From positions 1,178,001 through 1,242,000 of the forward strand of contig NZ_CP095412.1 of assembly GCF_023016265.1 (NCBI RefSeq): a DNA stretch of 64,000 nt, read 5' to 3'. Positions within the stretch are counted from its first letter, which is position 1, and the number at the start of each line of letters is the position of its first letter. The DNA comes from Blastococcus sp. PRF04-17. GTDB lineage: Bacteria; Actinomycetota; Actinomycetes; Mycobacteriales; Geodermatophilaceae. Positions 1 through 64,000 of the stretch are shown here, piece after piece. The position numbers were made by a program, and so were the translations under genes. The notes beneath the pieces are model-generated. The model did no database searches, was not told where the DNA came from, and saw nothing but the letters and a program-made list of their open reading frames with translations.

Positions 1-41
1 ACCTGGACCGGCGTGGCGGTGACCGCCTGGGTTCCGCTCAT
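1..41 (-). CDS. Second sugar ABC transporter permease, N-terminal fragment
   Basis: Only the first 13 codons are in the window, beginning MSGTQAVTATPVQ. The ATG overlaps the TGA of the upstream permease gene in an ATGA junction, so the two are translationally coupled. By position, straight after the first permease of a carbohydrate importer, this should be the MalG/UgpE-type partner permease. The 13 residues themselves carry no diagnostic motif, so the call rests on operon position. Confidence 0.6.
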   Translation of the reverse strand, partial: MSGTQAVTATPVQ

Positions 42-1021
42 CGGGCGGCCTCCTCGGCACGGAACTGGCGGACCTGGAAGATCAGGACCGGGATCATGAT
101 GATCAGCAGCATGACGACGATTGCGGCGGCGTAGCCGGCGTTGTTGTTGGTGAACAGCTGGTTGAAGAAGTCGACGGCGATGATGTTGGTGTTGAAGTTG
201 CCGTTGGTCATCACGTAGACGATGTCGAAGGTCTTGAGGACACCGATCAGGACCGTGATGAACACGGTGATGAGCGTCGTCCGGATCTGCGGGATGACGA
301 TCCGGAAGAAGATCGCACCCTCCCCCGCGCCGTCCAGACGGGCGGCCTCGAGGGTCTCGGTCGGCACGCCCTTGATGGCGGCGGAGAGCAGCACCATCGC
401 GAAGCCGGCCTGCAACCAGAGCAGCATGACCATGAGCAGCAGGCTGTTGAACCGGAAGTCGGAGATCTGCAGCCAGTTGACCGGGTCTCCGCCGAGGCCG
501 GTGACGATGCCGTTGAGCAAGCCGATCTGGGCGCGGCCCGGCGGGTTGGAGGCGTAGACGAACTTCCAGATGGCGCCGGCGCTGACCGCCCCGATGGCCA
601 TCGGCAGGAAGATCAGTGTCTTGGAGAGCTTCTCGCCTCTCGCACTGAGCCGGTCCGCCAACGTCGCGATCAACAGGCCGATGGCGATCGCCCCGGCCGG
701 CACGATCAGGATCCAGAGGAACGTGTTGAACAGCGTGTTCTGGAAGTTGGAGGATCCCAGCAGGTCGATGTAGTTCTGGAAGCCGACGAACTCGGTGGAC
801 TGCCGGTTGGCGAAGCTGTACACGAACGTCTGGATCGTCGGGTAGATCAGCGTGAGCCCGATGGCCGCGAAGGCAGGCAGCAGGAAGAGGTAGGGCTTGA
901 CCCGTTCCTCCCACCGCCCGGGGAGGAACTCGGCGAGCTTGTTGAGCAGGTAGTACAGGACGACCGCCCCGGCCACACCGCCGACGACGGCGATCAGGGC
1001 GTTGAGGACCTTGATTGTCAC
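38..1021 (-). CDS. Carbohydrate ABC transporter permease (MalF/UgpA type)
   Basis: A 327-residue inner-membrane permease of a sugar ABC importer. Hydrophobic segments run through the protein, and the cytoplasmic EAA loop that docks on the ATPase is clear: EAARLDGAGEGAIFFRIVIP, in the C-terminal third. I chose the GTG start at 1021 (protein begins VTIKVLNALI) because a GGGAG stretch lies just upstream and the sequence before it is not protein-like. The gene follows the binding-protein gene after a hairpin and overlaps the next permease. The substrate is not readable from the sequence; the family takes up oligosaccharides or glycerol phosphates. Confidence 0.9.
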   Translation of the reverse strand: MTIKVLNALIAVVGGVAGAVVLYYLLNKLAEFLPGRWEERVKPYLFLLPAFAAIGLTLIYPTIQTFVYSFANRQSTEFVGFQNYIDLLGSSNFQNTLFNTFLWILIVPAGAIAIGLLIATLADRLSARGEKLSKTLIFLPMAIGAVSAGAIWKFVYASNPPGRAQIGLLNGIVTGLGGDPVNWLQISDFRFNSLLLMVMLLWLQAGFAMVLLSAAIKGVPTETLEAARLDGAGEGAIFFRIVIPQIRTTLITVFITVLIGVLKTFDIVYVMTNGNFNTNIIAVDFFNQLFTNNNAGYAAAIVVMLLIIMIPVLIFQVRQFRAEEAAR

Positions 1022-1070
1022 GGGGAGGCTCCCGTCAGCGCGGGTGGTGACACGGGGATGGGGTGTGCAG

Positions 1071-1101
1071 GGGTGCCGGGCAGCTGGGCCGCCCGGCACC
1101 C
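1071..1101 (-). terminator. Hairpin between binding-protein and permease genes
   Basis: A perfect 10-base stem (gggtgccggg paired with cccggcaccc) around an 11-base loop lies in the 96-base gap between the binding-protein stop and the permease start. There is no T-run, so it is probably a partial terminator or an mRNA-stabilising element. Such hairpins commonly let the binding protein be made in excess over the permeases. Confidence 0.55.
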
Positions 1102-1117
1102 CTCGGACCGGCCGAGG

Positions 1118-2427
1118 TCAGGCCGGCCAGCTGCTCTCGATGTTCTCCAGCGTCGCGGAGATCTCCTGACCACCGCTGATCCAGGCGACCATCTCGCGCC
1201 AGAAGGACCCGGACCCGACCTCACCGGGCATCTGGTCGGAGCCGTCGAACACGAAGGCGGTCGAGCTGTAGGCGATCTCGGCGATCTCCCGCCAGATCTC
1301 GGTCGGGTACAGGCTGACGTCGAAGTCGGTGCGCGGCGAGATCCAGTTTCCGCTCGCGCCGTACTCGAGCGTCCCGAAGTCGCTGGACGCGAGGAACCGG
1401 ACCAGCTCCTGGGCGGCCTCGTTGTCCGCCGAGAAGATGCCCGCCAGGTCACCGCCACCGAGCACCGGCCGCTCGTCGGGCGACTCCCCCGGCACCGGGA
1501 ACACGCCGACGATGTTGTCGATGTCCGCGATGATCTCGTCGGGCAGCACGCCTTCCTGGGCGACGAAGTTGCCCTGCCGGTACATGTAGCAGCCTGGCGG
1601 CTGGTCGAACACCGGGAACGCAGCGGTGCCGAAGTTGTTGCTCGCGATCGACTGGCGGCCGCCGTTGACGTGGCCCTCGGCGAGCAGGAGGGACTCCATC
1701 GTCTCCATCGCCTGCTGGACCTCAGGGGCGTCGAAGGGCACCTCGTGGTTGACCCACTGGTTGTAGAACTCCTCGCCGTTCTGGACCAGGATGATGTTCT
1801 CCAGCCAGTCGGTGGCCGCCAGCCGGTGGCCGCCTCCGACTCGATGCCGAAGCACCAGGGCGCCGTCCCCGACGCGGCGATCTCGTCGGTCAGCGTCTGG
1901 AGTTCCTCGAAGGTCTCCGGGATCTCGTACCCGGCGGCCTCCCAGTTGGCCTGGTCGTAGAAGACGATGCTCTTGACGTTGATGCTCATCGGCACCGCGT
2001 ACTGGGTGCCGTCGACCTGACCGGTCTCCAGCACGCCCTGGACGTGCTGCTCGAGCTCGCCCGAGTCGACGACGTCGGACAGGTCGGCCAGCAGGCCGCG
2101 CTCGGCCATGTCGGTCATGATCCCGGGCTGGGGGAAGAGCGCCACGTCGGGCGCGTCGTTGCCCTGGACGCGGGTGTTGATCAGCTGGTTGAAGTTGCCG
2201 GTCTGTGCGTAGTTGACGTTGTAGCCGTTCTCCTCGGCCCAGGCGTCGACCTCGGCTTTGAACCCCTCCTCCTGGCCACCGGCGAAGGCGTACATGACCT
2301 CGATGGTGTCGCTGGTGTTCGAGCTGCCGCCGCCGCCGCCTCCTCCTCCCTCGCTGAGGCACCCGGAGGCGAGGACGGCGGTGGCGCCAAGGACGGCGGC
2401 TGTCGTGAAGCTCGATCTGCTGCGCAT
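1118..2427 (-). CDS. Sugar ABC transporter substrate-binding lipoprotein, frame broken near 1820
   Basis: This is a solute-binding lipoprotein of a carbohydrate importer, about 436 residues when repaired. The start at 2427 has a GGAG ribosome site. A signal peptide ends in the lipobox LASGC (Cys 23), followed by a glycine-rich linker. The mature part reads as a family 1 binding protein, for example MYAFAGGQEEGFKAEV. The frame is lost after SEAATGW and resumes in another frame as AATDWLENIILVQNG. Restoring one C in the run at about 1818-1822 (plus strand) joins the two parts exactly. A sequencing error is likelier than a true pseudogene because the rest is well preserved. Confidence 0.85.
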
Positions 2428-2507
2428 GTGCACTCCTTCGGACACTGGCTCGGTCGAGGGGAAGGACCCGGACGTCGGAGGACGACGGCCGGGTTGGTGC
2501 AAGGGGG

Positions 2508-3653
<1,146 letters not shown>

Positions 3654-3844
3654 GAGGCGTCCTCTCCGCTGAAGGCTCGTCGCGGACGGTCGCACGCGCC
3701 CGACCTGCGAATCCGCAGGTCGCCGGGCCGCCGCGTCGCGTCCACCCGGAACGATGGCACGCCCTTGTGACCGACGCCATACGAGGGGGCTCAACCGGTC
3801 GCTTCCGTTATCCAGCGGTTACCGGGCGGCTCCGTTCGGGAGCG

Positions 3845-4453
3845 TCAGCCCGGCGGTCCGGTGCCCAGGACGGGGCCGGACAGCTCGTGGTCCCGCAGCG
3901 CGGGACGCACGCCGCAGAGGGTGTCCGCGACGTCATCGACCAGGTGGGCCGAGCCGACCTCCACCCGTCGGCGCGCGTCCTCACCGTCCTCCCGGCGGAC
4001 GGCGATGTCGGCCCGCAGCGGGTCCGGCGTCCCTCCGGCGGCGCACGTGAGCCGGACCGAGACCGGCACGTCCGCCGAGCCGCCCGGCGGGACCGGCACG
4101 TCGGTGGCGAGCGCCGTCCCCAGGCGCAGCCGGCCGCCGCCGCCCGTGACCGAGGTGACCGCGACCGCCCGGGGGCCGTCGTTGCGGACGCTCAGGAACC
4201 ACCGCACGGAACCGCCGGGCGGTGAGGTCGACGAGCTCACCACGGCCACGGAGGCGGTGAGGGCGACCCGCTGCCGGAGCTCCCGCTCGGCCAGCAGGTC
4301 CCTGCCCCACAGGCCCGCCGCCGTGAGCAGCACCGCGACCGCGAGGACGGCGAGCAGCCGCCGCCCCGTGGCGGGCACGGTCCCCCACCACCGCGCCGGG
4401 CGTGACGCCTGCGTGCCGCTCTCGAGCAGCTCCCCCACCGGCGGCCCCGACAT
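3845..4453 (-). CDS. Hypothetical single-pass membrane protein
   Basis: A protein of 202 residues, starting MSGPPVGELLE, that I cannot assign to a named family. It has a short cytoplasmic N-terminus with a WW pair, one membrane segment (about residues 30-50, RLLAVLAVAVLLTAAGL) and an external domain rich in beta-type residues. That domain contains a stretch reading like an immunoglobulin-like or DUF4232-like fold (RWFLSVRNDGPRAVAVTSV) and two cysteines (LTCAAGG and TLCGVRP) that could form a disulphide. The start could be five codons further upstream. It lies 25 bases after the antiporter stop, so the two are probably co-transcribed. Confidence 0.65.
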   Translation of the reverse strand: MSGPPVGELLESGTQASRPARWWGTVPATGRRLLAVLAVAVLLTAAGLWGRDLLAERELRQRVALTASVAVVSSSTSPPGGSVRWFLSVRNDGPRAVAVTSVTGGGGRLRLGTALATDVPVPPGGSADVPVSVRLTCAAGGTPDPLRADIAVRREDGEDARRRVEVGSAHLVDDVADTLCGVRPALRDHELSGPVLGTGPPG

Positions 4454-4478
4454 GCGCTCATGGTGCACCCGGCGGCGT

Positions 4479-5990
4479 TCAGTCGGCCCCGCTGGCGGCC
4501 CCTGTCTCCCCTCGCCAGCTGGCCAGCCGGCCGGCCCGGCTGACCGCTCGGAGTCGCCGTTCGGCCTCCGGCCGGGACCGGCGGGCCGACACGAGCAGGG
4601 CCTGGTCGCCGCGCATCAGGCGGGTGCTCCGGTCCGGCACGAAGGACCGGCCCTCACGGACGATGAGCACCACCGCGGCGTCCTCGGGCAACCGCAGCTC
4701 CGGCAGGTAGACACCGTGCAGCCGCGAGCCGGGGGGCACCGTGAGCTGCATCAGTTCCGCGTCGAGCTCCTCCAGCGGGGCCGACTCCACCTCGACGTCC
4801 CGCGGGACCACCGGAGCGGCGATGCGCAGCTTCCGCGCCACCCACGGCAGCGACCAGCCCTGGACCAGGGTGAAGACGACGACCAGCACGAACACCGTGT
4901 CGAAGATCCGCCCGGCGCCCGGCACGTCGGCGGTGAGGGGGAACGTGGCGAGGACGATCGGCACCGCCCCGCGCAGCCCCGCCCACGAGACGAAGGCCTG
5001 CTGCGCCCACGGCCAGCGGAACCACACGAGGCAGCTCACCACCGAGAGGGGCCGGGCGACGAGCAGCAGTGCGCCGCCCACGACGAGGGCGGGGCCCAAG
5101 GCGTCGAGCAGCCGGGACGGCGAGGCGAGCAGTCCGAGCAGCACGAACAGACCGATCTGGGCCAGTGACGCCATGCCCTCGGCGAATCCGATGCTCGCCG
5201 ACCGGTGGGGCAGCGCGGCGTTGCCGAGCACCAGGCCGCACAGGTACACCGCGACGATGCCCGACGCCGTGACCAGCGTGGCCGTGGAGAAGGCGAGCAC
5301 GCACAGCGCCAGCATGGCCAGGGGGTAGAAACCGGCGAGCGGGAGCGCGACCCGCCGCAGCAGTTCGGCGCCGGCGAACCCGACCGCGATCCCGACCACC
5401 GCTCCGCCGAGCAGCTGGGCCACCACCTGGAGGACCACGGACCACCAGGCCGCGTCGTCGACGTCGGTCAGGTAGGCGGCCAGCGTCGTCACCAGCAGGA
5501 TCGCCGGGGCGTCGTTCAGGCCGCTCTCGGCCTCGATGGCCGCGGCCAGCCGGCGGGGAAGCGGCAGGCGGCGCAGGGTCGCGAAGACCGCGGCGGCGTC
5601 CGTGGAGCCGATGACCGCCGCGAGGAGGAGGGCGAAACCCCACGAGACGTCGAGGACGAGGACGGTGATGGCGGCGGTGACCGCCACGCTCACGACCACC
5701 CCGACCGTCGCGAGCGCGAGTCCTGGGCCGATGGCGCGGCGGACGTCGGCCCAGCGGGTCGTCAGACCGCCCTCGGCCAGGATGATGACGAGGGCCGCGA
5801 CCCCGAGGGTCTGGGTCAGCTCGGCGTCCTCGAAGTCGATGCCGAGCCCGCTCTCGCCGAGCGCGAGGCCCAGGGCCAGGTAGAGCAGCAGGCTGGGCAG
5901 CCCCAGCCGGTCGGCGAGGCGGAGCGCCACCGCCGCGACGAGGACCACCGCGGCCCCGATGGCCAGCGCGACGGTGACCGTCGTGTTCAC
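4479..5990 (-). CDS. K+/H+ (or Na+/H+) antiporter, CPA1 family with RCK-C domain
   Basis: This is a 503-residue NhaP2/CvrA-type cation-proton antiporter. About 12-13 membrane segments fill residues 1-400. The acidic transport site characteristic of CPA1 proteins is in helix 5 (ESGLNDAPAILL). The last 90 residues form a TrkA-C (RCK-C) domain (PPGSRLHGVYLPELRLPEDA), which in this family senses nucleotide or ion state. The GTG start at 5990 (VNTTVTVALAIGA) is chosen because the frame upstream of it is only the antisense of ileS. It is divergent from ileS, with 87 bases between them. Confidence 0.92.
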   Translation of the reverse strand: MNTTVTVALAIGAAVVLVAAVALRLADRLGLPSLLLYLALGLALGESGLGIDFEDAELTQTLGVAALVIILAEGGLTTRWADVRRAIGPGLALATVGVVVSVAVTAAITVLVLDVSWGFALLLAAVIGSTDAAAVFATLRRLPLPRRLAAAIEAESGLNDAPAILLVTTLAAYLTDVDDAAWWSVVLQVVAQLLGGAVVGIAVGFAGAELLRRVALPLAGFYPLAMLALCVLAFSTATLVTASGIVAVYLCGLVLGNAALPHRSASIGFAEGMASLAQIGLFVLLGLLASPSRLLDALGPALVVGGALLLVARPLSVVSCLVWFRWPWAQQAFVSWAGLRGAVPIVLATFPLTADVPGAGRIFDTVFVLVVVFTLVQGWSLPWVARKLRIAAPVVPRDVEVESAPLEELDAELMQLTVPPGSRLHGVYLPELRLPEDAAVVLIVREGRSFVPDRSTRLMRGDQALLVSARRSRPEAERRLRAVSRAGRLASWRGETGAASGAD

Positions 5991-6077
5991 CGCGCGCCCC
6001 CCACGGGGGCAGTCTTCCGTACGGCCCGCGCGGCCTCCGGAGGGCGGCGCACGAAGTGGTGAGGCGGTTCGGGGAGA

Positions 6078-9000
6078 ATGGACACCGTGAGTTCCCCTTC
6101 CGCCTCCGGCCCGTTCGCCGCGCTGCCGCCCCAGGTCGATCTGCCCGCCCTGGAGCACGAGATCCTGCAGCGGTGGGAGGCCGACAAGGTCTTCGACCGG
6201 ACGCTGGAGGGGTCGAAGGACCGCCCCCAGTGGGTGTTCTACGAGGGCCCGCCCACCGCCAACGGCCGGCCCGGCACCCACCACATCGAGGCGCGTGCCT
6301 TCAAGGACGTGTTCCCCCGGTTCAAGACGATGCAGGGGTGGCACGTCCCCCGCCGTGCCGGCTGGGACTGCCACGGGCTCCCCGTCGAGATCGCCGTCGA
6401 GCAGGAGCTCGGCTTCGCGGGCAAGCCCGACATCGAGCGCTACGGCATCGCCGAGTTCAACGCCCGCTGCCGCGAGTCGGTCGAGCGGCACGTCGACTCG
6501 TTCTCCGAGCTCACCCGTCGCATGGGCTACTGGGTCGACATGTCCACCGCCTACTGGACGATGGACCCCGCCTACATCGAGAGCGTGTGGTGGTCGCTCA
6601 AGCAGATCTTCGACAGGGGTCTGCTCGTCGAGGACCACCGCGTGGCGCCCTACTGCCCCCGCTGTGGCACCGGGCTCTCCGACCACGAGGTCGCCCAGGG
6701 GTACGAGACGATCACCGACCCGTCGGTGTACGTCCGGCTGCCGGTCACCAGCGGCGAGTGGGCCGGCAGGGCCGACCTGCTCGTCTGGACGACGACCCCG
6801 TGGACGCTGCCGTCGAATACCGCCGTCGCCGTCCACCCCGACGTCACCTACGTCGTGGCCCGTACCGGTCAGGGCACGTTCGTGGTCGCCGAGCCGCTGC
6901 TGGGCGCCGTCCTGGGCGACGACGTCGAGGTGCTGGCGCGGACGACCGGACGCGACTGGGAGCGCGTCACCTACCAGCGGCCGTTCGAGCTGGTGGAGTT
7001 CCCCGAGCCGGCCCACTACGTGGTGCTCGCCGAGTACGTGACCACCGAGGACGGCACCGGGCTGGTGCACCAGTCCCCCGCCTTCGGCGCGGAGGACCTC
7101 GCGGTGTGCCGCGCCTACGGCCTGCCGGTCGTCGTCCCGATCGACCCGACCGGGCACTTCCTGCCCGACATCGCGCTGGTGGGCGGCCACTTCTTCCAGG
7201 CGGCCAACCCGGCGCTGGTCGAGGACCTGTCGACGCGGGGCGTGCTGTTGCGCGAGCAGCGCTACGAGCACAGCTATCCGCACTGCTGGCGGTGCCACAC
7301 GCCGCTCATGTACTACGCGCAGCCGTCCTGGTACATCCGGACCAGCCAGATCAAGCAGCAGTTGATCGCCGAGAACGAGAAGACCAACTGGTACCCGGAG
7401 AGCATCAAGACCGGCCGCTACGGCGACTGGCTGAACAACAACGTCGACTGGGCGCTGTCCCGCGACCGGTACTGGGGCACTCCCCTGCCGATCTGGCGCA
7501 ACGACGCCGACCCGAGCCGGATGATCGCCGTCGGGTCGCTCGCGGAGCTGTCGGAGCTGACCGGGCGCGACCTGTCCGGTCTCGACCCCCACCGGCCGTT
7601 CATCGACGACGTGACGTTCACGCTGGCGGGCGAGGAGGGCACCTACCGGCGGGTCCGCCAGGTCATCGACGCCTGGTACGACTCCGGCTCGATGCCGTTC
7701 GCCCAGTGGGGCGCGCCGCACCGCAACAGGGCGGAGTTCGAGGCGTCCTACCCGGCGCAGTTCATCTGCGAGGCGATCGACCAGACCCGCGGCTGGTTCT
7801 ACACGTTGATGGCCGTCGGCACGCTGGTCTTCGAGCGGAGCTCCTACGAGAACGTGCTGTGCCTGGGCCACATCCTCGCCGAGGACGGCCGCAAGATGAG
7901 CAAGCACCTGGGCAACATCCTCGAGCCGATCCCGCTGATGGACCGGCACGGCGCCGACGCCGTCCGCTGGTTCATGCTCGCGGGCGGGTCACCGTGGTCG
8001 GCGCGTCGGGTGGGGCACGAGACGCTCTCCGAGGTCGTCCGGAAGGTGCTGCTCACCTACTGGAACACCGCGAGCTTCTTCACCCTGTACGCCGACACCA
8101 ACGGCTGGGACCCGGCCACGTCGCCGGCCCCTGCGCGGGCCGACCGCCCGCTGCTGGACCGGTGGGCGCTGGCCGAGCTGGCCGCCGTCACCGAGGGCGT
8201 CACGGCGGCGTTGGAGGACTTCGACACCCAGGGCGCCGGCCGGTTGCTCGCCGGCTTCGTCGACGACCTGTCCAACTGGTACGTGCGCCGGTCGCGGCGC
8301 CGCTTCTGGGACGGCGATCCCGCGGCGCTGGCCACCCTGCACGAGGTGCTCGACGGGCTGACCAGGCTGATGGCGCCGTTCACTCCCTTCGTCACCGAGG
8401 AGGTGTGGGCGCGCGCCGTCGCACCGGGCCTCGGGAACGCGGTCGACTCGGTGCACCTCGCCTCGTGGCCCACGGTCGACGAGGACGCCCGGGACGACGA
8501 GCTCGTCGCCCAGGTGGAGCTCGTCCGGCGCCTGGTCGAGCTGGGCCGCTCGGCACGGACCTCGGCGAAGGTGCGCACCCGGCAGCCGCTGGCCCGCGCC
8601 GTCGTCGCCGCGCCCGGCTGGGCCGCGCTGCCCCGGGACCTGGTCGCCGAGGTCGCCGACGAGCTGAACGTGGTCGAGCTCGTGGAGCTGTCCGGAGCCG
8701 TCGGCGGCGAGCTGGTCGACGTCAGCGTGAAGGTGGACTTCCGCGCCGTCGGCCGGCGTCTGGGCAAGCAGGTGCAGGCGGTGGCGAGGGCCGTCGCCGC
8801 CGCCGATCCGGCCGGGCTGACCGCCGCCTACCGGGCCGGTACGGCGACCGTCGAGGTGGAGGGCGCGCCGGTGCGCCTCGAGGAGGGCGATCTGATCGTC
8901 ACCGAGACCCCGCGCGAGGGTTGGACCGTCGCCAGCGGCGGCGGCCTGACCGTCGCGCTGGACCTCGCGCTGACCCCGGAGCTGGAGCGGGCCGGCCTGG

Positions 9001-9233
9001 TCCGCGAGGTCGTCCGGCTGCTCCAGGAGGCGCGCAAGAACAGCGGACTGGAGGTCAGCGACCGCATCGAGCTCTGGTGGACCGGCGACGGCGCGGTCGC
9101 ACAGGCCGTCGAGGAGCACGCCGAGCAGCTCGCCGCCGAGGTGCTGGCGACCACCGTGCACCCGGGCGCCGCCGGGGACGGTCCGGGCGTCGAGGGCCCG
9201 TCCGGCTCGCGGTTCTGGATCGCCCGGGCCTGA
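6078..9233 (+). CDS. ileS: Isoleucyl-tRNA synthetase
   Basis: The 1051-residue class I synthetase charges tRNA-Ile in the cytoplasm. The ATP-binding HIGH-equivalent motif is GTHH (about residues 66-69, within PPTANGRPGTHH), and the second signature is KMSKH at residue 606. The long CP1 editing insertion (WTTTPWTLPSN) and the anticodon-binding C-terminal half are present. Its length and motif style fit the eukaryote-like IleRS type 2 found in mycobacteria, several members of which are naturally mupirocin-tolerant; that property is inferred here. The ATG start follows GGGGAGA by 1-2 bases, so the in-frame GTG at 6087 is a possible alternative. No T-box is visible upstream. Confidence 0.97.
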   Translation: MDTVSSPSASGPFAALPPQVDLPALEHEILQRWEADKVFDRTLEGSKDRPQWVFYEGPPTANGRPGTHHIEARAFKDVFPRFKTMQGWHVPRRAGWDCHGLPVEIAVEQELGFAGKPDIERYGIAEFNARCRESVERHVDSFSELTRRMGYWVDMSTAYWTMDPAYIESVWWSLKQIFDRGLLVEDHRVAPYCPRCGTGLSDHEVAQGYETITDPSVYVRLPVTSGEWAGRADLLVWTTTPWTLPSNTAVAVHPDVTYVVARTGQGTFVVAEPLLGAVLGDDVEVLARTTGRDWERVTYQRPFELVEFPEPAHYVVLAEYVTTEDGTGLVHQSPAFGAEDLAVCRAYGLPVVVPIDPTGHFLPDIALVGGHFFQAANPALVEDLSTRGVLLREQRYEHSYPHCWRCHTPLMYYAQPSWYIRTSQIKQQLIAENEKTNWYPESIKTGRYGDWLNNNVDWALSRDRYWGTPLPIWRNDADPSRMIAVGSLAELSELTGRDLSGLDPHRPFIDDVTFTLAGEEGTYRRVRQVIDAWYDSGSMPFAQWGAPHRNRAEFEASYPAQFICEAIDQTRGWFYTLMAVGTLVFERSSYENVLCLGHILAEDGRKMSKHLGNILEPIPLMDRHGADAVRWFMLAGGSPWSARRVGHETLSEVVRKVLLTYWNTASFFTLYADTNGWDPATSPAPARADRPLLDRWALAELAAVTEGVTAALEDFDTQGAGRLLAGFVDDLSNWYVRRSRRRFWDGDPAALATLHEVLDGLTRLMAPFTPFVTEEVWARAVAPGLGNAVDSVHLASWPTVDEDARDDELVAQVELVRRLVELGRSARTSAKVRTRQPLARAVVAAPGWAALPRDLVAEVADELNVVELVELSGAVGGELVDVSVKVDFRAVGRRLGKQVQAVARAVAAADPAGLTAAYRAGTATVEVEGAPVRLEEGDLIVTETPREGWTVASGGGLTVALDLALTPELERAGLVREVVRLLQEARKNSGLEVSDRIELWWTGDGAVAQAVEEHAEQLAAEVLATTVHPGAAGDGPGVEGPSGSRFWIARA

Positions 9234-9241
9234 GCCGAGGG

Positions 9242-9784
9242 TCAGCCGCTTCCGGCCGCCTTCCTGTCGCGCACGCGCTCGGCCATCGTCCGGTCGGGCG
9301 CGCAGTCGGCGCACGGGGTGAAGCCGTCGGTGCGCGCCTCGTCCATCGGCAGCGGGATCGGCGTCCGTCCGCGGAGGTGGGCGCAGCCCTCGACGTGGTA
9401 GCGCGGGTGCTCGTCGACGACGAGCACCTCGTCCTTGAGGTCGACGACGAGCAGCAGGTCGGTGACCTCCACCTCCTCGACCGGGGGGTCGGGAAGCTCC
9501 TCGGGCGCGGTCTCCGGGGCGGGGGGCGGTGCGCTGGGGGCCCTCGCCGCGGTGGCACCGCCCGTCACCTCCGGGAGTGACCCGGCGGGGGCGGTCGTCA
9601 CGCTCGCCGCCTCCCCCGACGGGCGGTCGGCGGCGGTCATCCGCCGGCGGGCGGCGACCAGCAGGCCGGCGGCGATCAGGCAGGCGACCACGCACGCCCA
9701 GTACAACGTGTCGACGCCGGTCAGCACTCCGCCGACGAACAGGCCGACACCCACGAGCACCATCAGCGCCGCTGCCAAGATCAC
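9242..9784 (-). CDS. Two-helix membrane protein with a Cys/His-rich C-terminal motif
   Basis: A protein of 180 residues starting at GTG. Two membrane segments (about residues 2-20 and 27-45) lead into a Pro/Ala/Glu linker of about 65 residues. The C-terminal domain contains HPRYHVEGCAHL, then a GR and about 20 residues later CADC, a spacing that could hold a zinc ion. Similar small Cys/His modules occur in Ada N-terminal-like and nuclease-associated domains, but I do not recognise this family. It ends 8 bases from the ileS stop (convergent) and may belong to the tail of the dcw transcript. Confidence 0.75.
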   Translation of the reverse strand: MILAAALMVLVGVGLFVGGVLTGVDTLYWACVVACLIAAGLLVAARRRMTAADRPSGEAASVTTAPAGSLPEVTGGATAARAPSAPPPAPETAPEELPDPPVEEVEVTDLLLVVDLKDEVLVVDEHPRYHVEGCAHLRGRTPIPLPMDEARTDGFTPCADCAPDRTMAERVRDRKAAGSG

Positions 9785-9850
9785 GCTGCGACTGTAGAGG
9801 AAGGGCGGCCTTCCCCCGGCTCGGCGCGGGCCCCTGCGGGGCCGTCGTGA

Positions 9851-10576
9851 CTATGCGGAGGCGTGCTGGTTCTGCCGGTTGGCCGCCGCGGGCTCGGCCG
9901 AGCCGCGGCTGTCCAGGTCGCGCAGGTGCGACTCGAGGTAGGAGCGAAGCCTGGTCCGGTACTCGCGCTCGAAGGTCCGCAGCTCCTCGATCTTGCGCTC
10001 CAGGCTGCTGCGCTTCTCCTCGAGGGTGCCCATGACCTCGACGTGCCGGCGTTCCGCGTCCTGGTCGAGGGCGGCAGCCTTGGCGCGGGCCTCGCGCTCC
10101 ATCGTCTCGGCCCGCGTGCGGGCGTCGCCGAGCATCGTGTCGGCGCGGTGCTTGGCCTCCGTGACCAGCTGCTCGCTCTTGGAGCGTGCCTCGGCCATCA
10201 GACGGTCGCTGTTGGTCTTGGCGCCGGTGAGCATCTGCTCGGCCTGCGTCTTGGCCTCGTTGACGTAGCGGTCGGCGGTCTCGGTGGCCAGCGCCAGCAT
10301 GCGGGAGGCGCGGGCGCTGTCGTCCTCCCGTGGCTGCTGCGCCGGCGCGGGCGGCGGAGCGGCGACCTGGGCGGCCACGGGTGCCGGCGCCGGCTCCTCC
10401 GTGCGCGCAGCGCTGCCACGGCTCGCGCGCAGCTCGTTGTTCTCCTCGATGAGGCGGGCCAGTTCGGCCTCCACGACGTCGAGGAACGCGTCCACCTCGT
10501 CCTCGTCGTAGCCCCGCTTGCCGATGGGCGGCTTCTTGAAGACGACGTTGTGCACGTCGGCAGGCGTCAGTGGCAT
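9851..10576 (-). CDS. divIVA: DivIVA-family polar growth and cell-wall protein (Wag31)
   Basis: The 241-residue coiled-coil scaffold gathers at negatively curved membrane and directs polar peptidoglycan synthesis in actinobacteria. The N-terminal lipid-binding module is clear: [19 protein letters not shown], followed by [19 protein letters not shown] Pro/Ala linker (about residues 55-85) separates it from a long coiled coil (about 90-225) with heptad-like Ala, Glu, Lys and Arg. The ATG has GAGGTGA upstream. It is the last recognised gene of the dcw run, after sepF and yggT, its usual place in actinobacteria. In mycobacteria Wag31 is phosphorylated by PknA/PknB; I cannot confirm a site here. 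Confidence 0.95.
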
Positions 10577-10669
10577 CGGGTCACCTCGGGTCGGACGGGA
10601 ACAGGGACGTAGGTGGACAGGGCGCGGAGGAGCGCACCCGTCCTGCGGCTCTGATCCCGCAGGCGTGGG

Positions 10670-10966
10670 TCATGAACGGACGGCGAGCCCGGTCGTGATG
10701 CTGCGGAGGATCAGCACGGCGATCAGCAGCACCATAAACCCGAGGTCCAGTCGGATGGACCCCAGGTTCAGAGGTGGGATGACTTTCCGGATGGCCTTCA
10801 GCGGGGGGTCTGTGGTCGAGTAGACGACCTCGAGACCCGCCGCGACCAGTCCGGACGGACGCCAGCTGCGCGCCAGCACCATCACCCAGTCGACGACGAA
10901 CCGCGCGAACAGCAGCACGAGGAAGACGAGAAGCACCGACGACACGATCGACCAGAAGAGAGCCAC
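10670..10966 (-). CDS. YggT family membrane protein
   Basis: A protein of 98 residues with two membrane segments (about 1-25 and 70-92) separated by an amphipathic region containing YSTTDPPLKAIRKVIPPL. The P-x-L-x-x-I-R-(K/R)-x-I-P-P motif is the YggT signature. The family is linked genetically to cell division and osmotic tolerance in several bacteria and plastids. Here it sits between sepF and divIVA, as in most actinobacterial dcw clusters, with 46 bases to sepF. Confidence 0.93.
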   Translation of the reverse strand: MALFWSIVSSVLLVFLVLLFARFVVDWVMVLARSWRPSGLVAAGLEVVYSTTDPPLKAIRKVIPPLNLGSIRLDLGFMVLLIAVLILRSITTGLAVRS

Positions 10967-11012
10967 AGTCCTCGTTCGTTCGGGGCACCGCGCGTGCCGG
11001 GTGGGCTAGGCC

Positions 11013-11699
11013 TCAGGACTGGTTGAAGAAACCGCTCTCGCGGATCCGCGCCTTGTCCTCGGCCGTCACGTCGACGTTCTGCGGGCTGAGCAGGAACACC
11101 TTGGCCGTGACGCGCTCGATACTACCGCGCAGCCCGAAGGACAGACCCGCAGCGAAGTCGACGAGGCGCTTCGCGTCGGAGTCGTCCATCTCGGTGAGGT
11201 TCATGATCACCGGCATGCCGTCGCGGAACCGCTCCCCGATGGTCCTGGCCTCGTTGTAGTTGCGCGGGTGCAGCGTGGTGATCTTGTACGGCTGCGGTAC
11301 GGGCGCAGGGGCCGGCTCCGCGGCGGCCACGACGGGCTCGCGGACGGCGAGCCCCGCGGCCGACGCGCCGACCGGAGCGCTGCCGCCGCCCAGCGAGCTG
11401 ACCCTCGACGGGGCACCCCCGGCCGGCGCCAGACCGATCGGGCGAGCGGTCCCGGCCCGCCGGACGGGCAACGGGTCGGGCTCGCGGACGGGCGGCTCGA
11501 CCTCGAGGTCGTCCTCGGCGTACCCGGCGGGACCGTAGTCACCGTCGTAGCGGGTGTCGTAGTCGTCGCCCGGGTACCGGCCGTAGCGCCGGTCGTCCGG
11601 GTGGTCGGACTGCCGCGAGTCGTACCGGCCGTAGGCGCGGGGATCGTCGTCCTCGACGAGTCCCAGATAGATGCCCATTCTCCGCATGGCTCCAGCCAT
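11013..11699 (-). CDS. sepF: Cell division protein SepF
   Basis: A protein of 228 residues that anchors FtsZ filaments to the membrane; actinobacteria use it in place of FtsA. The N-terminal amphipathic helix [19 protein letters not shown] is the membrane anchor. A disordered linker of about 120 residues, rich in Arg, Asp, Tyr and Pro, follows. The conserved SepF core is at the C-terminus (about 140-228: [20 protein letters not shown], then RLVDFAAGL and [10 protein letters not shown]). It lies 82 bases downstream of yggS in the same orientation. Confidence 0.96.
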
Positions 11700-11781
11700 C
11701 GGACCTCCCCCTCTGCTGGCGTCCTCAGCGTCGCGTATGCACGACAGTCGTCAAGGTTCCGGGGGTCTCCCGTGGCCTCTG

Positions 11782-12498
11782 TTACCGGTGTGACTCCTGT
11801 GGTCTTCCGGAGGGTAGGGCGCGGCTCCCGAACAACGCGGTTCCGACACGCACGACCGTCGCACCACATGCGATGGCCGCCTCGAGGTCGCCGCTCATGC
11901 CGGCGGACAGGTCGACTGCCTCCGGATGATCGGCCCGCACGCGTCCGGCGAGGTCGGCCAGGCGCTCGAAGGCCGGCACGGGGTCGGCGCCACGCGGGGC
12001 GACGGCCATCAGGCCGCGGAGGGCCAGGCCGGATGCATCGGCGACCAGGTCGGCCAGTGCCGGCACGTCGTCGGCCGCGGCGCCTCCCCGGGCGCCGAGC
12101 TCGCCGGCCGGTCCCCCGAGGTCCACCTGGACGAAGACCTCGACCGGACGGCCGGCCTGCTGGCCGGTCCGGTCGAGCACGTGGACCAGCGACTCCCGGT
12201 CCACCGAGTGCACCACCGCGCCGAGCCTGGCCACCGCGGCCGCCTTGTTGCGCTGCAGTTGACCGACGAAGTGCCAGCGCAGGTCGACGTCCTCGAGGTG
12301 CCGGCTCTTGTCGAGCAGTTCCTGGGCCCGGTTCTCACCGAACTCACGCTGACCCAGAGCGGCGAGGGAACGGACGTCCTCGGCCGACCACGTCTTGCTG
12401 ATGGCGAGCAGGGCGACCGACGAGGGCTCGCGGCCGGCGGCGCGGGCGGCGGCGTCGATCCGGGACCGGACCGCCCGCAGGTTCGCTGCCAGGTTCAC
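11782..12498 (-). CDS. YggS/PLPBP family pyridoxal-phosphate homeostasis protein
   Basis: A protein of 238 residues with an alanine-racemase-like barrel that binds pyridoxal phosphate and keeps its free level steady, without known catalysis. The PLP-binding Lys lies in ALLAISKTW (about residue 35). Other conserved blocks are FGENRAQEL, WHFVGQLQRNK and the C-terminal SAGMSGDLEAAIACGATVVRVG, which grips the phosphate. The GTG start overlaps the pgeF TGA (GTGA), so the two genes are coupled. The order pgeF, yggS, sepF is standard in actinobacteria. Confidence 0.94.
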   Translation of the reverse strand: MNLAANLRAVRSRIDAAARAAGREPSSVALLAISKTWSAEDVRSLAALGQREFGENRAQELLDKSRHLEDVDLRWHFVGQLQRNKAAAVARLGAVVHSVDRESLVHVLDRTGQQAGRPVEVFVQVDLGGPAGELGARGGAAADDVPALADLVADASGLALRGLMAVAPRGADPVPAFERLADLAGRVRADHPEAVDLSAGMSGDLEAAIACGATVVRVGTALFGSRALPSGRPQESHR

Positions 12499-13244
12499 CG
12501 GTCGTCCTCCAGCCAGACCAGGCCGGCCTGGCGACCGGTGACGCCGTCGCGGCGGTGCGAGAACAGGAGCGGGTCCTCGACCGTGCACCGCGGGTCCTGC
12601 ACCACCTCGTCGATCCCCGCCCGGCGGAGGATCTCGGCGACGCCGGCCCGCAGGTCCAGGCCCGCCGTACCGGCCCGCGTCGGGACGGCGGAACCCGGCG
12701 CCACCCGCTCGACGTCGCGCTGCATCGGCTCGGGGACCTCGTAGCACTGACCGCAGACCGCGGGGCCCAGCAGCGCGGTGACGTTCCGCGCGCGGGCGCC
12801 GAGGCTCGCCATGGCCGAGAGCGCGGCCGGGACGATCCCCCGCCGCACGCCTTCCCGTCCCGCGTGGACCGCGGCGACCACGCCGGCGACGGGGTCCGCC
12901 AGGAGGATCGGCACGCAGTCGGCCACGAGCACGCAGAGGACGAGACCCCGAGTGCGCGTGACCAGCGCGTCGGTCGCCGGCACCGGGCCGTCCTGCGGCC
13001 CGTCCACCACCGCGACACCGGTGCCGTGGACCTGGTTCATCCAGACCAGCCGTTCCTCGCCCAGGGCCAGCTCCCGCGCGACGCGGGCGCGGTTGGCCGC
13101 GACGGCGGTCGGTTCGTCACCGACGTGGTCGCCCAGGTTGAACGTGTCGTAGGGGGACGCGGACCGGCCGCCCCGCCGATCGGTGACGACCCTGCGGGGT
13201 CGGACTGCCGCAGTCAGCATGACGCCATTCTCGCGATCGGCCAC
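12495..13244 (-). CDS. pgeF: Peptidoglycan editing factor / YfiH (LACC1-like) family protein
   Basis: A protein of 249 residues, or 241 if the second Met is used. The family carries one metal site of two His and a Cys and has been assigned as a peptidoglycan editing factor in E. coli and as a purine nucleoside phosphorylase/adenosine deaminase elsewhere. The metal-binding elements are visible: MNQVHGTG, VADCVPILL, VHAGREG and GPAVCGQCYEV. The usual HAGWRG is HAGREG here. It follows ftsZ after two hairpins and overlaps yggS. Confidence 0.92.
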   Translation of the reverse strand: MADRENGVMLTAAVRPRRVVTDRRGGRSASPYDTFNLGDHVGDEPTAVAANRARVARELALGEERLVWMNQVHGTGVAVVDGPQDGPVPATDALVTRTRGLVLCVLVADCVPILLADPVAGVVAAVHAGREGVRRGIVPAALSAMASLGARARNVTALLGPAVCGQCYEVPEPMQRDVERVAPGSAVPTRAGTAGLDLRAGVAEILRRAGIDEVVQDPRCTVEDPLLFSHRRDGVTGRQAGLVWLEDDR

Positions 13245-13273
13245 GGTCGCTCGTCGTCCTACCTCACGAGAAC

Positions 13274-13309
13274 GGGTCCTCCCTCACGGTCGACCGTGAG
13301 GGAGGACCC
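13274..13309. terminator. Perfect 36-base palindrome between ftsZ and pgeF
   Basis: GGGTCCTCCCTCACGGTC is followed directly by its exact reverse complement, an 18-base stem with no spacer. It lies 36 bases past the ftsZ stop and 30 bases before the pgeF start. There is no T-run. A very stable hairpin here would act as a factor-independent terminator or as an mRNA 3-prime end stabiliser for ftsZ. Confidence 0.7.
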
Positions 13310-13314
13310 GCCGT

Positions 13315-13331
13315 GATCAGGTCCCCTGATC
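13315..13331. terminator. Second hairpin directly after ftsZ
   Basis: A 7-base stem GATCAGG/CCTGATC around TCC starts 14 bases after the ftsZ stop. With the long palindrome next to it, it makes a double hairpin downstream of ftsZ. Confidence 0.5.
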
Positions 13332-13345
13332 GAACAGGGGCGACG

Positions 13346-14688
13346 TCAGCCCTTGAGGAACTCCGGGATGTCGAGCTCCTCCTCGAAGTCCTCGTTCGAC
13401 AGCGGACGACGGCCGGCGACCGGACCGGGGATGGGCGGCAGCGGCGGCACCGTGATGCCCCCACCGTTGACCCCGCTCGTCCCGCCACCGACGGGCGCAC
13501 CGCCCCCGTTCACCGGCGTGCGCCCCACGGGCCCGGAGACGCTGTTGCCCGTCGCCTGCGCCGGCGCGGCCGGCGCGGCCGCGGCGGACTGGGCCGACTG
13601 TGCCTGCGGCACCACCAGCCGCTCCCCGCCCCCTGGACGCCCGAGGGCGTCATGGGGCGCCGATAGGGCGGCAGACCGGCGGGAGCCGCGGACGAGGCAC
13701 CCGGCACCGCCGCGGCCGCGCCGTCCTTGCGGGAACTGGGCCGGCCGCTGTCGAAGCCGGCCGCGATGACCGTCACGCGCACCTCGTCACCCAGGGCGTC
13801 GTCGATGACGGCGCCGAAGATGATGTTGGCGTCGGCGTGCGCCGCGTCGGACACCAGCGAGGCGGCCTCGTTGATCTCGAACAGGCCGAGGTCCGAGCCG
13901 CCGGAGATCGACAGCAGCACGCCGTGGGCGCCCTCCATCGAGGCTTCCAGCAGCGGGCTGGCGATGGCCTGCTCGGCCGCCAGGAGCGCGCGGTTGTCAC
14001 CGCGGGCGCTGCCGATGCCCATCAGGGCCGAGCCCGCGCCGGACATGACCGACTTGACGTCGGCGAAGTCCAGGTTGATCAGGCCGGGGGTGGTGATCAG
14101 GTCGGTGATGCCCTGGACACCGGAGAGCAGCACCTGGTCGGCGGTGCGGAAGGCGTCCATGACGCTGACGTTGCGGTCGCCCAGCTGCAGCAGCCGGTCG
14201 TTCGGGATCACGATCAGCGTGTCGCACTCGTTGCGCAGCTCCTCGATCCCCGATTCGGCCTGGACCGCGCGCCGCTTGCCCTCGAAGGCGAACGGGCGGG
14301 TGACCACGCCGATGGTCAGGGCGCCGAGCTTGCGCGCGATCGAGGCCACGACGGGCGCGCCACCGGTACCGGTGCCACCCCCCTCGCCCGCGGTCACGAA
14401 GACCATGTCGGCCCCCTTGAGGACCTCCTCGATCTCCTCCCGGTGGTCCTCGGCGGCCTGCCGGCCGACGTCCGGCTGCGCTCCGGCACCCAGCCCGCGG
14501 GTGAGCTCGCGTCCCACGTCGAGCTTGACGTCGGCGTCGCTCATCAGCAGCGCCTGCGCGTCGGTGTTGATCGCGATGAACTCGACCCCCTTGAGTCCGA
14601 CCTCGATCATGCGATTGACCGCGTTCACCCCGCCGCCGCCGATGCCGACGACCTTGATGACCGCTAGATAGTTGTGCGGAGGTGTCAT
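13346..14688 (-). CDS. ftsZ: Cell division protein FtsZ, frame broken in the C-terminal linker
   Basis: The tubulin-like GTPase forms the division ring; the repaired protein has about 447 residues. Motifs include [13 protein letters not shown] (residues 15-27), the tubulin signature [10 protein letters not shown] (101-110) and the T7-loop region [15 protein letters not shown]. The frame fails in the disordered linker: [15 protein letters not shown] runs into nonsense, while another frame resumes at [12 protein letters not shown] and ends with the FtsZ tail [12 protein letters not shown], which binds SepF and FtsW. Adding one C to the runs at 13624-13633 joins them as [11 protein letters not shown]. 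FtsZ is generally required for division and its binding tail is intact, so a sequencing deletion is the best explanation. Confidence 0.95.
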
Positions 14689-15060
14689 GCGGCGCTCCCC
14701 AACTGGACCCTCATCCTCAAGTACAGGCTTACAGTTATGTCAACTCGGTCGACGCGGACGAAGTTAGGTGGGTCGGGAGGGCGCTACAAACACCCTCCGG
14801 GGACCGGCGTGTCGGTGGACGCGGATCGCACCAACCTCTGAGGACCCGTTGGTCACATGAGAACCACGAGGTGTGACGACCCGCCCCGTGAACGTCTCAC
14901 GCCGGGGTGCAGACCTGCGGACGCGCCGACGCCGGGAACGCCGAAAAGAGATGTTGCGTGTCGGGCGTGTCGCGGAGGTCGGCGTGTCCGTCGCAACCCG
15001 GTGCGACAGCCGTCCGGAGGCACGGGGACACCGTCCGCGACGGTGCCGCGCCGGGCGGGC
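14689..15060. other. 372-base gap upstream of ftsZ, probable ftsZ promoter region
   Basis: No gene is visible. The part nearest ftsZ (about 14715-14765) is clearly less GC-rich than its surroundings. On the minus strand it contains a consensus -35 hexamer TTGACA (14738-14743). I see no convincing -10 hexamer at 16-18 bases, so this is a candidate only. Several promoters in front of ftsZ are typical for actinobacteria. Confidence 0.45.
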
Positions 15061-15909
15061 TCAGCGGAGGACGACGGCCTGCGGAGTGCTCACGTCGATC
15101 GTCGTGGCCGGCTCCAGCGCGCCCGACGCGAGCTGTTCGATCAGCGCTCCGAGCACGGCGGCCTTGGCATCGGACCGGCCGGCGTCGCCCCACTGGACGA
15201 CGGTCCCGTCGGTCAGCGTCAAGGTGATGGCCTCCGGGCTCGTCGCCGCGGCACCCGCCACACCCTCGCGCACGTCGACCGGCAGGGCGCTGACCGCCGC
15301 CAGCGCGGCCGTCGTGGCCGGATCGCCGGGCCGGGGGTCGGCCACGTCGAGCGGCACGACCCCTGTCGGGGGCTCGCCGGTGACGAGGTCGAACAGCACG
15401 CCGTCGGCATCCATCAGGGAGCGCTCCCCCGGCGGGCCGACGATGGCGACCGGCACCCGCTCCACCACGGTGATCACCACGCTGTCCGGCCAGCCGCGGG
15501 TCACCTCGACCGAGGCGACCTGCGGAAGGCGCGCGACGCGTGCCTCGGCTGCGTCGACGTCGAGGCGCAGCAGCGGGGTCCCCCGCTCCACACCGGCCGC
15601 CTCGCGCACCTGGTCGGCCGGCAGCGACCGCAGGCCGTCCACCTGGATCGAGCGGACGGCGAGCAGCGGACCGGCGAACAGCAGCCAGAGCACCGCTCCC
15701 AGCGCGACGAGGGCGAGCACCAGACGAACGGCCCGGCGACGGACGCGCGCCCGCCGCCCGGCCGGCGGGCGGTCCGGGCGCGGCCGGGGCGGATGACGCC
15801 GGGACGGCGACGGCGTGCCCGATCCGCCCGCGCGGACGGCGCCATGGCCGCGCACCGCACGGCGTGCCCCGCCGGTGCGGTCCCGGGTGGTGGTTCCGGT
15901 GCGGCTCAC
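15061..15909 (-). CDS. ftsQ: Cell division protein FtsQ
   Basis: A bitopic divisome protein of 282 residues. A basic, disordered cytoplasmic tail (1-60) is followed by one membrane segment (about 62-85, LVLALVALGAVLWLLFAGPLL). A POTRA domain starts with SIQVDGLRSLPADQVREAAG, then comes the FtsQ beta domain (about 160-265, GPPGERSLMDADGVLFD). The GTG start overlaps the murC TGA. FtsQ with FtsL and a FtsB-like partner activates FtsW/FtsI. Confidence 0.94.
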   Translation of the reverse strand: MSRTGTTTRDRTGGARRAVRGHGAVRAGGSGTPSPSRRHPPRPRPDRPPAGRRARVRRRAVRLVLALVALGAVLWLLFAGPLLAVRSIQVDGLRSLPADQVREAAGVERGTPLLRLDVDAAEARVARLPQVASVEVTRGWPDSVVITVVERVPVAIVGPPGERSLMDADGVLFDLVTGEPPTGVVPLDVADPRPGDPATTAALAAVSALPVDVREGVAGAAATSPEAITLTLTDGTVVQWGDAGRSDAKAAVLGALIEQLASGALEPATTIDVSTPQAVVLR

Positions 15910-17363
15910 GGCCGGCCGCCCGCCGGTCCGGGGACGGGGGCGTCCGTCCGTGCGCGCAGGGCGTCGAGCACCTCCGGCCCCACCATCGACACGTCACCGG
16001 CGCCCATCGTCAGCACCAGGTCGCCGGCCCGGGCGCGCGCGGCGAGCACCGGGGCGGTCGCCGACCAGGACGGCTCGAAGTGCACCCGGGCCGCAGGCAG
16101 CGGGACCGCCTCGGCGACCAGCGCGCCGGTCACTCCGGGCACCGGGTCCTCGCGGGCGCCGTAGACGTCCATGACCACGACCTCGTCGGCCAGGGCCAGC
16201 GCCTGGCCGAATCCCTCGGCGAACTCCTGGGTCCGGCTGTAGAGGTGCGGCTGGAACGCCACGACCAGCCGGCCGCTGCCGGCCACGGCGCGCGCCGCCT
16301 GCAGCTGGGCGCGGACCTCGGTGGGGTGGTGGGCGTAGTCGTCGTACACGCGGACGCCGTGGACCGTGCCCTTGAGCTCGAACCGGCGGTGCACACCGCC
16401 GAACCGGGCCAGCCCCTCGACGAGGCCCTCGACGGGCAGCCCGAGCTCGATGCCCGCCAGCAGGGCCGCCGCGCTGTTGAGCGCCATGTGCTCGCCGGGC
16501 ACCTGGATCCGCACCCGGCCCAGCTCCCGCCCGTCGAGCACGGCCGTGTAGCTCGTGGCGTCGGGCGCCACCTCCAGGTCGGCGAGCCTGAGGTCGGCGC
16601 CCTCCGCGCGGCCGTAGGTGCGCAGCCGCGCCGCGGTCGGCACGCTCGCGAGGCGGGCCGAGCCGGGGTCGTCGGCGCACAGCACGACGAAGCCGTCGCC
16701 GTGCACGGTGGCGAGGAACCGGTCGAAGGCGGCCTCCACCGCGGCGAGGTCGCCGTAGTTGTCCAGGTGGTCGGCCTCGACGTTCGTGACGACGGCCGCG
16801 TACGGGGCCAGCAGCAGGAAGGACCGGTCGCTCTCGTCGGCCTCGGCGACGAACACGTCGCCCTCACCCGAGTGGGCGTTGCTGCCGGATTCGTTCAGGT
16901 CCCCACCGATGGCGAACGAGGGGTCGGCGCCGCACGCCTGGACGGCGACGGTGAGCATCGACGTGGTCGAGGTCTTCCCGTGCGTGCCGGCGACGGCGAC
17001 GCTGCGGCGGCCGGCCATGACGGCGGCGAGCGCCACGGCTCGCGGCAGCACCCGCAGGCCCCGCTCACGGGCGGACACGAGCTCCGGGTTGTCGGCACGG
17101 ATCGCGGTGGACACGACCACCGTGTCGGCGTCCGCCAGGTTCTGCGGGTCGTGGCCCACGGCGACCCGGGCGCCCAGCGCCCGCAGTGCCAGCAACGTCG
17201 GGGTGTCGCGGCGGTCGCTGCCCGACACCGCCACCCCGCGGGCCAGCAGGATCCGCGCGATGCCGCTCATCCCGGCGCCACCGATGCCGATGAAGTGGAC
17301 GGTGCCCAGCTCGGGCAGCAGCGGGACCGGGTCCGACCAGGCTGCGACCTCGGCGGCGCTCAT
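15906..17363 (-). CDS. murC: UDP-N-acetylmuramate--L-alanine ligase MurC
   Basis: A 485-residue cytoplasmic Mur ligase that adds L-Ala to UDP-MurNAc, the first peptide-stem step. The N-terminal UDP-binding motif is [11 protein letters not shown] (about 24-34). The ATP site is [11 protein letters not shown] and the catalytic region includes [10 protein letters not shown]. The C-terminal domain begins [22 protein letters not shown]. The ATG start overlaps the murG TGA. It lies between murG and ftsQ in the unbroken GTGA/ATGA chain. Confidence 0.97.
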
Positions 17364-18484
17364 CGGCGTCCGCTCGAGGACGCGCCGACCTGGAGGACGA
17401 TCTCGGCCAGCCGCTCGTCGGCGTCGGGGGCACCGGCCGCCGCGGCGTGCCGGGCGTAGCCGGCCAGCGCCTGCGGGTCGGTGAGCAGCGGGATCAGGTG
17501 GCCCTCGATCCAGTCCTCGTCCAGGTCGGCGTCCTCGACGAGCAGGCCACCCCCGGCCTCGACGACCGGCAGGGCGTTGCGCCGCTGCTCTCCGTTCCCG
17601 ATCGGCAGGGGCACGAAGGCACCCGGCAGTCCGACGGCCGACAGCTCCGCCACGGTCACCGCGCCGGCCCGGCACAGGGCCAGGTCGGCGGCGGCGTACG
17701 CGAGGTCCATGCGCTCCAGATAGTCGACGACCACGTAGGGAGCACTACCCGGCGGGCGGGTCGGAACCGTCACGTGGGTGTTCTTGGGCCCGCGGGCGTG
17801 CAGCACCTGGATGCCCGCGGCGGTCAGCGCGTCGGCGGCGGCGACCGCCGCGCGATTGAGCGTCTGCGCGCCCTGCGAGCCGCCGAAGACCAGCAGCGTC
17901 GGCCGGTCGGCGTCCAGCCCGAACTCGCGGCGGCCCTCGGCTCGGGTGGCGTCGCGGTCCAGCGTGCTGATGGCGCGGCGCAGGGGCATGCCGACGTGCT
18001 CCCCGGCGTGCAGCGGCGTGCCGGGCACGGTGACCGCCACGCGCGCGGCCAGCCGGGCTCCCACGCGGTTGGCCAGCCCGGGCAGCGCGTTCTGCTCGTG
18101 CACGACGATCGGCACCTTCGACCGCCGCGCCGCGAGGTAGGCCGGCAGGGCGACGTACCCGCCGAAGCCGACGACCACGTCGGCGGCCACCTCGTCGAGC
18201 ACCGCCCGGGTCTCGGCGACGGCGCGCCAGACCCGGTCCGGGACCCGCAGCAGGTCGACGGTCGGCTTGCGCGGCAGCGGCACGGGCGGGATGAGCCGCA
18301 GGTCGTAGCCGCGCGCCGGCACCAGTCGGGTCTCCATGCCCCGGGCGGTGCCGAGGCAGGTGATCCGCAACTCGGTCCCCCCGTCGGCGCGGCGCCGCAG
18401 TGCGTCGGCCAGGGACAGCATGGGTTCGATGTGCCCCGCGGTACCGCCGCCGGCGAGGACCACGCTGGTCGGTCGTGCGGTCAC
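17360..18484 (-). CDS. murG: Lipid II synthase MurG
   Basis: A peripheral membrane GT28 glycosyltransferase of 374 residues that adds GlcNAc to lipid I. The N-terminal loop [20 protein letters not shown] (about 9-28) and the C-terminal nucleotide site ([15 protein letters not shown]; later [17 protein letters not shown]) match the family. Most MurG proteins have GGSGGH or GGTGGH; GGTAGH here is the common actinobacterial form. The GTG start at 18484 overlaps the ftsW TGA. Confidence 0.96.
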
Positions 18485-19930
18485 CGCGGCCCCCGGGCCG
18501 GCGGATCTGCGAGGCCGGCCGGCTGACCACCCGGCCGGCGTCCGGACGAGCCGGCCGAGGTTCGCGGACGGGTGCGGGCCGGCGGACCGCGGTGGGGCCG
18601 GGGACCCGGGGCGGGCGGGCGGCCCGGGGGGCGGCACGCTCGGCCGGCCGGTCCTCCGGCCTGCGGCGCGGGCGCACGGGGTCGACGGCGGCGGCCGGCA
18701 CCGGCAACAGGAACCGCGCGAGGGCGCTGCGCTCCCGGCCGCGCTGCGCCTCGATCGCCTCGGGCTCCGAGCGGGCGAAGCGGGCGAGGAGGCCGACGAT
18801 GAACAGCGTGAGGACCAGTGACGTGCCGCCGGCCGAGATGAGCGGCAGCTGGACACCGGTCACCGGGAGCAGCCCCACCACGTAGCCCATGTTCATGGCG
18901 GCCTGGCCGACCAGCCACACGGTGATCGCGACGCAGGCCAGCTGCACGAACCGGTCGGCCGCGCGGCGGGCGATCCGGAAACCCGCGTAGGCGAGCACGC
19001 CGTAGAGACTGACGACCACCAGGCAGCCGAGGAAGCCCAGTTCCTCGCCGATGATCGCGAAGATGTAGTCGGACTGGGCGTGCGGCAGCAGGTTCCACTT
19101 CATCGCGCTGTTGCCCAGGCCGACGCCCCACAGCCCCCCGTGGCCAGCGCGTACATGCCGCGGATCGCCTGGAAGCCGCCGTCGGTGGGGTCGGAGAAGG
19201 GGTCGAGGAACGAGGTGATCCGCGCCATGCGGTACGGCGCCACCTTGATCAGCACCACGACGGCGACCGCCGCGGCGGCGATGAACCAGCCGAAGTACCG
19301 CAGCGGCATGCCACCGGCCCACAGGAGGCCGACGAGCACGAGGCCGAGGCTGACCACCGCGCCGAAGTCGGGTTCGGCGATGAGCAGCAGGGAGAGCACG
19401 CCGAACACCGGCAGCACCGGCACGAGCAGCGACCTGGTGGTCAGGTAGCGCTCCCGGAGCGCAAGCACGTGCGCCCCCCAGAGCGCGAAGACGAGCTTGG
19501 CGATCTCCGAGGGCTGCAGGTGGGCGAAGCCGAGGTCGAACCACTGCCGGGCGCCGTTGAGCTTCACGCCGATGCCGGGGATCAGGACGATCAGCAGCAG
19601 GAAGGCGACGCCGATCAGCGCGATCGGCGACCAGCGCCGCAGCAGGCCGGCCGGCAGCCGCAGCGCGACGAGCATCGCGACGAGCCCGATGCAGGCCCAG
19701 ACGAGCTGCTGGACACCGGGCCGCCAGGCGGGTTCGTCGGCCAGTGCCGCCTTGATCGAGGAGGCGGAGAACACCATGACCAGCCCGATGGTCAGCAGCA
19801 GGCCGGCCGCGCCGAGCACCAGATGGGCGCTGGTCATGGGGCCGTCGAGCCACGCCGGCCCGGCGAAGCGCCGGGACGGACGCTCCACGCGGGTGCGGCG
19901 CGGCGGTGCCGGCGTCGCGGTGGCCGTCAC
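18481..19930 (-). CDS. ftsW: Septal peptidoglycan polymerase FtsW, frame broken twice
   Basis: This SEDS glycosyltransferase polymerises lipid II at the septum with FtsI. The N-terminal part ([42 protein letters not shown]) and the later membrane part ([47 protein letters not shown]) lie in different frames. One extra C in the run at 19134-19139 restores [18 protein letters not shown] second shift is needed near 18606-18631, in C/G runs of the Pro/Arg tail; without it the frame runs about 700 bases into murG, with it the protein stops at the GTGA junction. With both bases restored the length becomes 484 whole codons. The second shift is less certain than the first. Confidence 0.9.
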
Positions 19931-19937
19931 TGGGCGA

Positions 19938-21356
19938 TCACCCGAGCGCCGCGACGGCGTCGGCGAAGGCGCGGCCGCGGTGCCCGTAGTCGCGGAAGAC
20001 GTCCATCGAGGCGGCCGCCGGGGCGAGCAGGACCGTGTCGCCCGGGCGGGCCAGCCGTGCGGCCGCGGCCACGACCTGCGTCATCACGTCCTGGGCGGCG
20101 GTCCCGGTCCCGTCCATCCGCTCATCGTCGCCGCTGACCACTGTGACCACTGGGACCGTTGGGGCGTGTCGCGCCAGCGAGTCGGCGATCACGGCCCGGT
20201 CGCGGCCCAGCAGCACGACCCCGGCCAGGCGGGGCGCGGCCGCGGCGACCAGCGGATCGACGTCCGCGCCCTTGAGCAGGCCGCCGGCGATCCAGACCAC
20301 GCGCGGGTAGGCGGCCAGCGACGCCCCGGCTGCGTGCGGGTTGGTGGCCTTGCTGTCGTCGACGAAGTCGACGCCATCGACGGTGGCCACCCGAACGTTG
20401 CGGTGGGCGCCGCCCCGGAACCCCGCGAGCCCGCGGCCGACGGCCTCGGCGGGGACGCCGATCGCGCGGGCGAGCGCCGCCGCGGCGAGGGCGTTCACGA
20501 CGTTGTGCGGGCCGGGCACCTGCAGTTGCCCGAGCTCGAGCAGCACCACCCCGGAGGCGTCGTCGGTGAACGCGCGGTCGACCAGGGCTCCCGACCGGAG
20601 CCCCAGCTGACCGGGGGCGGGCTCGCCGAGCGTGACCGTCACCGGGCGCGGATGGGCGGCGACGAGCGCCGCCGCGACCGGGTCACCCGCGTCGGCGACG
20701 GCCACGGGCGCCCGCCGGAGGATGCGCGCCTTCGCGTCGCGGTAGGCCTCGAAGGAGCCGTGCCAGTCGGTGTGGTCGTCGGCGACGTTGAGGACGGCGG
20801 CCGCGGCGGGCGCCAGTGACGAGGACCAGTGCAGCTGGAAGCTGGACAGCTCCACGGCCACGACGTCGTGGAGCGGCGCGCCGTCCTCCCCCACCGCGGT
20901 GACCACCTCCACCAGCGGGCGGCCGACGTTCCCGGCGGCCACGGCGCGGCGCCCGGCGGCGAGCAGGATCGCCTCGAGCATCGTGACCGTCGTGGTCTTG
21001 CCGTTGGTGCCCGTGATCGCGAGCCAGGGTGCGGCATCGGCACCGCGCAGCCGCCACGCCAGCTCCGGCTCGCCGATGACCTCGATGCCCGAGCGGGCGG
21101 CGTCCGCGAGCAGCGGCGCGTCCGGGCGCCAGCCCGGTGAGGTGACGACGAGATCGACGTCGCCGGGAACGGTGTCGAGCCGCCCGAGCCACTGGGCGCC
21201 GTCGGCGACCAGCGCGGCGACCGCGGGCGGCTCGGCGGCGTCGGTCAGCAGGATCCGGGCACCGCGATCGAGCAGCACCCGGGCCGCTGCCGCCCCCGAC
21301 ACCCCGAGGCCGGCCACCAGGACGGTCCGCCCGCGAACCTGCATCGGCGCGCTCAC
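19938..21356 (-). CDS. murD: UDP-N-acetylmuramoylalanine--D-glutamate ligase MurD
   Basis: A Mur ligase of 472 residues that adds D-Glu to UDP-MurNAc-L-Ala. A Rossmann-type N-terminus (VAGLGVSGAAAARVLLDRG, about 13-31) is followed by the ATP loop TGTNGKTTTVTML (about 122) and NVADDHTDWHGSFEAYRDAK, which contains the conserved His and catalytic Lys. The C-terminal domain carries FVDDSKATNPHAA and ends in a block with LLAPAAASMDVFRDYGHRG. The GTG start overlaps the mraY TGA; the next in-frame ATG is four codons later. Confidence 0.97.
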   Translation of the reverse strand: MSAPMQVRGRTVLVAGLGVSGAAAARVLLDRGARILLTDAAEPPAVAALVADGAQWLGRLDTVPGDVDLVVTSPGWRPDAPLLADAARSGIEVIGEPELAWRLRGADAAPWLAITGTNGKTTTVTMLEAILLAAGRRAVAAGNVGRPLVEVVTAVGEDGAPLHDVVAVELSSFQLHWSSSLAPAAAAVLNVADDHTDWHGSFEAYRDAKARILRRAPVAVADAGDPVAAALVAAHPRPVTVTLGEPAPGQLGLRSGALVDRAFTDDASGVVLLELGQLQVPGPHNVVNALAAAALARAIGVPAEAVGRGLAGFRGGAHRNVRVATVDGVDFVDDSKATNPHAAGASLAAYPRVVWIAGGLLKGADVDPLVAAAAPRLAGVVLLGRDRAVIADSLARHAPTVPVVTVVSGDDERMDGTGTAAQDVMTQVVAAAARLARPGDTVLLAPAAASMDVFRDYGHRGRAFADAVAALG

Positions 21357-22432
21357 AGCCCGACGAACTGCAGCCAGTCCGCGTAGAACAGCCCGATCCC
21401 GAAGGCGACGGCCATCGCGGTCACCAGCCAGAACCGCACGATGACGGTGTTCTCGGTCCAGCCGGCGAGCTCGAAGTGGTGGTGCAGCGGCGCCATCCGG
21501 AACACCCGTCGGCGGGTGGCCCGGAAGAACGCCACCTGGATGACCACCGACAGCGTGACGGCCACGAAGAGCCCACCGAGGACGACCAGCAGCAGCTCCG
21601 TGCGGGTGACGATCGCCAGTCCGGCCAGCAGGCCGCCGAGGGCCAGCGATCCGGTGTCGCCCATGAAGATCCGCGCCGGGCTGGTGTTCCACCACAGGAA
21701 GCCGAGGCAGGCGCCGAGTGCGGCCGCGGCGACGAGGGTGACGTCGAGCGGGTCGCGGACGGTGTAGCAGCCCACGATGTCCTCGGTGGCGCAGTCGTGG
21801 GTGAACTGCCAGAAGGAGATGAAGACGTAGGACGCGAAGACCATCGCCGAGGCCCCCGCGGCCAGCCCGTCGAGCCCGTCGGTGAGGTTCACCGCGTTGG
21901 AGAACCCGGCGATGAACAGGTAGGCCAGGATCACGAAGGCGACCGAGCCGAGTGCGAACGGGGCGATGTCGCGCACGTAGGAGACGAACGTCGAGGCCGG
22001 GGTGATCCCGTCCCGGTTCGGGAAGTTGATCGACGTCACCGCGAAGGCGACGCCGACCACCAGCTGGCCCACCAGCTTGGCGGTCTTGTTCAGCCCGAGG
22101 CTGCGCCGGTGCCGGATCTTCAGGTAGTCGTCGAGGAACCCGACCGTGCCCATGCCGGCCATGAGGAACAGCAGCAGCACACCGGTGGCGGTGAAGCCCC
22201 AGTTGGCCTGGTCGACGAGGAACAGATGCGCGGCCAGGTAGCCGCCGATGGTGGCGCCGACGATCACGGTGCCACCCATGGTGGGCGTGCCCTGCTTCGA
22301 CAGGTGGCTCTCGGGTCCGTCGTCCCGGACCTCCTGACCCAGCCCCTGCCGTCGGAACGCGCGGATCGCCAGCGGGGTGAGCAGGATGGAGAGGATGAGG
22401 CCGAAACCGGACGCGATCAGGACGGACCTCAC
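21353..22432 (-). CDS. mraY: Phospho-MurNAc-pentapeptide transferase MraY
   Basis: A 359-residue polytopic membrane enzyme that makes lipid I from UDP-MurNAc-pentapeptide and undecaprenyl phosphate. About ten membrane segments are evident. Signatures: GTPTMGG (about 48-54), FLDDYLKIRHRRSLGLN (with catalytic Asp residues), NAVNLTDGLDGLAAG and the HHHFELAGW loop near the C-terminus. GTG start, coupled to murF upstream and murD downstream. Confidence 0.97.
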   Translation of the reverse strand: MRSVLIASGFGLILSILLTPLAIRAFRRQGLGQEVRDDGPESHLSKQGTPTMGGTVIVGATIGGYLAAHLFLVDQANWGFTATGVLLLFLMAGMGTVGFLDDYLKIRHRRSLGLNKTAKLVGQLVVGVAFAVTSINFPNRDGITPASTFVSYVRDIAPFALGSVAFVILAYLFIAGFSNAVNLTDGLDGLAAGASAMVFASYVFISFWQFTHDCATEDIVGCYTVRDPLDVTLVAAAALGACLGFLWWNTSPARIFMGDTGSLALGGLLAGLAIVTRTELLLVVLGGLFVAVTLSVVIQVAFFRATRRRVFRMAPLHHHFELAGWTENTVIVRFWLVTAMAVAFGIGLFYADWLQFVGL

Positions 22433-23850
22433 GCGGGGGCCCCGGGTTCGGCGGGTGTGGTCGTGAGCAGGTCGGCGGCGAGCAGCTCGAGTCCGTAGGA
22501 GCGACTGGCCTTGACGAGGACGACGTCCCCCGGACGCAGCACCTCCGACAGCAGCTCGCGCGCGGCGGCCCGGTCCGGCACGTGCACCGACTCCCCTCCT
22601 GCGCCTCGTCCCGCCGACAGCCCGGCGGCGGACGCCCCGGCGGATATGCCTACCGCATCGGGCCCCACGGCCACGATCAGGTCGATGCCGGCGGCCGCCG
22701 CGTCGCGGCCCAGCCGCTCGTGCTCCGCCGCGGAGTCGGGCCCGAGCTCCGCCATGCCACCCAGGACGGCGATCCGCCGGTCGCCGGCCAGCCCGGCGAG
22801 CGCGGCCAGGGCGGCGCGCATCGACTCGGGGTTGGCGTTGTAGGCGTCGTTGACCACCGTCACGCCGTCGCCCCGGCGGCCGACCTCCATGCGCCAGCGG
22901 CTGCGGGCGCCGGCCGCGGACAGGGCGGTGGCCACGTCGGCGGGCCGCATCCCGGCGGCCAGGGCCGCACCGGCCGCGGACAGCGCGTTGGCGACCTGGT
23001 GCTCACCCACCACCTGGAGGGCGACGGGGTGCTCCTCCCCCGCGGCCAGCAGGGTGAAGCGCGGGCGGGCCGTCTCGTCGAGTGTCACGTCGGTGGCCCG
23101 CACGTCGGCACGCTCGGCGCGCCCGGTGGTGACGACGCGGGCGGCGGTCCGCGACGCCATGGCGGCCACGCGCGGGTCGTCGGCGTTGAGGACGGCGGTG
23201 CCGTCCTCGGGCAGCGCCTCGACGATCTCGCCCTTCGCGCGCGCGATCCCGTCGACGCTGCCGAACTCGCCCAGGTGCGCCGAGCCGACGTTGAGGACCA
23301 CCGAGATCTGGGGGCGCGCCACGCCGCAGAGCCTGGTGATGTGGCCCGAGCCCCTGGCTCCCATCTCGAGCACCAGGAAGCGGGTCCGCTCGTCGGCGCT
23401 CAGCACGGTCAGCGGCAATCCGATGTCGTTGTTGTAGGAGCCCGGTGGGCTGACCGTCGCGCCCGCCGTGGCGAGCACCTGCCCCAGCAGGTCCTTGGTC
23501 GAGGTCTTGCCCGACGACCCGGTGATGGCCAGCGTGCGCAGCCCGCCGGCGGTGAGCCGGCCGTGCACACCGGTGGCGAGCCGGCCGAGGGCGACGACCG
23601 GGTCGCGCACCACGACCGTCGGCAGGGCGTCGTCGGGTCGCGTGCTCAGCGCGGCCACCGCACCGGCGGCCGCGGCGGCGCCCAGGAAGTCGTGCCCGTC
23701 GACCCGCTCGCCCCGGAAGGCGACGAAGAGGTCCCCCTGCTCGGCGCTCCTCGAGTCGAGGGTCACCTTCCCGGTCACCGCGGCGTCGGCCGGGCCGGTC
23801 AGGGCACCGTCGACCAGTTCGGCGATCTCCCCCAGCGTCAACGCGATCAT
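22429..23850 (-). CDS. murF: UDP-MurNAc-tripeptide--D-Ala-D-Ala ligase MurF
   Basis: A Mur ligase of 473 residues that finishes the pentapeptide stem. The N-terminal domain has TLDSRSAEQGDLFVAFRGER. The ATP loop is TGSSGKTSTKDLLG, followed by EMGARGSGHITRLC and NVGSAHLGEFGS. The C-terminal domain has VVNDAYNANPESMRAAL, a MurF hallmark. It is coupled by ATGA to murE and by GTGA to mraY. Confidence 0.97.
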   Translation of the reverse strand: MIALTLGEIAELVDGALTGPADAAVTGKVTLDSRSAEQGDLFVAFRGERVDGHDFLGAAAAAGAVAALSTRPDDALPTVVVRDPVVALGRLATGVHGRLTAGGLRTLAITGSSGKTSTKDLLGQVLATAGATVSPPGSYNNDIGLPLTVLSADERTRFLVLEMGARGSGHITRLCGVARPQISVVLNVGSAHLGEFGSVDGIARAKGEIVEALPEDGTAVLNADDPRVAAMASRTAARVVTTGRAERADVRATDVTLDETARPRFTLLAAGEEHPVALQVVGEHQVANALSAAGAALAAGMRPADVATALSAAGARSRWRMEVGRRGDGVTVVNDAYNANPESMRAALAALAGLAGDRRIAVLGGMAELGPDSAAEHERLGRDAAAAGIDLIVAVGPDAVGISAGASAAGLSAGRGAGGESVHVPDRAAARELLSEVLRPGDVVLVKASRSYGLELLAADLLTTTPAEPGAPA

Positions 23851-25391
23851 GCCCGCGTCCCCTGGGGCGCGCAGACGTCGCCGATGATTTCGCGCAGGAC
23901 CTCGCGGTCGTCGAACGGGTGCACGGTGCCGGCGATCTCCTGCCCCGTCTCGTGCCCCTTGCCGGCGAGCAGGAGCGTGTCGCCGGGCCCGGCCAGCCGC
24001 ACGGCGGCGGCGATCGCCGCCCGCCGGTCGCCGACCTCGACCACCTCGGCACGGTCGGCCTCGGGCACGCCGGAGACGCCGGCCAGCACGGCCGCCCGGA
24101 TGGCGGCGGGATCCTCGGAACGCGGATTGTCGTCGGTCACGACCAGGACATCGCTGAGCTGGGCCGCGGCGGTGCCCATCGCGGGCCGTTTCCCCGGATC
24201 GCGGTCGCCGCCGCAGCCCAGCACGGTGATCAGCCGGCCCGCGGTGATTGCGCGGAGCGCCTGCAGGGCGGTGCGGACGGCGTCAGGGGTGTGGGCGTAG
24301 TCCACGACGGCGACGAACGGCTGACCGGCGTCGACCGGCTCCATCCGGCCCGGCACGACGGTGTCCGCGAGCCCCGTCAGCGCCGCCTCGACCGGCACCC
24401 CGATCGCATCCAGCAGGGCGACCGCCAGCACGGCGTTGGCCACGTTGAACCGCCCGGGCAGCCGGATGCGGGCGGGCCAGGAGCGCCCGTCGGGACCGTG
24501 CACCGTGAACGTCGACCCGCCGTCCGCTGTCGCCGCGACACCGTCGGCCGACCAGTCCGCGGAGGCGGTGAGCGACACGGTGCCGGCGTCGCGCCGCTGC
24601 GCGGCCAGACGCCGGCCGGCGTCGTCGTCCACGGTGATCAGCTCGACGGCCGCCCGGCCGTCGAAGAGCAGCGCCTTGGCCCGGAAGTAGTCCTCCAGGT
24701 CGGCGTGGAAGTCCAGGTGATCCCGCCCCAGGTTGGTGAAGCCCGCCGCGGCGAACCGGACTCCTTCGACGCGCCCCAGGACGAGCGCGTGGCTGGACAC
24801 CTCCATGACCACGGCCGAGACCCCGGAGTCCACCATGCCCCGCAGCAGGGCGTGCAGCGCCGGCGCCTCGGGAGTCGTGCGCACGCTCGGCAGCGTCCTG
24901 GTGGCGAGGACCCCGTCGGCGTCCCGCACCCGGGTGCGGGTCGCGACCGTGCCGATGAGCCCGGTTCCGTGCCCGGCCGCGGCCAGGCCGGCCTCGACGA
25001 GGTAGGCGGTGGTGGTCTTGCCGTTGGTGCCGGTGATGCCGATGACGGCGAGTTCACGGCTGGGCTCGCCGTAGACGCGGTCGGCCACGCGGCCCAGCAC
25101 GGCGCGAGGATCGGCGACGACGCACACCGGTACCTCCGGGTGCCGCGGCGCGAGTGCCAGCCGCCCGGTCTCGTCGGTCAGCACCGCCACCGCGCCGCGG
25201 GCGAGGGCGTCGTCGACGTGGTTGATGCCATGGGTGCGGGCGCCGGGCAGCGCGGCGTACAGGTCGCCGGGGCGGACCTCCTGCGAGGCCAGCGTGACGC
25301 CCGTGACCGCCACGTCGCTCGCCCTGTCATCCGCCGGCACCCCGATGAGATCGGCCAGTTCGGCCAGCCTCGTCGGCGCGGTCGTGGTCAC
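23847..25391 (-). CDS. murE: UDP-MurNAc-tripeptide synthetase MurE, meso-diaminopimelate type
   Basis: A Mur ligase of 514 residues that adds the third stem residue. The N-terminal domain is TGVTLASQEVRPGDLYAALP; the ATP loop is GITGTNGKTTTAYL. The substrate-specificity motif is DDNPRSEDP, the DNPR form typical of enzymes that use meso-diaminopimelate rather than Lys. The GTG start at 25391 (VTTTAPTRLAELAD) has GGAG four bases upstream; the apparent N-terminal extension is repeat DNA and is excluded. Unlike the other junctions in the cluster, the gap to ftsI (123 bases) is not an overlap. Confidence 0.96.
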   Translation of the reverse strand: MTTTAPTRLAELADLIGVPADDRASDVAVTGVTLASQEVRPGDLYAALPGARTHGINHVDDALARGAVAVLTDETGRLALAPRHPEVPVCVVADPRAVLGRVADRVYGEPSRELAVIGITGTNGKTTTAYLVEAGLAAAGHGTGLIGTVATRTRVRDADGVLATRTLPSVRTTPEAPALHALLRGMVDSGVSAVVMEVSSHALVLGRVEGVRFAAAGFTNLGRDHLDFHADLEDYFRAKALLFDGRAAVELITVDDDAGRRLAAQRRDAGTVSLTASADWSADGVAATADGGSTFTVHGPDGRSWPARIRLPGRFNVANAVLAVALLDAIGVPVEAALTGLADTVVPGRMEPVDAGQPFVAVVDYAHTPDAVRTALQALRAITAGRLITVLGCGGDRDPGKRPAMGTAAAQLSDVLVVTDDNPRSEDPAAIRAAVLAGVSGVPEADRAEVVEVGDRRAAIAAAVRLAGPGDTLLLAGKGHETGQEIAGTVHPFDDREVLREIIGDVCAPQGTRA

Positions 25392-25440
25392 GGGGCTCCA
25401 ATCTACCGGCGGGGGTCCCGCAGCCCGCGCACCTCGCGAA

Positions 25441-25508
25441 CCCGCCGCGCCGTCCCCACCCACCCGCCGCGCCGTCCCCCACCCACCCGCCGCGCCGTCC
25501 CCCACCCC
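25441..25508. repeat. Three tandem copies of a 22-23-base repeat between ftsI and murE
   Basis: The unit (plus strand) is cccgccgcgccgtccc followed by caccca or a variant, at 25441-25462, 25463-25485 and 25486-25508. The minus strand, the coding strand here, is correspondingly G-rich with runs of 3-5 G. The first copy is one C shorter. It fills most of the only sizeable gap inside the mur part of the cluster. Confidence 0.8.
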
Positions 25509-25514
25509 GCCGGG

Positions 25515-27383
25515 TCAGGGTGCGGTGAGCACGAAGTCCGGCCGCGGGGCGCCGGACGGGACGACCCCGTCGGCGGTGAGGGCGTACCGCATGATGTCGG
25601 CGAAGACCGGCGCGGCCACCTGACCCCCTTCGGCGTCGCTGGTGGGCCGCTCGAGGTCCACGGCGACGACGTACTGCGGGTCGTCGGCGGGGGCGAACCC
25701 GACGAAGGTGGTCACGTAGCCGCCGCCGGCGTAGCAGTTGCACTCCGGATTGGCCCGCTGCGCGGTACCGGTCTTGCCGGCGACCCGGAAGCCCTCGATC
25801 TCGCCGAGCGGTGCGGTACCGCCGTCCCCCACGACGGCTTCGAGCATGTAGGCCATGTCGTCGGCCGTGGCCTCGCTGATCACCCGCGTGCGCTCCGGTG
25901 CCGGCGCCTCGCGGACCCGCCCGTCGGGGCCGGTGACGGAGGCCACGACGCGCGGCTCGACGCGCACCCCGCCGTTGGCGATCGCCTGGTAGATCGAGGC
26001 CATCTGCAGCGTCGTCAGCGACACGCCCTGGCCGATGGCCACGTTGGCGGCCCGCACGCGGCTCCAGTCGTCGGAACCCTGCAGGATGCCGGCGCTCTCG
26101 CCCGGCAGCTCGATCCCGGTGCGGCTGCCGACGCCGAACGCACGGAGGTAGTGCTCCAGCTTCTCGTCGCCGATCTCGCGGGCCAGCATGATCGTCCCGA
26201 CGTTGCTGGACTTGGCGAGGATGCCCGTGACGGTCCAGTCGATCGGCTCGTGGTCGTGCGCGTCGGTCACCATCCGATCACCGGCCTCGATGTGGCCGTC
26301 GACGGTGAGCACCGTGTCCGGGGTGGCGACGCCCTCCTCGAGTGCGGCGGACAGCGTGACCGCCTTCATGACCGAACCGGGCTCGAAGACGCTGGAGACG
26401 ATCGGGTTGCCGAGCAGCGCGGGGTCGGTGGACGAGTAGGCGCCGGGGTCGTAGCCGGGGCAGGACCCCATCGCGACGACCTCGCCGGTGGCGACGTCGA
26501 GGGCGACGGCGGAGGCGCGCGTCGTGGCGCCGTCCGCGCAGGCCTCGCCCAGTCGCTCCTCCATCACGTACTGGAGGTCCTGGTCGAGCGTGAGGTTCAC
26601 CGAACTGCCGTCCGTGGCGGGGGTCGACTCGTCGATGCCCGACGGGATCGGATTGCCCCCGCTGCCGACCTCGACGCGGCGCTGCCCCGGGCTGCCGGCC
26701 AGCTCGTCGTCGAAGGTCTGCTCGATCCCGGCCAGCCCGGCGCCCTCCCGGCCGACGAAGCCCACGACCTGACCGCCGACGGCGCCGGCCGGGTAGAGCC
26801 GAACCGGGTCGTCCTCGTACACCAGGCCGGCCAACCCGAGCTCGTCGATGGCGTCGGTGACCTCCGGAGGCACCTGCGCGGCGAGGATGACGTAGCGGCT
26901 GTCCCGGTCCAGCTTGTCCTCGAGCTCCTCGACCGCGACGCCGAGGAGGGGGGCGAGCGCCTCGGCTGTCGCCTCCGGGTCGCCGACGACCGTCGGGTCG
27001 GCCACGACCCTGGAGGCGGCCACGGTGTAGGCGAAGGGGTTGCCGTCGCGGTCGAGCACGGCGCCGCGCAGCGCGGCGATGGGATAGGTGCGCAGCCGGT
27101 CCTGCTCGGCGGCGTTGGCGTACTCCGCGCCGTCCACGCCCTGGAGCACGCCGAGCTTGGCGACCACGAGCACCAGCAGCGTGATCATGAACGCGAGACC
27201 CCAGCGGTTGCGCAGACCGCGCTGGTCCATGGACAGGCCGGCACCGCTGCGCCGGCTGCCCGGGGCCCGGCGGGAGGTGAACGGGCCCGGCGCGCCGCCG
27301 TGCGGCCCGGGCCGGCGCGCCACGGGAGGACGACCGGTCGAGCGGGGTCCTCCGCCGCCCGGTCCGCGAACCATGTCGGGCAC
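25515..27383 (-). CDS. ftsI: Septal transpeptidase FtsI (PBP3/PbpB, class B penicillin-binding protein)
   Basis: A protein of 622 residues that cross-links septal peptidoglycan with FtsW. A basic, disordered cytoplasmic tail of about 60 residues leads to one membrane segment (about 63-80). The class B dimerisation region includes LRGAVLDRDGNPFAYTV. The transpeptidase motifs are SVMK (active Ser 337), SSN in ILAKSSNVG, and KTG in RVAGKTGTAQ. An ECNC pair lies just after the KTG motif. GTG at 27383 or ATG at 27374 could be the start; the former is 3 bases after the ftsL stop. It is the expected beta-lactam target. Confidence 0.96.
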   Translation of the reverse strand: MPDMVRGPGGGGPRSTGRPPVARRPGPHGGAPGPFTSRRAPGSRRSGAGLSMDQRGLRNRWGLAFMITLLVLVVAKLGVLQGVDGAEYANAAEQDRLRTYPIAALRGAVLDRDGNPFAYTVAASRVVADPTVVGDPEATAEALAPLLGVAVEELEDKLDRDSRYVILAAQVPPEVTDAIDELGLAGLVYEDDPVRLYPAGAVGGQVVGFVGREGAGLAGIEQTFDDELAGSPGQRRVEVGSGGNPIPSGIDESTPATDGSSVNLTLDQDLQYVMEERLGEACADGATTRASAVALDVATGEVVAMGSCPGYDPGAYSSTDPALLGNPIVSSVFEPGSVMKAVTLSAALEEGVATPDTVLTVDGHIEAGDRMVTDAHDHEPIDWTVTGILAKSSNVGTIMLAREIGDEKLEHYLRAFGVGSRTGIELPGESAGILQGSDDWSRVRAANVAIGQGVSLTTLQMASIYQAIANGGVRVEPRVVASVTGPDGRVREAPAPERTRVISEATADDMAYMLEAVVGDGGTAPLGEIEGFRVAGKTGTAQRANPECNCYAGGGYVTTFVGFAPADDPQYVVAVDLERPTSDAEGGQVAAPVFADIMRYALTADGVVPSGAPRPDFVLTAP

Positions 27384-27386
27384 GGA

Positions 27387-27893
27387 TCAGTCCCCGTCCC
27401 CGGCGCTGCCCTCGGGGTCGGGCGCTTCGGCCGGTCGGGGGGTGCCACGCAGCTCCGCGGTGCCGTCGGGACCGATGACCAGGTAGGCGGCCGGTCCGGC
27501 GGGAACGAGCCCGGCGGCGAGCGCGGCCTCGGCGATCCCGGCCGGGGTGTTGCCCGTGACGACCTGCTGCTCGAGGCGCTGCACCTCCTGGGCGCGCTGC
27601 GCGTTCTCCGCCCGCAACTGCGTGGCCTTGAGCGAGTCGACGGCGATCGCGGTGTTGAGGATCAGCAGGCCCAGCGTCGTCCCCGCCAGGAGGGCGACCA
27701 CCAGCAGGACGAACGGTGCCCGGCGGTTCTTCGGGCCCCCGGCAGGCCGGCGGCCGGCCTTCGGGTTGACCGCCGGCTTGGTGGGGGGCACCAGCCGCAG
27801 GTCGGGGCGCGGCTCGACGGCGCGGGGGGCCGTCGTCCGGGGCCGTGGGGCGGTGGCCGGCCGGACGTCGGTGCGGGCGGTCGCTCGCGTCAT
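27387..27893 (-). CDS. ftsL: FtsL-like septum protein
   Basis: A bitopic protein of 168 residues. A basic, Pro-rich cytoplasmic tail (1-60) is followed by one membrane helix (about 62-82, [19 protein letters not shown]). A coiled-coil segment comes next (about 88-120, [20 protein letters not shown]). The C-terminus has the [20 protein letters not shown] block seen in septum formation initiator-type proteins. The call is based on architecture and position between rsmH and ftsI. ATG overlaps the rsmH TGA. Confidence 0.85.
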
Positions 27894-28876
27894 GCTGCCC
27901 TCCGGATGCGCTCGGCCGCCCGCACGCGGGCGGAGGCGGCCCGCGGATTGGCGGCCACCTCCTCGTCGGATGCGGCTTCCCCGCCACGGGTCAGCAGGCG
28001 GAGGACGGGGCCGAGCTCCGGCACGGTCACCGGCATGCCGGGCGGCGTGCGATCGGCGGCGCCGGCCGCCAGTTCCTGCTTGACGATGCGGTCCTCGAGG
28101 GAGTGGAAGGTGATGACGACGACCCGGCCACCGACCGCGAGCGCCTCGACGGCGGCGGGCAGCGCCCGGGTGAGAGCGCCGAGCTCGTCGTTGACCTCGA
28201 TGCGCAGCGCCTGGAAGGTCCGCTTGGCGGGGTGGCCGCCGGTGCGGCGGGTGGCGGCCGGGATCGCGTCGCGGACCAGCTCGGCGAGCCGGCCGGTGCT
28301 GGTGAACGGCTCCTGCGCCCGCTCGCGCTCGATGGCCGCGGCGATGCGGGAGGCGAAGCGCTCCTCGCCGTAGATCCGCAGGACCCGGCTGAGCTCCTTG
28401 GCGGGATAGGTGTTCACGACGTCGGCGGCCGTGCGGGGGCCGGACGGGTCCATGCGCATGTCGAGGGGTGCGTCGGCGGCGTAGCTGAAGCCGCGGTCGG
28501 GGCGGTCCAGCTGCAGGGAGGAGACGCCCAGGTCGAACAGGACTCCCTGCACCTCGGCGATGCCGAGGCGGTCGAGGACGTCGGGCAGTTCGTCGAAGAC
28601 GGCGGGGACCAGCGTGACGCGATCGGTGTGACCGGCGGCCTCGATCCGGCGGCCGGCCTCGGCGCGGGCGTCGGGGTCGCGGTCCAGGCCCACGACCCGC
28701 AGGCCGGGATGCGCGTCGAGCATGGCCAGCGTGTGCCCGGCGAGGCCCAGGGTGGCGTCGACGAGGACGGCGCCGGGCTCGGCGCAGGCGGGTGCGAGCA
28801 GCTCGGTGACGCGCTCGAGGAGGACGGGCACGTGCACGGGCGGCTGCACCGGCGGCCCGGCCTCGGTGCTGCTCAT
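27890..28876 (-). CDS. rsmH: 16S rRNA (cytosine-1402-N4)-methyltransferase RsmH
   Basis: A protein of about 328 residues, formerly MraW, that uses S-adenosylmethionine to methylate C1402 in the ribosomal P site. Motifs: [14 protein letters not shown], the SAM-binding [50 protein letters not shown] and [12 protein letters not shown]. The ATG at 28876 has GAGAGG nine bases upstream; a GTG two codons earlier is too close to it. Its 5-prime gap to mraZ is unusually long (386 bases) and repeat-filled. Confidence 0.96.
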
Positions 28877-29262
28877 CGTCACGACCTCTCGAACGGTCCG
28901 GGCCCTTCCCAGCGATGGTGCCGCGCGCACGGGCCCGGTAGGGGGACGCAGGGGTTCCGGTGGGGCGGGGTGGGCGACGTGTTCGGATCTGGGGGCGGTG
29001 GGGCGGGGTGGGGACGGTGGGGCGGGGTGGGGACGGTGGGGCGGGGTGGGGGCCCGTCCCCCGCGGGGGCCGCCTGGCGTCGGGGAAGAGCGTCAGGTGG
29101 CGTCCCGCGGGGGCGCGGGTCCGGGTCGTCGTCCGTCGGTGGCCTCGGCGGGATCGGTACCGAGCCGCGGGGAAGGCGGCTGGGGCCCGTGCCGGTCGAG
29201 CCGCGGGGAAGGCGGTTCGAACGGGTCTGCGCGGAGGCAGGCTGCGGCGGGCGACCCTGGGA
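28877..29262. other. 386-base gap between mraZ and rsmH, G-rich and repetitive
   Basis: No gene is visible. The plus strand is strongly G-rich. It contains three tandem 19-base units, a degenerate fourth at about 28959-28978, and further on a 19-base direct repeat beginning cgagccgcgg at 29161-29179 and 29197-29215. mraZ and rsmH are usually close together, so the spacer may hold a second promoter for the rest of the cluster, but I cannot point to one. Confidence 0.6.
28997..29053. repeat. Three tandem 19-base G-rich repeats between mraZ and rsmH
   Basis: The unit is ggtggggcggggtggggac, at 28997-29015, 29016-29034 and 29035-29053; the last copy ends ggc. The runs of four G are spaced closely enough to form G-quadruplexes on the plus strand, the template strand for the cluster. 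A related but not identical unit sits between ftsI and murE. Confidence 0.8.
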
Positions 29263-29697
29263 TCACGACAGCGTCGGCATCCCCTCGCTCTCCATGTCGG
29301 CGTAGATGGCCTCCTGCTCGGCCACGTAGGCGTCCCAGGTGGCCGAGTCCCAGATCTCGAAGCGGGTGTCGACGCCGACGACGACGACGTCACGGTCCAG
29401 GCCGGCGTACTCGCGCAGGCTCGCGGGGATCGTGATGCGCCCGGTCTTGTCGGGCTCGATCTCGACCATGGAGCCGAAGCTCATGCGGGCGGCCATGCGG
29501 GCGCCGGCGGTGTCGTTGGGGGCCATCGCGGCCATCGCGCGGCTCTGCTCGGCGACCCGGGCCATCGTGAGGCCGTAGATGCAGCGCTCCTGACCCTTCT
29601 TGATCACCATGCCGTCGGCCACCTGGTCGCGGAAGCGGACGGGGAGGGCGAGCCGGCCCTTCTCGTCGAGCCGCAGCGGGTAGCTCCCGACGAACAC
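29263..29697 (-). CDS. mraZ: MraZ, transcriptional regulator of the dcw cluster
   Basis: A protein of 144 residues, the usual length. It has two AbrB-like (SpoVT-type) halves: FVGSYPLRLDEKGRLALPVR at the N-terminus and EIEPDKTGRITIPASLREYA at about 80-100, each with the DxKGR-type loop (DEKGR and DKTGR) that contacts DNA. The GTG at 29697 follows GGGGGTGAT; the preceding reading to 29775 is not conserved protein. MraZ represses its own operon by binding TGGGN repeats, which are present upstream. Confidence 0.95.
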   Translation of the reverse strand: MFVGSYPLRLDEKGRLALPVRFRDQVADGMVIKKGQERCIYGLTMARVAEQSRAMAAMAPNDTAGARMAARMSFGSMVEIEPDKTGRITIPASLREYAGLDRDVVVVGVDTRFEIWDSATWDAYVAEQEAIYADMESEGMPTLS

Positions 29698-29759
29698 CGG
29701 ATCACCCCCTGCATCGGTCCTCCCGTGGCCCTGACAGCGACCCCCGACGGTCCCTGTCT

Positions 29760-29804
29760 CCCCACCGGGCGCCACAGTAACCCACTAGCCCCCACCGGAC
29801 ACCA
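29760..29804 (-). promoter_or_regulatory. MraZ operator: five TGGNN repeats at 10-base spacing
   Basis: Read on the minus strand, toward mraZ, the five-base words are TGGTG, TGGGG, TGGGT, TGGCG and TGGGG, each separated by exactly five bases. This matches the known MraZ recognition pattern (TGGGN repeated with 5-base spacers). Most clusters show three repeats; three here match TGGGN fully and two have one mismatch. It lies 63-107 bases before the mraZ start, so an MraZ oligomer would cover the promoter. Confidence 0.85.
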
Positions 29805-29965
29805 CTCGACACCGTGTCGTGACCTGTCCTCTCCACCGCTTTCCGCGCCGGCGCCCGACCGTTCCGCCGCAGGTCAACCCCGGACCGGCTGCTCGGCACC
29901 CCCGCAGCGGGCCCGAAGCGGCCGGACCCCACCCGGAACCCGTTCCGCCACGTACGGTGGTCGAC

Positions 29966-30949
29966 GTGACGGAGGCGACACGAACCGCCGACGGAGCGGC
30001 CGGTCCGTCGGTCGACGTCGCAGCGGTGGGAGCACGGATCGCGGGCAACATCGGACGCGTCGTCCAGGGAAAGGACGACGTCGTACGACTCGCCCTGGTG
30101 GTGCTGCTCGCCGAGGGTCACCTGCTGATCGAGGACGTGCCCGGGGTCGGCAAGACCACCCTGGCCAAGGCGCTGTCGTCCTCCATCGACGCGACGGTCC
30201 GCCGCATCCAGTTCACGCCGGACCTGCTGCCCAGCGACGTGACCGGCGTCGCGATCTACGACCAGGAGAGCCGGGCGTTCGAGTTCAAGCCGGGCGCGGT
30301 CTTCGCCAACGTGGTCGTCGCCGACGAGATCAACCGCGCCTCCCCGAAGACGCAGTCGGCGCTGCTGGAGTGCATGGCGGAGCGCCAGGTCACCGTGGAC
30401 GGCGTCAGCTACGAGCTGGCCCGCCCGTTCATCGTGATGGCCACCCAGAACCCGCTGGAGATGGAGGGCACCTACCCCCTCCCCGAGGCACAGCGCGACC
30501 GGTTCACCGCCCGGGTGTCGATGGGCTACCCCGGCCGGGAGGCCGAGCTGGCCATGCTGGACGACCGCACCACCGTCGATCCGCTCGAGACGCTGGCCCC
30601 CGTGGCCGATGCGGCGACGGTGCGCGACCTGGTGACCGCCGTCGGCACGCTGCACGTCGCCGAGGCCGTGCGCCGCTACGTGGTCGCCATCGTGGAGGCC
30701 TCACGGCGCTCCCCGCACCTGCGCCTGGGCGCCTCGCCGCGGGCGGGGCTGCAGCTGCTGCGGGCCGCGCGCGCCTCGGCCGCACTGCTCGGCCGGGACC
30801 ACGTCCTGCCCGACGACGTCCAGGCCCTCGCGGGGCCGGTGCTGGCACACCGCCTGCTGCTCACCGCGGATGCCGCGCTCGGCCGGCGCAGCGCCGAGCA
30901 GGTGGTCGCCGAGCTCCTGTCCTCCGTGCCGGTCCCCCGCGGGCGCTGA
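29966..30949 (+). CDS. MoxR-family AAA+ ATPase
   Basis: A chaperone-like AAA+ ATPase of about 327 residues. Walker A is EDVPGVGKTTLAKAL (about 58-72). Walker B is VVADEINRASPKTQSALLE. Sensor 1 lies in FIVMATQNPLEMEGTYPLPE, and the C-terminal lid has HLRLGASPRAGLQLLRAARA. MoxR proteins act with neighbouring DUF58 and VWA or transglutaminase proteins to mature protein complexes. The GTG start at 29966 (VTEATRTADG) is my choice; the longer frame is Pro/Arg-rich non-protein sequence over the mraZ promoter. First gene of a three-gene operon. Confidence 0.92.
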   Translation: MTEATRTADGAAGPSVDVAAVGARIAGNIGRVVQGKDDVVRLALVVLLAEGHLLIEDVPGVGKTTLAKALSSSIDATVRRIQFTPDLLPSDVTGVAIYDQESRAFEFKPGAVFANVVVADEINRASPKTQSALLECMAERQVTVDGVSYELARPFIVMATQNPLEMEGTYPLPEAQRDRFTARVSMGYPGREAELAMLDDRTTVDPLETLAPVADAATVRDLVTAVGTLHVAEAVRRYVVAIVEASRRSPHLRLGASPRAGLQLLRAARASAALLGRDHVLPDDVQALAGPVLAHRLLLTADAALGRRSAEQVVAELLSSVPVPRGR

Positions 30950-30952
30950 GCG

Positions 30953-32383
30953 GTGGCCACGCCGGCGCGACGCGTGCTGTCGACGCTGACGCCGCGTGGC
31001 CGGTTCCTCGTCGCCGGCGGCGGCCTGCTGCTGGTCGTCGGGGCGCTGCTCGGTGAGCGGCCGCTGGTCCAGCTCGCCGTCTTCCTGCTCGCGCTCCCGG
31101 TGCTGTCGGCCGCGATGGTCGCTCGGGAGCGCTTCCGGCTGGGCGCCCGGCGCACCGTGACGCCCGCCCGCGTGCCCCGCGGCGAGTCCGCCGACGTCCT
31201 GCTGGAGATCACCAACGCCGACACCCGTCCGGGCGGGCTGTGGGTGCTCACCGAGGGGCTGCCCGGCGACCTGGGCCGGGCGCCGCAGTTCCTGGTGGAA
31301 CGGCTGCCCGAGGGCGCGACGGCGTCCCTGCACTACCGGGTGCACGGCCACCGGCGCGGCCGCCACGTGCTCGGGCCGCTGCGGCTGAAGCTGGTCGACC
31401 CCTTCGGTCTGGTCGAGCGCAGCGCCGTCGGCGCCGACACCGCGCCGCTGCTCGTCGTCCCCCGCGTGCGTGGCCTCGGGCCCGAGGGCCCCGCGGGCGG
31501 GCAGGGCGGTGGCGGCGAGGGATCGCGCCGCACCATCGCCGTCCACGGGGAGGACGACGTCAGCACGCGGGAGTACCGCCACGGCGACGACCTCCGCAAG
31601 GTGCACTGGAAGGCCACTGCCCGCACCGGCGAGCTCATGGTCCGCCTCGAGGAGCGGCCCTGGCGGGCCCAGGCGACGCTCTTCCTCGACACCCGCTCCC
31701 GCGCCCACCTGGTGGCGGCCCACCGCGCCGGCGCGCCGACCGGCGCCTGGACCGGGCCCGGCGGGGACGACTGCCCGCCGCCCGACAGCCTCGAGTGGGT
31801 GGTGGAGGCCACGGCCAGCATCGGCACCGCCCTGGCCTCCCGCGGTGCGGTCCTGCGCGCCGTCACCGACGCCGGCGAGCTGGTACCGCCGTCCGGCCGG
31901 GGTCGGCTGAGCACCGAGGACCTGCTCGACCGACTCGCCGCCGTCGGGCCGTCCCGCGTCGCCAGCCTGGCGCCCGGCTTCGAGCAGCTGTGCCGGGCGG
32001 CCGGTGACGGCCCGGTGATCTGCCTCCTGGGTGCCGTCGGACCCGATGACGTCGAGGCGCTCATCCGGGGCCGGTCGGGTCCCACCGTGGACGCCGCCGT
32101 GCTCGCCGACATCGAGAGCTGGGCCGGGCACGGGGTGGCCCGGGGGCGGCGGGAGCTCTCGGCCGCCTCCCGCGGTGTGCTGGCCCGGCAGCGGGAGGAC
32201 GCCGCCGCCCTGCTGCGCCAGGCCGGCTGGCGGGTGGCGATCGCCGGCGCCGACCGCTCCGTCGGCGACGTCTGGGCGGAGCTGGGCGGGCCGGGCTCGC
32301 CCGGCGCCGCGCACGTGCCGTCACCGGCTTCCGCCGCGGTGCTGTCCTCGTCGGCGGCCGGAACCACCGGAGGGCTCACGTGA
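30953..32383 (+). CDS. DUF58 domain protein, membrane-anchored
   Basis: A protein of 476 residues. Two hydrophobic segments near the N-terminus (about 17-32 and 37-55) anchor it. A beta-rich region follows, then the DUF58 signature at about 200-225: STREYRHGDDLRKVHWKATA. DUF58 regions resemble the start of a von Willebrand A fold. It starts with GTG 3 bases after the MoxR stop and overlaps the transglutaminase gene, so the three products very probably work together. Confidence 0.9.
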   Translation: MATPARRVLSTLTPRGRFLVAGGGLLLVVGALLGERPLVQLAVFLLALPVLSAAMVARERFRLGARRTVTPARVPRGESADVLLEITNADTRPGGLWVLTEGLPGDLGRAPQFLVERLPEGATASLHYRVHGHRRGRHVLGPLRLKLVDPFGLVERSAVGADTAPLLVVPRVRGLGPEGPAGGQGGGGEGSRRTIAVHGEDDVSTREYRHGDDLRKVHWKATARTGELMVRLEERPWRAQATLFLDTRSRAHLVAAHRAGAPTGAWTGPGGDDCPPPDSLEWVVEATASIGTALASRGAVLRAVTDAGELVPPSGRGRLSTEDLLDRLAAVGPSRVASLAPGFEQLCRAAGDGPVICLLGAVGPDDVEALIRGRSGPTVDAAVLADIESWAGHGVARGRRELSAASRGVLARQREDAAALLRQAGWRVAIAGADRSVGDVWAELGGPGSPGAAHVPSPASAAVLSSSAAGTTGGLT

Positions 32384-34746
32384 ACGGCGCCGATCTGCGC
32401 ACGGCCGTGGCGGCGGGTCTCGCCACCGTGCTGGGCGCCTGTGCGCTGACCCCCGTCTACGCGTCCGGGGCCTGGGTGCCGCCCGTGCTCGCCGCCGTGC
32501 TCGTGGTGCTGGCCGGTGGCCTGCTGCTGCGGGTGGGCGGGCCGGCACTGTGGAGCCGGATGGCCGATGGTCGCCCGGTGCCGGGCCGCCTGGCGGCGCT
32601 CGGGGTCGTGCTCGTCCCGGTCGGGCAGCTCCTCCTGCTGCTGTGCCTGCTCACCGCGCGCTTCGCTCCCGGCGAGGCGATCCTGGGCCTGCTGCCGACG
32701 CCGGCCAGCATCTCCCGGCTGGGCGCGGTCCTCGCGGACGGCTCCGCCGAGCTCCGTGAGCAGGCCACGCCCGCGCTGCCGCTCACCGGGCTGCTCGCGC
32801 TCACCGCGCTGTTCGTCGGCCTGATCGCGGTCGTCGTCGACCTCGTGGCCGTCGCCGGGCGGCAGGCGGCCGCGGCGGGGCTCTGCCTGCTGGCCCTGTA
32901 CTGCGTGCCGGTCGCCACGGTCACCGGCGGCATCGGGCTGGTCGCCGTGGCGGCGCCCGCCGCCGGTCTCGCCGTCCTGCTGTGGGCCGATCAGCAGCGC
33001 AGGCTCGCCGCGTCCGGCCGGAACGCGCAGGGCCGCCCAGCCGCGGGCACGCTGGGCGCGGTGAAGGTCGGGGTGGCCGCGCTGTTCAGCGGTCTGGTGG
33101 TCGGCTCGCTCGTGCCGACGCTGTCGGAGGGGTCATTCGCCACGGGTCTCGGCGGCGGCTCGGGCGGCTCGACCGGCACCGCCCTCGACCCGGTCGCCCA
33201 GCTGCAGGGTCAGCTGACGCTGCCCGACCCCATCGAACTGCTGCGGGTCGAGGCGTCGGTGGAGGACCTGGGCTACCTGCGCGCGGTGACCATCGACGAG
33301 TACGACCCCGAGAACGGCTGGTCGATGAGCAACCTCGACGGCAGCCGCGCGATCACCGACGACGACCGGCTGGCGCCGCTGCCGACCGATCAGGAGGACC
33401 GGCCGGTCACGGCCACCGTGCGGACCATCCGCCACGACGACCGGTTCCTGCCGGTGCCCTTCTCGCCGCTGACCGTGCGCATGCTCGACGACGACAGTGA
33501 CGACTGGCGCTTCGACCCGGTTGCGGGCACCGTCTTCGGCCGCGACGTGCGCAGCCAGGGCATCGCCTACACGGTCACCGCGCAGGAGCCCCGCCCCTCA
33601 CCGCAGCTGCTGGCGCGCGCCGGGCAGCTGCCGCCCGGCGACGAGGTGCAACAGCGGTTCGGCGCGTTCCCGCCGCTGGACCCGAGGGTGACCGACCTGG
33701 TGGCGGAGCTGACGGCCGGCGCCACCGGCCCCTACGACCGGGTGCGGCGCATCCACGCCTACCTCACCGACCGCACGAAGGGCTTCCGGTACAGCCTGTC
33801 GACCGAACCGGGCACGTCCGGCGACGACCTGGTCGACTTCCTGACCCTGCGCCGTGGCTACTGCGAGCAGTACGCGGCGGCCATGGGGATCCTCGTCCGG
33901 GTCGCGGGGGTGCCTTCCCGGCTGGCCGTGGGCTACACCCCCGGCCGGGTGCAGGACGACGGCAGCCGGCTGATCACCAGCGACGACGCCCACATGTGGG
34001 TGGAGGTGTACTTCGCGGACCTGGGGTGGGTCCCCTTCGACCCCACGCCCATCGCCGTCGACCGACGCGCCGACATGGCCTGGGCGCCCCGGGCGGACGC
34101 CGAGACCGCCACCGACGTCGACGCCGACGTGCCGGTGCCCTCGGCGCCCGCGCCGGTGGACCCGAGACGCGCGGAGGACCGGGCCGGCGGGGGCGTGCCG
34201 ACCGAGCAGACCGGCGGAGGGGGCGGCGACGTGCTCCCGCAGCTGCTGATGGGCGCCGGCATCGCACTGCTCGCCGCCGCCGTCCTGGGGGCACCGGCCG
34301 GCGCCCGGACCCTGCAGCGCCGGCGCCGACTGGCGGCGGGGACCGCGGGCGCGCTGTGGGACGAGCTGGCCGCGACCGCGCTGGACATCGGCCTGCGGCT
34401 GGATCCCGCGTGGACCCCGCGCCAGGCCGCCCGCGAGCTGTCCACCGTCCTGCGGCGGGGCGGGGTGGTCGGCGAGCCGGCGAGCGAGGCCGTCGTCCGG
34501 CTGGCGCACGCCGAGGAGAGGGCGAGCTACGGCCGGGCTGGGCAGCGGCAGGCGCATCCCGGCCTGGCAGGCGACGTCCGGACGACGCGCCGGGCGCTGC
34601 TGGCCGCCGTGCCGCGGCGAGCACGGCTTCGGGCGGTGCTGTGGCCGGCGTCCCTGGTGACCGGGGTGCGAGCCGCGGTGGCCGACCTCGTCCACCGGCG
34701 GACCGCCGCACTCCCACGGCTGCGCCGCAGCCACCGGCCGGCCTGA
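32380..34746 (+). CDS. TgpA-like transglutaminase-domain membrane protein
   Basis: A protein of 788 residues. A block of five or six membrane helices (about 1-240) carries an external transglutaminase-like domain, then one more helix (about 625-645) and a cytoplasmic DUF4129-like tail. The catalytic triad is visible: Cys 495 in RRGYCEQYAAAMG, His 538 in DDAHMWVEVYF and the Asp in PFDPTP. Such proteins may cross-link or hydrolyse peptide bonds at the cell surface; the substrate is unknown. It is coupled to the DUF58 gene by a GTGA overlap. The extracellular linker after residue 570 is Pro/Ala/Asp-rich. Confidence 0.9.
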   Translation: MNGADLRTAVAAGLATVLGACALTPVYASGAWVPPVLAAVLVVLAGGLLLRVGGPALWSRMADGRPVPGRLAALGVVLVPVGQLLLLLCLLTARFAPGEAILGLLPTPASISRLGAVLADGSAELREQATPALPLTGLLALTALFVGLIAVVVDLVAVAGRQAAAAGLCLLALYCVPVATVTGGIGLVAVAAPAAGLAVLLWADQQRRLAASGRNAQGRPAAGTLGAVKVGVAALFSGLVVGSLVPTLSEGSFATGLGGGSGGSTGTALDPVAQLQGQLTLPDPIELLRVEASVEDLGYLRAVTIDEYDPENGWSMSNLDGSRAITDDDRLAPLPTDQEDRPVTATVRTIRHDDRFLPVPFSPLTVRMLDDDSDDWRFDPVAGTVFGRDVRSQGIAYTVTAQEPRPSPQLLARAGQLPPGDEVQQRFGAFPPLDPRVTDLVAELTAGATGPYDRVRRIHAYLTDRTKGFRYSLSTEPGTSGDDLVDFLTLRRGYCEQYAAAMGILVRVAGVPSRLAVGYTPGRVQDDGSRLITSDDAHMWVEVYFADLGWVPFDPTPIAVDRRADMAWAPRADAETATDVDADVPVPSAPAPVDPRRAEDRAGGGVPTEQTGGGGGDVLPQLLMGAGIALLAAAVLGAPAGARTLQRRRRLAAGTAGALWDELAATALDIGLRLDPAWTPRQAARELSTVLRRGGVVGEPASEAVVRLAHAEERASYGRAGQRQAHPGLAGDVRTTRRALLAAVPRRARLRAVLWPASLVTGVRAAVADLVHRRTAALPRLRRSHRPA

Positions 34747-34778
34747 GGGCGACCCCCGGGGCAGGGCCGGAGACGCGA

Positions 34779-34806
34779 CAGCCGCCGTCCGGTCGGACGG
34801 CGGCTG
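34779..34806. terminator. Bidirectional hairpin terminator
   Basis: CAGCCGCCGTCCG and its exact complement form a 13-base stem with a GT loop. It sits between the convergent transglutaminase and DUF3040 genes. No T-run follows on either side. Confidence 0.75.
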
Positions 34807-34822
34807 GCGGGCAACCGTGGAG

Positions 34823-35233
34823 CTACTGGTCGTAGCGGCGGCGGAAGCGCTCCTCGAGGCGGCTCTTCAGCGGCTGCCGGCCGACCCGGCCACCGCGCCC
34901 GCCACGACCCGGAGCGGACGGGCCGCGGCCGCCGGCCGGGCTGCTGCCGGCTTCGACCACGCCGGTGGCCGACTTGTAGTTGAGGACGCCGAGCGTCACG
35001 CCGCCGAAGGCGACGAGGAAGCCGAAGACGCCCAGTGGCACGGATCGCGCCACCGCGCCGCCCACGAGGATCGCGAGTCCGACCACGACGAGGACGGCGC
35101 CGAGTTGCAGCATGCGACGCGCCTTGAGTCGGCGGTCGCCGGTACGAACCGACGAAGCGAACTTCGGATCGTCATCGACGAGGGCGCGCTCGATCTGCTC
35201 CAGCAGACGCTGCTCGTGCTCGGAGAGCGGCAC
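34823..35233 (-). CDS. DUF3040 family membrane protein
   Basis: A protein of 136 residues beginning with the family signature PLSEHEQRLLEQIERAL, then DDPKFASSVR. Two membrane segments (about 45-60 and 66-85) precede a basic, Gly/Arg-rich tail. The GTG at 35233 is chosen because GGAGGT sits just upstream; the ATG four codons earlier lacks a site. Function is unknown; the family is confined to actinobacteria, where it often sits near dinB and the dcw cluster. Confidence 0.9.
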   Translation of the reverse strand: MPLSEHEQRLLEQIERALVDDDPKFASSVRTGDRRLKARRMLQLGAVLVVVGLAILVGGAVARSVPLGVFGFLVAFGGVTLGVLNYKSATGVVEAGSSPAGGRGPSAPGRGGRGGRVGRQPLKSRLEERFRRRYDQ

Positions 35234-35370
35234 GTCGACCTCCATATGCCAAGGCCGTCGGAGGCTCCCGCCGACGGTGACATCGAGGATACGAGCCCTT
35301 TGCACGGCGCGAAAGGCGACGGTGCGGCGACCCGCCGGGAAGCTGCACCGATCACCCCTCCGGGTGGCCC

Positions 35371-35398
35371 GCGGACGGGGCGCACGGCACCCGTCCGC
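35371..35398 (-). terminator. Hairpin after dinB
   Basis: The 9-base stem GCGGACGGG/CCCGTCCGC with a 10-base loop lies directly downstream of the dinB stop on its transcript. Confidence 0.6.
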
Positions 35399-35403
35399 GC
35401 TGG

Positions 35404-36654
35404 TCAGCCCGGGTCTCCGGCCGGGAGGTGCTCGGCGGCCAGCCCACCGGTGACGGCTCCGCCGGGCCGGCCGGTGCGGTGCAGCAGGGTCGCCGGCCGC
35501 ACGGTGCCGGCGCCGAACCGGCGGGCGGCCCGGTCGACGGCCAGCTCGGCCTCGCGCCGGCCGTGCTCCCGGGCGCCGAGTTCGAGCTGCTGCGGCGCCG
35601 CATCGGCACGGACGAGGCGCTCGGCACGGACGCCGACCAGCCGGATGCGGGCGCGGTCCAGCCCGAGGGCGTCGAACAGGCCACGGGCGGTGTCGTAGAG
35701 CTCCTGCCCCACGTCGGTCGGGACGTCGAGGGTGCGGCTGCGGGTGATCGTGGCGAAGTCGGCGAACCGCACCTTGATGCTCACCGTGCGCGCCAGCCAG
35801 CCGCCCGAGCGCAGCCGGGCCGCCGTGCGCTCCGACAGCAGCAGCAGTTCGCGGTGGATCACCGCCGGGTCGTCGACGTCCGTGCCGAAGGTCTCCTCGT
35901 GCCCGGTGGACTTCTCCGGCTCGTCCGGCACCACCCGACGCGGGTCGCGCCCCCAGGCCAGCTCGTGCAGGTGCGAACCGGCGGCGGCGCCCACCGCCCG
36001 CTGCAGGGTCTTCGCCGGCACGTGTGCCAGGTCGCCGACGGTGCGCAGGCCGAGCCGCAGCAGGACCTCCTCGGTCTTGGGGCCCACACCCCACAGCGCC
36101 CCGACCGGCAGCGGGTGCAGGAAGTCCATGACCTCGTGCGGGCGGACCACCCGCATCCCGTCGGGCTTGGCCGAGGTCGAGGCGAGCTTGGCGACGAACT
36201 TGGTGGGTGCCGCGCCGACCGAGCACGTGATGCCCTGCTCGTCGAAGACGCGGGCGCGGAGGTACTCGCCGATCTCGGCCGCGTCGCCCAGCCGCCGGCC
36301 GGCACCGGCCACGTCGAGGAAGGCCTCGTCCATACTCAACGGCTCGACCAGCGGGGTGATCGAGCGGAACAGCGCCATGACCGCGCGGGAGACCTCGGCG
36401 TACAGCGCGAGATCCCCCGGCAGCACCGTCGCCGTCGGGCAGAGCCGCAGCGCCCGGGCGGTGGGCATGGCCGCGTGCACGCCGTAACGACGCGCCTCGT
36501 AGGTGGCGGACGTGACCACCCCACGGTTGCCCGCACCGCCCACGATCACCGGCGTGCCGGCCAGCTCGGGGCGCCGCCGTACCTCGACGCTGGCGAAGAA
36601 GGCGTCCATGTCGACGTGCAGGACGGTGCACCCCGCCGCCCGCGCCTGTCCCAC
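35404..36654 (-). CDS. dinB: DNA polymerase IV (Y-family translesion polymerase)
   Basis: An error-prone polymerase of about 416 residues for lesion bypass. Catalytic motifs are HVDMDAFFASVE (about 13-24) and PLSMDEAFLDV with the paired acidic residues. The helix-hairpin-helix WGVGPKTEEVLLRLGLRTVG and a little-finger domain ending in ARIRLVGVRAERLV follow. The GTG at 36654 is chosen over an ATG at 36672 because GGAGGGG precedes it and because that ATG lies inside the SOS box. There is no clear beta-clamp motif at the very C-terminus (AAEHLPAGDPG). Confidence 0.94.
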   Translation of the reverse strand: MGQARAAGCTVLHVDMDAFFASVEVRRRPELAGTPVIVGGAGNRGVVTSATYEARRYGVHAAMPTARALRLCPTATVLPGDLALYAEVSRAVMALFRSITPLVEPLSMDEAFLDVAGAGRRLGDAAEIGEYLRARVFDEQGITCSVGAAPTKFVAKLASTSAKPDGMRVVRPHEVMDFLHPLPVGALWGVGPKTEEVLLRLGLRTVGDLAHVPAKTLQRAVGAAAGSHLHELAWGRDPRRVVPDEPEKSTGHEETFGTDVDDPAVIHRELLLLSERTAARLRSGGWLARTVSIKVRFADFATITRSRTLDVPTDVGQELYDTARGLFDALGLDRARIRLVGVRAERLVRADAAPQQLELGAREHGRREAELAVDRAARRFGAGTVRPATLLHRTGRPGGAVTGGLAAEHLPAGDPG

Positions 36655-36671
36655 GACCCCTCCTGCATGCA

Positions 36672-36687
36672 TCGAACGGATGTTCGA
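36672..36687. promoter_or_regulatory. LexA (SOS) box upstream of dinB
   Basis: TCGAAC-GGAT-GTTCGA is a perfect match to the actinobacterial LexA consensus TCGAAC-N4-GTTCGA. It ends 18 bases before the chosen dinB start. It predicts DNA-damage induction of dinB. Confidence 0.9.
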
Positions 36688-36965
36688 TGTCGACGATAGC
36701 GGGTCCGCCGCTCCGCGCCCGGGCAGGGCGCGTCGGGAGCCGGCCACGTCCCGGGGCCGATCATGCGACCCGAGGGCGACGCCCCAGTCGCCAGGGGCAC
36801 GCCGTGTGCCGCCACCCGGCGGCTCGGGTGGTCAGCCGGCTCGCTGCTGCGCCATGCTCCTTGTCCCGGCACCGCGCGGACTTCGCCGAACACCGGTCGC
36901 CGTCCCGCGTTGACCGGGGCACCGGGGCACCTCCCGGCTGCCAGGGAGCGACACGGAGGACAGCC

Positions 36966-37250
36966 ATGACCACCATTCCCGAGAACGACCCGCCGCGCGG
37001 CGGCACACCGCTCGACGACGCCATGGCCGGACGGGACGCTGCTGACGAGCCGCTCGTCGGGGGTGCCGACGGCGGCGCGGACGGCGGCGCGGACGGCGGC
37101 GCGGACGGCGGCGCGGACGGCGGCGCGGACGGCGGCGCGGACGGCGGCGCGGACGGCGGCGCGGACGGCGGCGCGGACGGTGGCGCGGGCTCCGGGGCCG
37201 GAGGCGACGACCCCACCACCGAGGCCGAAGAGGATCCCCGCTTCGCCTGA
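36966..37250 (+). CDS. Small GGAD-repeat peptide 1 (possible modified-peptide precursor)
   Basis: A protein of 94 residues with a good GGAGGA ribosome site. An N-terminal part of 31 residues (MTTIPENDPPRGGTPLDDAM...) lacks any membrane segment or signal peptide. It is followed by ten exact copies of Gly-Gly-Ala-Asp (residues 32-71), one GGAG, a short Gly/Ser/Ala stretch and an acidic tail ending in EEDPRFA. There is no Cys, His, Lys or aromatic residue in the repeat. I know no family for it. It is followed by a hairpin, a second repeat peptide and a JmjC oxygenase gene, so a substrate role is plausible. Low-complexity coding in GC-rich DNA is the main caution. Confidence 0.65.
   Translation: MTTIPENDPPRGGTPLDDAMAGRDAADEPLVGGADGGADGGADGGADGGADGGADGGADGGADGGADGGADGGAGSGAGGDDPTTEAEEDPRFA
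37059..37190 (+). repeat. 12-base tandem repeat encoding GGAD, 11 units
   Basis: Units of the ggc-ggc-gcg-gac type encode Gly-Gly-Ala-Asp. After the first unit the nucleotide sequence is almost invariant, unlike the more mixed codons of the second peptide gene. Recent copy-number change by slippage is likely. Confidence 0.9.
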
Positions 37251-37276
37251 GCCCCGCGCCCATCCGTCGAGCGGAG

Positions 37277-37310
37277 CCCGCCGGTGATCGGCATGATCGT
37301 CACCGGCGGG
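37277..37310 (+). terminator. Hairpin between the two repeat-peptide genes
   Basis: The 11-base perfect stem CCCGCCGGTGA/TCACCGGCGGG with a 12-base loop begins 27 bases after the stop of peptide 1. It could end most transcripts after the first peptide, giving more peptide than enzyme. It has no T-run. Confidence 0.6.
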
Positions 37311-37369
37311 ACTGTGCCCGCACGGAGCCGCCCAGGGCGGCCGCCGAGACGACCGGGAACGGAGATGAC

Positions 37370-37570
37370 ATGGCGCTCGACGACGACATGACCAGCACGG
37401 AGGGACCGGCCGACGGCGGCGCCGACGGCGGCGCGGACGGCGGTGCTCACGGCCCCGCGGACGGCGGTGCCGACGGCGGCGCGGACGGCGGCGCGGACGG
37501 CGGCGCGGACGGCGGTGCCGACGGCGGCGCGGACGGTGGTGCCGACGGCGGGGCGGACGGTTCGGCCTGA
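37370..37570 (+). CDS. Small GGAD-repeat peptide 2 (possible modified-peptide precursor)
   Basis: A protein of 66 residues, MALDDDMTSTEG and then 13 four-residue units (residues 13-64), mostly Ala-Asp-Gly-Gly, with one Ala-His-Gly-Pro variant, ending in Ser-Ala. GGAGATGAC gives a ribosome site. Codons within the repeat vary more than in peptide 1 (GCC and GCG for Ala, GGT and GGC for Gly), which suggests selection for the peptide and not only for the DNA. The TGA stop overlaps the only possible start of the JmjC gene. If one base is missing near 37555-37567, the repeat would instead be the N-terminus of the JmjC protein. Confidence 0.6.
   Translation: MALDDDMTSTEGPADGGADGGADGGAHGPADGGADGGADGGADGGADGGADGGADGGADGGADGSA
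37406..37561 (+). repeat. 12-base tandem repeat encoding ADGG, 13 units
   Basis: The repeat has the same periodicity as in peptide 1 but with mixed codons and one His/Pro variant unit at about residues 25-29. The Asp-Gly step recurs every four residues. Confidence 0.88.
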
Positions 37571-38874
37571 CCGAGAACCCGACCACCCAGGGCCGGGCGG
37601 GGTTCGCACTCCGCCCGGCCCTGCGGCGGTGCACCGACCTCGACCCGGACGTCTTCGCCCAGGAGTACTGGGCACGGCGACCGCTGCTCACCCGCGCCGC
37701 GCAGACCGGGAACTCCTTCACCGACCTGCTCGACCTGGCCGCCGTCGACGAACTCCTGTCGCGGCGCGGCCTGCGCACGCCGTTCCTCCGTATCGCGAAG
37801 GACGGCGCGGTCGTCGACCCCAAGCGATTCACCGGCTCGGGCGGTGCCGGGGCGGAGGTCGCCGACCAGGTCTCCTCCGACGCCGTCCTCCGGCTGTTCG
37901 CCGACGGGAGCACCGTCGTCCTGCAGGGGCTGCACCGCCTGTGGCCGCCGCTGATCGAGTTCGCCGACCAGCTCGCCGCCGACCTGGGGCATCCGACCCA
38001 GGTCAACGCGTACATCACCCCGCCGTCATCGCGGGGCTTCAGCCCGCACTACGACGTGCACGACGTCTTCGTTCTGCAGGTGGCCGGGGAGAAGCACTGG
38101 ACCATCCACGAGCCGGTCCTGCACGACCCGCTGCGCACCCAGCCGTGGAACGACCGCGCCGCCGAGGTGGCCGCCGCCGCCGAGGGGGAACCGGTCGTCG
38201 ACGAGGTGCTCCGGCCCGGCGACGTCCTCTACCTGCCCCGCGGGTTCCTGCACTCGGCCACCGCGCTCGGCGAGATCAGCGCACACCTGACCATCGGCGT
38301 CCACTCGGTGACCCGCTGGGCGGCGGCCGAGACGGCGCTGGAGCTGGTGAAGACGCTGGCCGCCGACGACCCCTCGCTGCGCCGCTCGCTGCCCCTCGGC
38401 CTCGACCTCGCCGACCCCGCGTCCGTCGAGGACGACGCCGTGGCCGTGATCGCCGCGCTCCGGGACTGGCTGGGCAGGGTCGACCCCGCGGAGGTTGCCG
38501 AGCGCCTGCGTGCCCGCACCTGGGCGCAGGTGCGTCCCGAGCCCGTCGCGCCGCTGGCCCAGTCGGTGGCCGCCGCGGCACTGGTCCCCGAGTCGGTGCT
38601 GCGCCTGCGGCGCCGGCTGCGCTGCTCCTTGCGGAGCGCCGACGACGGCCGCGTCACCCTGCTGGCCGGGCGCTGCACGCACTCCTTCCCACCCGAGGTG
38701 CGCGAGGCGCTGGCCGCACTGCTCACCACCGGCGAGCTCAAGGTCGCCGATCTGCCGGGGCTGGGCCCCGACGACCGGCTGGCCCTCGCCCGGCGACTGG
38801 TGACCGAGTCGATCGCCGTCGTGCCCGACGGGCACGATGGGCGGCATGGCGAGACATCCGGCACCGGCCGATGA
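37567..38874 (+). CDS. JmjC/cupin-4 family Fe(II)/2-oxoglutarate oxygenase
   Basis: A protein of about 435 residues. The N-terminal region has DPDVFAQEYWARRPLLTRA. The double-stranded beta-helix core carries the iron site: HYDVHDVFVLQVAGEKHW (His-x-Asp) and GFLHSAT (distal His). A C-terminal dimerisation and winged-helix region is seen, as in RoxA/NO66-type hydroxylases. Those enzymes hydroxylate residues of ribosomal proteins or of repeat proteins. No ATG, GTG or TTG exists in frame before 38056, which lies inside the core. The best candidate start is CTG at 37567, overlapping the peptide 2 stop (CTGA). A hidden one-base deletion fusing it to peptide 2 is the alternative. Confidence 0.85.
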   Translation: MTENPTTQGRAGFALRPALRRCTDLDPDVFAQEYWARRPLLTRAAQTGNSFTDLLDLAAVDELLSRRGLRTPFLRIAKDGAVVDPKRFTGSGGAGAEVADQVSSDAVLRLFADGSTVVLQGLHRLWPPLIEFADQLAADLGHPTQVNAYITPPSSRGFSPHYDVHDVFVLQVAGEKHWTIHEPVLHDPLRTQPWNDRAAEVAAAAEGEPVVDEVLRPGDVLYLPRGFLHSATALGEISAHLTIGVHSVTRWAAAETALELVKTLAADDPSLRRSLPLGLDLADPASVEDDAVAVIAALRDWLGRVDPAEVAERLRARTWAQVRPEPVAPLAQSVAAAALVPESVLRLRRRLRCSLRSADDGRVTLLAGRCTHSFPPEVREALAALLTTGELKVADLPGLGPDDRLALARRLVTESIAVVPDGHDGRHGETSGTGR

Positions 38875-38899
38875 GCCGGCGGCGGACCCGGTGGGGGGC

Positions 38900-39847
38900 A
38901 TGACCGCCACCTCGGCGACGGACGACTTCTGCCGCACCGAGGTCCCGGCGCGGCCGCTGGGGCGCCTCGACGAGAGCCGCTGCTCGGTGCGGGCGCTGGC
39001 GCGCGGCGACTCCCCCGTGGCCACGGCCTCGCCCGTGCAGCGCTGGGTGCTCATCGAGCAGCCCGGACCGTGGGGGCGGGAGGCGCTCGGCGAGTCGCGG
39101 TTCGACCCCGAGGTGGCGCCGCGACTGGCCGCCCGGGCCCGCGCCGAGAACGTGCGCCTGCTGCTGGTGCGCCGTCCGGGCGACCGGCTGGCCGACTCCG
39201 GCCGCCGGTGGGCCTACGGCGACAGCCGGCCTGGCCGGGAGGGCTTGTGGTGGTCGGTGCGCTCGTCCGACGCCGACCTGCTGACCGCCCCGTGGGACGG
39301 GTCGGTCGGCGAGCCGTCGACCGCGCCGACGTACCTCGTGTGCACGCACGGCGGCCACGACGCCTGCTGCGCGCTGCGCGGCCGCCCCCTGGCCCGCGCG
39401 CTGCCGGCGCCGGGGCCGGCCGACGTCTGGGAGTGCAGCCATCTGGGCGGCGACCGGTTCGCGGCCAACGTCGTGGTGCTGCCGCACGGCTTCTACTACG
39501 GCCAGGTGCCCGGCGACGGCGCCGCGCTGGTGGCCGCTCACCAGCGCGGAGAGGTGGCGCTCCCGTGGCTGCGCGGGCGGGCGGGCGTCCCCGCCCCCGG
39601 CCAGGCGGCGCAGCACACGGCGCGGGCCGAGCTGGGCCTGCTGGCCCTCGACGCGCTGCCGGTCACGGGTGTCCGCCAGCTGACCTCACCGGGCGCCGAG
39701 GTGGAACGCTGGGTGGTCACCATGGCGGGCCCGGACGGCGACGTGGTGGCCTGGGTCGAGAGCCGGCCCTCCGAGGAGGCCGCGGCGCTCACCTGCCGGG
39801 CCACCCACCCGGCGCACTCGCGGACGTGGCGGGTCTCCCTGGACTAG
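38900..39847 (+). CDS. Sucrase/ferredoxin-like family protein
   Basis: A protein of about 315 residues. The C-terminal thioredoxin-like ferredoxin domain has VCTHGGHDACCALRGRPLA and ECSHLGGDRFAANVVVLPHG, the Cys and His-rich signature of Apd1-like [2Fe-2S] proteins. The N-terminal half (FCRTEVPARPLGRLDESRC) has further cysteines. A start at 38846 overlapping the JmjC gene is also possible. The ATG at 38900 has a G-rich site and lies 25 bases past the JmjC stop, so the two are probably co-transcribed. As a redox protein it could serve a neighbouring oxygenase, but that is inference. Confidence 0.87.
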   Translation: MTATSATDDFCRTEVPARPLGRLDESRCSVRALARGDSPVATASPVQRWVLIEQPGPWGREALGESRFDPEVAPRLAARARAENVRLLLVRRPGDRLADSGRRWAYGDSRPGREGLWWSVRSSDADLLTAPWDGSVGEPSTAPTYLVCTHGGHDACCALRGRPLARALPAPGPADVWECSHLGGDRFAANVVVLPHGFYYGQVPGDGAALVAAHQRGEVALPWLRGRAGVPAPGQAAQHTARAELGLLALDALPVTGVRQLTSPGAEVERWVVTMAGPDGDVVAWVESRPSEEAAALTCRATHPAHSRTWRVSLD

Positions 39848-39850
39848 CAA

Positions 39851-41035
39851 CTAGCGGAGTGCGCGGCCCCGCGCGGCCAGCAGCGGGATCGCCAGCTCGG
39901 TCGCCGTGAGCGATCCGTGGAAGGCGGCCAGCCGGCTGGGGCCGGGCTCGAGCTGCGGCATGGTCAGTGCCCAGGTGCCGCGCGCCAGCGCGACGACGTC
40001 GCCGATGCGGGCGGCCACAGCGTCGTCGACCGGGCCGAAGATGCCGCTGGCGACGGCCTCGTCCCGTCCGGCGACCCAGGCGCGGTCGCCGAGGACCTCC
40101 CGCCACCGCGCCAGGACGTCACGGCCCGCGCCCGGCTCGACGTGCAGGTAACGGGCGCGCGGCTCGCCGGCGACGAGCCGGACGCCGTCGGCCAGGTCGG
40201 GTGCGGCCTCGACGTCGAACCGGGTCGACGCGGGGACGTCGAGCATGCCGTGGTCGGCGGTGACCAGCAGCGCGGCGTCGTCGGGCAGGCCGTCGACGAG
40301 GCGTTCCACGACGGCGTCGACGAAGGCCAGCTGCGCCCGCCAGGCCGGCGAGTCGACGCCGCGCACGTGGCCGGTCAGGTCGAGCTCGGGGACGTAGGCG
40401 TAGACGAGGGACCTCGGGCCGGCGGCCAGGGCCGCGTGCACCTGCGCCACGAGGTCGCCGTGGCTGACCGCGCCCGGATATCCGGCGCCCCGGTACACCG
40501 CGCGGGTCAGTCCCGAGCCGGCGTAGGCGAACGGCCCGACGGCGGTCGTGGGCACGCCGGCCGCCTCGGCCTGCTGGAAGACCGTGGGCCGGGCCTGCCA
40601 GACGTCCGGGTCGGGGTCGTCGCGCCACTGGACGTGGTTGAGGGTGCGTTCCGGGGGCCGGGAGTCGCTCCCCGGAACGGCAGTGACGAACCCGAGGATG
40701 CCGTGGCTGCCAGGGGGCAGGCCCGTGCCGAGGGTGGCCAGGCTGACCGGGGTGGTGCTCGGGCACGGAGCGGAGATGTCCCCCACCGGCCGGGCCATCC
40801 CGGACAACGCCGGCGCGAGGGCCGCGTGGTCGCGGAGCAGATCGGCGCCGAGCCCGTCGACCAGGAGGACGGCGACCCGGCGGGCCCCGCCGAGGACAGC
40901 CGCGAGACCGAGCGGGTCCGCGGCCAGGTCGCCTCGGTCGACCGCGACTCCCAGGGCCGCCGCGGCACCCGGCAGGACGTCGGCGAGGGTGGCCACGCCG
41001 TACGGGGGCACGGCCAGGTCGGGCGCCGGCGTCAT
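39851..41035 (-). CDS. Alkaline phosphatase superfamily protein (nucleotide pyrophosphatase/phosphodiesterase-like)
   Basis: A protein of 394 residues. The metal-binding core is visible: VAVLLVDGLGADLLRDH (first Asp), the nucleophile region PSTTPVSLATLGTGLPPGSHGILGF with a Thr as likely nucleophile, YVPELDLTGHVRG, and VTADHGMLDVP (Asp-His). This arrangement is that of the type I phosphodiesterase/nucleotide pyrophosphatase branch. No signal peptide is seen, so it is probably cytoplasmic. The ATG overlaps the methyltransferase TGA. It converges with the sucrase/ferredoxin gene, the stops 3 bases apart. Confidence 0.88.
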   Translation of the reverse strand: MTPAPDLAVPPYGVATLADVLPGAAAALGVAVDRGDLAADPLGLAAVLGGARRVAVLLVDGLGADLLRDHAALAPALSGMARPVGDISAPCPSTTPVSLATLGTGLPPGSHGILGFVTAVPGSDSRPPERTLNHVQWRDDPDPDVWQARPTVFQQAEAAGVPTTAVGPFAYAGSGLTRAVYRGAGYPGAVSHGDLVAQVHAALAAGPRSLVYAYVPELDLTGHVRGVDSPAWRAQLAFVDAVVERLVDGLPDDAALLVTADHGMLDVPASTRFDVEAAPDLADGVRLVAGEPRARYLHVEPGAGRDVLARWREVLGDRAWVAGRDEAVASGIFGPVDDAVAARIGDVVALARGTWALTMPQLEPGPSRLAAFHGSLTATELAIPLLAARGRALR

Positions 41036-41778
41036 CGGGGCAGCGTGGCGAGGACGTGCAGCCCGGTCGCGACGTCGCGGTACGGGGAGGTCTCGGCGAG
41101 GGCGAGCTCCAGGGAGCGCACCGCCTCGGGCGCGGCCCCCGAGGTCGCCTCGAGCAGGTCGGCGACCACGGAGACGCCCCGCCACGGGCCGGGCTCCAGG
41201 CCGGCGCCCTCGACGAGCGCGAGCATGTCGTGCGGCGTGAACCGGCGGCGGGCAGGGCGGGCGCGGCCGGGGGCGGGGTCGCGGTCCTCGAGCAGGGCCA
41301 GCGCCTCGACCGGATGGCCGGCCACCGCACGGCCGAGGACGGCGCCGGCGCGGTTCGCCGTGGCGACGCTCACCTGGCCACCGGGCCGGAGCGCGCCGGC
41401 GATCTCGCGCAGCGTCACGGCCGGATCGTCGACGACCTCGAGCACGAAGTGGCAGAGCGCCAGGTCGAAGGCGACGTCGCTGCCGCCGGCGCTCGGCAGC
41501 ACCTCGTGGAGGAGGTCGCCGTCCCCCTGCAGGGCGCGGACCCGCGCGCCGACGCCGGCGGTGTCGGCCCGGCGGCCGAGGGTGGCCAGGGCGTCGGCGC
41601 TCGGATCGACGACCGTGACCTCGTGGCCCAGCCGCGCGAGCGGGACGGCGAACATGCCGCTGCCACCGCCGACGTCGAGCACGCGGAGGGACGAGCCCCT
41701 GCCCACGACCTGGTCGAGCGCGGCCCACACGGCGGCGGTGCGGGCGGGCAGCTGCTCCGTCACAGGGGGCGTCGGCAC
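41032..41778 (-). CDS. Class I SAM-dependent methyltransferase
   Basis: A protein of about 248 residues. The SAM-binding motif is RVLDVGGGSGMFAVPLARLG (about 32-51), then VVDPSADAL at the acidic end of the second strand. Further motifs are FDLALCHFVLEVVDDP and ALRPGGQVSVAT. A C-terminal part with FTPHDMLALVEGAGLEP resembles CmoA/SmtA-type enzymes. The substrate cannot be named. The GTG start at 41778 (VPTPPVTEQL) is chosen because upstream sequence is not protein-like. Confidence 0.88.
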   Translation of the reverse strand: MPTPPVTEQLPARTAAVWAALDQVVGRGSSLRVLDVGGGSGMFAVPLARLGHEVTVVDPSADALATLGRRADTAGVGARVRALQGDGDLLHEVLPSAGGSDVAFDLALCHFVLEVVDDPAVTLREIAGALRPGGQVSVATANRAGAVLGRAVAGHPVEALALLEDRDPAPGRARPARRRFTPHDMLALVEGAGLEPGPWRGVSVVADLLEATSGAAPEAVRSLELALAETSPYRDVATGLHVLATLPR

Positions 41779-41798
41779 CCGGCCGAGCCTACTGGCGG

Positions 41799-42284
41799 CT
41801 ACACGGGGACGCCGTCGGCTGCCCGGCGGATCTCGGCGATGTCGATGCGGCGCATCTGCAGCATGGCCTGGGTGGCGCGCTGGGCCCGGCCGGGATCGGG
41901 ATCGGTGGTCAACCGGATCAGTTCCTCCGGGTAGACCTGCCACGAGACGCCGAATCGGTCCTTGAGCCAGCCGCACATGCTCTCCTCGCCGCCGTCGAGG
42001 AGCCGGTCGTAGTAGCGGTCGGACTCCTCCTGGTCCGCGCACACGATCTGGAAGCTGATCGACTCGTTGAACTGGAACTGCGGCCCACCGTTGAGGGCGG
42101 TGTAGGGCTGCCCGTCCAGGGTGAAGTCGACGGTCAGGACGTCGCCCTCCTTCATGGGCGGCGGCATGTCCGGCCCGTAGCGGGTGACGTCGCCGATCGA
42201 GCTGTTCGGGAAGATCGACGTGTAGTGCTGCGCGGCCTGCTCGGCCTGGCCGTCGAACCACAGACAGGGAATCTGCTTGGGCAT
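41799..42284 (-). CDS. VOC superfamily protein (PhnB/3-demethylubiquinone methyltransferase-like fold)
   Basis: A protein of 161 residues beginning MPKQIPCLWFDGQAEQAAQHY, then SIFPNSSIG. The middle reads TVDFTLDGQPYTALNGGPQF and the end WQVYPEELIRLTTDPDPGRAQRATQAMLQMRRIDI. These are signatures of the PhnB-like branch of vicinal-oxygen-chelate proteins. Despite the old name, methyltransferase activity is not expected. The substrate is unknown. Its stop is 20 bases before the methyltransferase start. Confidence 0.9.
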   Translation of the reverse strand: MPKQIPCLWFDGQAEQAAQHYTSIFPNSSIGDVTRYGPDMPPPMKEGDVLTVDFTLDGQPYTALNGGPQFQFNESISFQIVCADQEESDRYYDRLLDGGEESMCGWLKDRFGVSWQVYPEELIRLTTDPDPGRAQRATQAMLQMRRIDIAEIRRAADGVPV

Positions 42285-42377
42285 GACGAGTCCTCTCCTC
42301 CGTCCGGCTCCGTTTGCCGGCTGAGGGGTAGACCCGGCTCCGGCGCCGAAGTCATCGCCGTGCCGCGCCGCTCCCGG

Positions 42378-42539
42378 TCAGAGGCCGGCGCGGGAGACGT
42401 GCAGGGTGCCGGTGTTGTGGTTCTCGTACCGGCAGGACAGACAGCGCAGGAAGTAGCCCGTGCCCTCGCTGTCCGGATAGGGCGTGCGGGCCCACCGGTG
42501 CCCGCGCATCAGGCAGAGGGTCCATCGCTTGACGTTCAT
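42378..42539 (-). CDS. Small zinc-ribbon-like protein
   Basis: A protein of 53 residues, MNVKRWTLCLMRGHRWARTP, then about 15 residues and LRCLSCRYENHNTGT. One C-x2-C pair plus an earlier Cys and His (C-x4-H) could bind zinc. GGGAGG lies eight bases before the ATG, and the reading frame has the codon third-position bias of its neighbours. I recognise it only as one of the small Cys-rich proteins common in actinobacteria; function unknown. Confidence 0.7.
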   Translation of the reverse strand: MNVKRWTLCLMRGHRWARTPYPDSEGTGYFLRCLSCRYENHNTGTLHVSRAGL

Positions 42540-42615
42540 CCCGATCGCCTCCCTTGTGGCCCCCTGCAGGGTCTCACTGCGAGCCTGCGAGCGGTGGGGG
42601 GCAGGGGGTCCTTTT

Positions 42616-45600
42616 TCAATGTCCCGAGCTGCCAGGGCTGGAGTGCCAGAGCTTGCGCGGAGCGCCGGCCTCCCGGCGCAGGCGCGTCATCGTGTCCTCG
42701 CCGGCCGGCTTGATGTCGGCGTAGGGCGACATGCGGAAGCCGGTGGGGTGCACGAGCACGGGTCGCACCACGACCGGGCGGGAGCCGTGCGACGCCGCGG
42801 CGCCCGCGATCGCCTGGTCGGTGTACTCCCCCGGCGCCGCCATCAGGTCCCGGACGCCGTCGAGCCCGTCGGCCTCCCACGCCTCGTGCAACGCCGGCAG
42901 CTCCCAGGCACCGGTGGCCCGCAGCGACACCCCGCGGGGGCCGGTGCGGCGCAGCACCCCCGGATGACCAGCAGCCACGAGTGGAAGACCGTCGCCGCGT
43001 AGGGACCCTGCGCGTCCTCGAAGAAGGTCGAGTCGGTGCAGCCGGTGCCGTCGTCGAGGGTCACGAACACCACCCGCCGGCCCGACCGGATGGGCGGGGT
43101 CTGCGTCGCCACCTTGACCCCGGCGACCAGCACCTCGGCTCCGCTGCGGCAGCCGAGCAGCTGCCCGGCCGGGACGGCGCCGAGCGCGGAGAGGAACTGC
43201 CGGTAGAAGTCGACGACGTGCCGGCTGGCGTCCAGGCCCAGGACCTCCAGCTCGGCCCGCACCAGCTCGGAGTCGGTGAACTCGGGCAGCCCGCTGCCTT
43301 CCGCCCAGCTGGGTCCCGTTTCTTCAGGAGAATCCTCGGGGAGTTCCAATCCCATCAGGTCGAGGCTGAGCTGCCCCGACGAGCTGGCCCGGGCCCCGCT
43401 GCGGCTCCACCGGTCCAGCTCGCTGATCTGCAGCAGCAGATCGCGCCGGGTGACCTGTTTGCGGCGATGGGTCGGCCGGAGCGACTCCCGGTCACGCACC
43501 CCGAAGCCGTAGAGGGAGTCGAACCCCCCGGCCAGCACCAGCCGCTCCACCACCGGACGGGACACCGACGCCCGGTGCCAGAAATCCGTCAGTGACCGAT
43601 ACGGCTGCCCCGTCACGATGCGGGCGACCTCGTCCTCGGAGATGCCCTTCACATCGGCCAGCGCCAGCCGGATCCCGTAGCGCGAGGGATCGCCCATCGT
43701 CACCGGCATCCACTCCGGCCGCGACCATCTCTCGACCTCCACCTCAGCGTCAGCCTCGGTGGCCGGCTCCACCCGCTCGACCCGGTAGGTGCCGGTGGAG
43801 GCGTTGACGTCCAGACCGAGCACCCGGACGCCGAAGTTGCGGGCGTCGTCGAGGATCAGCCGCTTGGGGTACATGCCCGGGTCGTGGGTGAGCACCCCGG
43901 CGAGGAAGGCCGCGGGATGGTGCGCCTTGAGCCACGCGGACTGATAGGTGGGCAGCGCGAACGCCGCCGCGTGCGCCTTGCAGAAGCCGAAGGACCCGAA
44001 CGCGGCGAGCACCGACCAGACCTGCTCGGCCACCTCCACCGGGTAGCCGGCCGCCAGCACCTGCGGCACGAACCAGGCCCGCACCTCGGGATGGGCGTCC
44101 TTCTCCCCCAGCGCGCGCCGCACCTCGTCGGCCTCGGCCAGGGTGCAGCCGGTCATCCGCGCCACGATCTGCAGCACCTGCTCGTGGAAGACGACCACGC
44201 CGGCGGTCTCCTCGAGCGCGAACTCGAGGTCCGGGTGGGGGTAGACGGTCTCCCGCCAGCCGTTCCGGGCCATCAGGAACGGGGTGACCATGTCGCTCTT
44301 CACCGGCCCGGGCCGGAACAGCGAGATGTCGATGACGATGTCCTCGAACGTCTGGGGCCCGAACTTGCCGACCAGCTCGCGCTGCCCGGGTGACTCGATC
44401 TGGAACATGCCGAGCGTGCGGGTCGAGCGGATCAGCTCGAACGTCGTCGGGTCGTCGCGCGGGATCGCGTCGATGTCGACCGTCTCGCCGTCGACCCGCT
44501 CGATCTCGTCGAGCGCGTGCGCGATCGCCGACTGCATGCGGATGCCCAGCAGGTCGAGCTTGAGCAGGCCGAGCTCCTCGACGTCGTCCTTGTCGAACTG
44601 GCTCATCGGATAACCGAGGTAGCTGTTCTCGACCGGGGTGCGGTCCAGCAGCGTGGCGTCGGAGAGCAGCACCCCGCACGGATGCAGCGCGATGTGCCGG
44701 GGCAGCCCGTCGAGGCGGGCGACGAGGTCGAACAGCAGGTCGAGGTCGCCGGTGCCGCCGGCGCGCTTGGACCCGTACCGGCTGGCCCGCAGCTCCGGCA
44801 GGTCCTTGAGCGCGGCGTGCACCTGGTTGGCCCGGATGTGCGGGAACGCCTTGGCGACGGCGTCGATCTCCGCGGGCGGCAGGCCGAGCGCGGCGCCGAC
44901 GTCCCGGATGGCGTGCCGCACCCGGTAGGTGTCCATCATCGAGATGCAGCTGACCCGGTCGGCGCCGAACCGGTCGATCACCGCGTCGTAGACCTCCATG
45001 CGCCGGGCCGACTCCACGTCGATGTCGATGTCGGGCAGTTGGTGGCGCAGCGGGGAGAGGAACCGCTCCATCAGCAACCCGCAGCGGATCGGGTCCACGT
45101 CGGAGATGCCCAGCAGGTAGGTGACCAGGCTGCCGGCACCGGACCCCCGCGCGGCCGCCCGGACCCTCAAGCTCTTGATGAGGTCGACCACGTCGGCGAC
45201 GGTGAGGAAGTAGGACGGGTAGCCGAGGGAGTCGATGACGGCGAGCTCCTCGTCGAGCCGCTGCCGCACCCGCTCGGACGGCGGCATGCCCCGGCGGCCC
45301 ATGCCCGCCTCGCACCGCGCCCGCAGCACCTGCGAGGGGCTCATCCCCCGCTCGGCCGGCGTGGTGACGACGTCCAGCTCGGGATACCGCACGCTGCCGA
45401 TGCCGAGGTCCTCCCGGATGTCGACGGCGCACTGCTCGGCCAGCCGGGCGGTGCGCTCGAGCAGCCGCACGGCAGCGTCCCGGTCGGGACCGGCGAGCTC
45501 CTCGGCCACGGCGGCCATCTCCTTGCCCGACTTCAGATAGCCCTCGGCGGTGCGCCGGTCGACGTGCCGGGCGTCGAGGGCGACCAGCCGGCGGGACGCG

Positions 45601-46348
45601 TCCAGGACGTCGGCGGTCGGCGCGTCCAGGGCGTCGACGTACCGGACGGCGTTGCTGAGCACGACCGGCACCCCCTGCTCGGCCGCGAACCGCAGCATCG
45701 CCTGCGCCCGCTGACGGTCGCCCCGCGCCCGGTGGTGCACCAGTTCGAGCACCAGCCGGTCGGACCCGAACGCCGCGCGCCAGGAGCCCAGGTGTGCCAC
45801 CGCGAGGTCGGTCCGGCCGGCGAGCAGCGCCCGGCCCACCGGCGAGTCGGGGCCGAGCAGCGCGGTGAGCCCGGAGGAGTGCTCGGCGGCCATGGCCACC
45901 GAGCTCACCGGTTCGCCACGGGTGCCGCGCAGGTGGGTGGCGCTGGTCAGCCGGCACAGCGACCGCCAGCCGGCGCCGTCGCGGGCGAGGAAGGTGACCC
46001 GCGGCAGGCGCGGATCGACGCTCGCCCCGCCCCGGGCCGGGCTCCGCCGGGGCGGGGCCTGCAGCCGCGGCGGCCGGACCCCTCCCCCACCGGACGGGCG
46101 AGTGGCGGGGCCAGCGCGGTGTCCGCCGCCGGGGCCACGGCGAGGTCGACCCCGAAGATGGGACGCACCCCGGCCGACCGGCAGGCGAGCGCGAACTTCA
46201 CCGTGCCGTACAGCCCGTCGCGGTCGGTCAGTGCCAGCGCCGACATGCCGTGCTCGGCCGCCCGCGCCACGAGGTCGGCGGGGTGGTTGGCCCCGAACTG
46301 CATGGAGTAGCCGGACGCGACGTGCAGGTGGACGAAGGGGTCATTCAC
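42616..46348 (-). CDS. dnaE2: Error-prone DNA polymerase III alpha subunit DnaE2, frame broken twice
   Basis: The C-family polymerase is responsible for damage-induced mutagenesis; about 1244 residues after repair. The PHP domain begins PFVHLHVASGYSMQFGANHP. Polymerase motifs include GSGAGSLVTYLLGI, LPDIDIDVESARR and SFGFCKAHAAAFALPTYQSAW. The OB fold and tail (VLVHPTGFRMSPYADIKP) are DnaE2-like. Frame breaks: near 46079-46088 (C runs after PLARPVG), resuming about DPRLPRVTFLARDG; and at 42957-42961, where WLLVIRG should continue VLRRTGPRGVSLRATG. One C restored at each site gives 1245 whole codons. The GTG start overlaps the HEPN gene stop. Confidence 0.93.
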
Positions 46349-46809
46349 CTCTGCTGGGACTTCGGGCGGCGGAACGGGGACCGGGGCGGCTCGACGGCGG
46401 GTGCGGTGGCGAGGAAGTTCTCCACCACGACGAGGAACGCCCCGACGTCGCGGACCAGGTCGTCGGCTTCGCGCTCGGTGACCGCGCGGGAGAGGCCGGC
46501 CTCGGCCGCGGCCCGCTTCGCGGCGCCTGCGGCGAAGAAAGTGGCCCACTCCCCCAGTTCGGGCGCGACCTGACCGAGCAGCACCCATGCGCTGCGCGGG
46601 CGGCGGCGGGCCGGTTCGGGCCGGGTGCGGGCGGCCAGCACGCCGGCCGCCGCACGCAGCGCACCCAGATGTGCGGTGGCGTACCGCTGCCGTGGATCGG
46701 TGTGCCCGGTCGCCTCGCGGAGGGCGCGGTGGGCCTGGTCGAGCAGCTGGGTGGCGGCGGCGGGCAGCGCCGGGGGCAGGGGCAACTGCACGGCTCGGAG
46801 GGCGCCCAT
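46345..46809 (-). CDS. SAV_6107-type HEPN domain protein
   Basis: A helical protein of 154 residues. Its core (LLDQAHRALREATGHTDPRQRYATAHLGALRAAAGVLAAR, split across residues 20-60) fits the HEPN-like SAV_6107 family. A second half has WVLLGQVAPELGEWATFFAAGA. The R-x4-6-H motif of RNase-type HEPN domains is not convincing. It starts one base into the DUF6504 stop (TGATG) and overlaps dnaE2 (GTGA), so all three are made together. The family is found next to dnaE2 in other actinobacteria. Confidence 0.8.
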   Translation of the reverse strand: MGALRAVQLPLPPALPAAATQLLDQAHRALREATGHTDPRQRYATAHLGALRAAAGVLAARTRPEPARRRPRSAWVLLGQVAPELGEWATFFAAGAAKRAAAEAGLSRAVTEREADDLVRDVGAFLVVVENFLATAPAVEPPRSPFRRPKSQQR

Positions 46810-47159
46810 CAGTCGTGCACCCGGACGAGCCACCAGCGGTTGGCAGCGGCGTCCCAGGACAGGTCGTAGACCCCGGCGAAGCTGGTCCGGGAGCGGCCGG
46901 CGCGCACCGCCTCGACCCGCCAGACCTCCTGGGTGGCGACGAGGTCGGCCGACGCTCCCCCGAAATCCGTCCCTCCGAAGGCCGACGCTCCCCTCCGGGA
47001 GGACCGCCACCAGGGAGCGGTCTCGACCCAGGAGTCGAGCAGCTCCCCCACCAGGTACCGGGACTGTCCGCGCCAGAACTGGACCGGTCCCAGCGGGCCC
47101 CGCTCGACCTGCACCTCCTCGCCGACCTGGTCAGCGACCTCACCGAGCACCCGGCTCAT
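46809..47159 (-). CDS. DUF6504 family protein, first gene of the SOS operon
   Basis: A protein of 116 residues: MSRVLGEVADQVGEEVQVER, then PVQFWRGQSRYLVGELLDSW, and a C-terminal half ending TSFAGVYDLSWDAAANRWWLVRV. GGGGAG precedes the ATG. The family is usually found beside dnaE2 or Y-family polymerase genes in actinobacteria; its molecular role is not established to my knowledge. Position behind a perfect SOS box ties it to mutagenic repair. Confidence 0.82.
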   Translation of the reverse strand: MSRVLGEVADQVGEEVQVERGPLGPVQFWRGQSRYLVGELLDSWVETAPWWRSSRRGASAFGGTDFGGASADLVATQEVWRVEAVRAGRSRTSFAGVYDLSWDAAANRWWLVRVHD

Positions 47160-47254
47160 GACAGACTCCCCACCTCTCGCCCCGTCCCGCACCCCGGCCG
47201 GACCACCGCTCCGGGCGGGGAAGGGCCGAGGAGCGGTGGTGGACCGGACATCAT

Positions 47255-47270
47255 TCGAACGCTTGTTCGA
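47255..47270. promoter_or_regulatory. LexA (SOS) box upstream of the DUF6504-HEPN-dnaE2 operon
   Basis: TCGAAC-GCTT-GTTCGA is a perfect consensus match, flanked by attcgaac and gttcgaacg, which extends the symmetry by one or two bases. It lies 96 bases before the DUF6504 start and 91 bases before the divergent YbaK-like gene, so it could act on either side. Confidence 0.9.
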
Positions 47271-47360
47271 ACGATGTTCAGTAGACCGGACCGTGGAAGA
47301 GGCGTCAAGCGCAATCAGGTGGTGGCGCGCCGCCCAGCCGCCGGTGGCAGGATCCGGGGC

Positions 47361-47855
47361 ATGACCTCGTCGGCACATCCTCGGGTCGCCGAGGTCATGC
47401 GCCTGCTGCGGGCATCGGGCGCCGCCGGCGAGGTGCGCCACCTCCCCGACAGCGCCCGCACCGCCGCAGCCGCCGCCGCGCAGCTGGGCGTGGCGGTCGG
47501 CGCCATCGCCAACAGCCTGGTCTTCGACGTCGACGGTGATCCGCTGCTCGTCCTCACCAGCGGTGCCCACCGGGTCGACGAGGCGCGCGTGGCGGAGCTG
47601 CTCGGCGTCCCGGCCATCAGCCGCGCGACGCCGGAGTTCGTGCGGCAGCACACCGGCCAGCCCATCGGCGGCGTGGCCCCCGTCGGCCATCCCGAACCGA
47701 TCCGCACCCTCGTTGACATCGAGCTGGCCCGCCACGAGCAGGTGTGGGCGGCGGCGGGACATCCGCACACCGTGTTCCCCACCACCTACGACGAGCTGCT
47801 GGTCCTGACCGGCGGAACGCCCGCCGCGGTCGCCGCGGAGGCGGCAGCACGATGA
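47361..47855 (+). CDS. YbaK/EbsC family aminoacyl-tRNA deacylase-like protein
   Basis: A protein of 164 residues. The family hydrolyses mischarged tRNA (YbaK: Cys-tRNA-Pro) in trans. Family features: a conserved Lys region is replaced by LTSGAHRVDEARVAELLG; QPIGGVAPVGHPEP matches the G-x-P loop, and AAAGHPHTVFPTTYDELLVLTGG the C-terminal block. In E. coli YbaK the key Lys lies in the first of these regions; I do not see a Lys here at all, so activity may differ. Divergent from the SOS operon. Confidence 0.85.
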   Translation: MTSSAHPRVAEVMRLLRASGAAGEVRHLPDSARTAAAAAAQLGVAVGAIANSLVFDVDGDPLLVLTSGAHRVDEARVAELLGVPAISRATPEFVRQHTGQPIGGVAPVGHPEPIRTLVDIELARHEQVWAAAGHPHTVFPTTYDELLVLTGGTPAAVAAEAAAR

Positions 47856-47865
47856 CGGGCACCCC

Positions 47866-48468
47866 ATGACGAACACGAAGCCCTCCACCCGCGTGATCGA
47901 GCTGCCCACCCCGTGGCTGCGCGATCACATGCACGAGGCGCTGACCATCTACGGCCTGGCCATGGGCTACGACTCCGCCGTCGTCGCCGGCCGCTACGGC
48001 TACGCCATCCAGCACACCGAGCGCCCCGGCTTCCGGGCGGTCGGCGCCTTCGCCGAGACCGGGATGGGCGGGGGCGAGCCGGCGGAGGTGCTGGTCGGCT
48101 TCGGCTACGGCTACGTGATCGCGCCCGGTCAGTGGTGGCACGACCAGGTCCGCGCCGCCCTCGACCGCCGGACGGCGAAGAAGTGGCTCCCCGGCGCGTT
48201 CGAGGTCTGCGAGCTGCACGTGCATCCCGATCACCAGAGCCAGGGGCTGGGCCGCCGGCTGCTGCACGCGCTGCTCGCCGACCTGCCGCATCCGGCGGCG
48301 CTGCTGTCCACCCCCGACGCCGACACGAAGGCCTTCCGGCTGTACCACGCCGACGGGTTCGTCGACCTCGCCCGCGGCTACCACTTCCCCGGCGACTCGC
48401 GCCCGTTCGCGATCCTGGGCACGCGGCTGCCGCTGCATCCACGTGGTCCGGTCCCGGCGAACAGCTGA
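47866..48468 (+). CDS. GNAT family N-acetyltransferase
   Basis: A protein of 200 residues. The acetyl-CoA binding segment is ELHVHPDHQSQGLGRRLLHALL (Q-x-x-G-x-G/R type), followed by TPDADTKAFRLYHADGFVDL. The N-terminal half is not informative about substrate. It starts 10 bases after the YbaK stop and ends 2 bases before the desaturase-like gene, so it may be the lead gene of the carotenoid operon by transcription. Confidence 0.88.
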   Translation: MTNTKPSTRVIELPTPWLRDHMHEALTIYGLAMGYDSAVVAGRYGYAIQHTERPGFRAVGAFAETGMGGGEPAEVLVGFGYGYVIAPGQWWHDQVRAALDRRTAKKWLPGAFEVCELHVHPDHQSQGLGRRLLHALLADLPHPAALLSTPDADTKAFRLYHADGFVDLARGYHFPGDSRPFAILGTRLPLHPRGPVPANS

Positions 48469-48470
48469 GC

Positions 48471-50114
48471 GTGAGCGTCTCCCCTCCCCCTGACCGGCAG
48501 GTCGACGTCGTCGTCGTGGGCGCCGGGCACAACGGCCTGGTCGCCGCCTGCTACCTCGCCCGCGCCGGCCTCCGCGTCGAGGTGGTCGAACGGGACGAGG
48601 TGCTGGGCGGAGCGGTCTCGACGGTCGAGCGCTGGCCCGGTGTGCGGGTCGACCGCGGCTCCAGCGCGCACGTGATCGTGCGCCACAGCGGCATCGTCGA
48701 GGAGCTCGACCTCGCCGCGCACGGCCTGCGCTACATCGACTGCGACCCGTGGGGCTTCGCACCGGCGCCGTCCCCCGGCGACCCCGGACCGGACGGCCGG
48801 CCGCTGGTGTTCTCCCGCGACCTGGCGGCCACCTGTGCGTCGATCGCCGCCGCCTGCGGTCGCGACGACGCCGCGGCCTACCGCCGGTTCGTCGAGGTGT
48901 GGACGCCGCGCAGCCGGGCCGTCGTCGCCGCCTTCGGCCGGCGACCCGACGTCCGGGGCCTCCTCCGTTCCTTCTGGCCCCTCGGCGCGCAGGGCCGTCC
49001 CCGGACGCCGGGCGGCGACCTCGCGGTCGACTTCCTGAGCTCCGGCGACGCCCTGCTCGACCGCTGGTTCGGCTCCGAGCGGCTCAAGGCCGCGCTGGCC
49101 TGGTTCGGCGCCCAGTCGGGCCCGCCCATGTCCGAGCCGGGCACCGCCGCGATGGTCGGGTGGGTCGCGCTGCTGCACGACGTCCCTCCCGGTCATCCGG
49201 TCGGCGGCTCGGGCGGCCTCACCGCCGCGCTGCGCCGCCGGCTGGAGGCCGACGGCGGCCGGGTGACGCTCGGGGACGGCGCCGCGCGGCTGCTGACCGA
49301 GGGTGGCCGGGTGACCGGCGTGGAGACCGCGTCGGGACGGCGGATCGCGGCGGACGCTGTCGTCGCCGCCTGCCACGTCGGGGTGACCAGACAGCTCGCG
49401 GGAGCCGCCGCGCCGCTCGCACTGGCCGACGCCGATCCGCCGCTGGGGAACGGCTTCGGTCTCGTGGTCCGGGCGCTCACCGACGCCCCGCCGTCCTACC
49501 CGGGCGTGCCGGAGGACATCTCGTCGTCCGGGCTCCAGCTCCTCTGCACCGACCGCGCCGACCTGGCCGCCGCTCACGGCGACTGGGGCGCGGGCCGGCT
49601 GCCGCGCACACCCGTGCCGCTCGCGATGTGCTTCTCGGAGAGCGACGAGACCCTCGCCCCGGCCGGCTCGCACGTCGTCACGATCTGGGGCCAGTGGTAC
49701 CCGTACGCGCTGGCCGACGGCGGCGACTGGGACGACCTGGCCGAGAAGGAGGCGCGGCGGCTCGTCGAGGCGGTCGACCGGTTCGCGCCCGGCTTCGCCG
49801 ACTCGGTACAGCGACTGTACGTACAGACCCCGCTCGAGCTGGAACGCGAACTGTCCCTCCCGCGTGGCAACGTCATGCACGTGGAGATGGGTCTGGCCAG
49901 CATGTTCGCCCTGCGGCCGACGCCGGCGCTGTCGGGTTACACGGTGCCGGGCCTGCGCGGGCTCTACCTCGCCGGTGCCTCGACGCATCCGGGCGGCGGG
50001 GTGTCGGGCAACTCGGGGCGGACCGCGGCCCGCGTCCTGCTGGCCGACCGGCGGCGCGTGCCCCGCTCGGTCCGGAGCCTGCGGGGCGCGCTGGCCCGCG
50101 CGGTGTCCCGGTGA
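48471..50114 (+). CDS. FAD-dependent carotenoid desaturase/ketolase-like oxidoreductase (CrtI/CrtO family)
   Basis: A protein of 547 residues. The FAD-binding motif is DVVVVGAGHNGLVAACYLARAG (residues 12-33), then GGAVSTVERWPG. The C-terminal FAD block is GYTVPGLRGLYLAGASTHPGGGVSGNSGRTAA. This is the phytoene desaturase superfamily, nearest in style to CrtO-type ketolases and related FAD enzymes. The following cruF and cruG-like genes support a carotenoid role. The GTG at 48471 is two bases after the GNAT stop. Confidence 0.87.
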   Translation: MSVSPPPDRQVDVVVVGAGHNGLVAACYLARAGLRVEVVERDEVLGGAVSTVERWPGVRVDRGSSAHVIVRHSGIVEELDLAAHGLRYIDCDPWGFAPAPSPGDPGPDGRPLVFSRDLAATCASIAAACGRDDAAAYRRFVEVWTPRSRAVVAAFGRRPDVRGLLRSFWPLGAQGRPRTPGGDLAVDFLSSGDALLDRWFGSERLKAALAWFGAQSGPPMSEPGTAAMVGWVALLHDVPPGHPVGGSGGLTAALRRRLEADGGRVTLGDGAARLLTEGGRVTGVETASGRRIAADAVVAACHVGVTRQLAGAAAPLALADADPPLGNGFGLVVRALTDAPPSYPGVPEDISSSGLQLLCTDRADLAAAHGDWGAGRLPRTPVPLAMCFSESDETLAPAGSHVVTIWGQWYPYALADGGDWDDLAEKEARRLVEAVDRFAPGFADSVQRLYVQTPLELERELSLPRGNVMHVEMGLASMFALRPTPALSGYTVPGLRGLYLAGASTHPGGGVSGNSGRTAARVLLADRRRVPRSVRSLRGALARAVSR

Positions 50115-50908
50115 CGTCCCTCGCCGCTCGGGGCGCACCCCCGCTGTCGGTGCGCGCGGCCGCGCCGCTGGTCCTCGCCGTCCTGCTGGTGCTCACCGCG
50201 ATCGCCTATCCCCTGACCAGCGGGGGCGCGCGGGACGCGGTGAGCTGGACGATCGTGGTCCTCGGCGCGGCCCTGTCGGTCGTGCACGCCGCCGCGGGCC
50301 ACGGCCTCCGCACCGCGGCCGCCGTGACGGCGCTGGTCGGCGGCACCGCGGTCGCGTTCGAGGCGGTGGGTCTGGCGACGGGCGTCCCCTACGGGAGCTA
50401 CACCTACAGCGAGGCCCTGGGCCCGACCCTGCTCGGGGTTCCGCTCCTGGTCCCCCTGGCCTGGCTGATGATGGCCTGGCCGAGCTGGGTCGTGGCCGGG
50501 TTGCTCGCCTCCCGGACCGTCCCGCGGGTGCTGGTGGCGACGGCGCTGTTCGCCGGCTGGGACGTGGTGCTCGACCCCCAGATGGTCCAGGCCGGCTACT
50601 GGACGTGGGCGCATCCCACCCCGGGCCTGCCCGGCATCGCGACCGTGCCGCTCACCAACCTGGCCGGCTGGCTGCTGGCCGGCGGCGTGCTCATGACGCT
50701 GCTCGACCGACTGGTCACCCGCACCGTCGTGGCCGACGCCCCCCGGGTGGGCCCGGCCGCTCCGCTGCTCGCGCTGGGCTGGATGACCCTGGGGGGCGCG
50801 CTCGCCCATGCCGGCTGGCTCGGGCTGCCCGGGTCGGCGGCGTGGGGTGCCGCCCTCTTCCTGCCGGTGTTCGCGCTCCTGGCCGCGCGTCGGTGGCGCA
50901 CCCGGTGA
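50111..50908 (+). CDS. cruF: CruF-like carotenoid 1,2-hydratase
   Basis: A protein of 265 residues with seven or eight membrane segments. The family blocks FEAVGLATGVPYGSYTYSE and FAGWDVVLDPQMVQAGYWTW contain the conserved Glu and Asp residues of the carotenoid hydratase (DUF422) family. CruF adds water to the psi end of acyclic or monocyclic carotenoids in Deinococcus and cyanobacteria. GTGA overlaps couple it to the genes on both sides. Confidence 0.88.
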   Translation: MTSLAARGAPPLSVRAAAPLVLAVLLVLTAIAYPLTSGGARDAVSWTIVVLGAALSVVHAAAGHGLRTAAAVTALVGGTAVAFEAVGLATGVPYGSYTYSEALGPTLLGVPLLVPLAWLMMAWPSWVVAGLLASRTVPRVLVATALFAGWDVVLDPQMVQAGYWTWAHPTPGLPGIATVPLTNLAGWLLAGGVLMTLLDRLVTRTVVADAPRVGPAAPLLALGWMTLGGALAHAGWLGLPGSAAWGAALFLPVFALLAARRWRTR

Positions 50909-52047
50909 GCGGGGCGCTGGTCCGGTCCATGGCCGGGCTCTCGGTGGCCGGCGCGCTGCACGCCGGTGTGAACATGGCCCTGCTCCGCCGTCCGCCGGCC
51001 GATCCCCCGCCGGTCGAGCGGCCGGTGACGGTGGTCGTGCCGGCCAGGGACGAGGAGGCGCAGATCGGGGGCTGCCTCGCCGCACTGCTCGACCAGCGGG
51101 GAGTGCCCGAGCTGCGGATCGTCGTGGTGGACGACGGCTCGACCGACGGCACCGCCGACGTCGTGCGCGCCGTCCACGACCGACGGGTCCGACTGATCGC
51201 CGCTCCGCCCCTGCCGCCGGACTGGCGGGGCAAGCCGCACGCCTGCGCCACCGGCGCCTCGCCACCGCGCTCGGACGACGAGGTCCTGGTCTTCGTGGAC
51301 GCCGACGTGCGGCTGTTCCCCGACGCGATCGCCGCCGCGGTCGCCGTCCTGGACCGGCACGGCCTGGACCTGGTCTCCCCGTGGCCGCGACCACTGGCGG
51401 AGGGCATCGCCGAGCGCCTGGTGCAGCCGCTGGCCCCGTGGCTGTGGGCGACCACCCTGCCGGTGCGCCTGGCCGAGCGCTCGCGGCGGCCCTCGCTCGC
51501 CGCCGCCAACGGGCAGTTCCTCGTGCTCACCCGACGCGGGTACGACCGGGCCGGTGGGCACGCCGCCGTCCGCGGCGAGGTGCTGGAGGACATCGCGCTG
51601 CTGCGCGCGGTCAAGCGGTCCGGTGGGCGCGGCGTCCCGATCGACGGCTCCCGGCTGGCCGCCTGCCGCATGTACGACGGTTGGCCCGCCGTGCGGGAGG
51701 GCTACGCCAAGTCGCTGTGGGCCGCGGTCGGTGGGCGGCCGGCTGCGAGCGCGGCCGCGGCGGCCGCGCTGACGGCGGTCTGGGTGCTGCCCGCCCTCGC
51801 CGCGGTGCGCGGCTCGCGGGCCGGCCTCGTGGGCTGGGCGGCCGGTGCCGCCGGGCGCGCCGTCGTCGCAGCGACGACCGGCGGGCGCTGGTGGCCGGAC
51901 GCGCTGGCGCACCCCCTGTCGGTCCTCGTGCTGGACGGGCTGATGGTCCGGTCGATCGTCGGCCACCGGCGCGGCACGCTCACCTGGCGGGGGCGGGAAC
52001 TGGCCGCGACGGGCGCCGGGACCCGATCGGCGACGATGCACGCGTGA
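50905..52047 (+). CDS. Family 2 glycosyltransferase, CruG-like
   Basis: A protein of 380 residues. An N-terminal membrane-associated segment precedes a GT-A domain: VTVVVPARDEEAQIGGCLAAL, VVDDGSTDGT, then VFVDADVRLFPDA with the metal-binding DAD-like motif, and GEVLEDIALLRAVKRSG as the acceptor-site ED. Two or three C-terminal hydrophobic segments follow. CruG glycosylates the hydroxyl that CruF creates, and cruF-cruG pairs are known, so that is the likely step here. Confidence 0.85.
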   Translation: MSGALVRSMAGLSVAGALHAGVNMALLRRPPADPPPVERPVTVVVPARDEEAQIGGCLAALLDQRGVPELRIVVVDDGSTDGTADVVRAVHDRRVRLIAAPPLPPDWRGKPHACATGASPPRSDDEVLVFVDADVRLFPDAIAAAVAVLDRHGLDLVSPWPRPLAEGIAERLVQPLAPWLWATTLPVRLAERSRRPSLAAANGQFLVLTRRGYDRAGGHAAVRGEVLEDIALLRAVKRSGGRGVPIDGSRLAACRMYDGWPAVREGYAKSLWAAVGGRPAASAAAAAALTAVWVLPALAAVRGSRAGLVGWAAGAAGRAVVAATTGGRWWPDALAHPLSVLVLDGLMVRSIVGHRRGTLTWRGRELAATGAGTRSATMHA

Positions 52048-52673
52048 CCGACGACGACATCACCGCCCGCGTGCACTTCGACCCGGCCGAGATGGAGCGG
52101 GGCCCCTTCTACCGGGTCCTCAACTCCGTCGTCGTCCCCCGGCCCATCGGCTGGGTCGCCACCCGGTCGGCCGAGGGCGTGGTGAACCTGGCACCCCACT
52201 CCTTCTACACGGTCGCCTGCGTGGACCCGCCGGTCGTCCAGTTCACCTCGGTCGGCCGCAAGGACTCCCTCCGCAACGTCGAGGCGACCGGTGAGTTCAC
52301 CGTCAGCCTCACGCCCGAGGCGCTGTTCGAGCAGGTCAACGCGACCGCGACCGACTTCCCCGCCGGGATGAGCGAGGCCGAGCACGTGGGCGTGCGCCTG
52401 GAGCCCAGCCAGAAGGTCGCCGTCCCCCGGGTCGCGGAGTCGCCGGTGGCGGTCGAGTGCACGCTGCACTCCACGATCCGCCTCGGCGACAGCACCGTCG
52501 TCTTCGGCCGGGTCGTGATGGTCAGCGCCTGGGCGAGCGCGGTCGCCGACGGTCGCCCCCGCATCGAGGCCCTGCAGCCCCTTGCCCGGCTCGGTGGCAA
52601 CGAGTGGTCCACCATCGGCGAGGTGAAGGAGATCCGCCGGATCCCTTACCAGGAGTGGCTGAAGGAGGAATAG
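52044..52673 (+). CDS. Flavin reductase family protein (FMN-binding split barrel)
   Basis: A protein of 209 residues. Signatures are YRVLNSVVVPRPIGWVATRS (FMN-phosphate region), NLAPHSFYTVACVDPP, and RKDSLRNVEATGEFTVSL. It ends IPYQEWLKEE. Such proteins reduce FMN or bind it for partner oxygenases. It overlaps the glycosyltransferase stop (GTGA) and is the last gene of the carotenoid run; two hairpins follow. Confidence 0.9.
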   Translation: MTDDDITARVHFDPAEMERGPFYRVLNSVVVPRPIGWVATRSAEGVVNLAPHSFYTVACVDPPVVQFTSVGRKDSLRNVEATGEFTVSLTPEALFEQVNATATDFPAGMSEAEHVGVRLEPSQKVAVPRVAESPVAVECTLHSTIRLGDSTVVFGRVVMVSAWASAVADGRPRIEALQPLARLGGNEWSTIGEVKEIRRIPYQEWLKEE

Positions 52674-52755
52674 CGCACCCGTCGCGGGCCGGAGGCTCCT
52701 GACGGGGACGCTCGGACTCGCTCGTCCCAGCCGGGGAACGGCTCCTGGCTGCGGT

Positions 52756-52772
52756 GTCGTCCGGAGGACGAC
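52756..52772. terminator. Hairpin 1 between flavin reductase and adoK
   Basis: The 7-base stem GTCGTCC/GGACGAC around GGA lies in the 129-base gap between convergent genes. Confidence 0.5.
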
Positions 52773-52786
52773 CATGTCACCGCGGT

Positions 52787-52803
52787 GTCGGCCGCAGGCC
52801 GAC
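52787..52803. terminator. Hairpin 2 at the adoK stop
   Basis: The 7-base stem GTCGGCC/GGCCGAC around GCA ends at the first base of the adoK stop codon. With hairpin 1 it forms a pair of similar size and spacing, both preceded by gcggt. Confidence 0.5.
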
Positions 52804-53777
52804 TAGGGGAGATGAGGGGCGACCTCGTCGGCGGCGTCCTGCCCGAAGGCCTCGGCGAAGCGGCCGAGGAAGCTCTCCTTGGGCAGGTCGTACTCCTGCG
52901 TGCCGATGACCTCGACCGCCGCCGTGGCGACGGCGGAGCCCAGCTGCGTGGCCCGCTCCAGGCTCAGCCCCCACATCCGGCCGGCGATGAACCCCGCGCG
53001 CAGGGCGTCGCCGCCACCGGTCGGCTCGACCGGCTTGGTCTCGGGGACGGCGATCACCGAGATCGGCTCGGCGTCGGCCTGGCGGACGAGGATCCCGTCG
53101 GCGGCGCGGGTGGTGACCCAGGTGCCGACGCGGGAGAGAACCTCGTCGGCGTCCCAGCCGGTCTTCTGCTGCAGCAGGTGCGACTCGTACTCGTTGGTGA
53201 ACAGCAGGTCCGCACCGTCGACCAGGCGGCGGATCATGTCGCCGTCGGCCCAGGCCAGTTGCTGGCTGGGGTCAGCGGCGAACGGGAAGCCGCGCTGACG
53301 GCACTCCTCGGTGTGCCGGACCATCGCGGTCGGGTCGTTGGGGCCGACCACGACCAGGTCCGGCTCCCCCACTCGCTGGACGACGGGGCCGAGCTCGATG
53401 TTGCCGGCCTCGCTCATGGCGCCCGAGTAGAACGACGCGATCTGGTTGTTCGAGGCGTCCGTGGTGCACACGAAGCGCGCGGTGTGCTTGAACTCCGACC
53501 AGTGCACGCTGTCGGTGTCGACGCCGTGGCGGCGCAGCCAGGACTCGTACTCGGAGAAGTCGTTGCCGACGGCCCCCACGAGCACCGGCCCGAGGCCGAG
53601 CAGCCCGAGGCCGTAGGCCATGTTGGCTCCGGCGCCGCCCCGGTGCTGGACCAGGTCGTCGACGAGGAAGGAGAGGGAGACGTTCTCCATCTGGCCCTCG
53701 ACGAACTGCTCCGTGAACTTCCCGGGGAAGGTCATCAGATGATCTGTGGCGATGGAGCCGGTGACGACGACGGGCAC
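52803..53777 (-). CDS. adoK: Adenosine kinase, mycobacterial PfkB type
   Basis: A protein of 324 residues that phosphorylates adenosine to AMP. It follows the Mycobacterium tuberculosis AdoK pattern from end to end: VTGSIATDHLMTFPGKF, SLSFLVDDLVQHRGGAGANM, TARFVCTTDASNNQIASFY, and FAADPSQQLAW. The PfkB signature with the catalytic base is VEPTGGGDALRAGFIAGR; most members have TGVGDAF, so the Val is Gly and the Phe is Leu here, but the catalytic Asp is kept. Monocistronic by appearance. Confidence 0.93.
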   Translation of the reverse strand: MPVVVTGSIATDHLMTFPGKFTEQFVEGQMENVSLSFLVDDLVQHRGGAGANMAYGLGLLGLGPVLVGAVGNDFSEYESWLRRHGVDTDSVHWSEFKHTARFVCTTDASNNQIASFYSGAMSEAGNIELGPVVQRVGEPDLVVVGPNDPTAMVRHTEECRQRGFPFAADPSQQLAWADGDMIRRLVDGADLLFTNEYESHLLQQKTGWDADEVLSRVGTWVTTRAADGILVRQADAEPISVIAVPETKPVEPTGGGDALRAGFIAGRMWGLSLERATQLGSAVATAAVEVIGTQEYDLPKESFLGRFAEAFGQDAADEVAPHLP

Positions 53778-53918
53778 GGGGTGGCTCCCTCTGTGGCTGA
53801 AACTCGGCGGATCCGGCCGCTCGATGTCGGATGCCCTGCCGCACGGCGGAGCACCGGCCCAGCTTAGGAGCCATCCCCCCGGCCGCCCAATCCGCGCCGG
53901 AGGCCGAGGCGTCCGACG

Positions 53919-54572
53919 TCAGTCGGTGAGCTTCCGCCCCAGGGACACCGCCAGTTGCGCGACGCCGATGACGCCGAGCAGCACGCCGACCGCCGCGCCG
54001 GCCGTGACCGCCTCTGCGGCCCATCCGGCGGACGACACCACGCCCGCGCCGCCGAGGGTCATGCCGGTCATCGCGACCCGCGTCGGGCGCTCCCACACCG
54101 ACAGCGCCCCGGTCTCCGACACCCCCGCCTGGCCCGCTCTGGCACGGAGGTAGTCGGGCAGCCAGCAGGACGCGCCGAAGGCCACGGCCAGCCACCCGGG
54201 GGCACCGGCGACCCACAGCGCGGCCGCGAACGCGGCCTCGCTGAGCCGGTCGACGACGGAGTCGAGCACGTATCCCCGTCGGGACGCCCGTCCCGTGCCG
54301 ATCGCCAACGCCCCGTCGAGCGAGTCGAGCAGCGCGGACACCCCCACGAGCACGCCCGCGACGACCAGCCAGCCACCCCCGACGGCGGCCGGCCAGACGG
54401 CTCCGCACGCGACCGCGAGCCCGAGCGCCGTGGCGACGACCGGCGGCAGGCCGGCCATCGGACGGGCGAGCGCGTGCGCCAGCGTGAGCCACCCGCGCAC
54501 CAGCGGGCTGCTGGTGTCCGCGCCGCCGTGCCAGCGCGACCAGGCGGCGAGGTACTCCTCCCGGCTCAGCAT
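53919..54572 (-). CDS. CDP-alcohol phosphatidyltransferase family protein
   Basis: A membrane protein of 217 residues, about five hydrophobic segments. The catalytic motif D-G-x2-A-x-(8-9)-G-x3-D-x3-D is seen as LLDSLDGALAIG, then GRASRRGYVLDSVVDRLSE (about 90-120). The Arg usually following Ala is not in the canonical spot. It joins a CDP-linked lipid or CDP-alcohol to an alcohol acceptor such as inositol phosphate or glycerol phosphate; which one cannot be read. Divergent from the lipase gene, 37 bases apart. Confidence 0.87.
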   Translation of the reverse strand: MLSREEYLAAWSRWHGGADTSSPLVRGWLTLAHALARPMAGLPPVVATALGLAVACGAVWPAAVGGGWLVVAGVLVGVSALLDSLDGALAIGTGRASRRGYVLDSVVDRLSEAAFAAALWVAGAPGWLAVAFGASCWLPDYLRARAGQAGVSETGALSVWERPTRVAMTGMTLGGAGVVSSAGWAAEAVTAGAAVGVLLGVIGVAQLAVSLGRKLTD

Positions 54573-54609
54573 CGGCACGGGCCCAGCATCCACCAGGGAC
54601 AGTGGGTGC

Positions 54610-55399
54610 GTGCTGCCCGGTCTGTCCCCCGCCCGACGGCGCGTCGTCCTGGCGCTGCTCGCCCTGCTCGTGCTCGCCTCGACGGTGCTCACCGTCGTCC
54701 TGGTGTCCCGGCCGGGCACCACCGCCGAGCCGGTCGAGCAGGCCCGCCCCGGGCCGGTCCTGCTGGTGCCCGGCTACGGCGGCGGGACCGGCTCGCTGCA
54801 GGCGCTGGCCGCCGAACTCAGGGTCCACGGCCGCGACGCGACGATCGTCGCCCTGCCCGGGAGCGGCACGGGCGACCTCCGCGCGTCGGCCGACGTCCTG
54901 GGCGTCGCCGCAGCCGCGGCGCTGGACCGGACCGGTGAGGACACCGTCGACGTCGTCGGCTACTCCGCCGGTGGCCTGATCGCCCGCCTCTGGGTGGCGG
55001 AGGGCAACGCCGATCGGGTCCGCCGGGTCCTCACCCTGGGTTCTCCGCACCACGGGACGTCGCTGGCCGACCTCGCCGGCAGCCTGGCGCCCGACCAGTG
55101 CCCCGAGGGCTGCCGGCAGATGGCCTCCGGCAGTGACCTGCTCGCCGAGCTGAACGCGGGCGACGAGACGCCGGAGGGCCCGACCTGGGTGTCGATCTGG
55201 ACGACGCAGGACGAGACGGTCACCCCGCCCGACTCGGCCCGCCTCGACGGCGCGCTGAAGCTGCCCGTGCAATCGGTGTGCGCGGACGCCCGGATCGGGC
55301 ACGGCGAGCTGCCGCGCAGCCCGCTCGTGCACCAGATGGTCCTCGCGCTGCTGGCCGCGGGGGACCCGGTCGAGCTGGGCCCCGCGGACTGCGGCCGCC

Positions 55400-55410
<11 letters not shown>
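54610..55410 (+). CDS. Membrane-anchored alpha/beta-hydrolase (lipase-like)
   Basis: A protein of 266 residues. An N-terminal membrane anchor (about 12-35, VVLALLALLVLASTVLTVVL) precedes a hydrolase domain. VLLVPGYGGGTGSLQALA is the oxyanion region, VVGYSAGGLIARLW the nucleophile elbow (Ser in GYSAGG), and LGSPHHGTSLADLAG the second lipase block. Two Cys (QCPEGCR) may form a disulphide outside the cell. The family is esterase or triacylglycerol lipase type. GTG start. Its 3-prime end overlaps the uvrA-like gene by 11 bases, tail to tail. Confidence 0.87.
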
Positions 55411-57804
<2,394 letters not shown>

Positions 57805-57808
<4 letters not shown>

Positions 57809-58215
57809 GGCTGCTCCTGGATGCGGATCATGTTGCCCGCGGGGTCGCGGAAGGCGGCGTCGCGGACGCCGTAGGGCTGATCGGCCGGCTCCTGCACGAC
57901 CTCGGCGCCGCCGGCGACGATCCGCTCGAAGGCGCCGTCGAGGTCGGGGGTGGCCAGGTTGACGCCGAAGAAGCTGCCCTTGGCCATCAGCTCCCCGATG
58001 GTGCGCTTCTCGTCGTCGGTGAGGCCGGGCGTGGCCGCCGGCGGGTGCAGCACGATGGCCGTGTCGGGCTGGCCGGCCGGGCCGACGGTGATCCAGCGCA
58101 TGCCGCCGTAGCCCACGTCGAGGCGCACCTCGAAACCCAGGACGTCGCGGAAGAACGCCAGGGACGCGTCCGGGTCGGTGTGCGGGAGGAAGCTCGAGTG
58201 GATGGTGATGTCCAT
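57805..58215 (-). CDS. VOC family glyoxalase/bleomycin-resistance-like protein
   Basis: A protein of 136 residues: MDITIHSSFLPHTDPDASLA, FFRDVLGFEVRLDVGYGGMRW, and the C-terminal YGVRDAAFRDPAGNMIRIQE, which carries the metal-binding Glu position of the fold. Substrate unknown. It lies between an AraC regulator and a UvrA-like ATPase, a grouping also seen in other actinobacteria. The start at 58215 is the Met matching the family start. Confidence 0.9.
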
Positions 58216-58220
58216 GCCGG

Positions 58221-58703
58221 TCACGCTAGGAGCGGCTCGGGGGCCGGGGCTTCTCGATTCCTGACCGGGTTCCGGGGCCTGACCGGTCGGGTGACCTGCT
58301 TGGCCACGCACGCCGGCATGCCCGCCGTGGCCCGCCCGGCCGTCGAGAGCGCCGACTCCCGGCGGTAGGCGCTCGGCGGCACCCCGACCAGCTCGGTGAA
58401 ACGGGTGCTGAACGTGCCCAGGGACGAGCAGCCGACGGCGAAGCAGACCTCGGTGACGCTGAGGTCGCCGCCGCGCAGCAGGGCCATCGCCCGCTCGATG
58501 CGCCGGGTCATCAGGTAGCTGTAGGGCGACTCGCCGAACGCGGCGCGGAACTCCCGGCTCAGATGACCGGCGGACATGTGCGCGCCACGGGCGAGCGCCG
58601 CGACGTCGAGGGGCTGGGCGTACTCGCGGTCGATCCGGTCGCGGACCCGGCGCAGCCGCGCGAGGGCGCGCAGGCGCTCCTCATCGACGGATCTGCTGGT
58701 CAC
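58221..58703 (-). CDS. AraC family transcriptional regulator
   Basis: A protein of 160 residues with the DNA-binding domain near its N-terminus: PLDVAALARGAHMSAGHLSR (first helix-turn-helix, about 32-51) and LSVTEVCFAVGCSSLGTFST (second), then FTELVGVPPSAYRR. No ligand-binding domain is present, as in MarA/SoxS-size regulators. It ends 5 bases before the VOC gene and probably controls the VOC and UvrA-like genes. Confidence 0.92.
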   Translation of the reverse strand: MTSRSVDEERLRALARLRRVRDRIDREYAQPLDVAALARGAHMSAGHLSREFRAAFGESPYSYLMTRRIERAMALLRGGDLSVTEVCFAVGCSSLGTFSTRFTELVGVPPSAYRRESALSTAGRATAGMPACVAKQVTRPVRPRNPVRNREAPAPEPLLA

Positions 58704-58728
58704 CTGCCGGATCGTGCCGGACGGGGGC

Positions 58729-59538
58729 CTAGCTCGTCACGTCCTTGGTGGTGAAGTTCGCCCACGCGGCGGCGAGCAGGACGCCGACGTAGACCGCCTG
58801 CAGCGCGATGCCGCGGGTGATGTCCCGCCAGAGGATCGGGTCGCGGAACAGGTCGACGAAGGCCAGCCAGTAGCGGGTCGGCAGGTAGGGCGCGATCGGC
58901 GAGGCGGCGTCCAGGGTGAACAGCAGGGACGACGTCACGAGCACGGCCAGCGCTCCCATCGTCGCGCCCAGCGGCGAGTCGGTGAGCGTGGAGAAGAACA
59001 GCGCGAACGCCGCGACGCCGAGCATCGACACGGCCACGTAGCCGATCGCGAGCAGCGTCCGGCCGCCGATCTCCTCCGGGGTGAGGGAGGTGCCCGACAC
59101 CGAGGTGCCGGCGATCGGTTCCGCCTCGAACATCGTCGTCCCCACCAGGTAGCCGACGGCCGCGACGACCGCGACGGTGACGAGCACGAACGCGAGGACG
59201 GCGACCAGCTTGGCCACGAGCAGCTGCGTGCGGCCGGCGGGGCGGGCGAGCAGGTAGCGCAGGGTGCCGGCCTGCGCCTCGCCGGCGATGGCGTCGCCGG
59301 CCACGACGGCGACGGCGATCGGCAGGAACAGCGGCAGCACGACCGCCAGCGCGGCCAGCGGGTAGAGCGTCCCGTTGGCGAGGACGGCGGAGAGGAACGG
59401 CGGTCCCTCGCCCGGCCGCGGCGCCAGATCGGTGAGGACCAGGAGGACGGCGACGAGCACCGGCAGCGCGTTGAGGACGGCGATCGTCGCCCAGGTGCGT
59501 GGGCGCCGGAACATCTTGCGCAGCTCGACGAGGATCAC
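58729..59538 (-). CDS. ABC transporter permease (ABC-2 type)
   Basis: A protein of 269 residues with six membrane segments. The start ILVELRKMFRRPRTWATIAV is typical of ABC-2 permeases, as is AGEAQAGTLRYLLARPAGR in the first cytoplasmic loop. The GTG start overlaps the ATPase stop (GTGA). It works with the ATPase upstream as an exporter. Substrate unknown. Confidence 0.9.
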   Translation of the reverse strand: MILVELRKMFRRPRTWATIAVLNALPVLVAVLLVLTDLAPRPGEGPPFLSAVLANGTLYPLAALAVVLPLFLPIAVAVVAGDAIAGEAQAGTLRYLLARPAGRTQLLVAKLVAVLAFVLVTVAVVAAVGYLVGTTMFEAEPIAGTSVSGTSLTPEEIGGRTLLAIGYVAVSMLGVAAFALFFSTLTDSPLGATMGALAVLVTSSLLFTLDAASPIAPYLPTRYWLAFVDLFRDPILWRDITRGIALQAVYVGVLLAAAWANFTTKDVTS

Positions 59539-60449
59539 CGGTCGACCCGGTCCGTGCTCGCGCCGGCCGCGGCGAGCACGACCTCCTCGAGGGTGGGCCG
59601 CTCCAGGCCCAGCCCGTGCACCGGCACCCCGGCGGCGACGAGGAGGGCGTTCACCTCGGCCGGGTCGCCGCCGCGCACGACGACCCGCTCGCCGTCGATC
59701 GAGGTGACCCGCCCGTCGAGCGTCGCCCGCACGCGGTCGGGCGCGGAGGTACGGACGATCGTCGAGCCGGTCGGCGCGGTGAGCGTCGCCAGCCGGTCCT
59801 GGAGGACCAGCCGGCCGCGGTCGAGGACGCCGACCCGCGTGCACAGCTGCTCCACCTCGGCGAGCAGGTGGCTGGAGAGGAAGACGGTGGTGCCGCCGCG
59901 GTGCAGGTCGAGCAGCAGCTCGCGGATCTCGGTGATGCCCTGCGGGTCCAGGCCGTTGGTCGGCTCGTCGAGGACCAGCAGCTCCGGCCGGCGCAGGAGG
60001 GCGCCGGCCAGCCCGAGGCGCTGGCGCATGCCGAGCGAGTAGTTCTTGACCGGGCGGCGGCCCGCCCCGCCCAAGCCGACCTGGTCGAGGGCCTCGGCGA
60101 TGCGGCGGCGCCGGGTGCGCCAGGGGCCGCCGCGGCCCGACGCGTCCAGCAGCGAGAGGTTCTCCGCGCCCGAGAGGTGCCCGTAGTGCGCCGGTCCCTC
60201 GATCAGCGCGCCCACCCGTGGCAGGACGCGGCGGCCGGCCCGTGGCATGGACTGACCCAGCAGCTCGATGCTGCCGCTGGTCGGCAGCACCAGCCCGAGG
60301 AGCATGCGCACCGTGGTCGTCTTGCCCGAGCCGTTGGCGCCGAGGAACCCGTAGACGTCGCCCTCGCGCACGTCGAGGTCGATGCCGTCGACGGCCCGGA
60401 GCCGCCCGTAGCGCTTGACCAGGTCGGCCGTGGCGATGACGGCGGTCAT
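59535..60449 (-). CDS. ABC exporter ATP-binding protein
   Basis: A protein of 304 residues: Walker A GFLGANGSGKTTTVRML (about 34-50), signature YSLGMRQRLGLAGALL, Walker B LLVLDEPTNGLDPQGI, switch His in LSSHLLAEVEQL. The C-terminal tail of about 80 residues is that of DrrA/CcmA-like exporters. It lies between an RseB/LolA-like gene and the permease gene, overlapping both. Confidence 0.93.
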   Translation of the reverse strand: MTAVIATADLVKRYGRLRAVDGIDLDVREGDVYGFLGANGSGKTTTVRMLLGLVLPTSGSIELLGQSMPRAGRRVLPRVGALIEGPAHYGHLSGAENLSLLDASGRGGPWRTRRRRIAEALDQVGLGGAGRRPVKNYSLGMRQRLGLAGALLRRPELLVLDEPTNGLDPQGITEIRELLLDLHRGGTTVFLSSHLLAEVEQLCTRVGVLDRGRLVLQDRLATLTAPTGSTIVRTSAPDRVRATLDGRVTSIDGERVVVRGGDPAEVNALLVAAGVPVHGLGLERPTLEEVVLAAAGASTDRVDR

Positions 60450-61564
60450 CGGGCGGCCGCCAGCTCGGGCAGCTCTGCGGCGGCGGCCGCGAGCGCGTCG
60501 GGGGTGACCGTGCCGGTCAGGACGTATGGGCCCTCGCCCGACGGCTGGACGACCATAAGGGACACCGGCCCGGCCGCGATGCGGGTGCCGAGCTCGTCGG
60601 TGACCGCCTCCGGGCTGCGAGCCAGCGTCGCGCGCAGCCCGTTGGCCAGCCGGAACGGCACGGGGGCCACGGCCAGCAGCGTGACGCCGCGGCCGTAGAG
60701 CCCGATACCGGGCGGCACGCCCGCCAACTGCCGGCGGTCGAGGCCGGCCAGCTGCGCCGGCAGCGCGACCGGGCGGATGCGCCGGCCGGCCTCCAGGACC
60801 ACGTCCGCTTGCTGTCCCTGCCGGACCCACGCCGCCGGAGGCGGGGTGAACCCGGTGACCTCCGATGGCGGGACCGCCACCTCGAGGTCGAGGAACCTGG
60901 TGTCGAGCGCGGGCCGCTCCGCCTCCTTGGCGAACACCTCGACCTGCAGCGGGATGCCGCTGTCGGGGTCGACCCAGACGTCGACCCGCTCGACCGACGT
61001 AGCCTCCTCGGCCGGGGTGAGCCGGACCCCGAGCGCGTCGCGGCCGGCGACGGTCCGGGCACCGATCCGGGCGAGCTCGCCGTCGGTCGCCTCGGAGAGC
61101 AGTCGTCGGCCGAGCGCGTTCGGCAGGAGGTCCGGCGGGGCGGGCAGGTCCAGCGGGCGGAGCGACGACCGGGTGGCGGTGGCGGCCTCGTACTCCCAGG
61201 TCCAGGTGCCCGTCGCGTCGCGGTGGGTGCCGGTCTCCCCCGCCGCGGTGACGACGTCGACGCGGTTGTCCAGCGGCCCGCGCCACCAGATGCGCATCGT
61301 CGTCCGGTCGCTGAACAGGTCGGCGACGGAGGTGAGCTGGTCGGTCACCGGCAGGGACAGGCCACCGGCCGAGACCGCGTAGCCGGAGAAGCCGACCGCG
61401 TCGCTGGCCAGCACCGCGGCCCGCAGCTCGGCGGCGGGCACGTCAGCGTCGGAGGCGGGCAGCGCGCCGATGACCGGCGGCAGCGCCACGAGGACGGCGG
61501 CCAGCGCTCCCACGGCGGCCCAGCGGAGCCCCGCCCCGCGTCCTCGTGCCGCCACGTCGGCCAC
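60446..61564 (-). CDS. RseB/LolA-like secreted or membrane-anchored protein
   Basis: A protein of about 372 residues. One N-terminal membrane segment (about 12-32) precedes an external domain with the RseB/LolA-like beta sheet: SDAVGFSGYAVSAGGLSLPV, then RIWWRGPLDNRVDVVTAAGE, and RDALGVRLTPAEEATSVERV. A second domain runs to the C-terminus. Relatives bind lipids or act in sigma-E regulation. The GTG at 61564 is a reasonable start but its ribosome site is weak. First gene of a three-gene operon with the ABC exporter. Confidence 0.82.
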   Translation of the reverse strand: MADVAARGRGAGLRWAAVGALAAVLVALPPVIGALPASDADVPAAELRAAVLASDAVGFSGYAVSAGGLSLPVTDQLTSVADLFSDRTTMRIWWRGPLDNRVDVVTAAGETGTHRDATGTWTWEYEAATATRSSLRPLDLPAPPDLLPNALGRRLLSEATDGELARIGARTVAGRDALGVRLTPAEEATSVERVDVWVDPDSGIPLQVEVFAKEAERPALDTRFLDLEVAVPPSEVTGFTPPPAAWVRQGQQADVVLEAGRRIRPVALPAQLAGLDRRQLAGVPPGIGLYGRGVTLLAVAPVPFRLANGLRATLARSPEAVTDELGTRIAAGPVSLMVVQPSGEGPYVLTGTVTPDALAAAAAELPELAAAR

Positions 61565-61645
61565 GGTACGTGCGGATCCCGGACGACGATCCCGGTGTTC
61601 TAAGGCGTTGTGCCGAGCCTGTGCCGCGGTGCAGGCTGCGGCCGC

Positions 61646-62065
61646 ATGACGACCACACCGGACTGCCGGATCATCCGGCCCGAGCACGGCTACGAGGGCA
61701 GGACGGGGCTGGCCTACGGCGCCGGGGTGTCCGCCGAGTCCGCGGGCGCCACCGGGTTGTGCCTGCACACGCTGGTCGTCCCGCCGGGCGGCCGCGGCAC
61801 GGCGCACCTGCACGAGCACCACGAGTCGGCGATCTACGTGATCTCGGGCGAGGGCGAGATGTGGTGGGGCGAGGGGCTCGCCCAGCACGCCTACGTGAAC
61901 TCCGGCGACTTCGTCTACATCCCGGCCGGCGTCCCGCACCTGCCGGCCAATTGCAGCGCCAACGCACCGCTGACCGCGGTCGTCGCCCGCACGGATCCGA
62001 ACGAGCAGGAGAGCGTGGTGCTGCTGCCCGAGCTCGACGCCCTCGCGATCAGCCCGGGGCCATGA
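61646..62065 (+). CDS. Cupin domain protein
   Basis: A protein of 139 residues with a single cupin barrel. The metal motif G(X)5HXH is GTAHLHEHHESAIYVISGEGEMWW, split by convention into HLHEHHE and the Glu at the end; the second motif is GDFVYIPAGVPHLPAN. The substrate cannot be told. The Met at 61646 (MTTTPDCRII) matches the start of the domain. The 3-prime end overlaps the next, convergent gene by 17 bases. Confidence 0.87.
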   Translation: MTTTPDCRIIRPEHGYEGRTGLAYGAGVSAESAGATGLCLHTLVVPPGGRGTAHLHEHHESAIYVISGEGEMWWGEGLAQHAYVNSGDFVYIPAGVPHLPANCSANAPLTAVVARTDPNEQESVVLLPELDALAISPGP

Positions 62066-62341
62066 CCAGGCAGCAGAGCACCAGCAGCAGCGCTACGGGC
62101 GTCATGACCAGCCGCTCCGGCCGGCTGCGCGACGCCGCCTTCATCAGGACGCCGAGGCCGAAGCGTTGACGGCGTAGATCACGACCGAGATCGCGCTCCC
62201 GATGCGGTACCCGGTCGGCAGCACGCGGTGCCCGCCGCCCCACGCCAGGCGCCCCCACGGCCGGCCGAGGACCAGCCCGATCTGGAAGACGGCGAGCGCG
62301 CCGAGCAGCACGGAGACGACCACGGCCGCGGTCATGATCAC
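62049..62341 (-). CDS. Small membrane protein, frame broken near 62163
   Basis: A protein of about 97 residues with three membrane segments when repaired. The first part reads TAAVVVSVLLGALAVFQIGL and GGGHRVLPTGYRIGSAISVV; then the frame stops after IYAVNASAS. Another frame continues as FGLGVLMKAASRSRPERLVM and TPVALLLVLCCLVMAPG. Restoring one base near 62163 gives YAVNAFGLGVLMKAASRSRP. The total becomes 98 whole codons. The start is GTG 62341 or ATG 62335. Family not named; similar short membrane proteins occur in actinobacteria. Confidence 0.7.
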
Positions 62342-62353
62342 GGTCGAAGGCTG

Positions 62354-63585
62354 TCACACGCGGAGCGGTTGGCCGATGAGGATCTCGGTGCCGTCGGGGC
62401 GGTAGGTGCGCCATCGGCCGTCGGGTGGTCGTTCGACGCGGAAGCCGTGGTGGACCTTGGTGTGGTGGCGTTCGCAGAGCAGGGCGGAGTTCTCGAGGTT
62501 GGTGTCGCCGCCGTCGGCCCAGTGCACGAGGTGGTGGACATCGCACCAGTGGGTGGGGGCGCCGCAGCCGGCGAACACGCAGGACCGGTCGCGGTGCTCG
62601 ACGGCGCGCCGCAGCGCCCTGGGCACGACCCGGTGGCTCCGGCCGTAGTCCAGCGGGGCGCCGTCGGGACCGAACACGATCCGGGTGATGTCGCCGTCAC
62701 AGGCCAGCATGCGGGCCCGCGCGGCGGAGATCAGCGCGCCGAACCCCATCCGGCCCGCGGCCGGACCGGTCGCCGGGTCGACCAGGTCGTCGATGTCGAT
62801 GGTGACCGCGACCTGCGGTTTGGCGGTGCGCAGGATCGGCAGGTCGCCGGCGGCCAGGGCGTTGTCGGCCAGCTGGACCAGCGCGTCGGCCTGCTGCTGG
62901 GCGCGGGAGCGGCCGTCGCCGAGCGGCCGGTTGGCCTGCACGATCGACTCCAGCGCCGCCTGCACCCGCTCCCCGGCCACGGCGTCGAGCTCGAACCGGC
63001 CGCTCACCGAACCGTCGGCATGCTGGACGATCGACAGCGACCGCCCCTCGGTGGGGTCCGGCTCCGGGCCGTCGGGATCGAGGTGGGCCAGGTAGCGCTG
63101 CACCACCTGGGCGAGTTCGCCGGGCTGCTGGGAGGCGGCGACCTCGGCCAGCACCCGGTCCACCCCGGCGAGGTCGACGCCGGCCGCTGCGGCGGCGGCC
63201 ACGTGCTCGGGACGGGTGATCGGGCGATGACCGCAACGGCGTCGGCGGTGATCGCGCCGGCGGCGAAGCCCGCGGCCACCGCGGGCAGCAGCTCCAGCGC
63301 CCGGCCGGTGCGCACCAGCTGACCGGCGGCCGCCGGGGCGAGCAGGGCGTGCCCGCGCAGCCAGGACTGCATGGTCTTCTTCCCGTCGTGCTCGGCCGCC
63401 TGGGTCAGCTCGCCCTCCCGCACGTGGCGGGTCAGCTGCGCGGTCAGCCGGTTCGACGCCCGCACCAGCCGGCCGAGCCGTTCGAGCACCTGGGGCCCGA
63501 ACATGCCCTTCAGGTCCTGGGCGGCCAGGGCGTCGAGGTCGGCCTCCAGCGCCGCCAGCACATCACCCGAACCGTCCGAACACAC
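62354..63585 (-). CDS. DUF222/HNH endonuclease (13E12-like repeat family), frame broken near 63222
   Basis: A protein of about 410 residues when repaired. The N-terminal DUF222 half has FGPQVLERLGRLVRASNRLT and LRGHALLAPAAAGQLVRTGR; the C-terminal half has the HNH nuclease: CDVHHLVHWADGGDTNLENS and LLCERHHTKVHHG. The frame breaks after ITADAVAVIA; one G restored in the plus-strand run at 63222-63224 gives VIAPITRPEHVAAAA. Many copies of this family occur per actinobacterial genome, some being mobile-like. GTG at 63585 or 63561 is the start; a degenerate SOS box overlaps the first. Confidence 0.85.
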
Positions 63586-63591
63586 GTACGA
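63576..63591. promoter_or_regulatory. Degenerate LexA-like box at the DUF222 gene start
   Basis: CCGAAC-ACAC-GTACGA differs from TCGAAC-N4-GTTCGA at two positions. Mycobacterial 13E12 family genes are known to carry LexA boxes in this position, which raises the weight of an otherwise weak match. If functional, the gene start would be the GTG at 63561. Confidence 0.35.
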
Positions 63592-63659
63592 AGAATACCG
63601 GTCCCAGCCCGGTCCCGCAGCGCGAATCCCCAGGTCAGCAGCTTGTCCACAGATTCCGG

Positions 63660-64000
63660 TCAGCTCGTGCGCCGGCGAACCGGCCACCCCTCTACGCCCG
63701 GCCCGAAGTCCCACTCGTGGAGGTCTTCCTCCGCCTGCTCCACAACCTCCAAGATCTCGGTGAGGCCGTAGATGCCGATGCCACTACCGACCGCGTCCGC
63801 GACCAGGGACGTCGTCCCGGTCGAGTCGGGGGAATCGTCGAGGTAGTGAACCAGGGTGGCCAGCCCCCCGGACCCCTCCCCCGCCGGGTCCGCCAACCGG
63901 ACCAGCGAGCCGGGCCGAGGAAGCCCTGGGGGCGGTGTCCCCATCCGGTCCGCGAACACCCAGTGCACCGTGTCGCCGTGGACGCCGTACTCGAGCCGCT
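63660..64000 (-). CDS. Hypothetical protein, partial (5-prime end beyond the window)
   Basis: At least 112 residues, open to the right edge in a coding frame that reads RLEYGVHGDTVHWVFADRMG. A later part has LVRLADPAGEGSGGLATLVH and SLVADAVGSGIGIYGLTEIL, ending FGPGVEGWPVRRRTS. There is no membrane segment, signal peptide or motif I recognise. The composition, rich in Gly, Asp and Glu, fits a soluble cytoplasmic protein. Confidence 0.7.
   Translation of the reverse strand, partial: RLEYGVHGDTVHWVFADRMGTPPPGLPRPGSLVRLADPAGEGSGGLATLVHYLDDSPDSTGTTSLVADAVGSGIGIYGLTEILEVVEQAEEDLHEWDFGPGVEGWPVRRRTS

Follow-up and report, generated by a model that had tools for sequence, protein, structure and literature searches.

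FIH hydroxylates Asn, His, and Asp residues in ankyrin repeats, NO66 and MINA are His hydroxylases, and YcfD is an Arg hydroxylase, the last three acting on ribosomal protein substrates (PMC4543633). JmjC or cupin-like Orn hydroxylases occur in biphenomycin-type RiPPs, where the JmjC enzyme BipG hydroxylates Orn on the RiPP precursor (PMC12707348, PMC12257519). A 2025 report further places in RiPP-like contexts bacterial JmjC homologs that share about 30% identity with PF08007 proteins of fish and algae, the latter carrying an RRE-like domain fused to JmjC; its passage on these proteins mentions neither a precursor nor a repeat, a taxon, or a third gene (PMC12710340). In the literature searched, which was mostly without subscription papers, the string DGGADGG was absent, the repeat-peptide family dealt with here had no published description, and biphenomycins were the only case of a JmjC hydroxylase paired with a RiPP precursor peptide. 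Peptide-modifying dioxygenases have reportedly been treated by Iyer et al.

Here, we analyzed a 64,000-nt stretch of the genome of Blastococcus sp. PRF04-17 (contig NZ_CP095412.1, positions 1,178,001 to 1,242,000; hereafter the window), in which genes for repeat peptides precede a JmjC oxygenase gene. The features of the locus are as follows:

36966..37250, + strand: peptide 1 gene (94-aa repeat peptide; a rare second repeat gene)
37068..37188, + strand: 12-nt tandem array within the peptide 1 gene (Tandem Repeats Finder)
37370..37570, + strand: peptide 2 gene (66-aa putative precursor; conserved, directly before the JmjC gene)
37370..37405, + strand: putative leader of peptide 2, MALDDDMTSTEG (motif type L-x-D-D-D-(I/M)-x-(T/S), common among relatives)
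37412..37560, + strand: repeat core of peptide 2, period 12 nt (Tandem Repeats Finder)
37567..37570, + strand: CTGA, in which the CTG start of the JmjC gene overlaps the TGA of peptide 2 (reading frames)
37567..38874, + strand: JmjC_2 (PF08007) NO66-like oxygenase gene (Pfam match)
38837..39847, + strand: Suc_Fer-like (PF06999) gene, a relative of thioredoxin-like ferredoxins and the usual third gene

Re-reading the letters bore out the first-pass annotation on the coordinates of the repeat peptides and the JmjC gene, on the 11 and 13 four-residue repeats, and on a ribosome site for each peptide, visible by eye as GGAGG and GGAG a few bases upstream of the ATGs of peptides 1 and 2, respectively. 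The CTG at 37567 is, as had been claimed, the sole usable JmjC start and overlaps the stop of peptide 2; the first ATG, GTG, or TTG after the upstream stop in this frame lies only at 38056, already past the HxD motif. The third gene overlaps the end of the JmjC gene and lies just beyond the range 36966..38874 annotated at first. Across the 4.59-Mb genome, a GGADGGAD DNA pattern has 17 matches, all of them on the + strand and within these two arrays, and the reversed control pattern yielded none. No named RNA element was detected between 36500 and 40000 at Rfam gathering scores, no sigma-70-type promoter between 36600 and 40000 by consensus scan, and no Pfam or NCBIfam match for the repeat peptides tested.

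The locus shares traits with several described systems. Like FIH, its enzyme would be a 2OG oxygenase acting on repeat proteins, in the case of FIH on their Asn, Asp, or His residues; the substrates of FIH are general cellular proteins that are not known to be encoded beside it. Plesiocin-type graspetides and ribosomal metallophores likewise combine one small precursor carrying several cores with a dedicated neighboring enzyme, but they use ATP-grasp, MNIO enzymes, and other residues. NO66/RIOX1, MINA53/RIOX2, and bacterial YcfD resemble the window enzyme in PF08007 membership, the HxD...H plus Lys residues, and the alignment to NO66; in the account cited above they act on His or Arg of ribosomal proteins, whereas the window enzyme has an upstream repeat peptide and usually a downstream Suc_Fer-like gene. 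BipG/BpmG and PbsQ provide the likeness of a JmjC/cupin oxygenase that comes with a ribosomal precursor peptide, the window peptide being so far a candidate substrate. Biphenomycin-type systems are portrayed in the reports cited as modifying Orn in a short core and as multi-enzyme clusters with a protease and a transporter, whereas the window system combines Asp/Gly/Ala repeats with a single further gene that is widely conserved. The JmjC proteins of PMC12710340 are alike in being bacterial PF08007 relatives in RiPP-like contexts.

The window protein is assigned to the PF08007 JmjC_2 oxygenases by the Pfam cutoff (E, 1.2e-28; 99.7 bits versus a cutoff of 22). All 111 JmjC sequences compared carry H161, D163, K176, H229, and H240; the codons of the first four start in the window at 38047, 38053, 38092, and 38251, respectively. 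We take H161, D163, and H229 to be the Fe ligands and K176 to be the 2OG-binding Lys, so that the HxD...H triad and the 2OG Lys are both present and the predicted active site appears intact.

Scanning with the window JmjC protein retrieved 93 relatives, the best 80 of which are referred to as named loci; the titles of these 80 are Geodermatophilaceae, except for one Frankiales bacterium and one unverified Bacillus record. The JmjC gene was found in 16/16 genomes of the host genus, its own included. Upstream ORFs were scored by position (end between -250 and +100 nt of the projected JmjC start) and by composition of their C-terminal 60 residues (Asp, ≥12%; D+G+A+S, ≥60%; R+K, ≤8%). This ORF test was passed at 73 of the 80 named loci (best 80 of 93), whose upstream ORFs have an N-terminus like MALDDDDMTSTEGPADGG and often end in GADGSA; six of the seven misses are at contig ends, and L090 has a Lys/Arg-rich insert in its peptide. 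Two sets from the same family that overlap the named strains gave similar results, with 31 of 34 loci passing in L009-L042 (three misses at contig ends) and 24 of 24 in L123-L146. The peptide stop overlaps the codon of JmjC residue 1 at 61 of the 73 named loci that passed (from the best 80 of 93), and in 60 of the 73 the stretch between 80 nt ahead of the stop and residue 16 is free of ATG, GTG, and TTG, which argues for a conserved CTG start with overlapping genes.

Beyond the family, 119 of 200 order genomes (E≤1e-20) and 65 of 296 class genomes (E≤1e-30) had a JmjC match. The ORF test was extended to 74 loci, mostly near full length and hand-chosen rather than random, with a JmjC protein at least 40% identical to that of the window: 71 from other families (37 from the order, which has 83 such places beyond the family, and 34 from elsewhere in the class) and 3 from divergent members of Geodermatophilaceae. 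It was passed at 69 of the 74, compared with 0 of 1,789 random positions, each at least 1.3 kb from JmjC, and 1 of 165 window ORFs, namely, a wrong-frame ORF at 37443 with peptide 1 upstream. The five misses are L160, whose peptide is present with Arg in its units; L167, at a contig end; L182, with a DADQGDS variant peptide; and L209 and L210, which lie inside the main clade and have a non-repeat Asp-rich peptide instead. An EGPADGG DNA pattern matched in 74 of 296 class genomes, many matches being single and scattered, as were those of the reversed control pattern; at least two matches within 500 nt occurred in 17 of the 296, in all 17 directly upstream of JmjC as judged by eye. Asp/Gly-rich ORFs thus end at or near the JmjC start at 73/80 named loci (best 80 of 93) and 69/74 further ones, and the link between peptide and enzyme, originally drawn from position in one genome, is now backed across many actinobacterial families. 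Beside the JmjC orthologs the repeats are present and in frame, rather than absent or frameshifted, the outcome that had been named as counterevidence. The RiPP-like arrangement of a small putative precursor beside a presumed peptide-modifying enzyme is therefore one in which both genes are co-conserved.

The two peptides fared differently. Peptide 1 comprises ten GGAD units and one GGAG, 9 of its 11 12-mers are identical, its N-terminus differs from that of peptide 2, and its C-terminus is GSGAGGDDPTTEAEEDPRFA. Its array is a near-pure DNA repeat with little codon-level evidence of selection, and among the relatives compared, the URHB0062 genome (L024/L122) alone shares with the window a second upstream array. 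With this single ortholog, peptide 1 was rejected as a general partner of the module; of the two-peptide system originally proposed, the part that stands is peptide 2, conserved before JmjC. Peptide 2 is built of 13 units of the (G/P)ADG or GAHG type with mixed codons. We compared runs of adjacent 12-nt units picked by DNA similarity, blind to codon position, and found that the differences between neighbors fell at codon position 3 in 15 of 16 cases in peptide 2 of the window, 981 of 1,186 in the named set (from the best 80 of 93), and 370 of 447 at other loci. This third-position share of 83% argues that the amino acid sequence of the repeats is kept, as had been suspected from the mixed codons; a cruder count of unit differences pointed the same way, though less strongly. 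The 73 named peptides (from the best 80 of 93) have between 2 and 17 GGAD-type units each, and together with the third-position bias this variation indicates a repeat that is preserved at the protein level but drifts in copy number. Rather than a stray microsatellite, peptide 2 is a conserved gene.

The N-terminal region was assessed with a strict leader motif, D-x-(D/E/Q/A)-(I/M)-x-(T/S), within the first 30 aa. It was present in 66 of the 73 named peptides (from the best 80 of 93; shuffled mean, 1.6), 46 of 72 order and class peptides (shuffled mean, 1.15), and 12 of 18 peptides from outside the class (shuffled mean, 0.85); the remaining peptides lack the strict form and some of them lack any form. 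This pattern corresponds to the conserved leader and variable core of a RiPP precursor, as far as sequence comparison can tell. The best scores for IdeR/DtxR consensus boxes upstream of the peptides were like those of shuffled sequence. This lack of enrichment weakens an iron-uptake role and counts against an iron-regulated siderophore.

The Suc_Fer-like gene follows JmjC at 78 of the 80 named loci (best 80 of 93; the remaining two are too short for a call), at 16 of 20 hand-chosen loci from other families, and at 16 of 20 places outside the class. In the order sample it stands beside JmjC at 75 of 111 places of at least 40% identity; 23 of the 36 places without it belong to one family (f16), and the others include contig ends and partial matches. 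Below 40% identity it adjoins JmjC at 8 of 19 order places, all 8 in the DNDGND group described below. The Suc_Fer-like family evidently has other settings as well, since 45 of its 128 hits in the order sample were without a listed JmjC neighbor. The motifs CX8C and HX3H make up the cluster motif of thioredoxin-like [2Fe-2S] ferredoxins of the Apd1/Aim32 type, PF06999 (PMC8482512). In the Suc_Fer-like protein CX8C is kept (≥19 of 20 sequences have C169, and ≥19 have C178), but HX3D replaces HX3H (H202 followed by D206 in SHLGGD, again each in at least 19 of 20), so that the protein may or may not bind a cluster. The conserved unit thus usually consists of three genes, peptide, JmjC, and Suc_Fer-like. 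No further widely shared neighbor gene emerged among 23 loci plus the window, where neighbor functions were unannotated, so that an exporter or leader protease conserved across loci is not apparent. This absence, together with a wide, family-grouped distribution, would speak against a secreted antibiotic.

More distant enzymes are accompanied by other Asp-rich peptides. By reading, 15 of 26 JmjC loci below 40% identity have an Asp-rich small ORF directly upstream, and none was seen at the other 11. These peptides include DGDATDTTDGD-like repeats (L221-L223), ...GKANGAxADNDGND peptides (L232-L236, L238, L241, and L242), two copies of FVIADNDPSDP (L227), ITAGGD(N/S)DGTDSSSDFI-like C-terminal ends (L226 and L246), and DAGGDGHGDAGGDG (L244). 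A JmjC gene on a Streptomyces clavuligerus plasmid follows a gene annotated as a hypothetical protein of 48 aa, whose C-terminus is IADNDPSDPPIAIADPDPFDPVI, and has S9 peptidase and ABC transporter genes nearby; at a second plasmid copy, in Streptomyces sp. NBC_00503 (L276), no Asp-rich peptide was found. In the phylum sample, a JmjC match at E≤1e-25 was present in 26 of 198 genomes in all; of these, 19 genomes from outside the class contributed 20 JmjC places, every one of which was fetched. Leaders such as LTDEDIRT with DADGTD- or DGDATD-type repeats occur at 17 of these 20 loci; L295 has a two-copy PTEDDENLDAPGEHSQDTGDE repeat, L286 an Asp-rich repeat ORF recognized by eye, and L284 at most a peptide fragment. 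On a tree of 111 enzymes, a quick tree with several long branches and 13 rows without a group, the four precursor groups need 4 changes versus 17.6 in shuffles, with 0 of 200 shuffles as low; the main group was set by locus number and includes L181-L184, L209, and L210 despite their differing peptides. Taxonomic families mostly cluster on this tree, with exceptions.

The explanation that we favor, and regard as moderately probable, is that peptide 2, the JmjC enzyme, and usually the Suc_Fer-like protein form one tightly packed module making a RiPP-like peptide. The short acidic N-terminus of the L-x-D-D-D-I-x-T type would serve as leader; the NO66-like enzyme would bind it, proceed along the Asp-Gly-Gly-Ala array, and oxygenate the repeated residues, most likely by C3-hydroxylation of Asp. 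The product would be a peptide bearing many hydroxy-Asp residues, perhaps, as a guess, with a role in metal binding, and the Suc_Fer-like protein may act as a redox or iron-sulfur partner of JmjC. Comparison among loci shows co-conservation, gene order, selection on the repeats, an intact predicted active site, and recurrence with different Asp-rich precursors; from there, we infer the peptide as substrate, Asp as target, and the roles of leader, partner, and product. Counted on the other side are the non-repeat peptides of L209 and L210, the 11/26 distant loci without a peptide, the 36/111 places without a Suc_Fer-like gene, the missing Pfam or NCBIfam match for the peptides tested, and the lack of an evident shared exporter or leader protease gene.

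The same module might instead act on a residue other than Asp, i.e., on His, on Pro, Ala, Gly, or Ser, or by an oxidation leading to a crosslink or cleavage, which we consider rather unlikely. The best solved relatives by profile are the histidyl hydroxylases NO66 and MINA (E, 1e-26 and 8e-25), with YcfD among the weaker ones, and the alignment with NO66 (4y4r) spans positions 27 to 411 at E 1e-26; that the closest solved enzymes hydroxylate His or Arg was counted against Asp. To compare candidate residues, we took as core residue 21 to the end of 145 peptides with script-chosen starts (the 73 named ones from the best 80 of 93 and 72 others). His occurs in 114 of the 145 cores, often as HDGGAD or AHGPAD, which was likewise counted against Asp, and Gly and Ala occur in all 145. 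However, 31 of the 145 cores lack His and 14 lack all of H, R, K, and N (Arg occurs in 27, Asn in 23, Lys in 18, and Cys in none), and the DADQSD, DGDATD, and DNDGND peptides differ in make-up yet retain Asp. That every one of the 145 cores contains Asp is in part a product of the filter, which demanded 12% Asp; the five complete loci failing that filter (L090, L160, L182, L209, and L210) have, by eye, Asp-rich peptides too. The absence of His, Arg, Lys, and Asn from some cores was not produced by the filter. Asp-Asp spacing is 4 in 65% across the 145 cores. Asp is thus favored as the target by exclusion, since His, Arg, Lys, and Asn are dispensable in the cores, an argument that leaves His in most species and Ala, Gly, or Ser in any.

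Other explanations dispense with modification of the peptide. It could be a small acidic partner of the enzyme, e.g., an Fe(II)-delivering or stabilizing subunit whose gene is adjacent for complex formation, as would fit the translational coupling suggested by the overlapping genes and the metal binding conceivable for acidic repeats; this is improbable in our estimate, because both the unit number (2 to 17 in the 73 named peptides) and the repeat sequence, which differs among enzyme groups, vary as expected of a multi-core substrate and less so of a structural subunit. That the enzyme is a ribosomal oxygenase like NO66 or YcfD, with the upstream ORF serving only as a translational leader to couple or adjust its expression, is very unlikely. 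The CTGA overlap and the similarity to NO66 across most of the protein would suit such an arrangement, but the repeats are under amino acid-level selection, distant paralogs are also preceded by small Asp-rich peptides, and the stop lies up to about 119 nt before the projected JmjC start in some loci, so tight coupling is not general. The same distance makes a frameshift-fused peptide-JmjC protein unlikely. Chance GC-rich microsatellites with an open frame are hardly credible given peptides at the same place in many families, the third-position excess, and the empty random controls; the unit is GC-rich and the peptide 1 array almost pure DNA repeat, and chance is a plausible origin only for the length of that array, being refuted for peptide 2.

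Collectively, these findings describe a conserved small-gene family that precedes a relative of the human oxygenases NO66/MINA in many actinobacterial families and point to an undescribed family of enzyme-modified peptides. The combination of an Asp-rich repeat ORF with PF08007 and PF06999 genes offers a search handle for this RiPP-like family, and the repeat peptides are natural candidate substrates for bacterial JmjC_2 enzymes whose chemistry is directly testable. More tentatively, and doubtful as it stands, peptides with beta-hydroxy-aspartyl arrays may occur phylum-wide, made by a single JmjC enzyme with a dedicated iron-sulfur-type partner and serving as intracellular, genetically encoded multidentate Fe or Ca ligands, with the NO66-like and peptide oxygenases as branches of one peptide-modifying family. 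If so, hydroxy-Asp peptides would parallel the ribosomal metallophores, with an oxygenase as their maker.

The stop codon of peptide 2 and the first codon of the JmjC oxygenase gene share a four-nucleotide junction, and its counterpart was compared across the 80 named loci around JmjC relatives (L043-L122):

37567-37570, CTGA overlap of the JmjC CTG start with the peptide 2 TGA stop

Junction comparison of the 73 loci in this set with a peptide revealed overlap of JmjC residue 1 by the peptide stop in 61, and absence of ATG, GTG, and TTG near the junction in 60. This conserved CTG is a non-standard start codon, unusual and kept over a long time.

For the rarer upstream repeat gene, peptide 1, one ortholog was found, in the URHB0062 genome (L122):

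window 36966-37250 (+), peptide 1
L122 4354-4575, peptide 1 ortholog

Both proteins have the C-terminus AGSGAGGDDPTTE...RFA in common and lack the leader of peptide 2.

Two JmjC orthologs (L209 and L210) were placed inside the main clade of the enzyme tree. The small ORF upstream of each has no repeats and ends in (Q/R)GPT(V/I)EPGA. Outside the class, the L295 locus encodes two copies of a PTEDDENLDAPGEHSQDTGDE repeat after the leader ITDNDITSG; no Suc_Fer-like match was found in this locus.

Two further JmjC relatives are carried on plasmids:

Dolichospermum, L277 2652-5137, adjoining genes, one encoding a small peptide whose leader is of the Gly-Gly type, one a hypothetical protein, and one a JmjC relative with a cupin domain
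S. clavuligerus, L275 5826-12241, a row of genes for an Asp-rich 48-aa peptide, a PF08007 cupin, an S9 peptidase (other strand), and an ABC transporter

With these genes in a row, L275 resembles a compact RiPP-type cluster.
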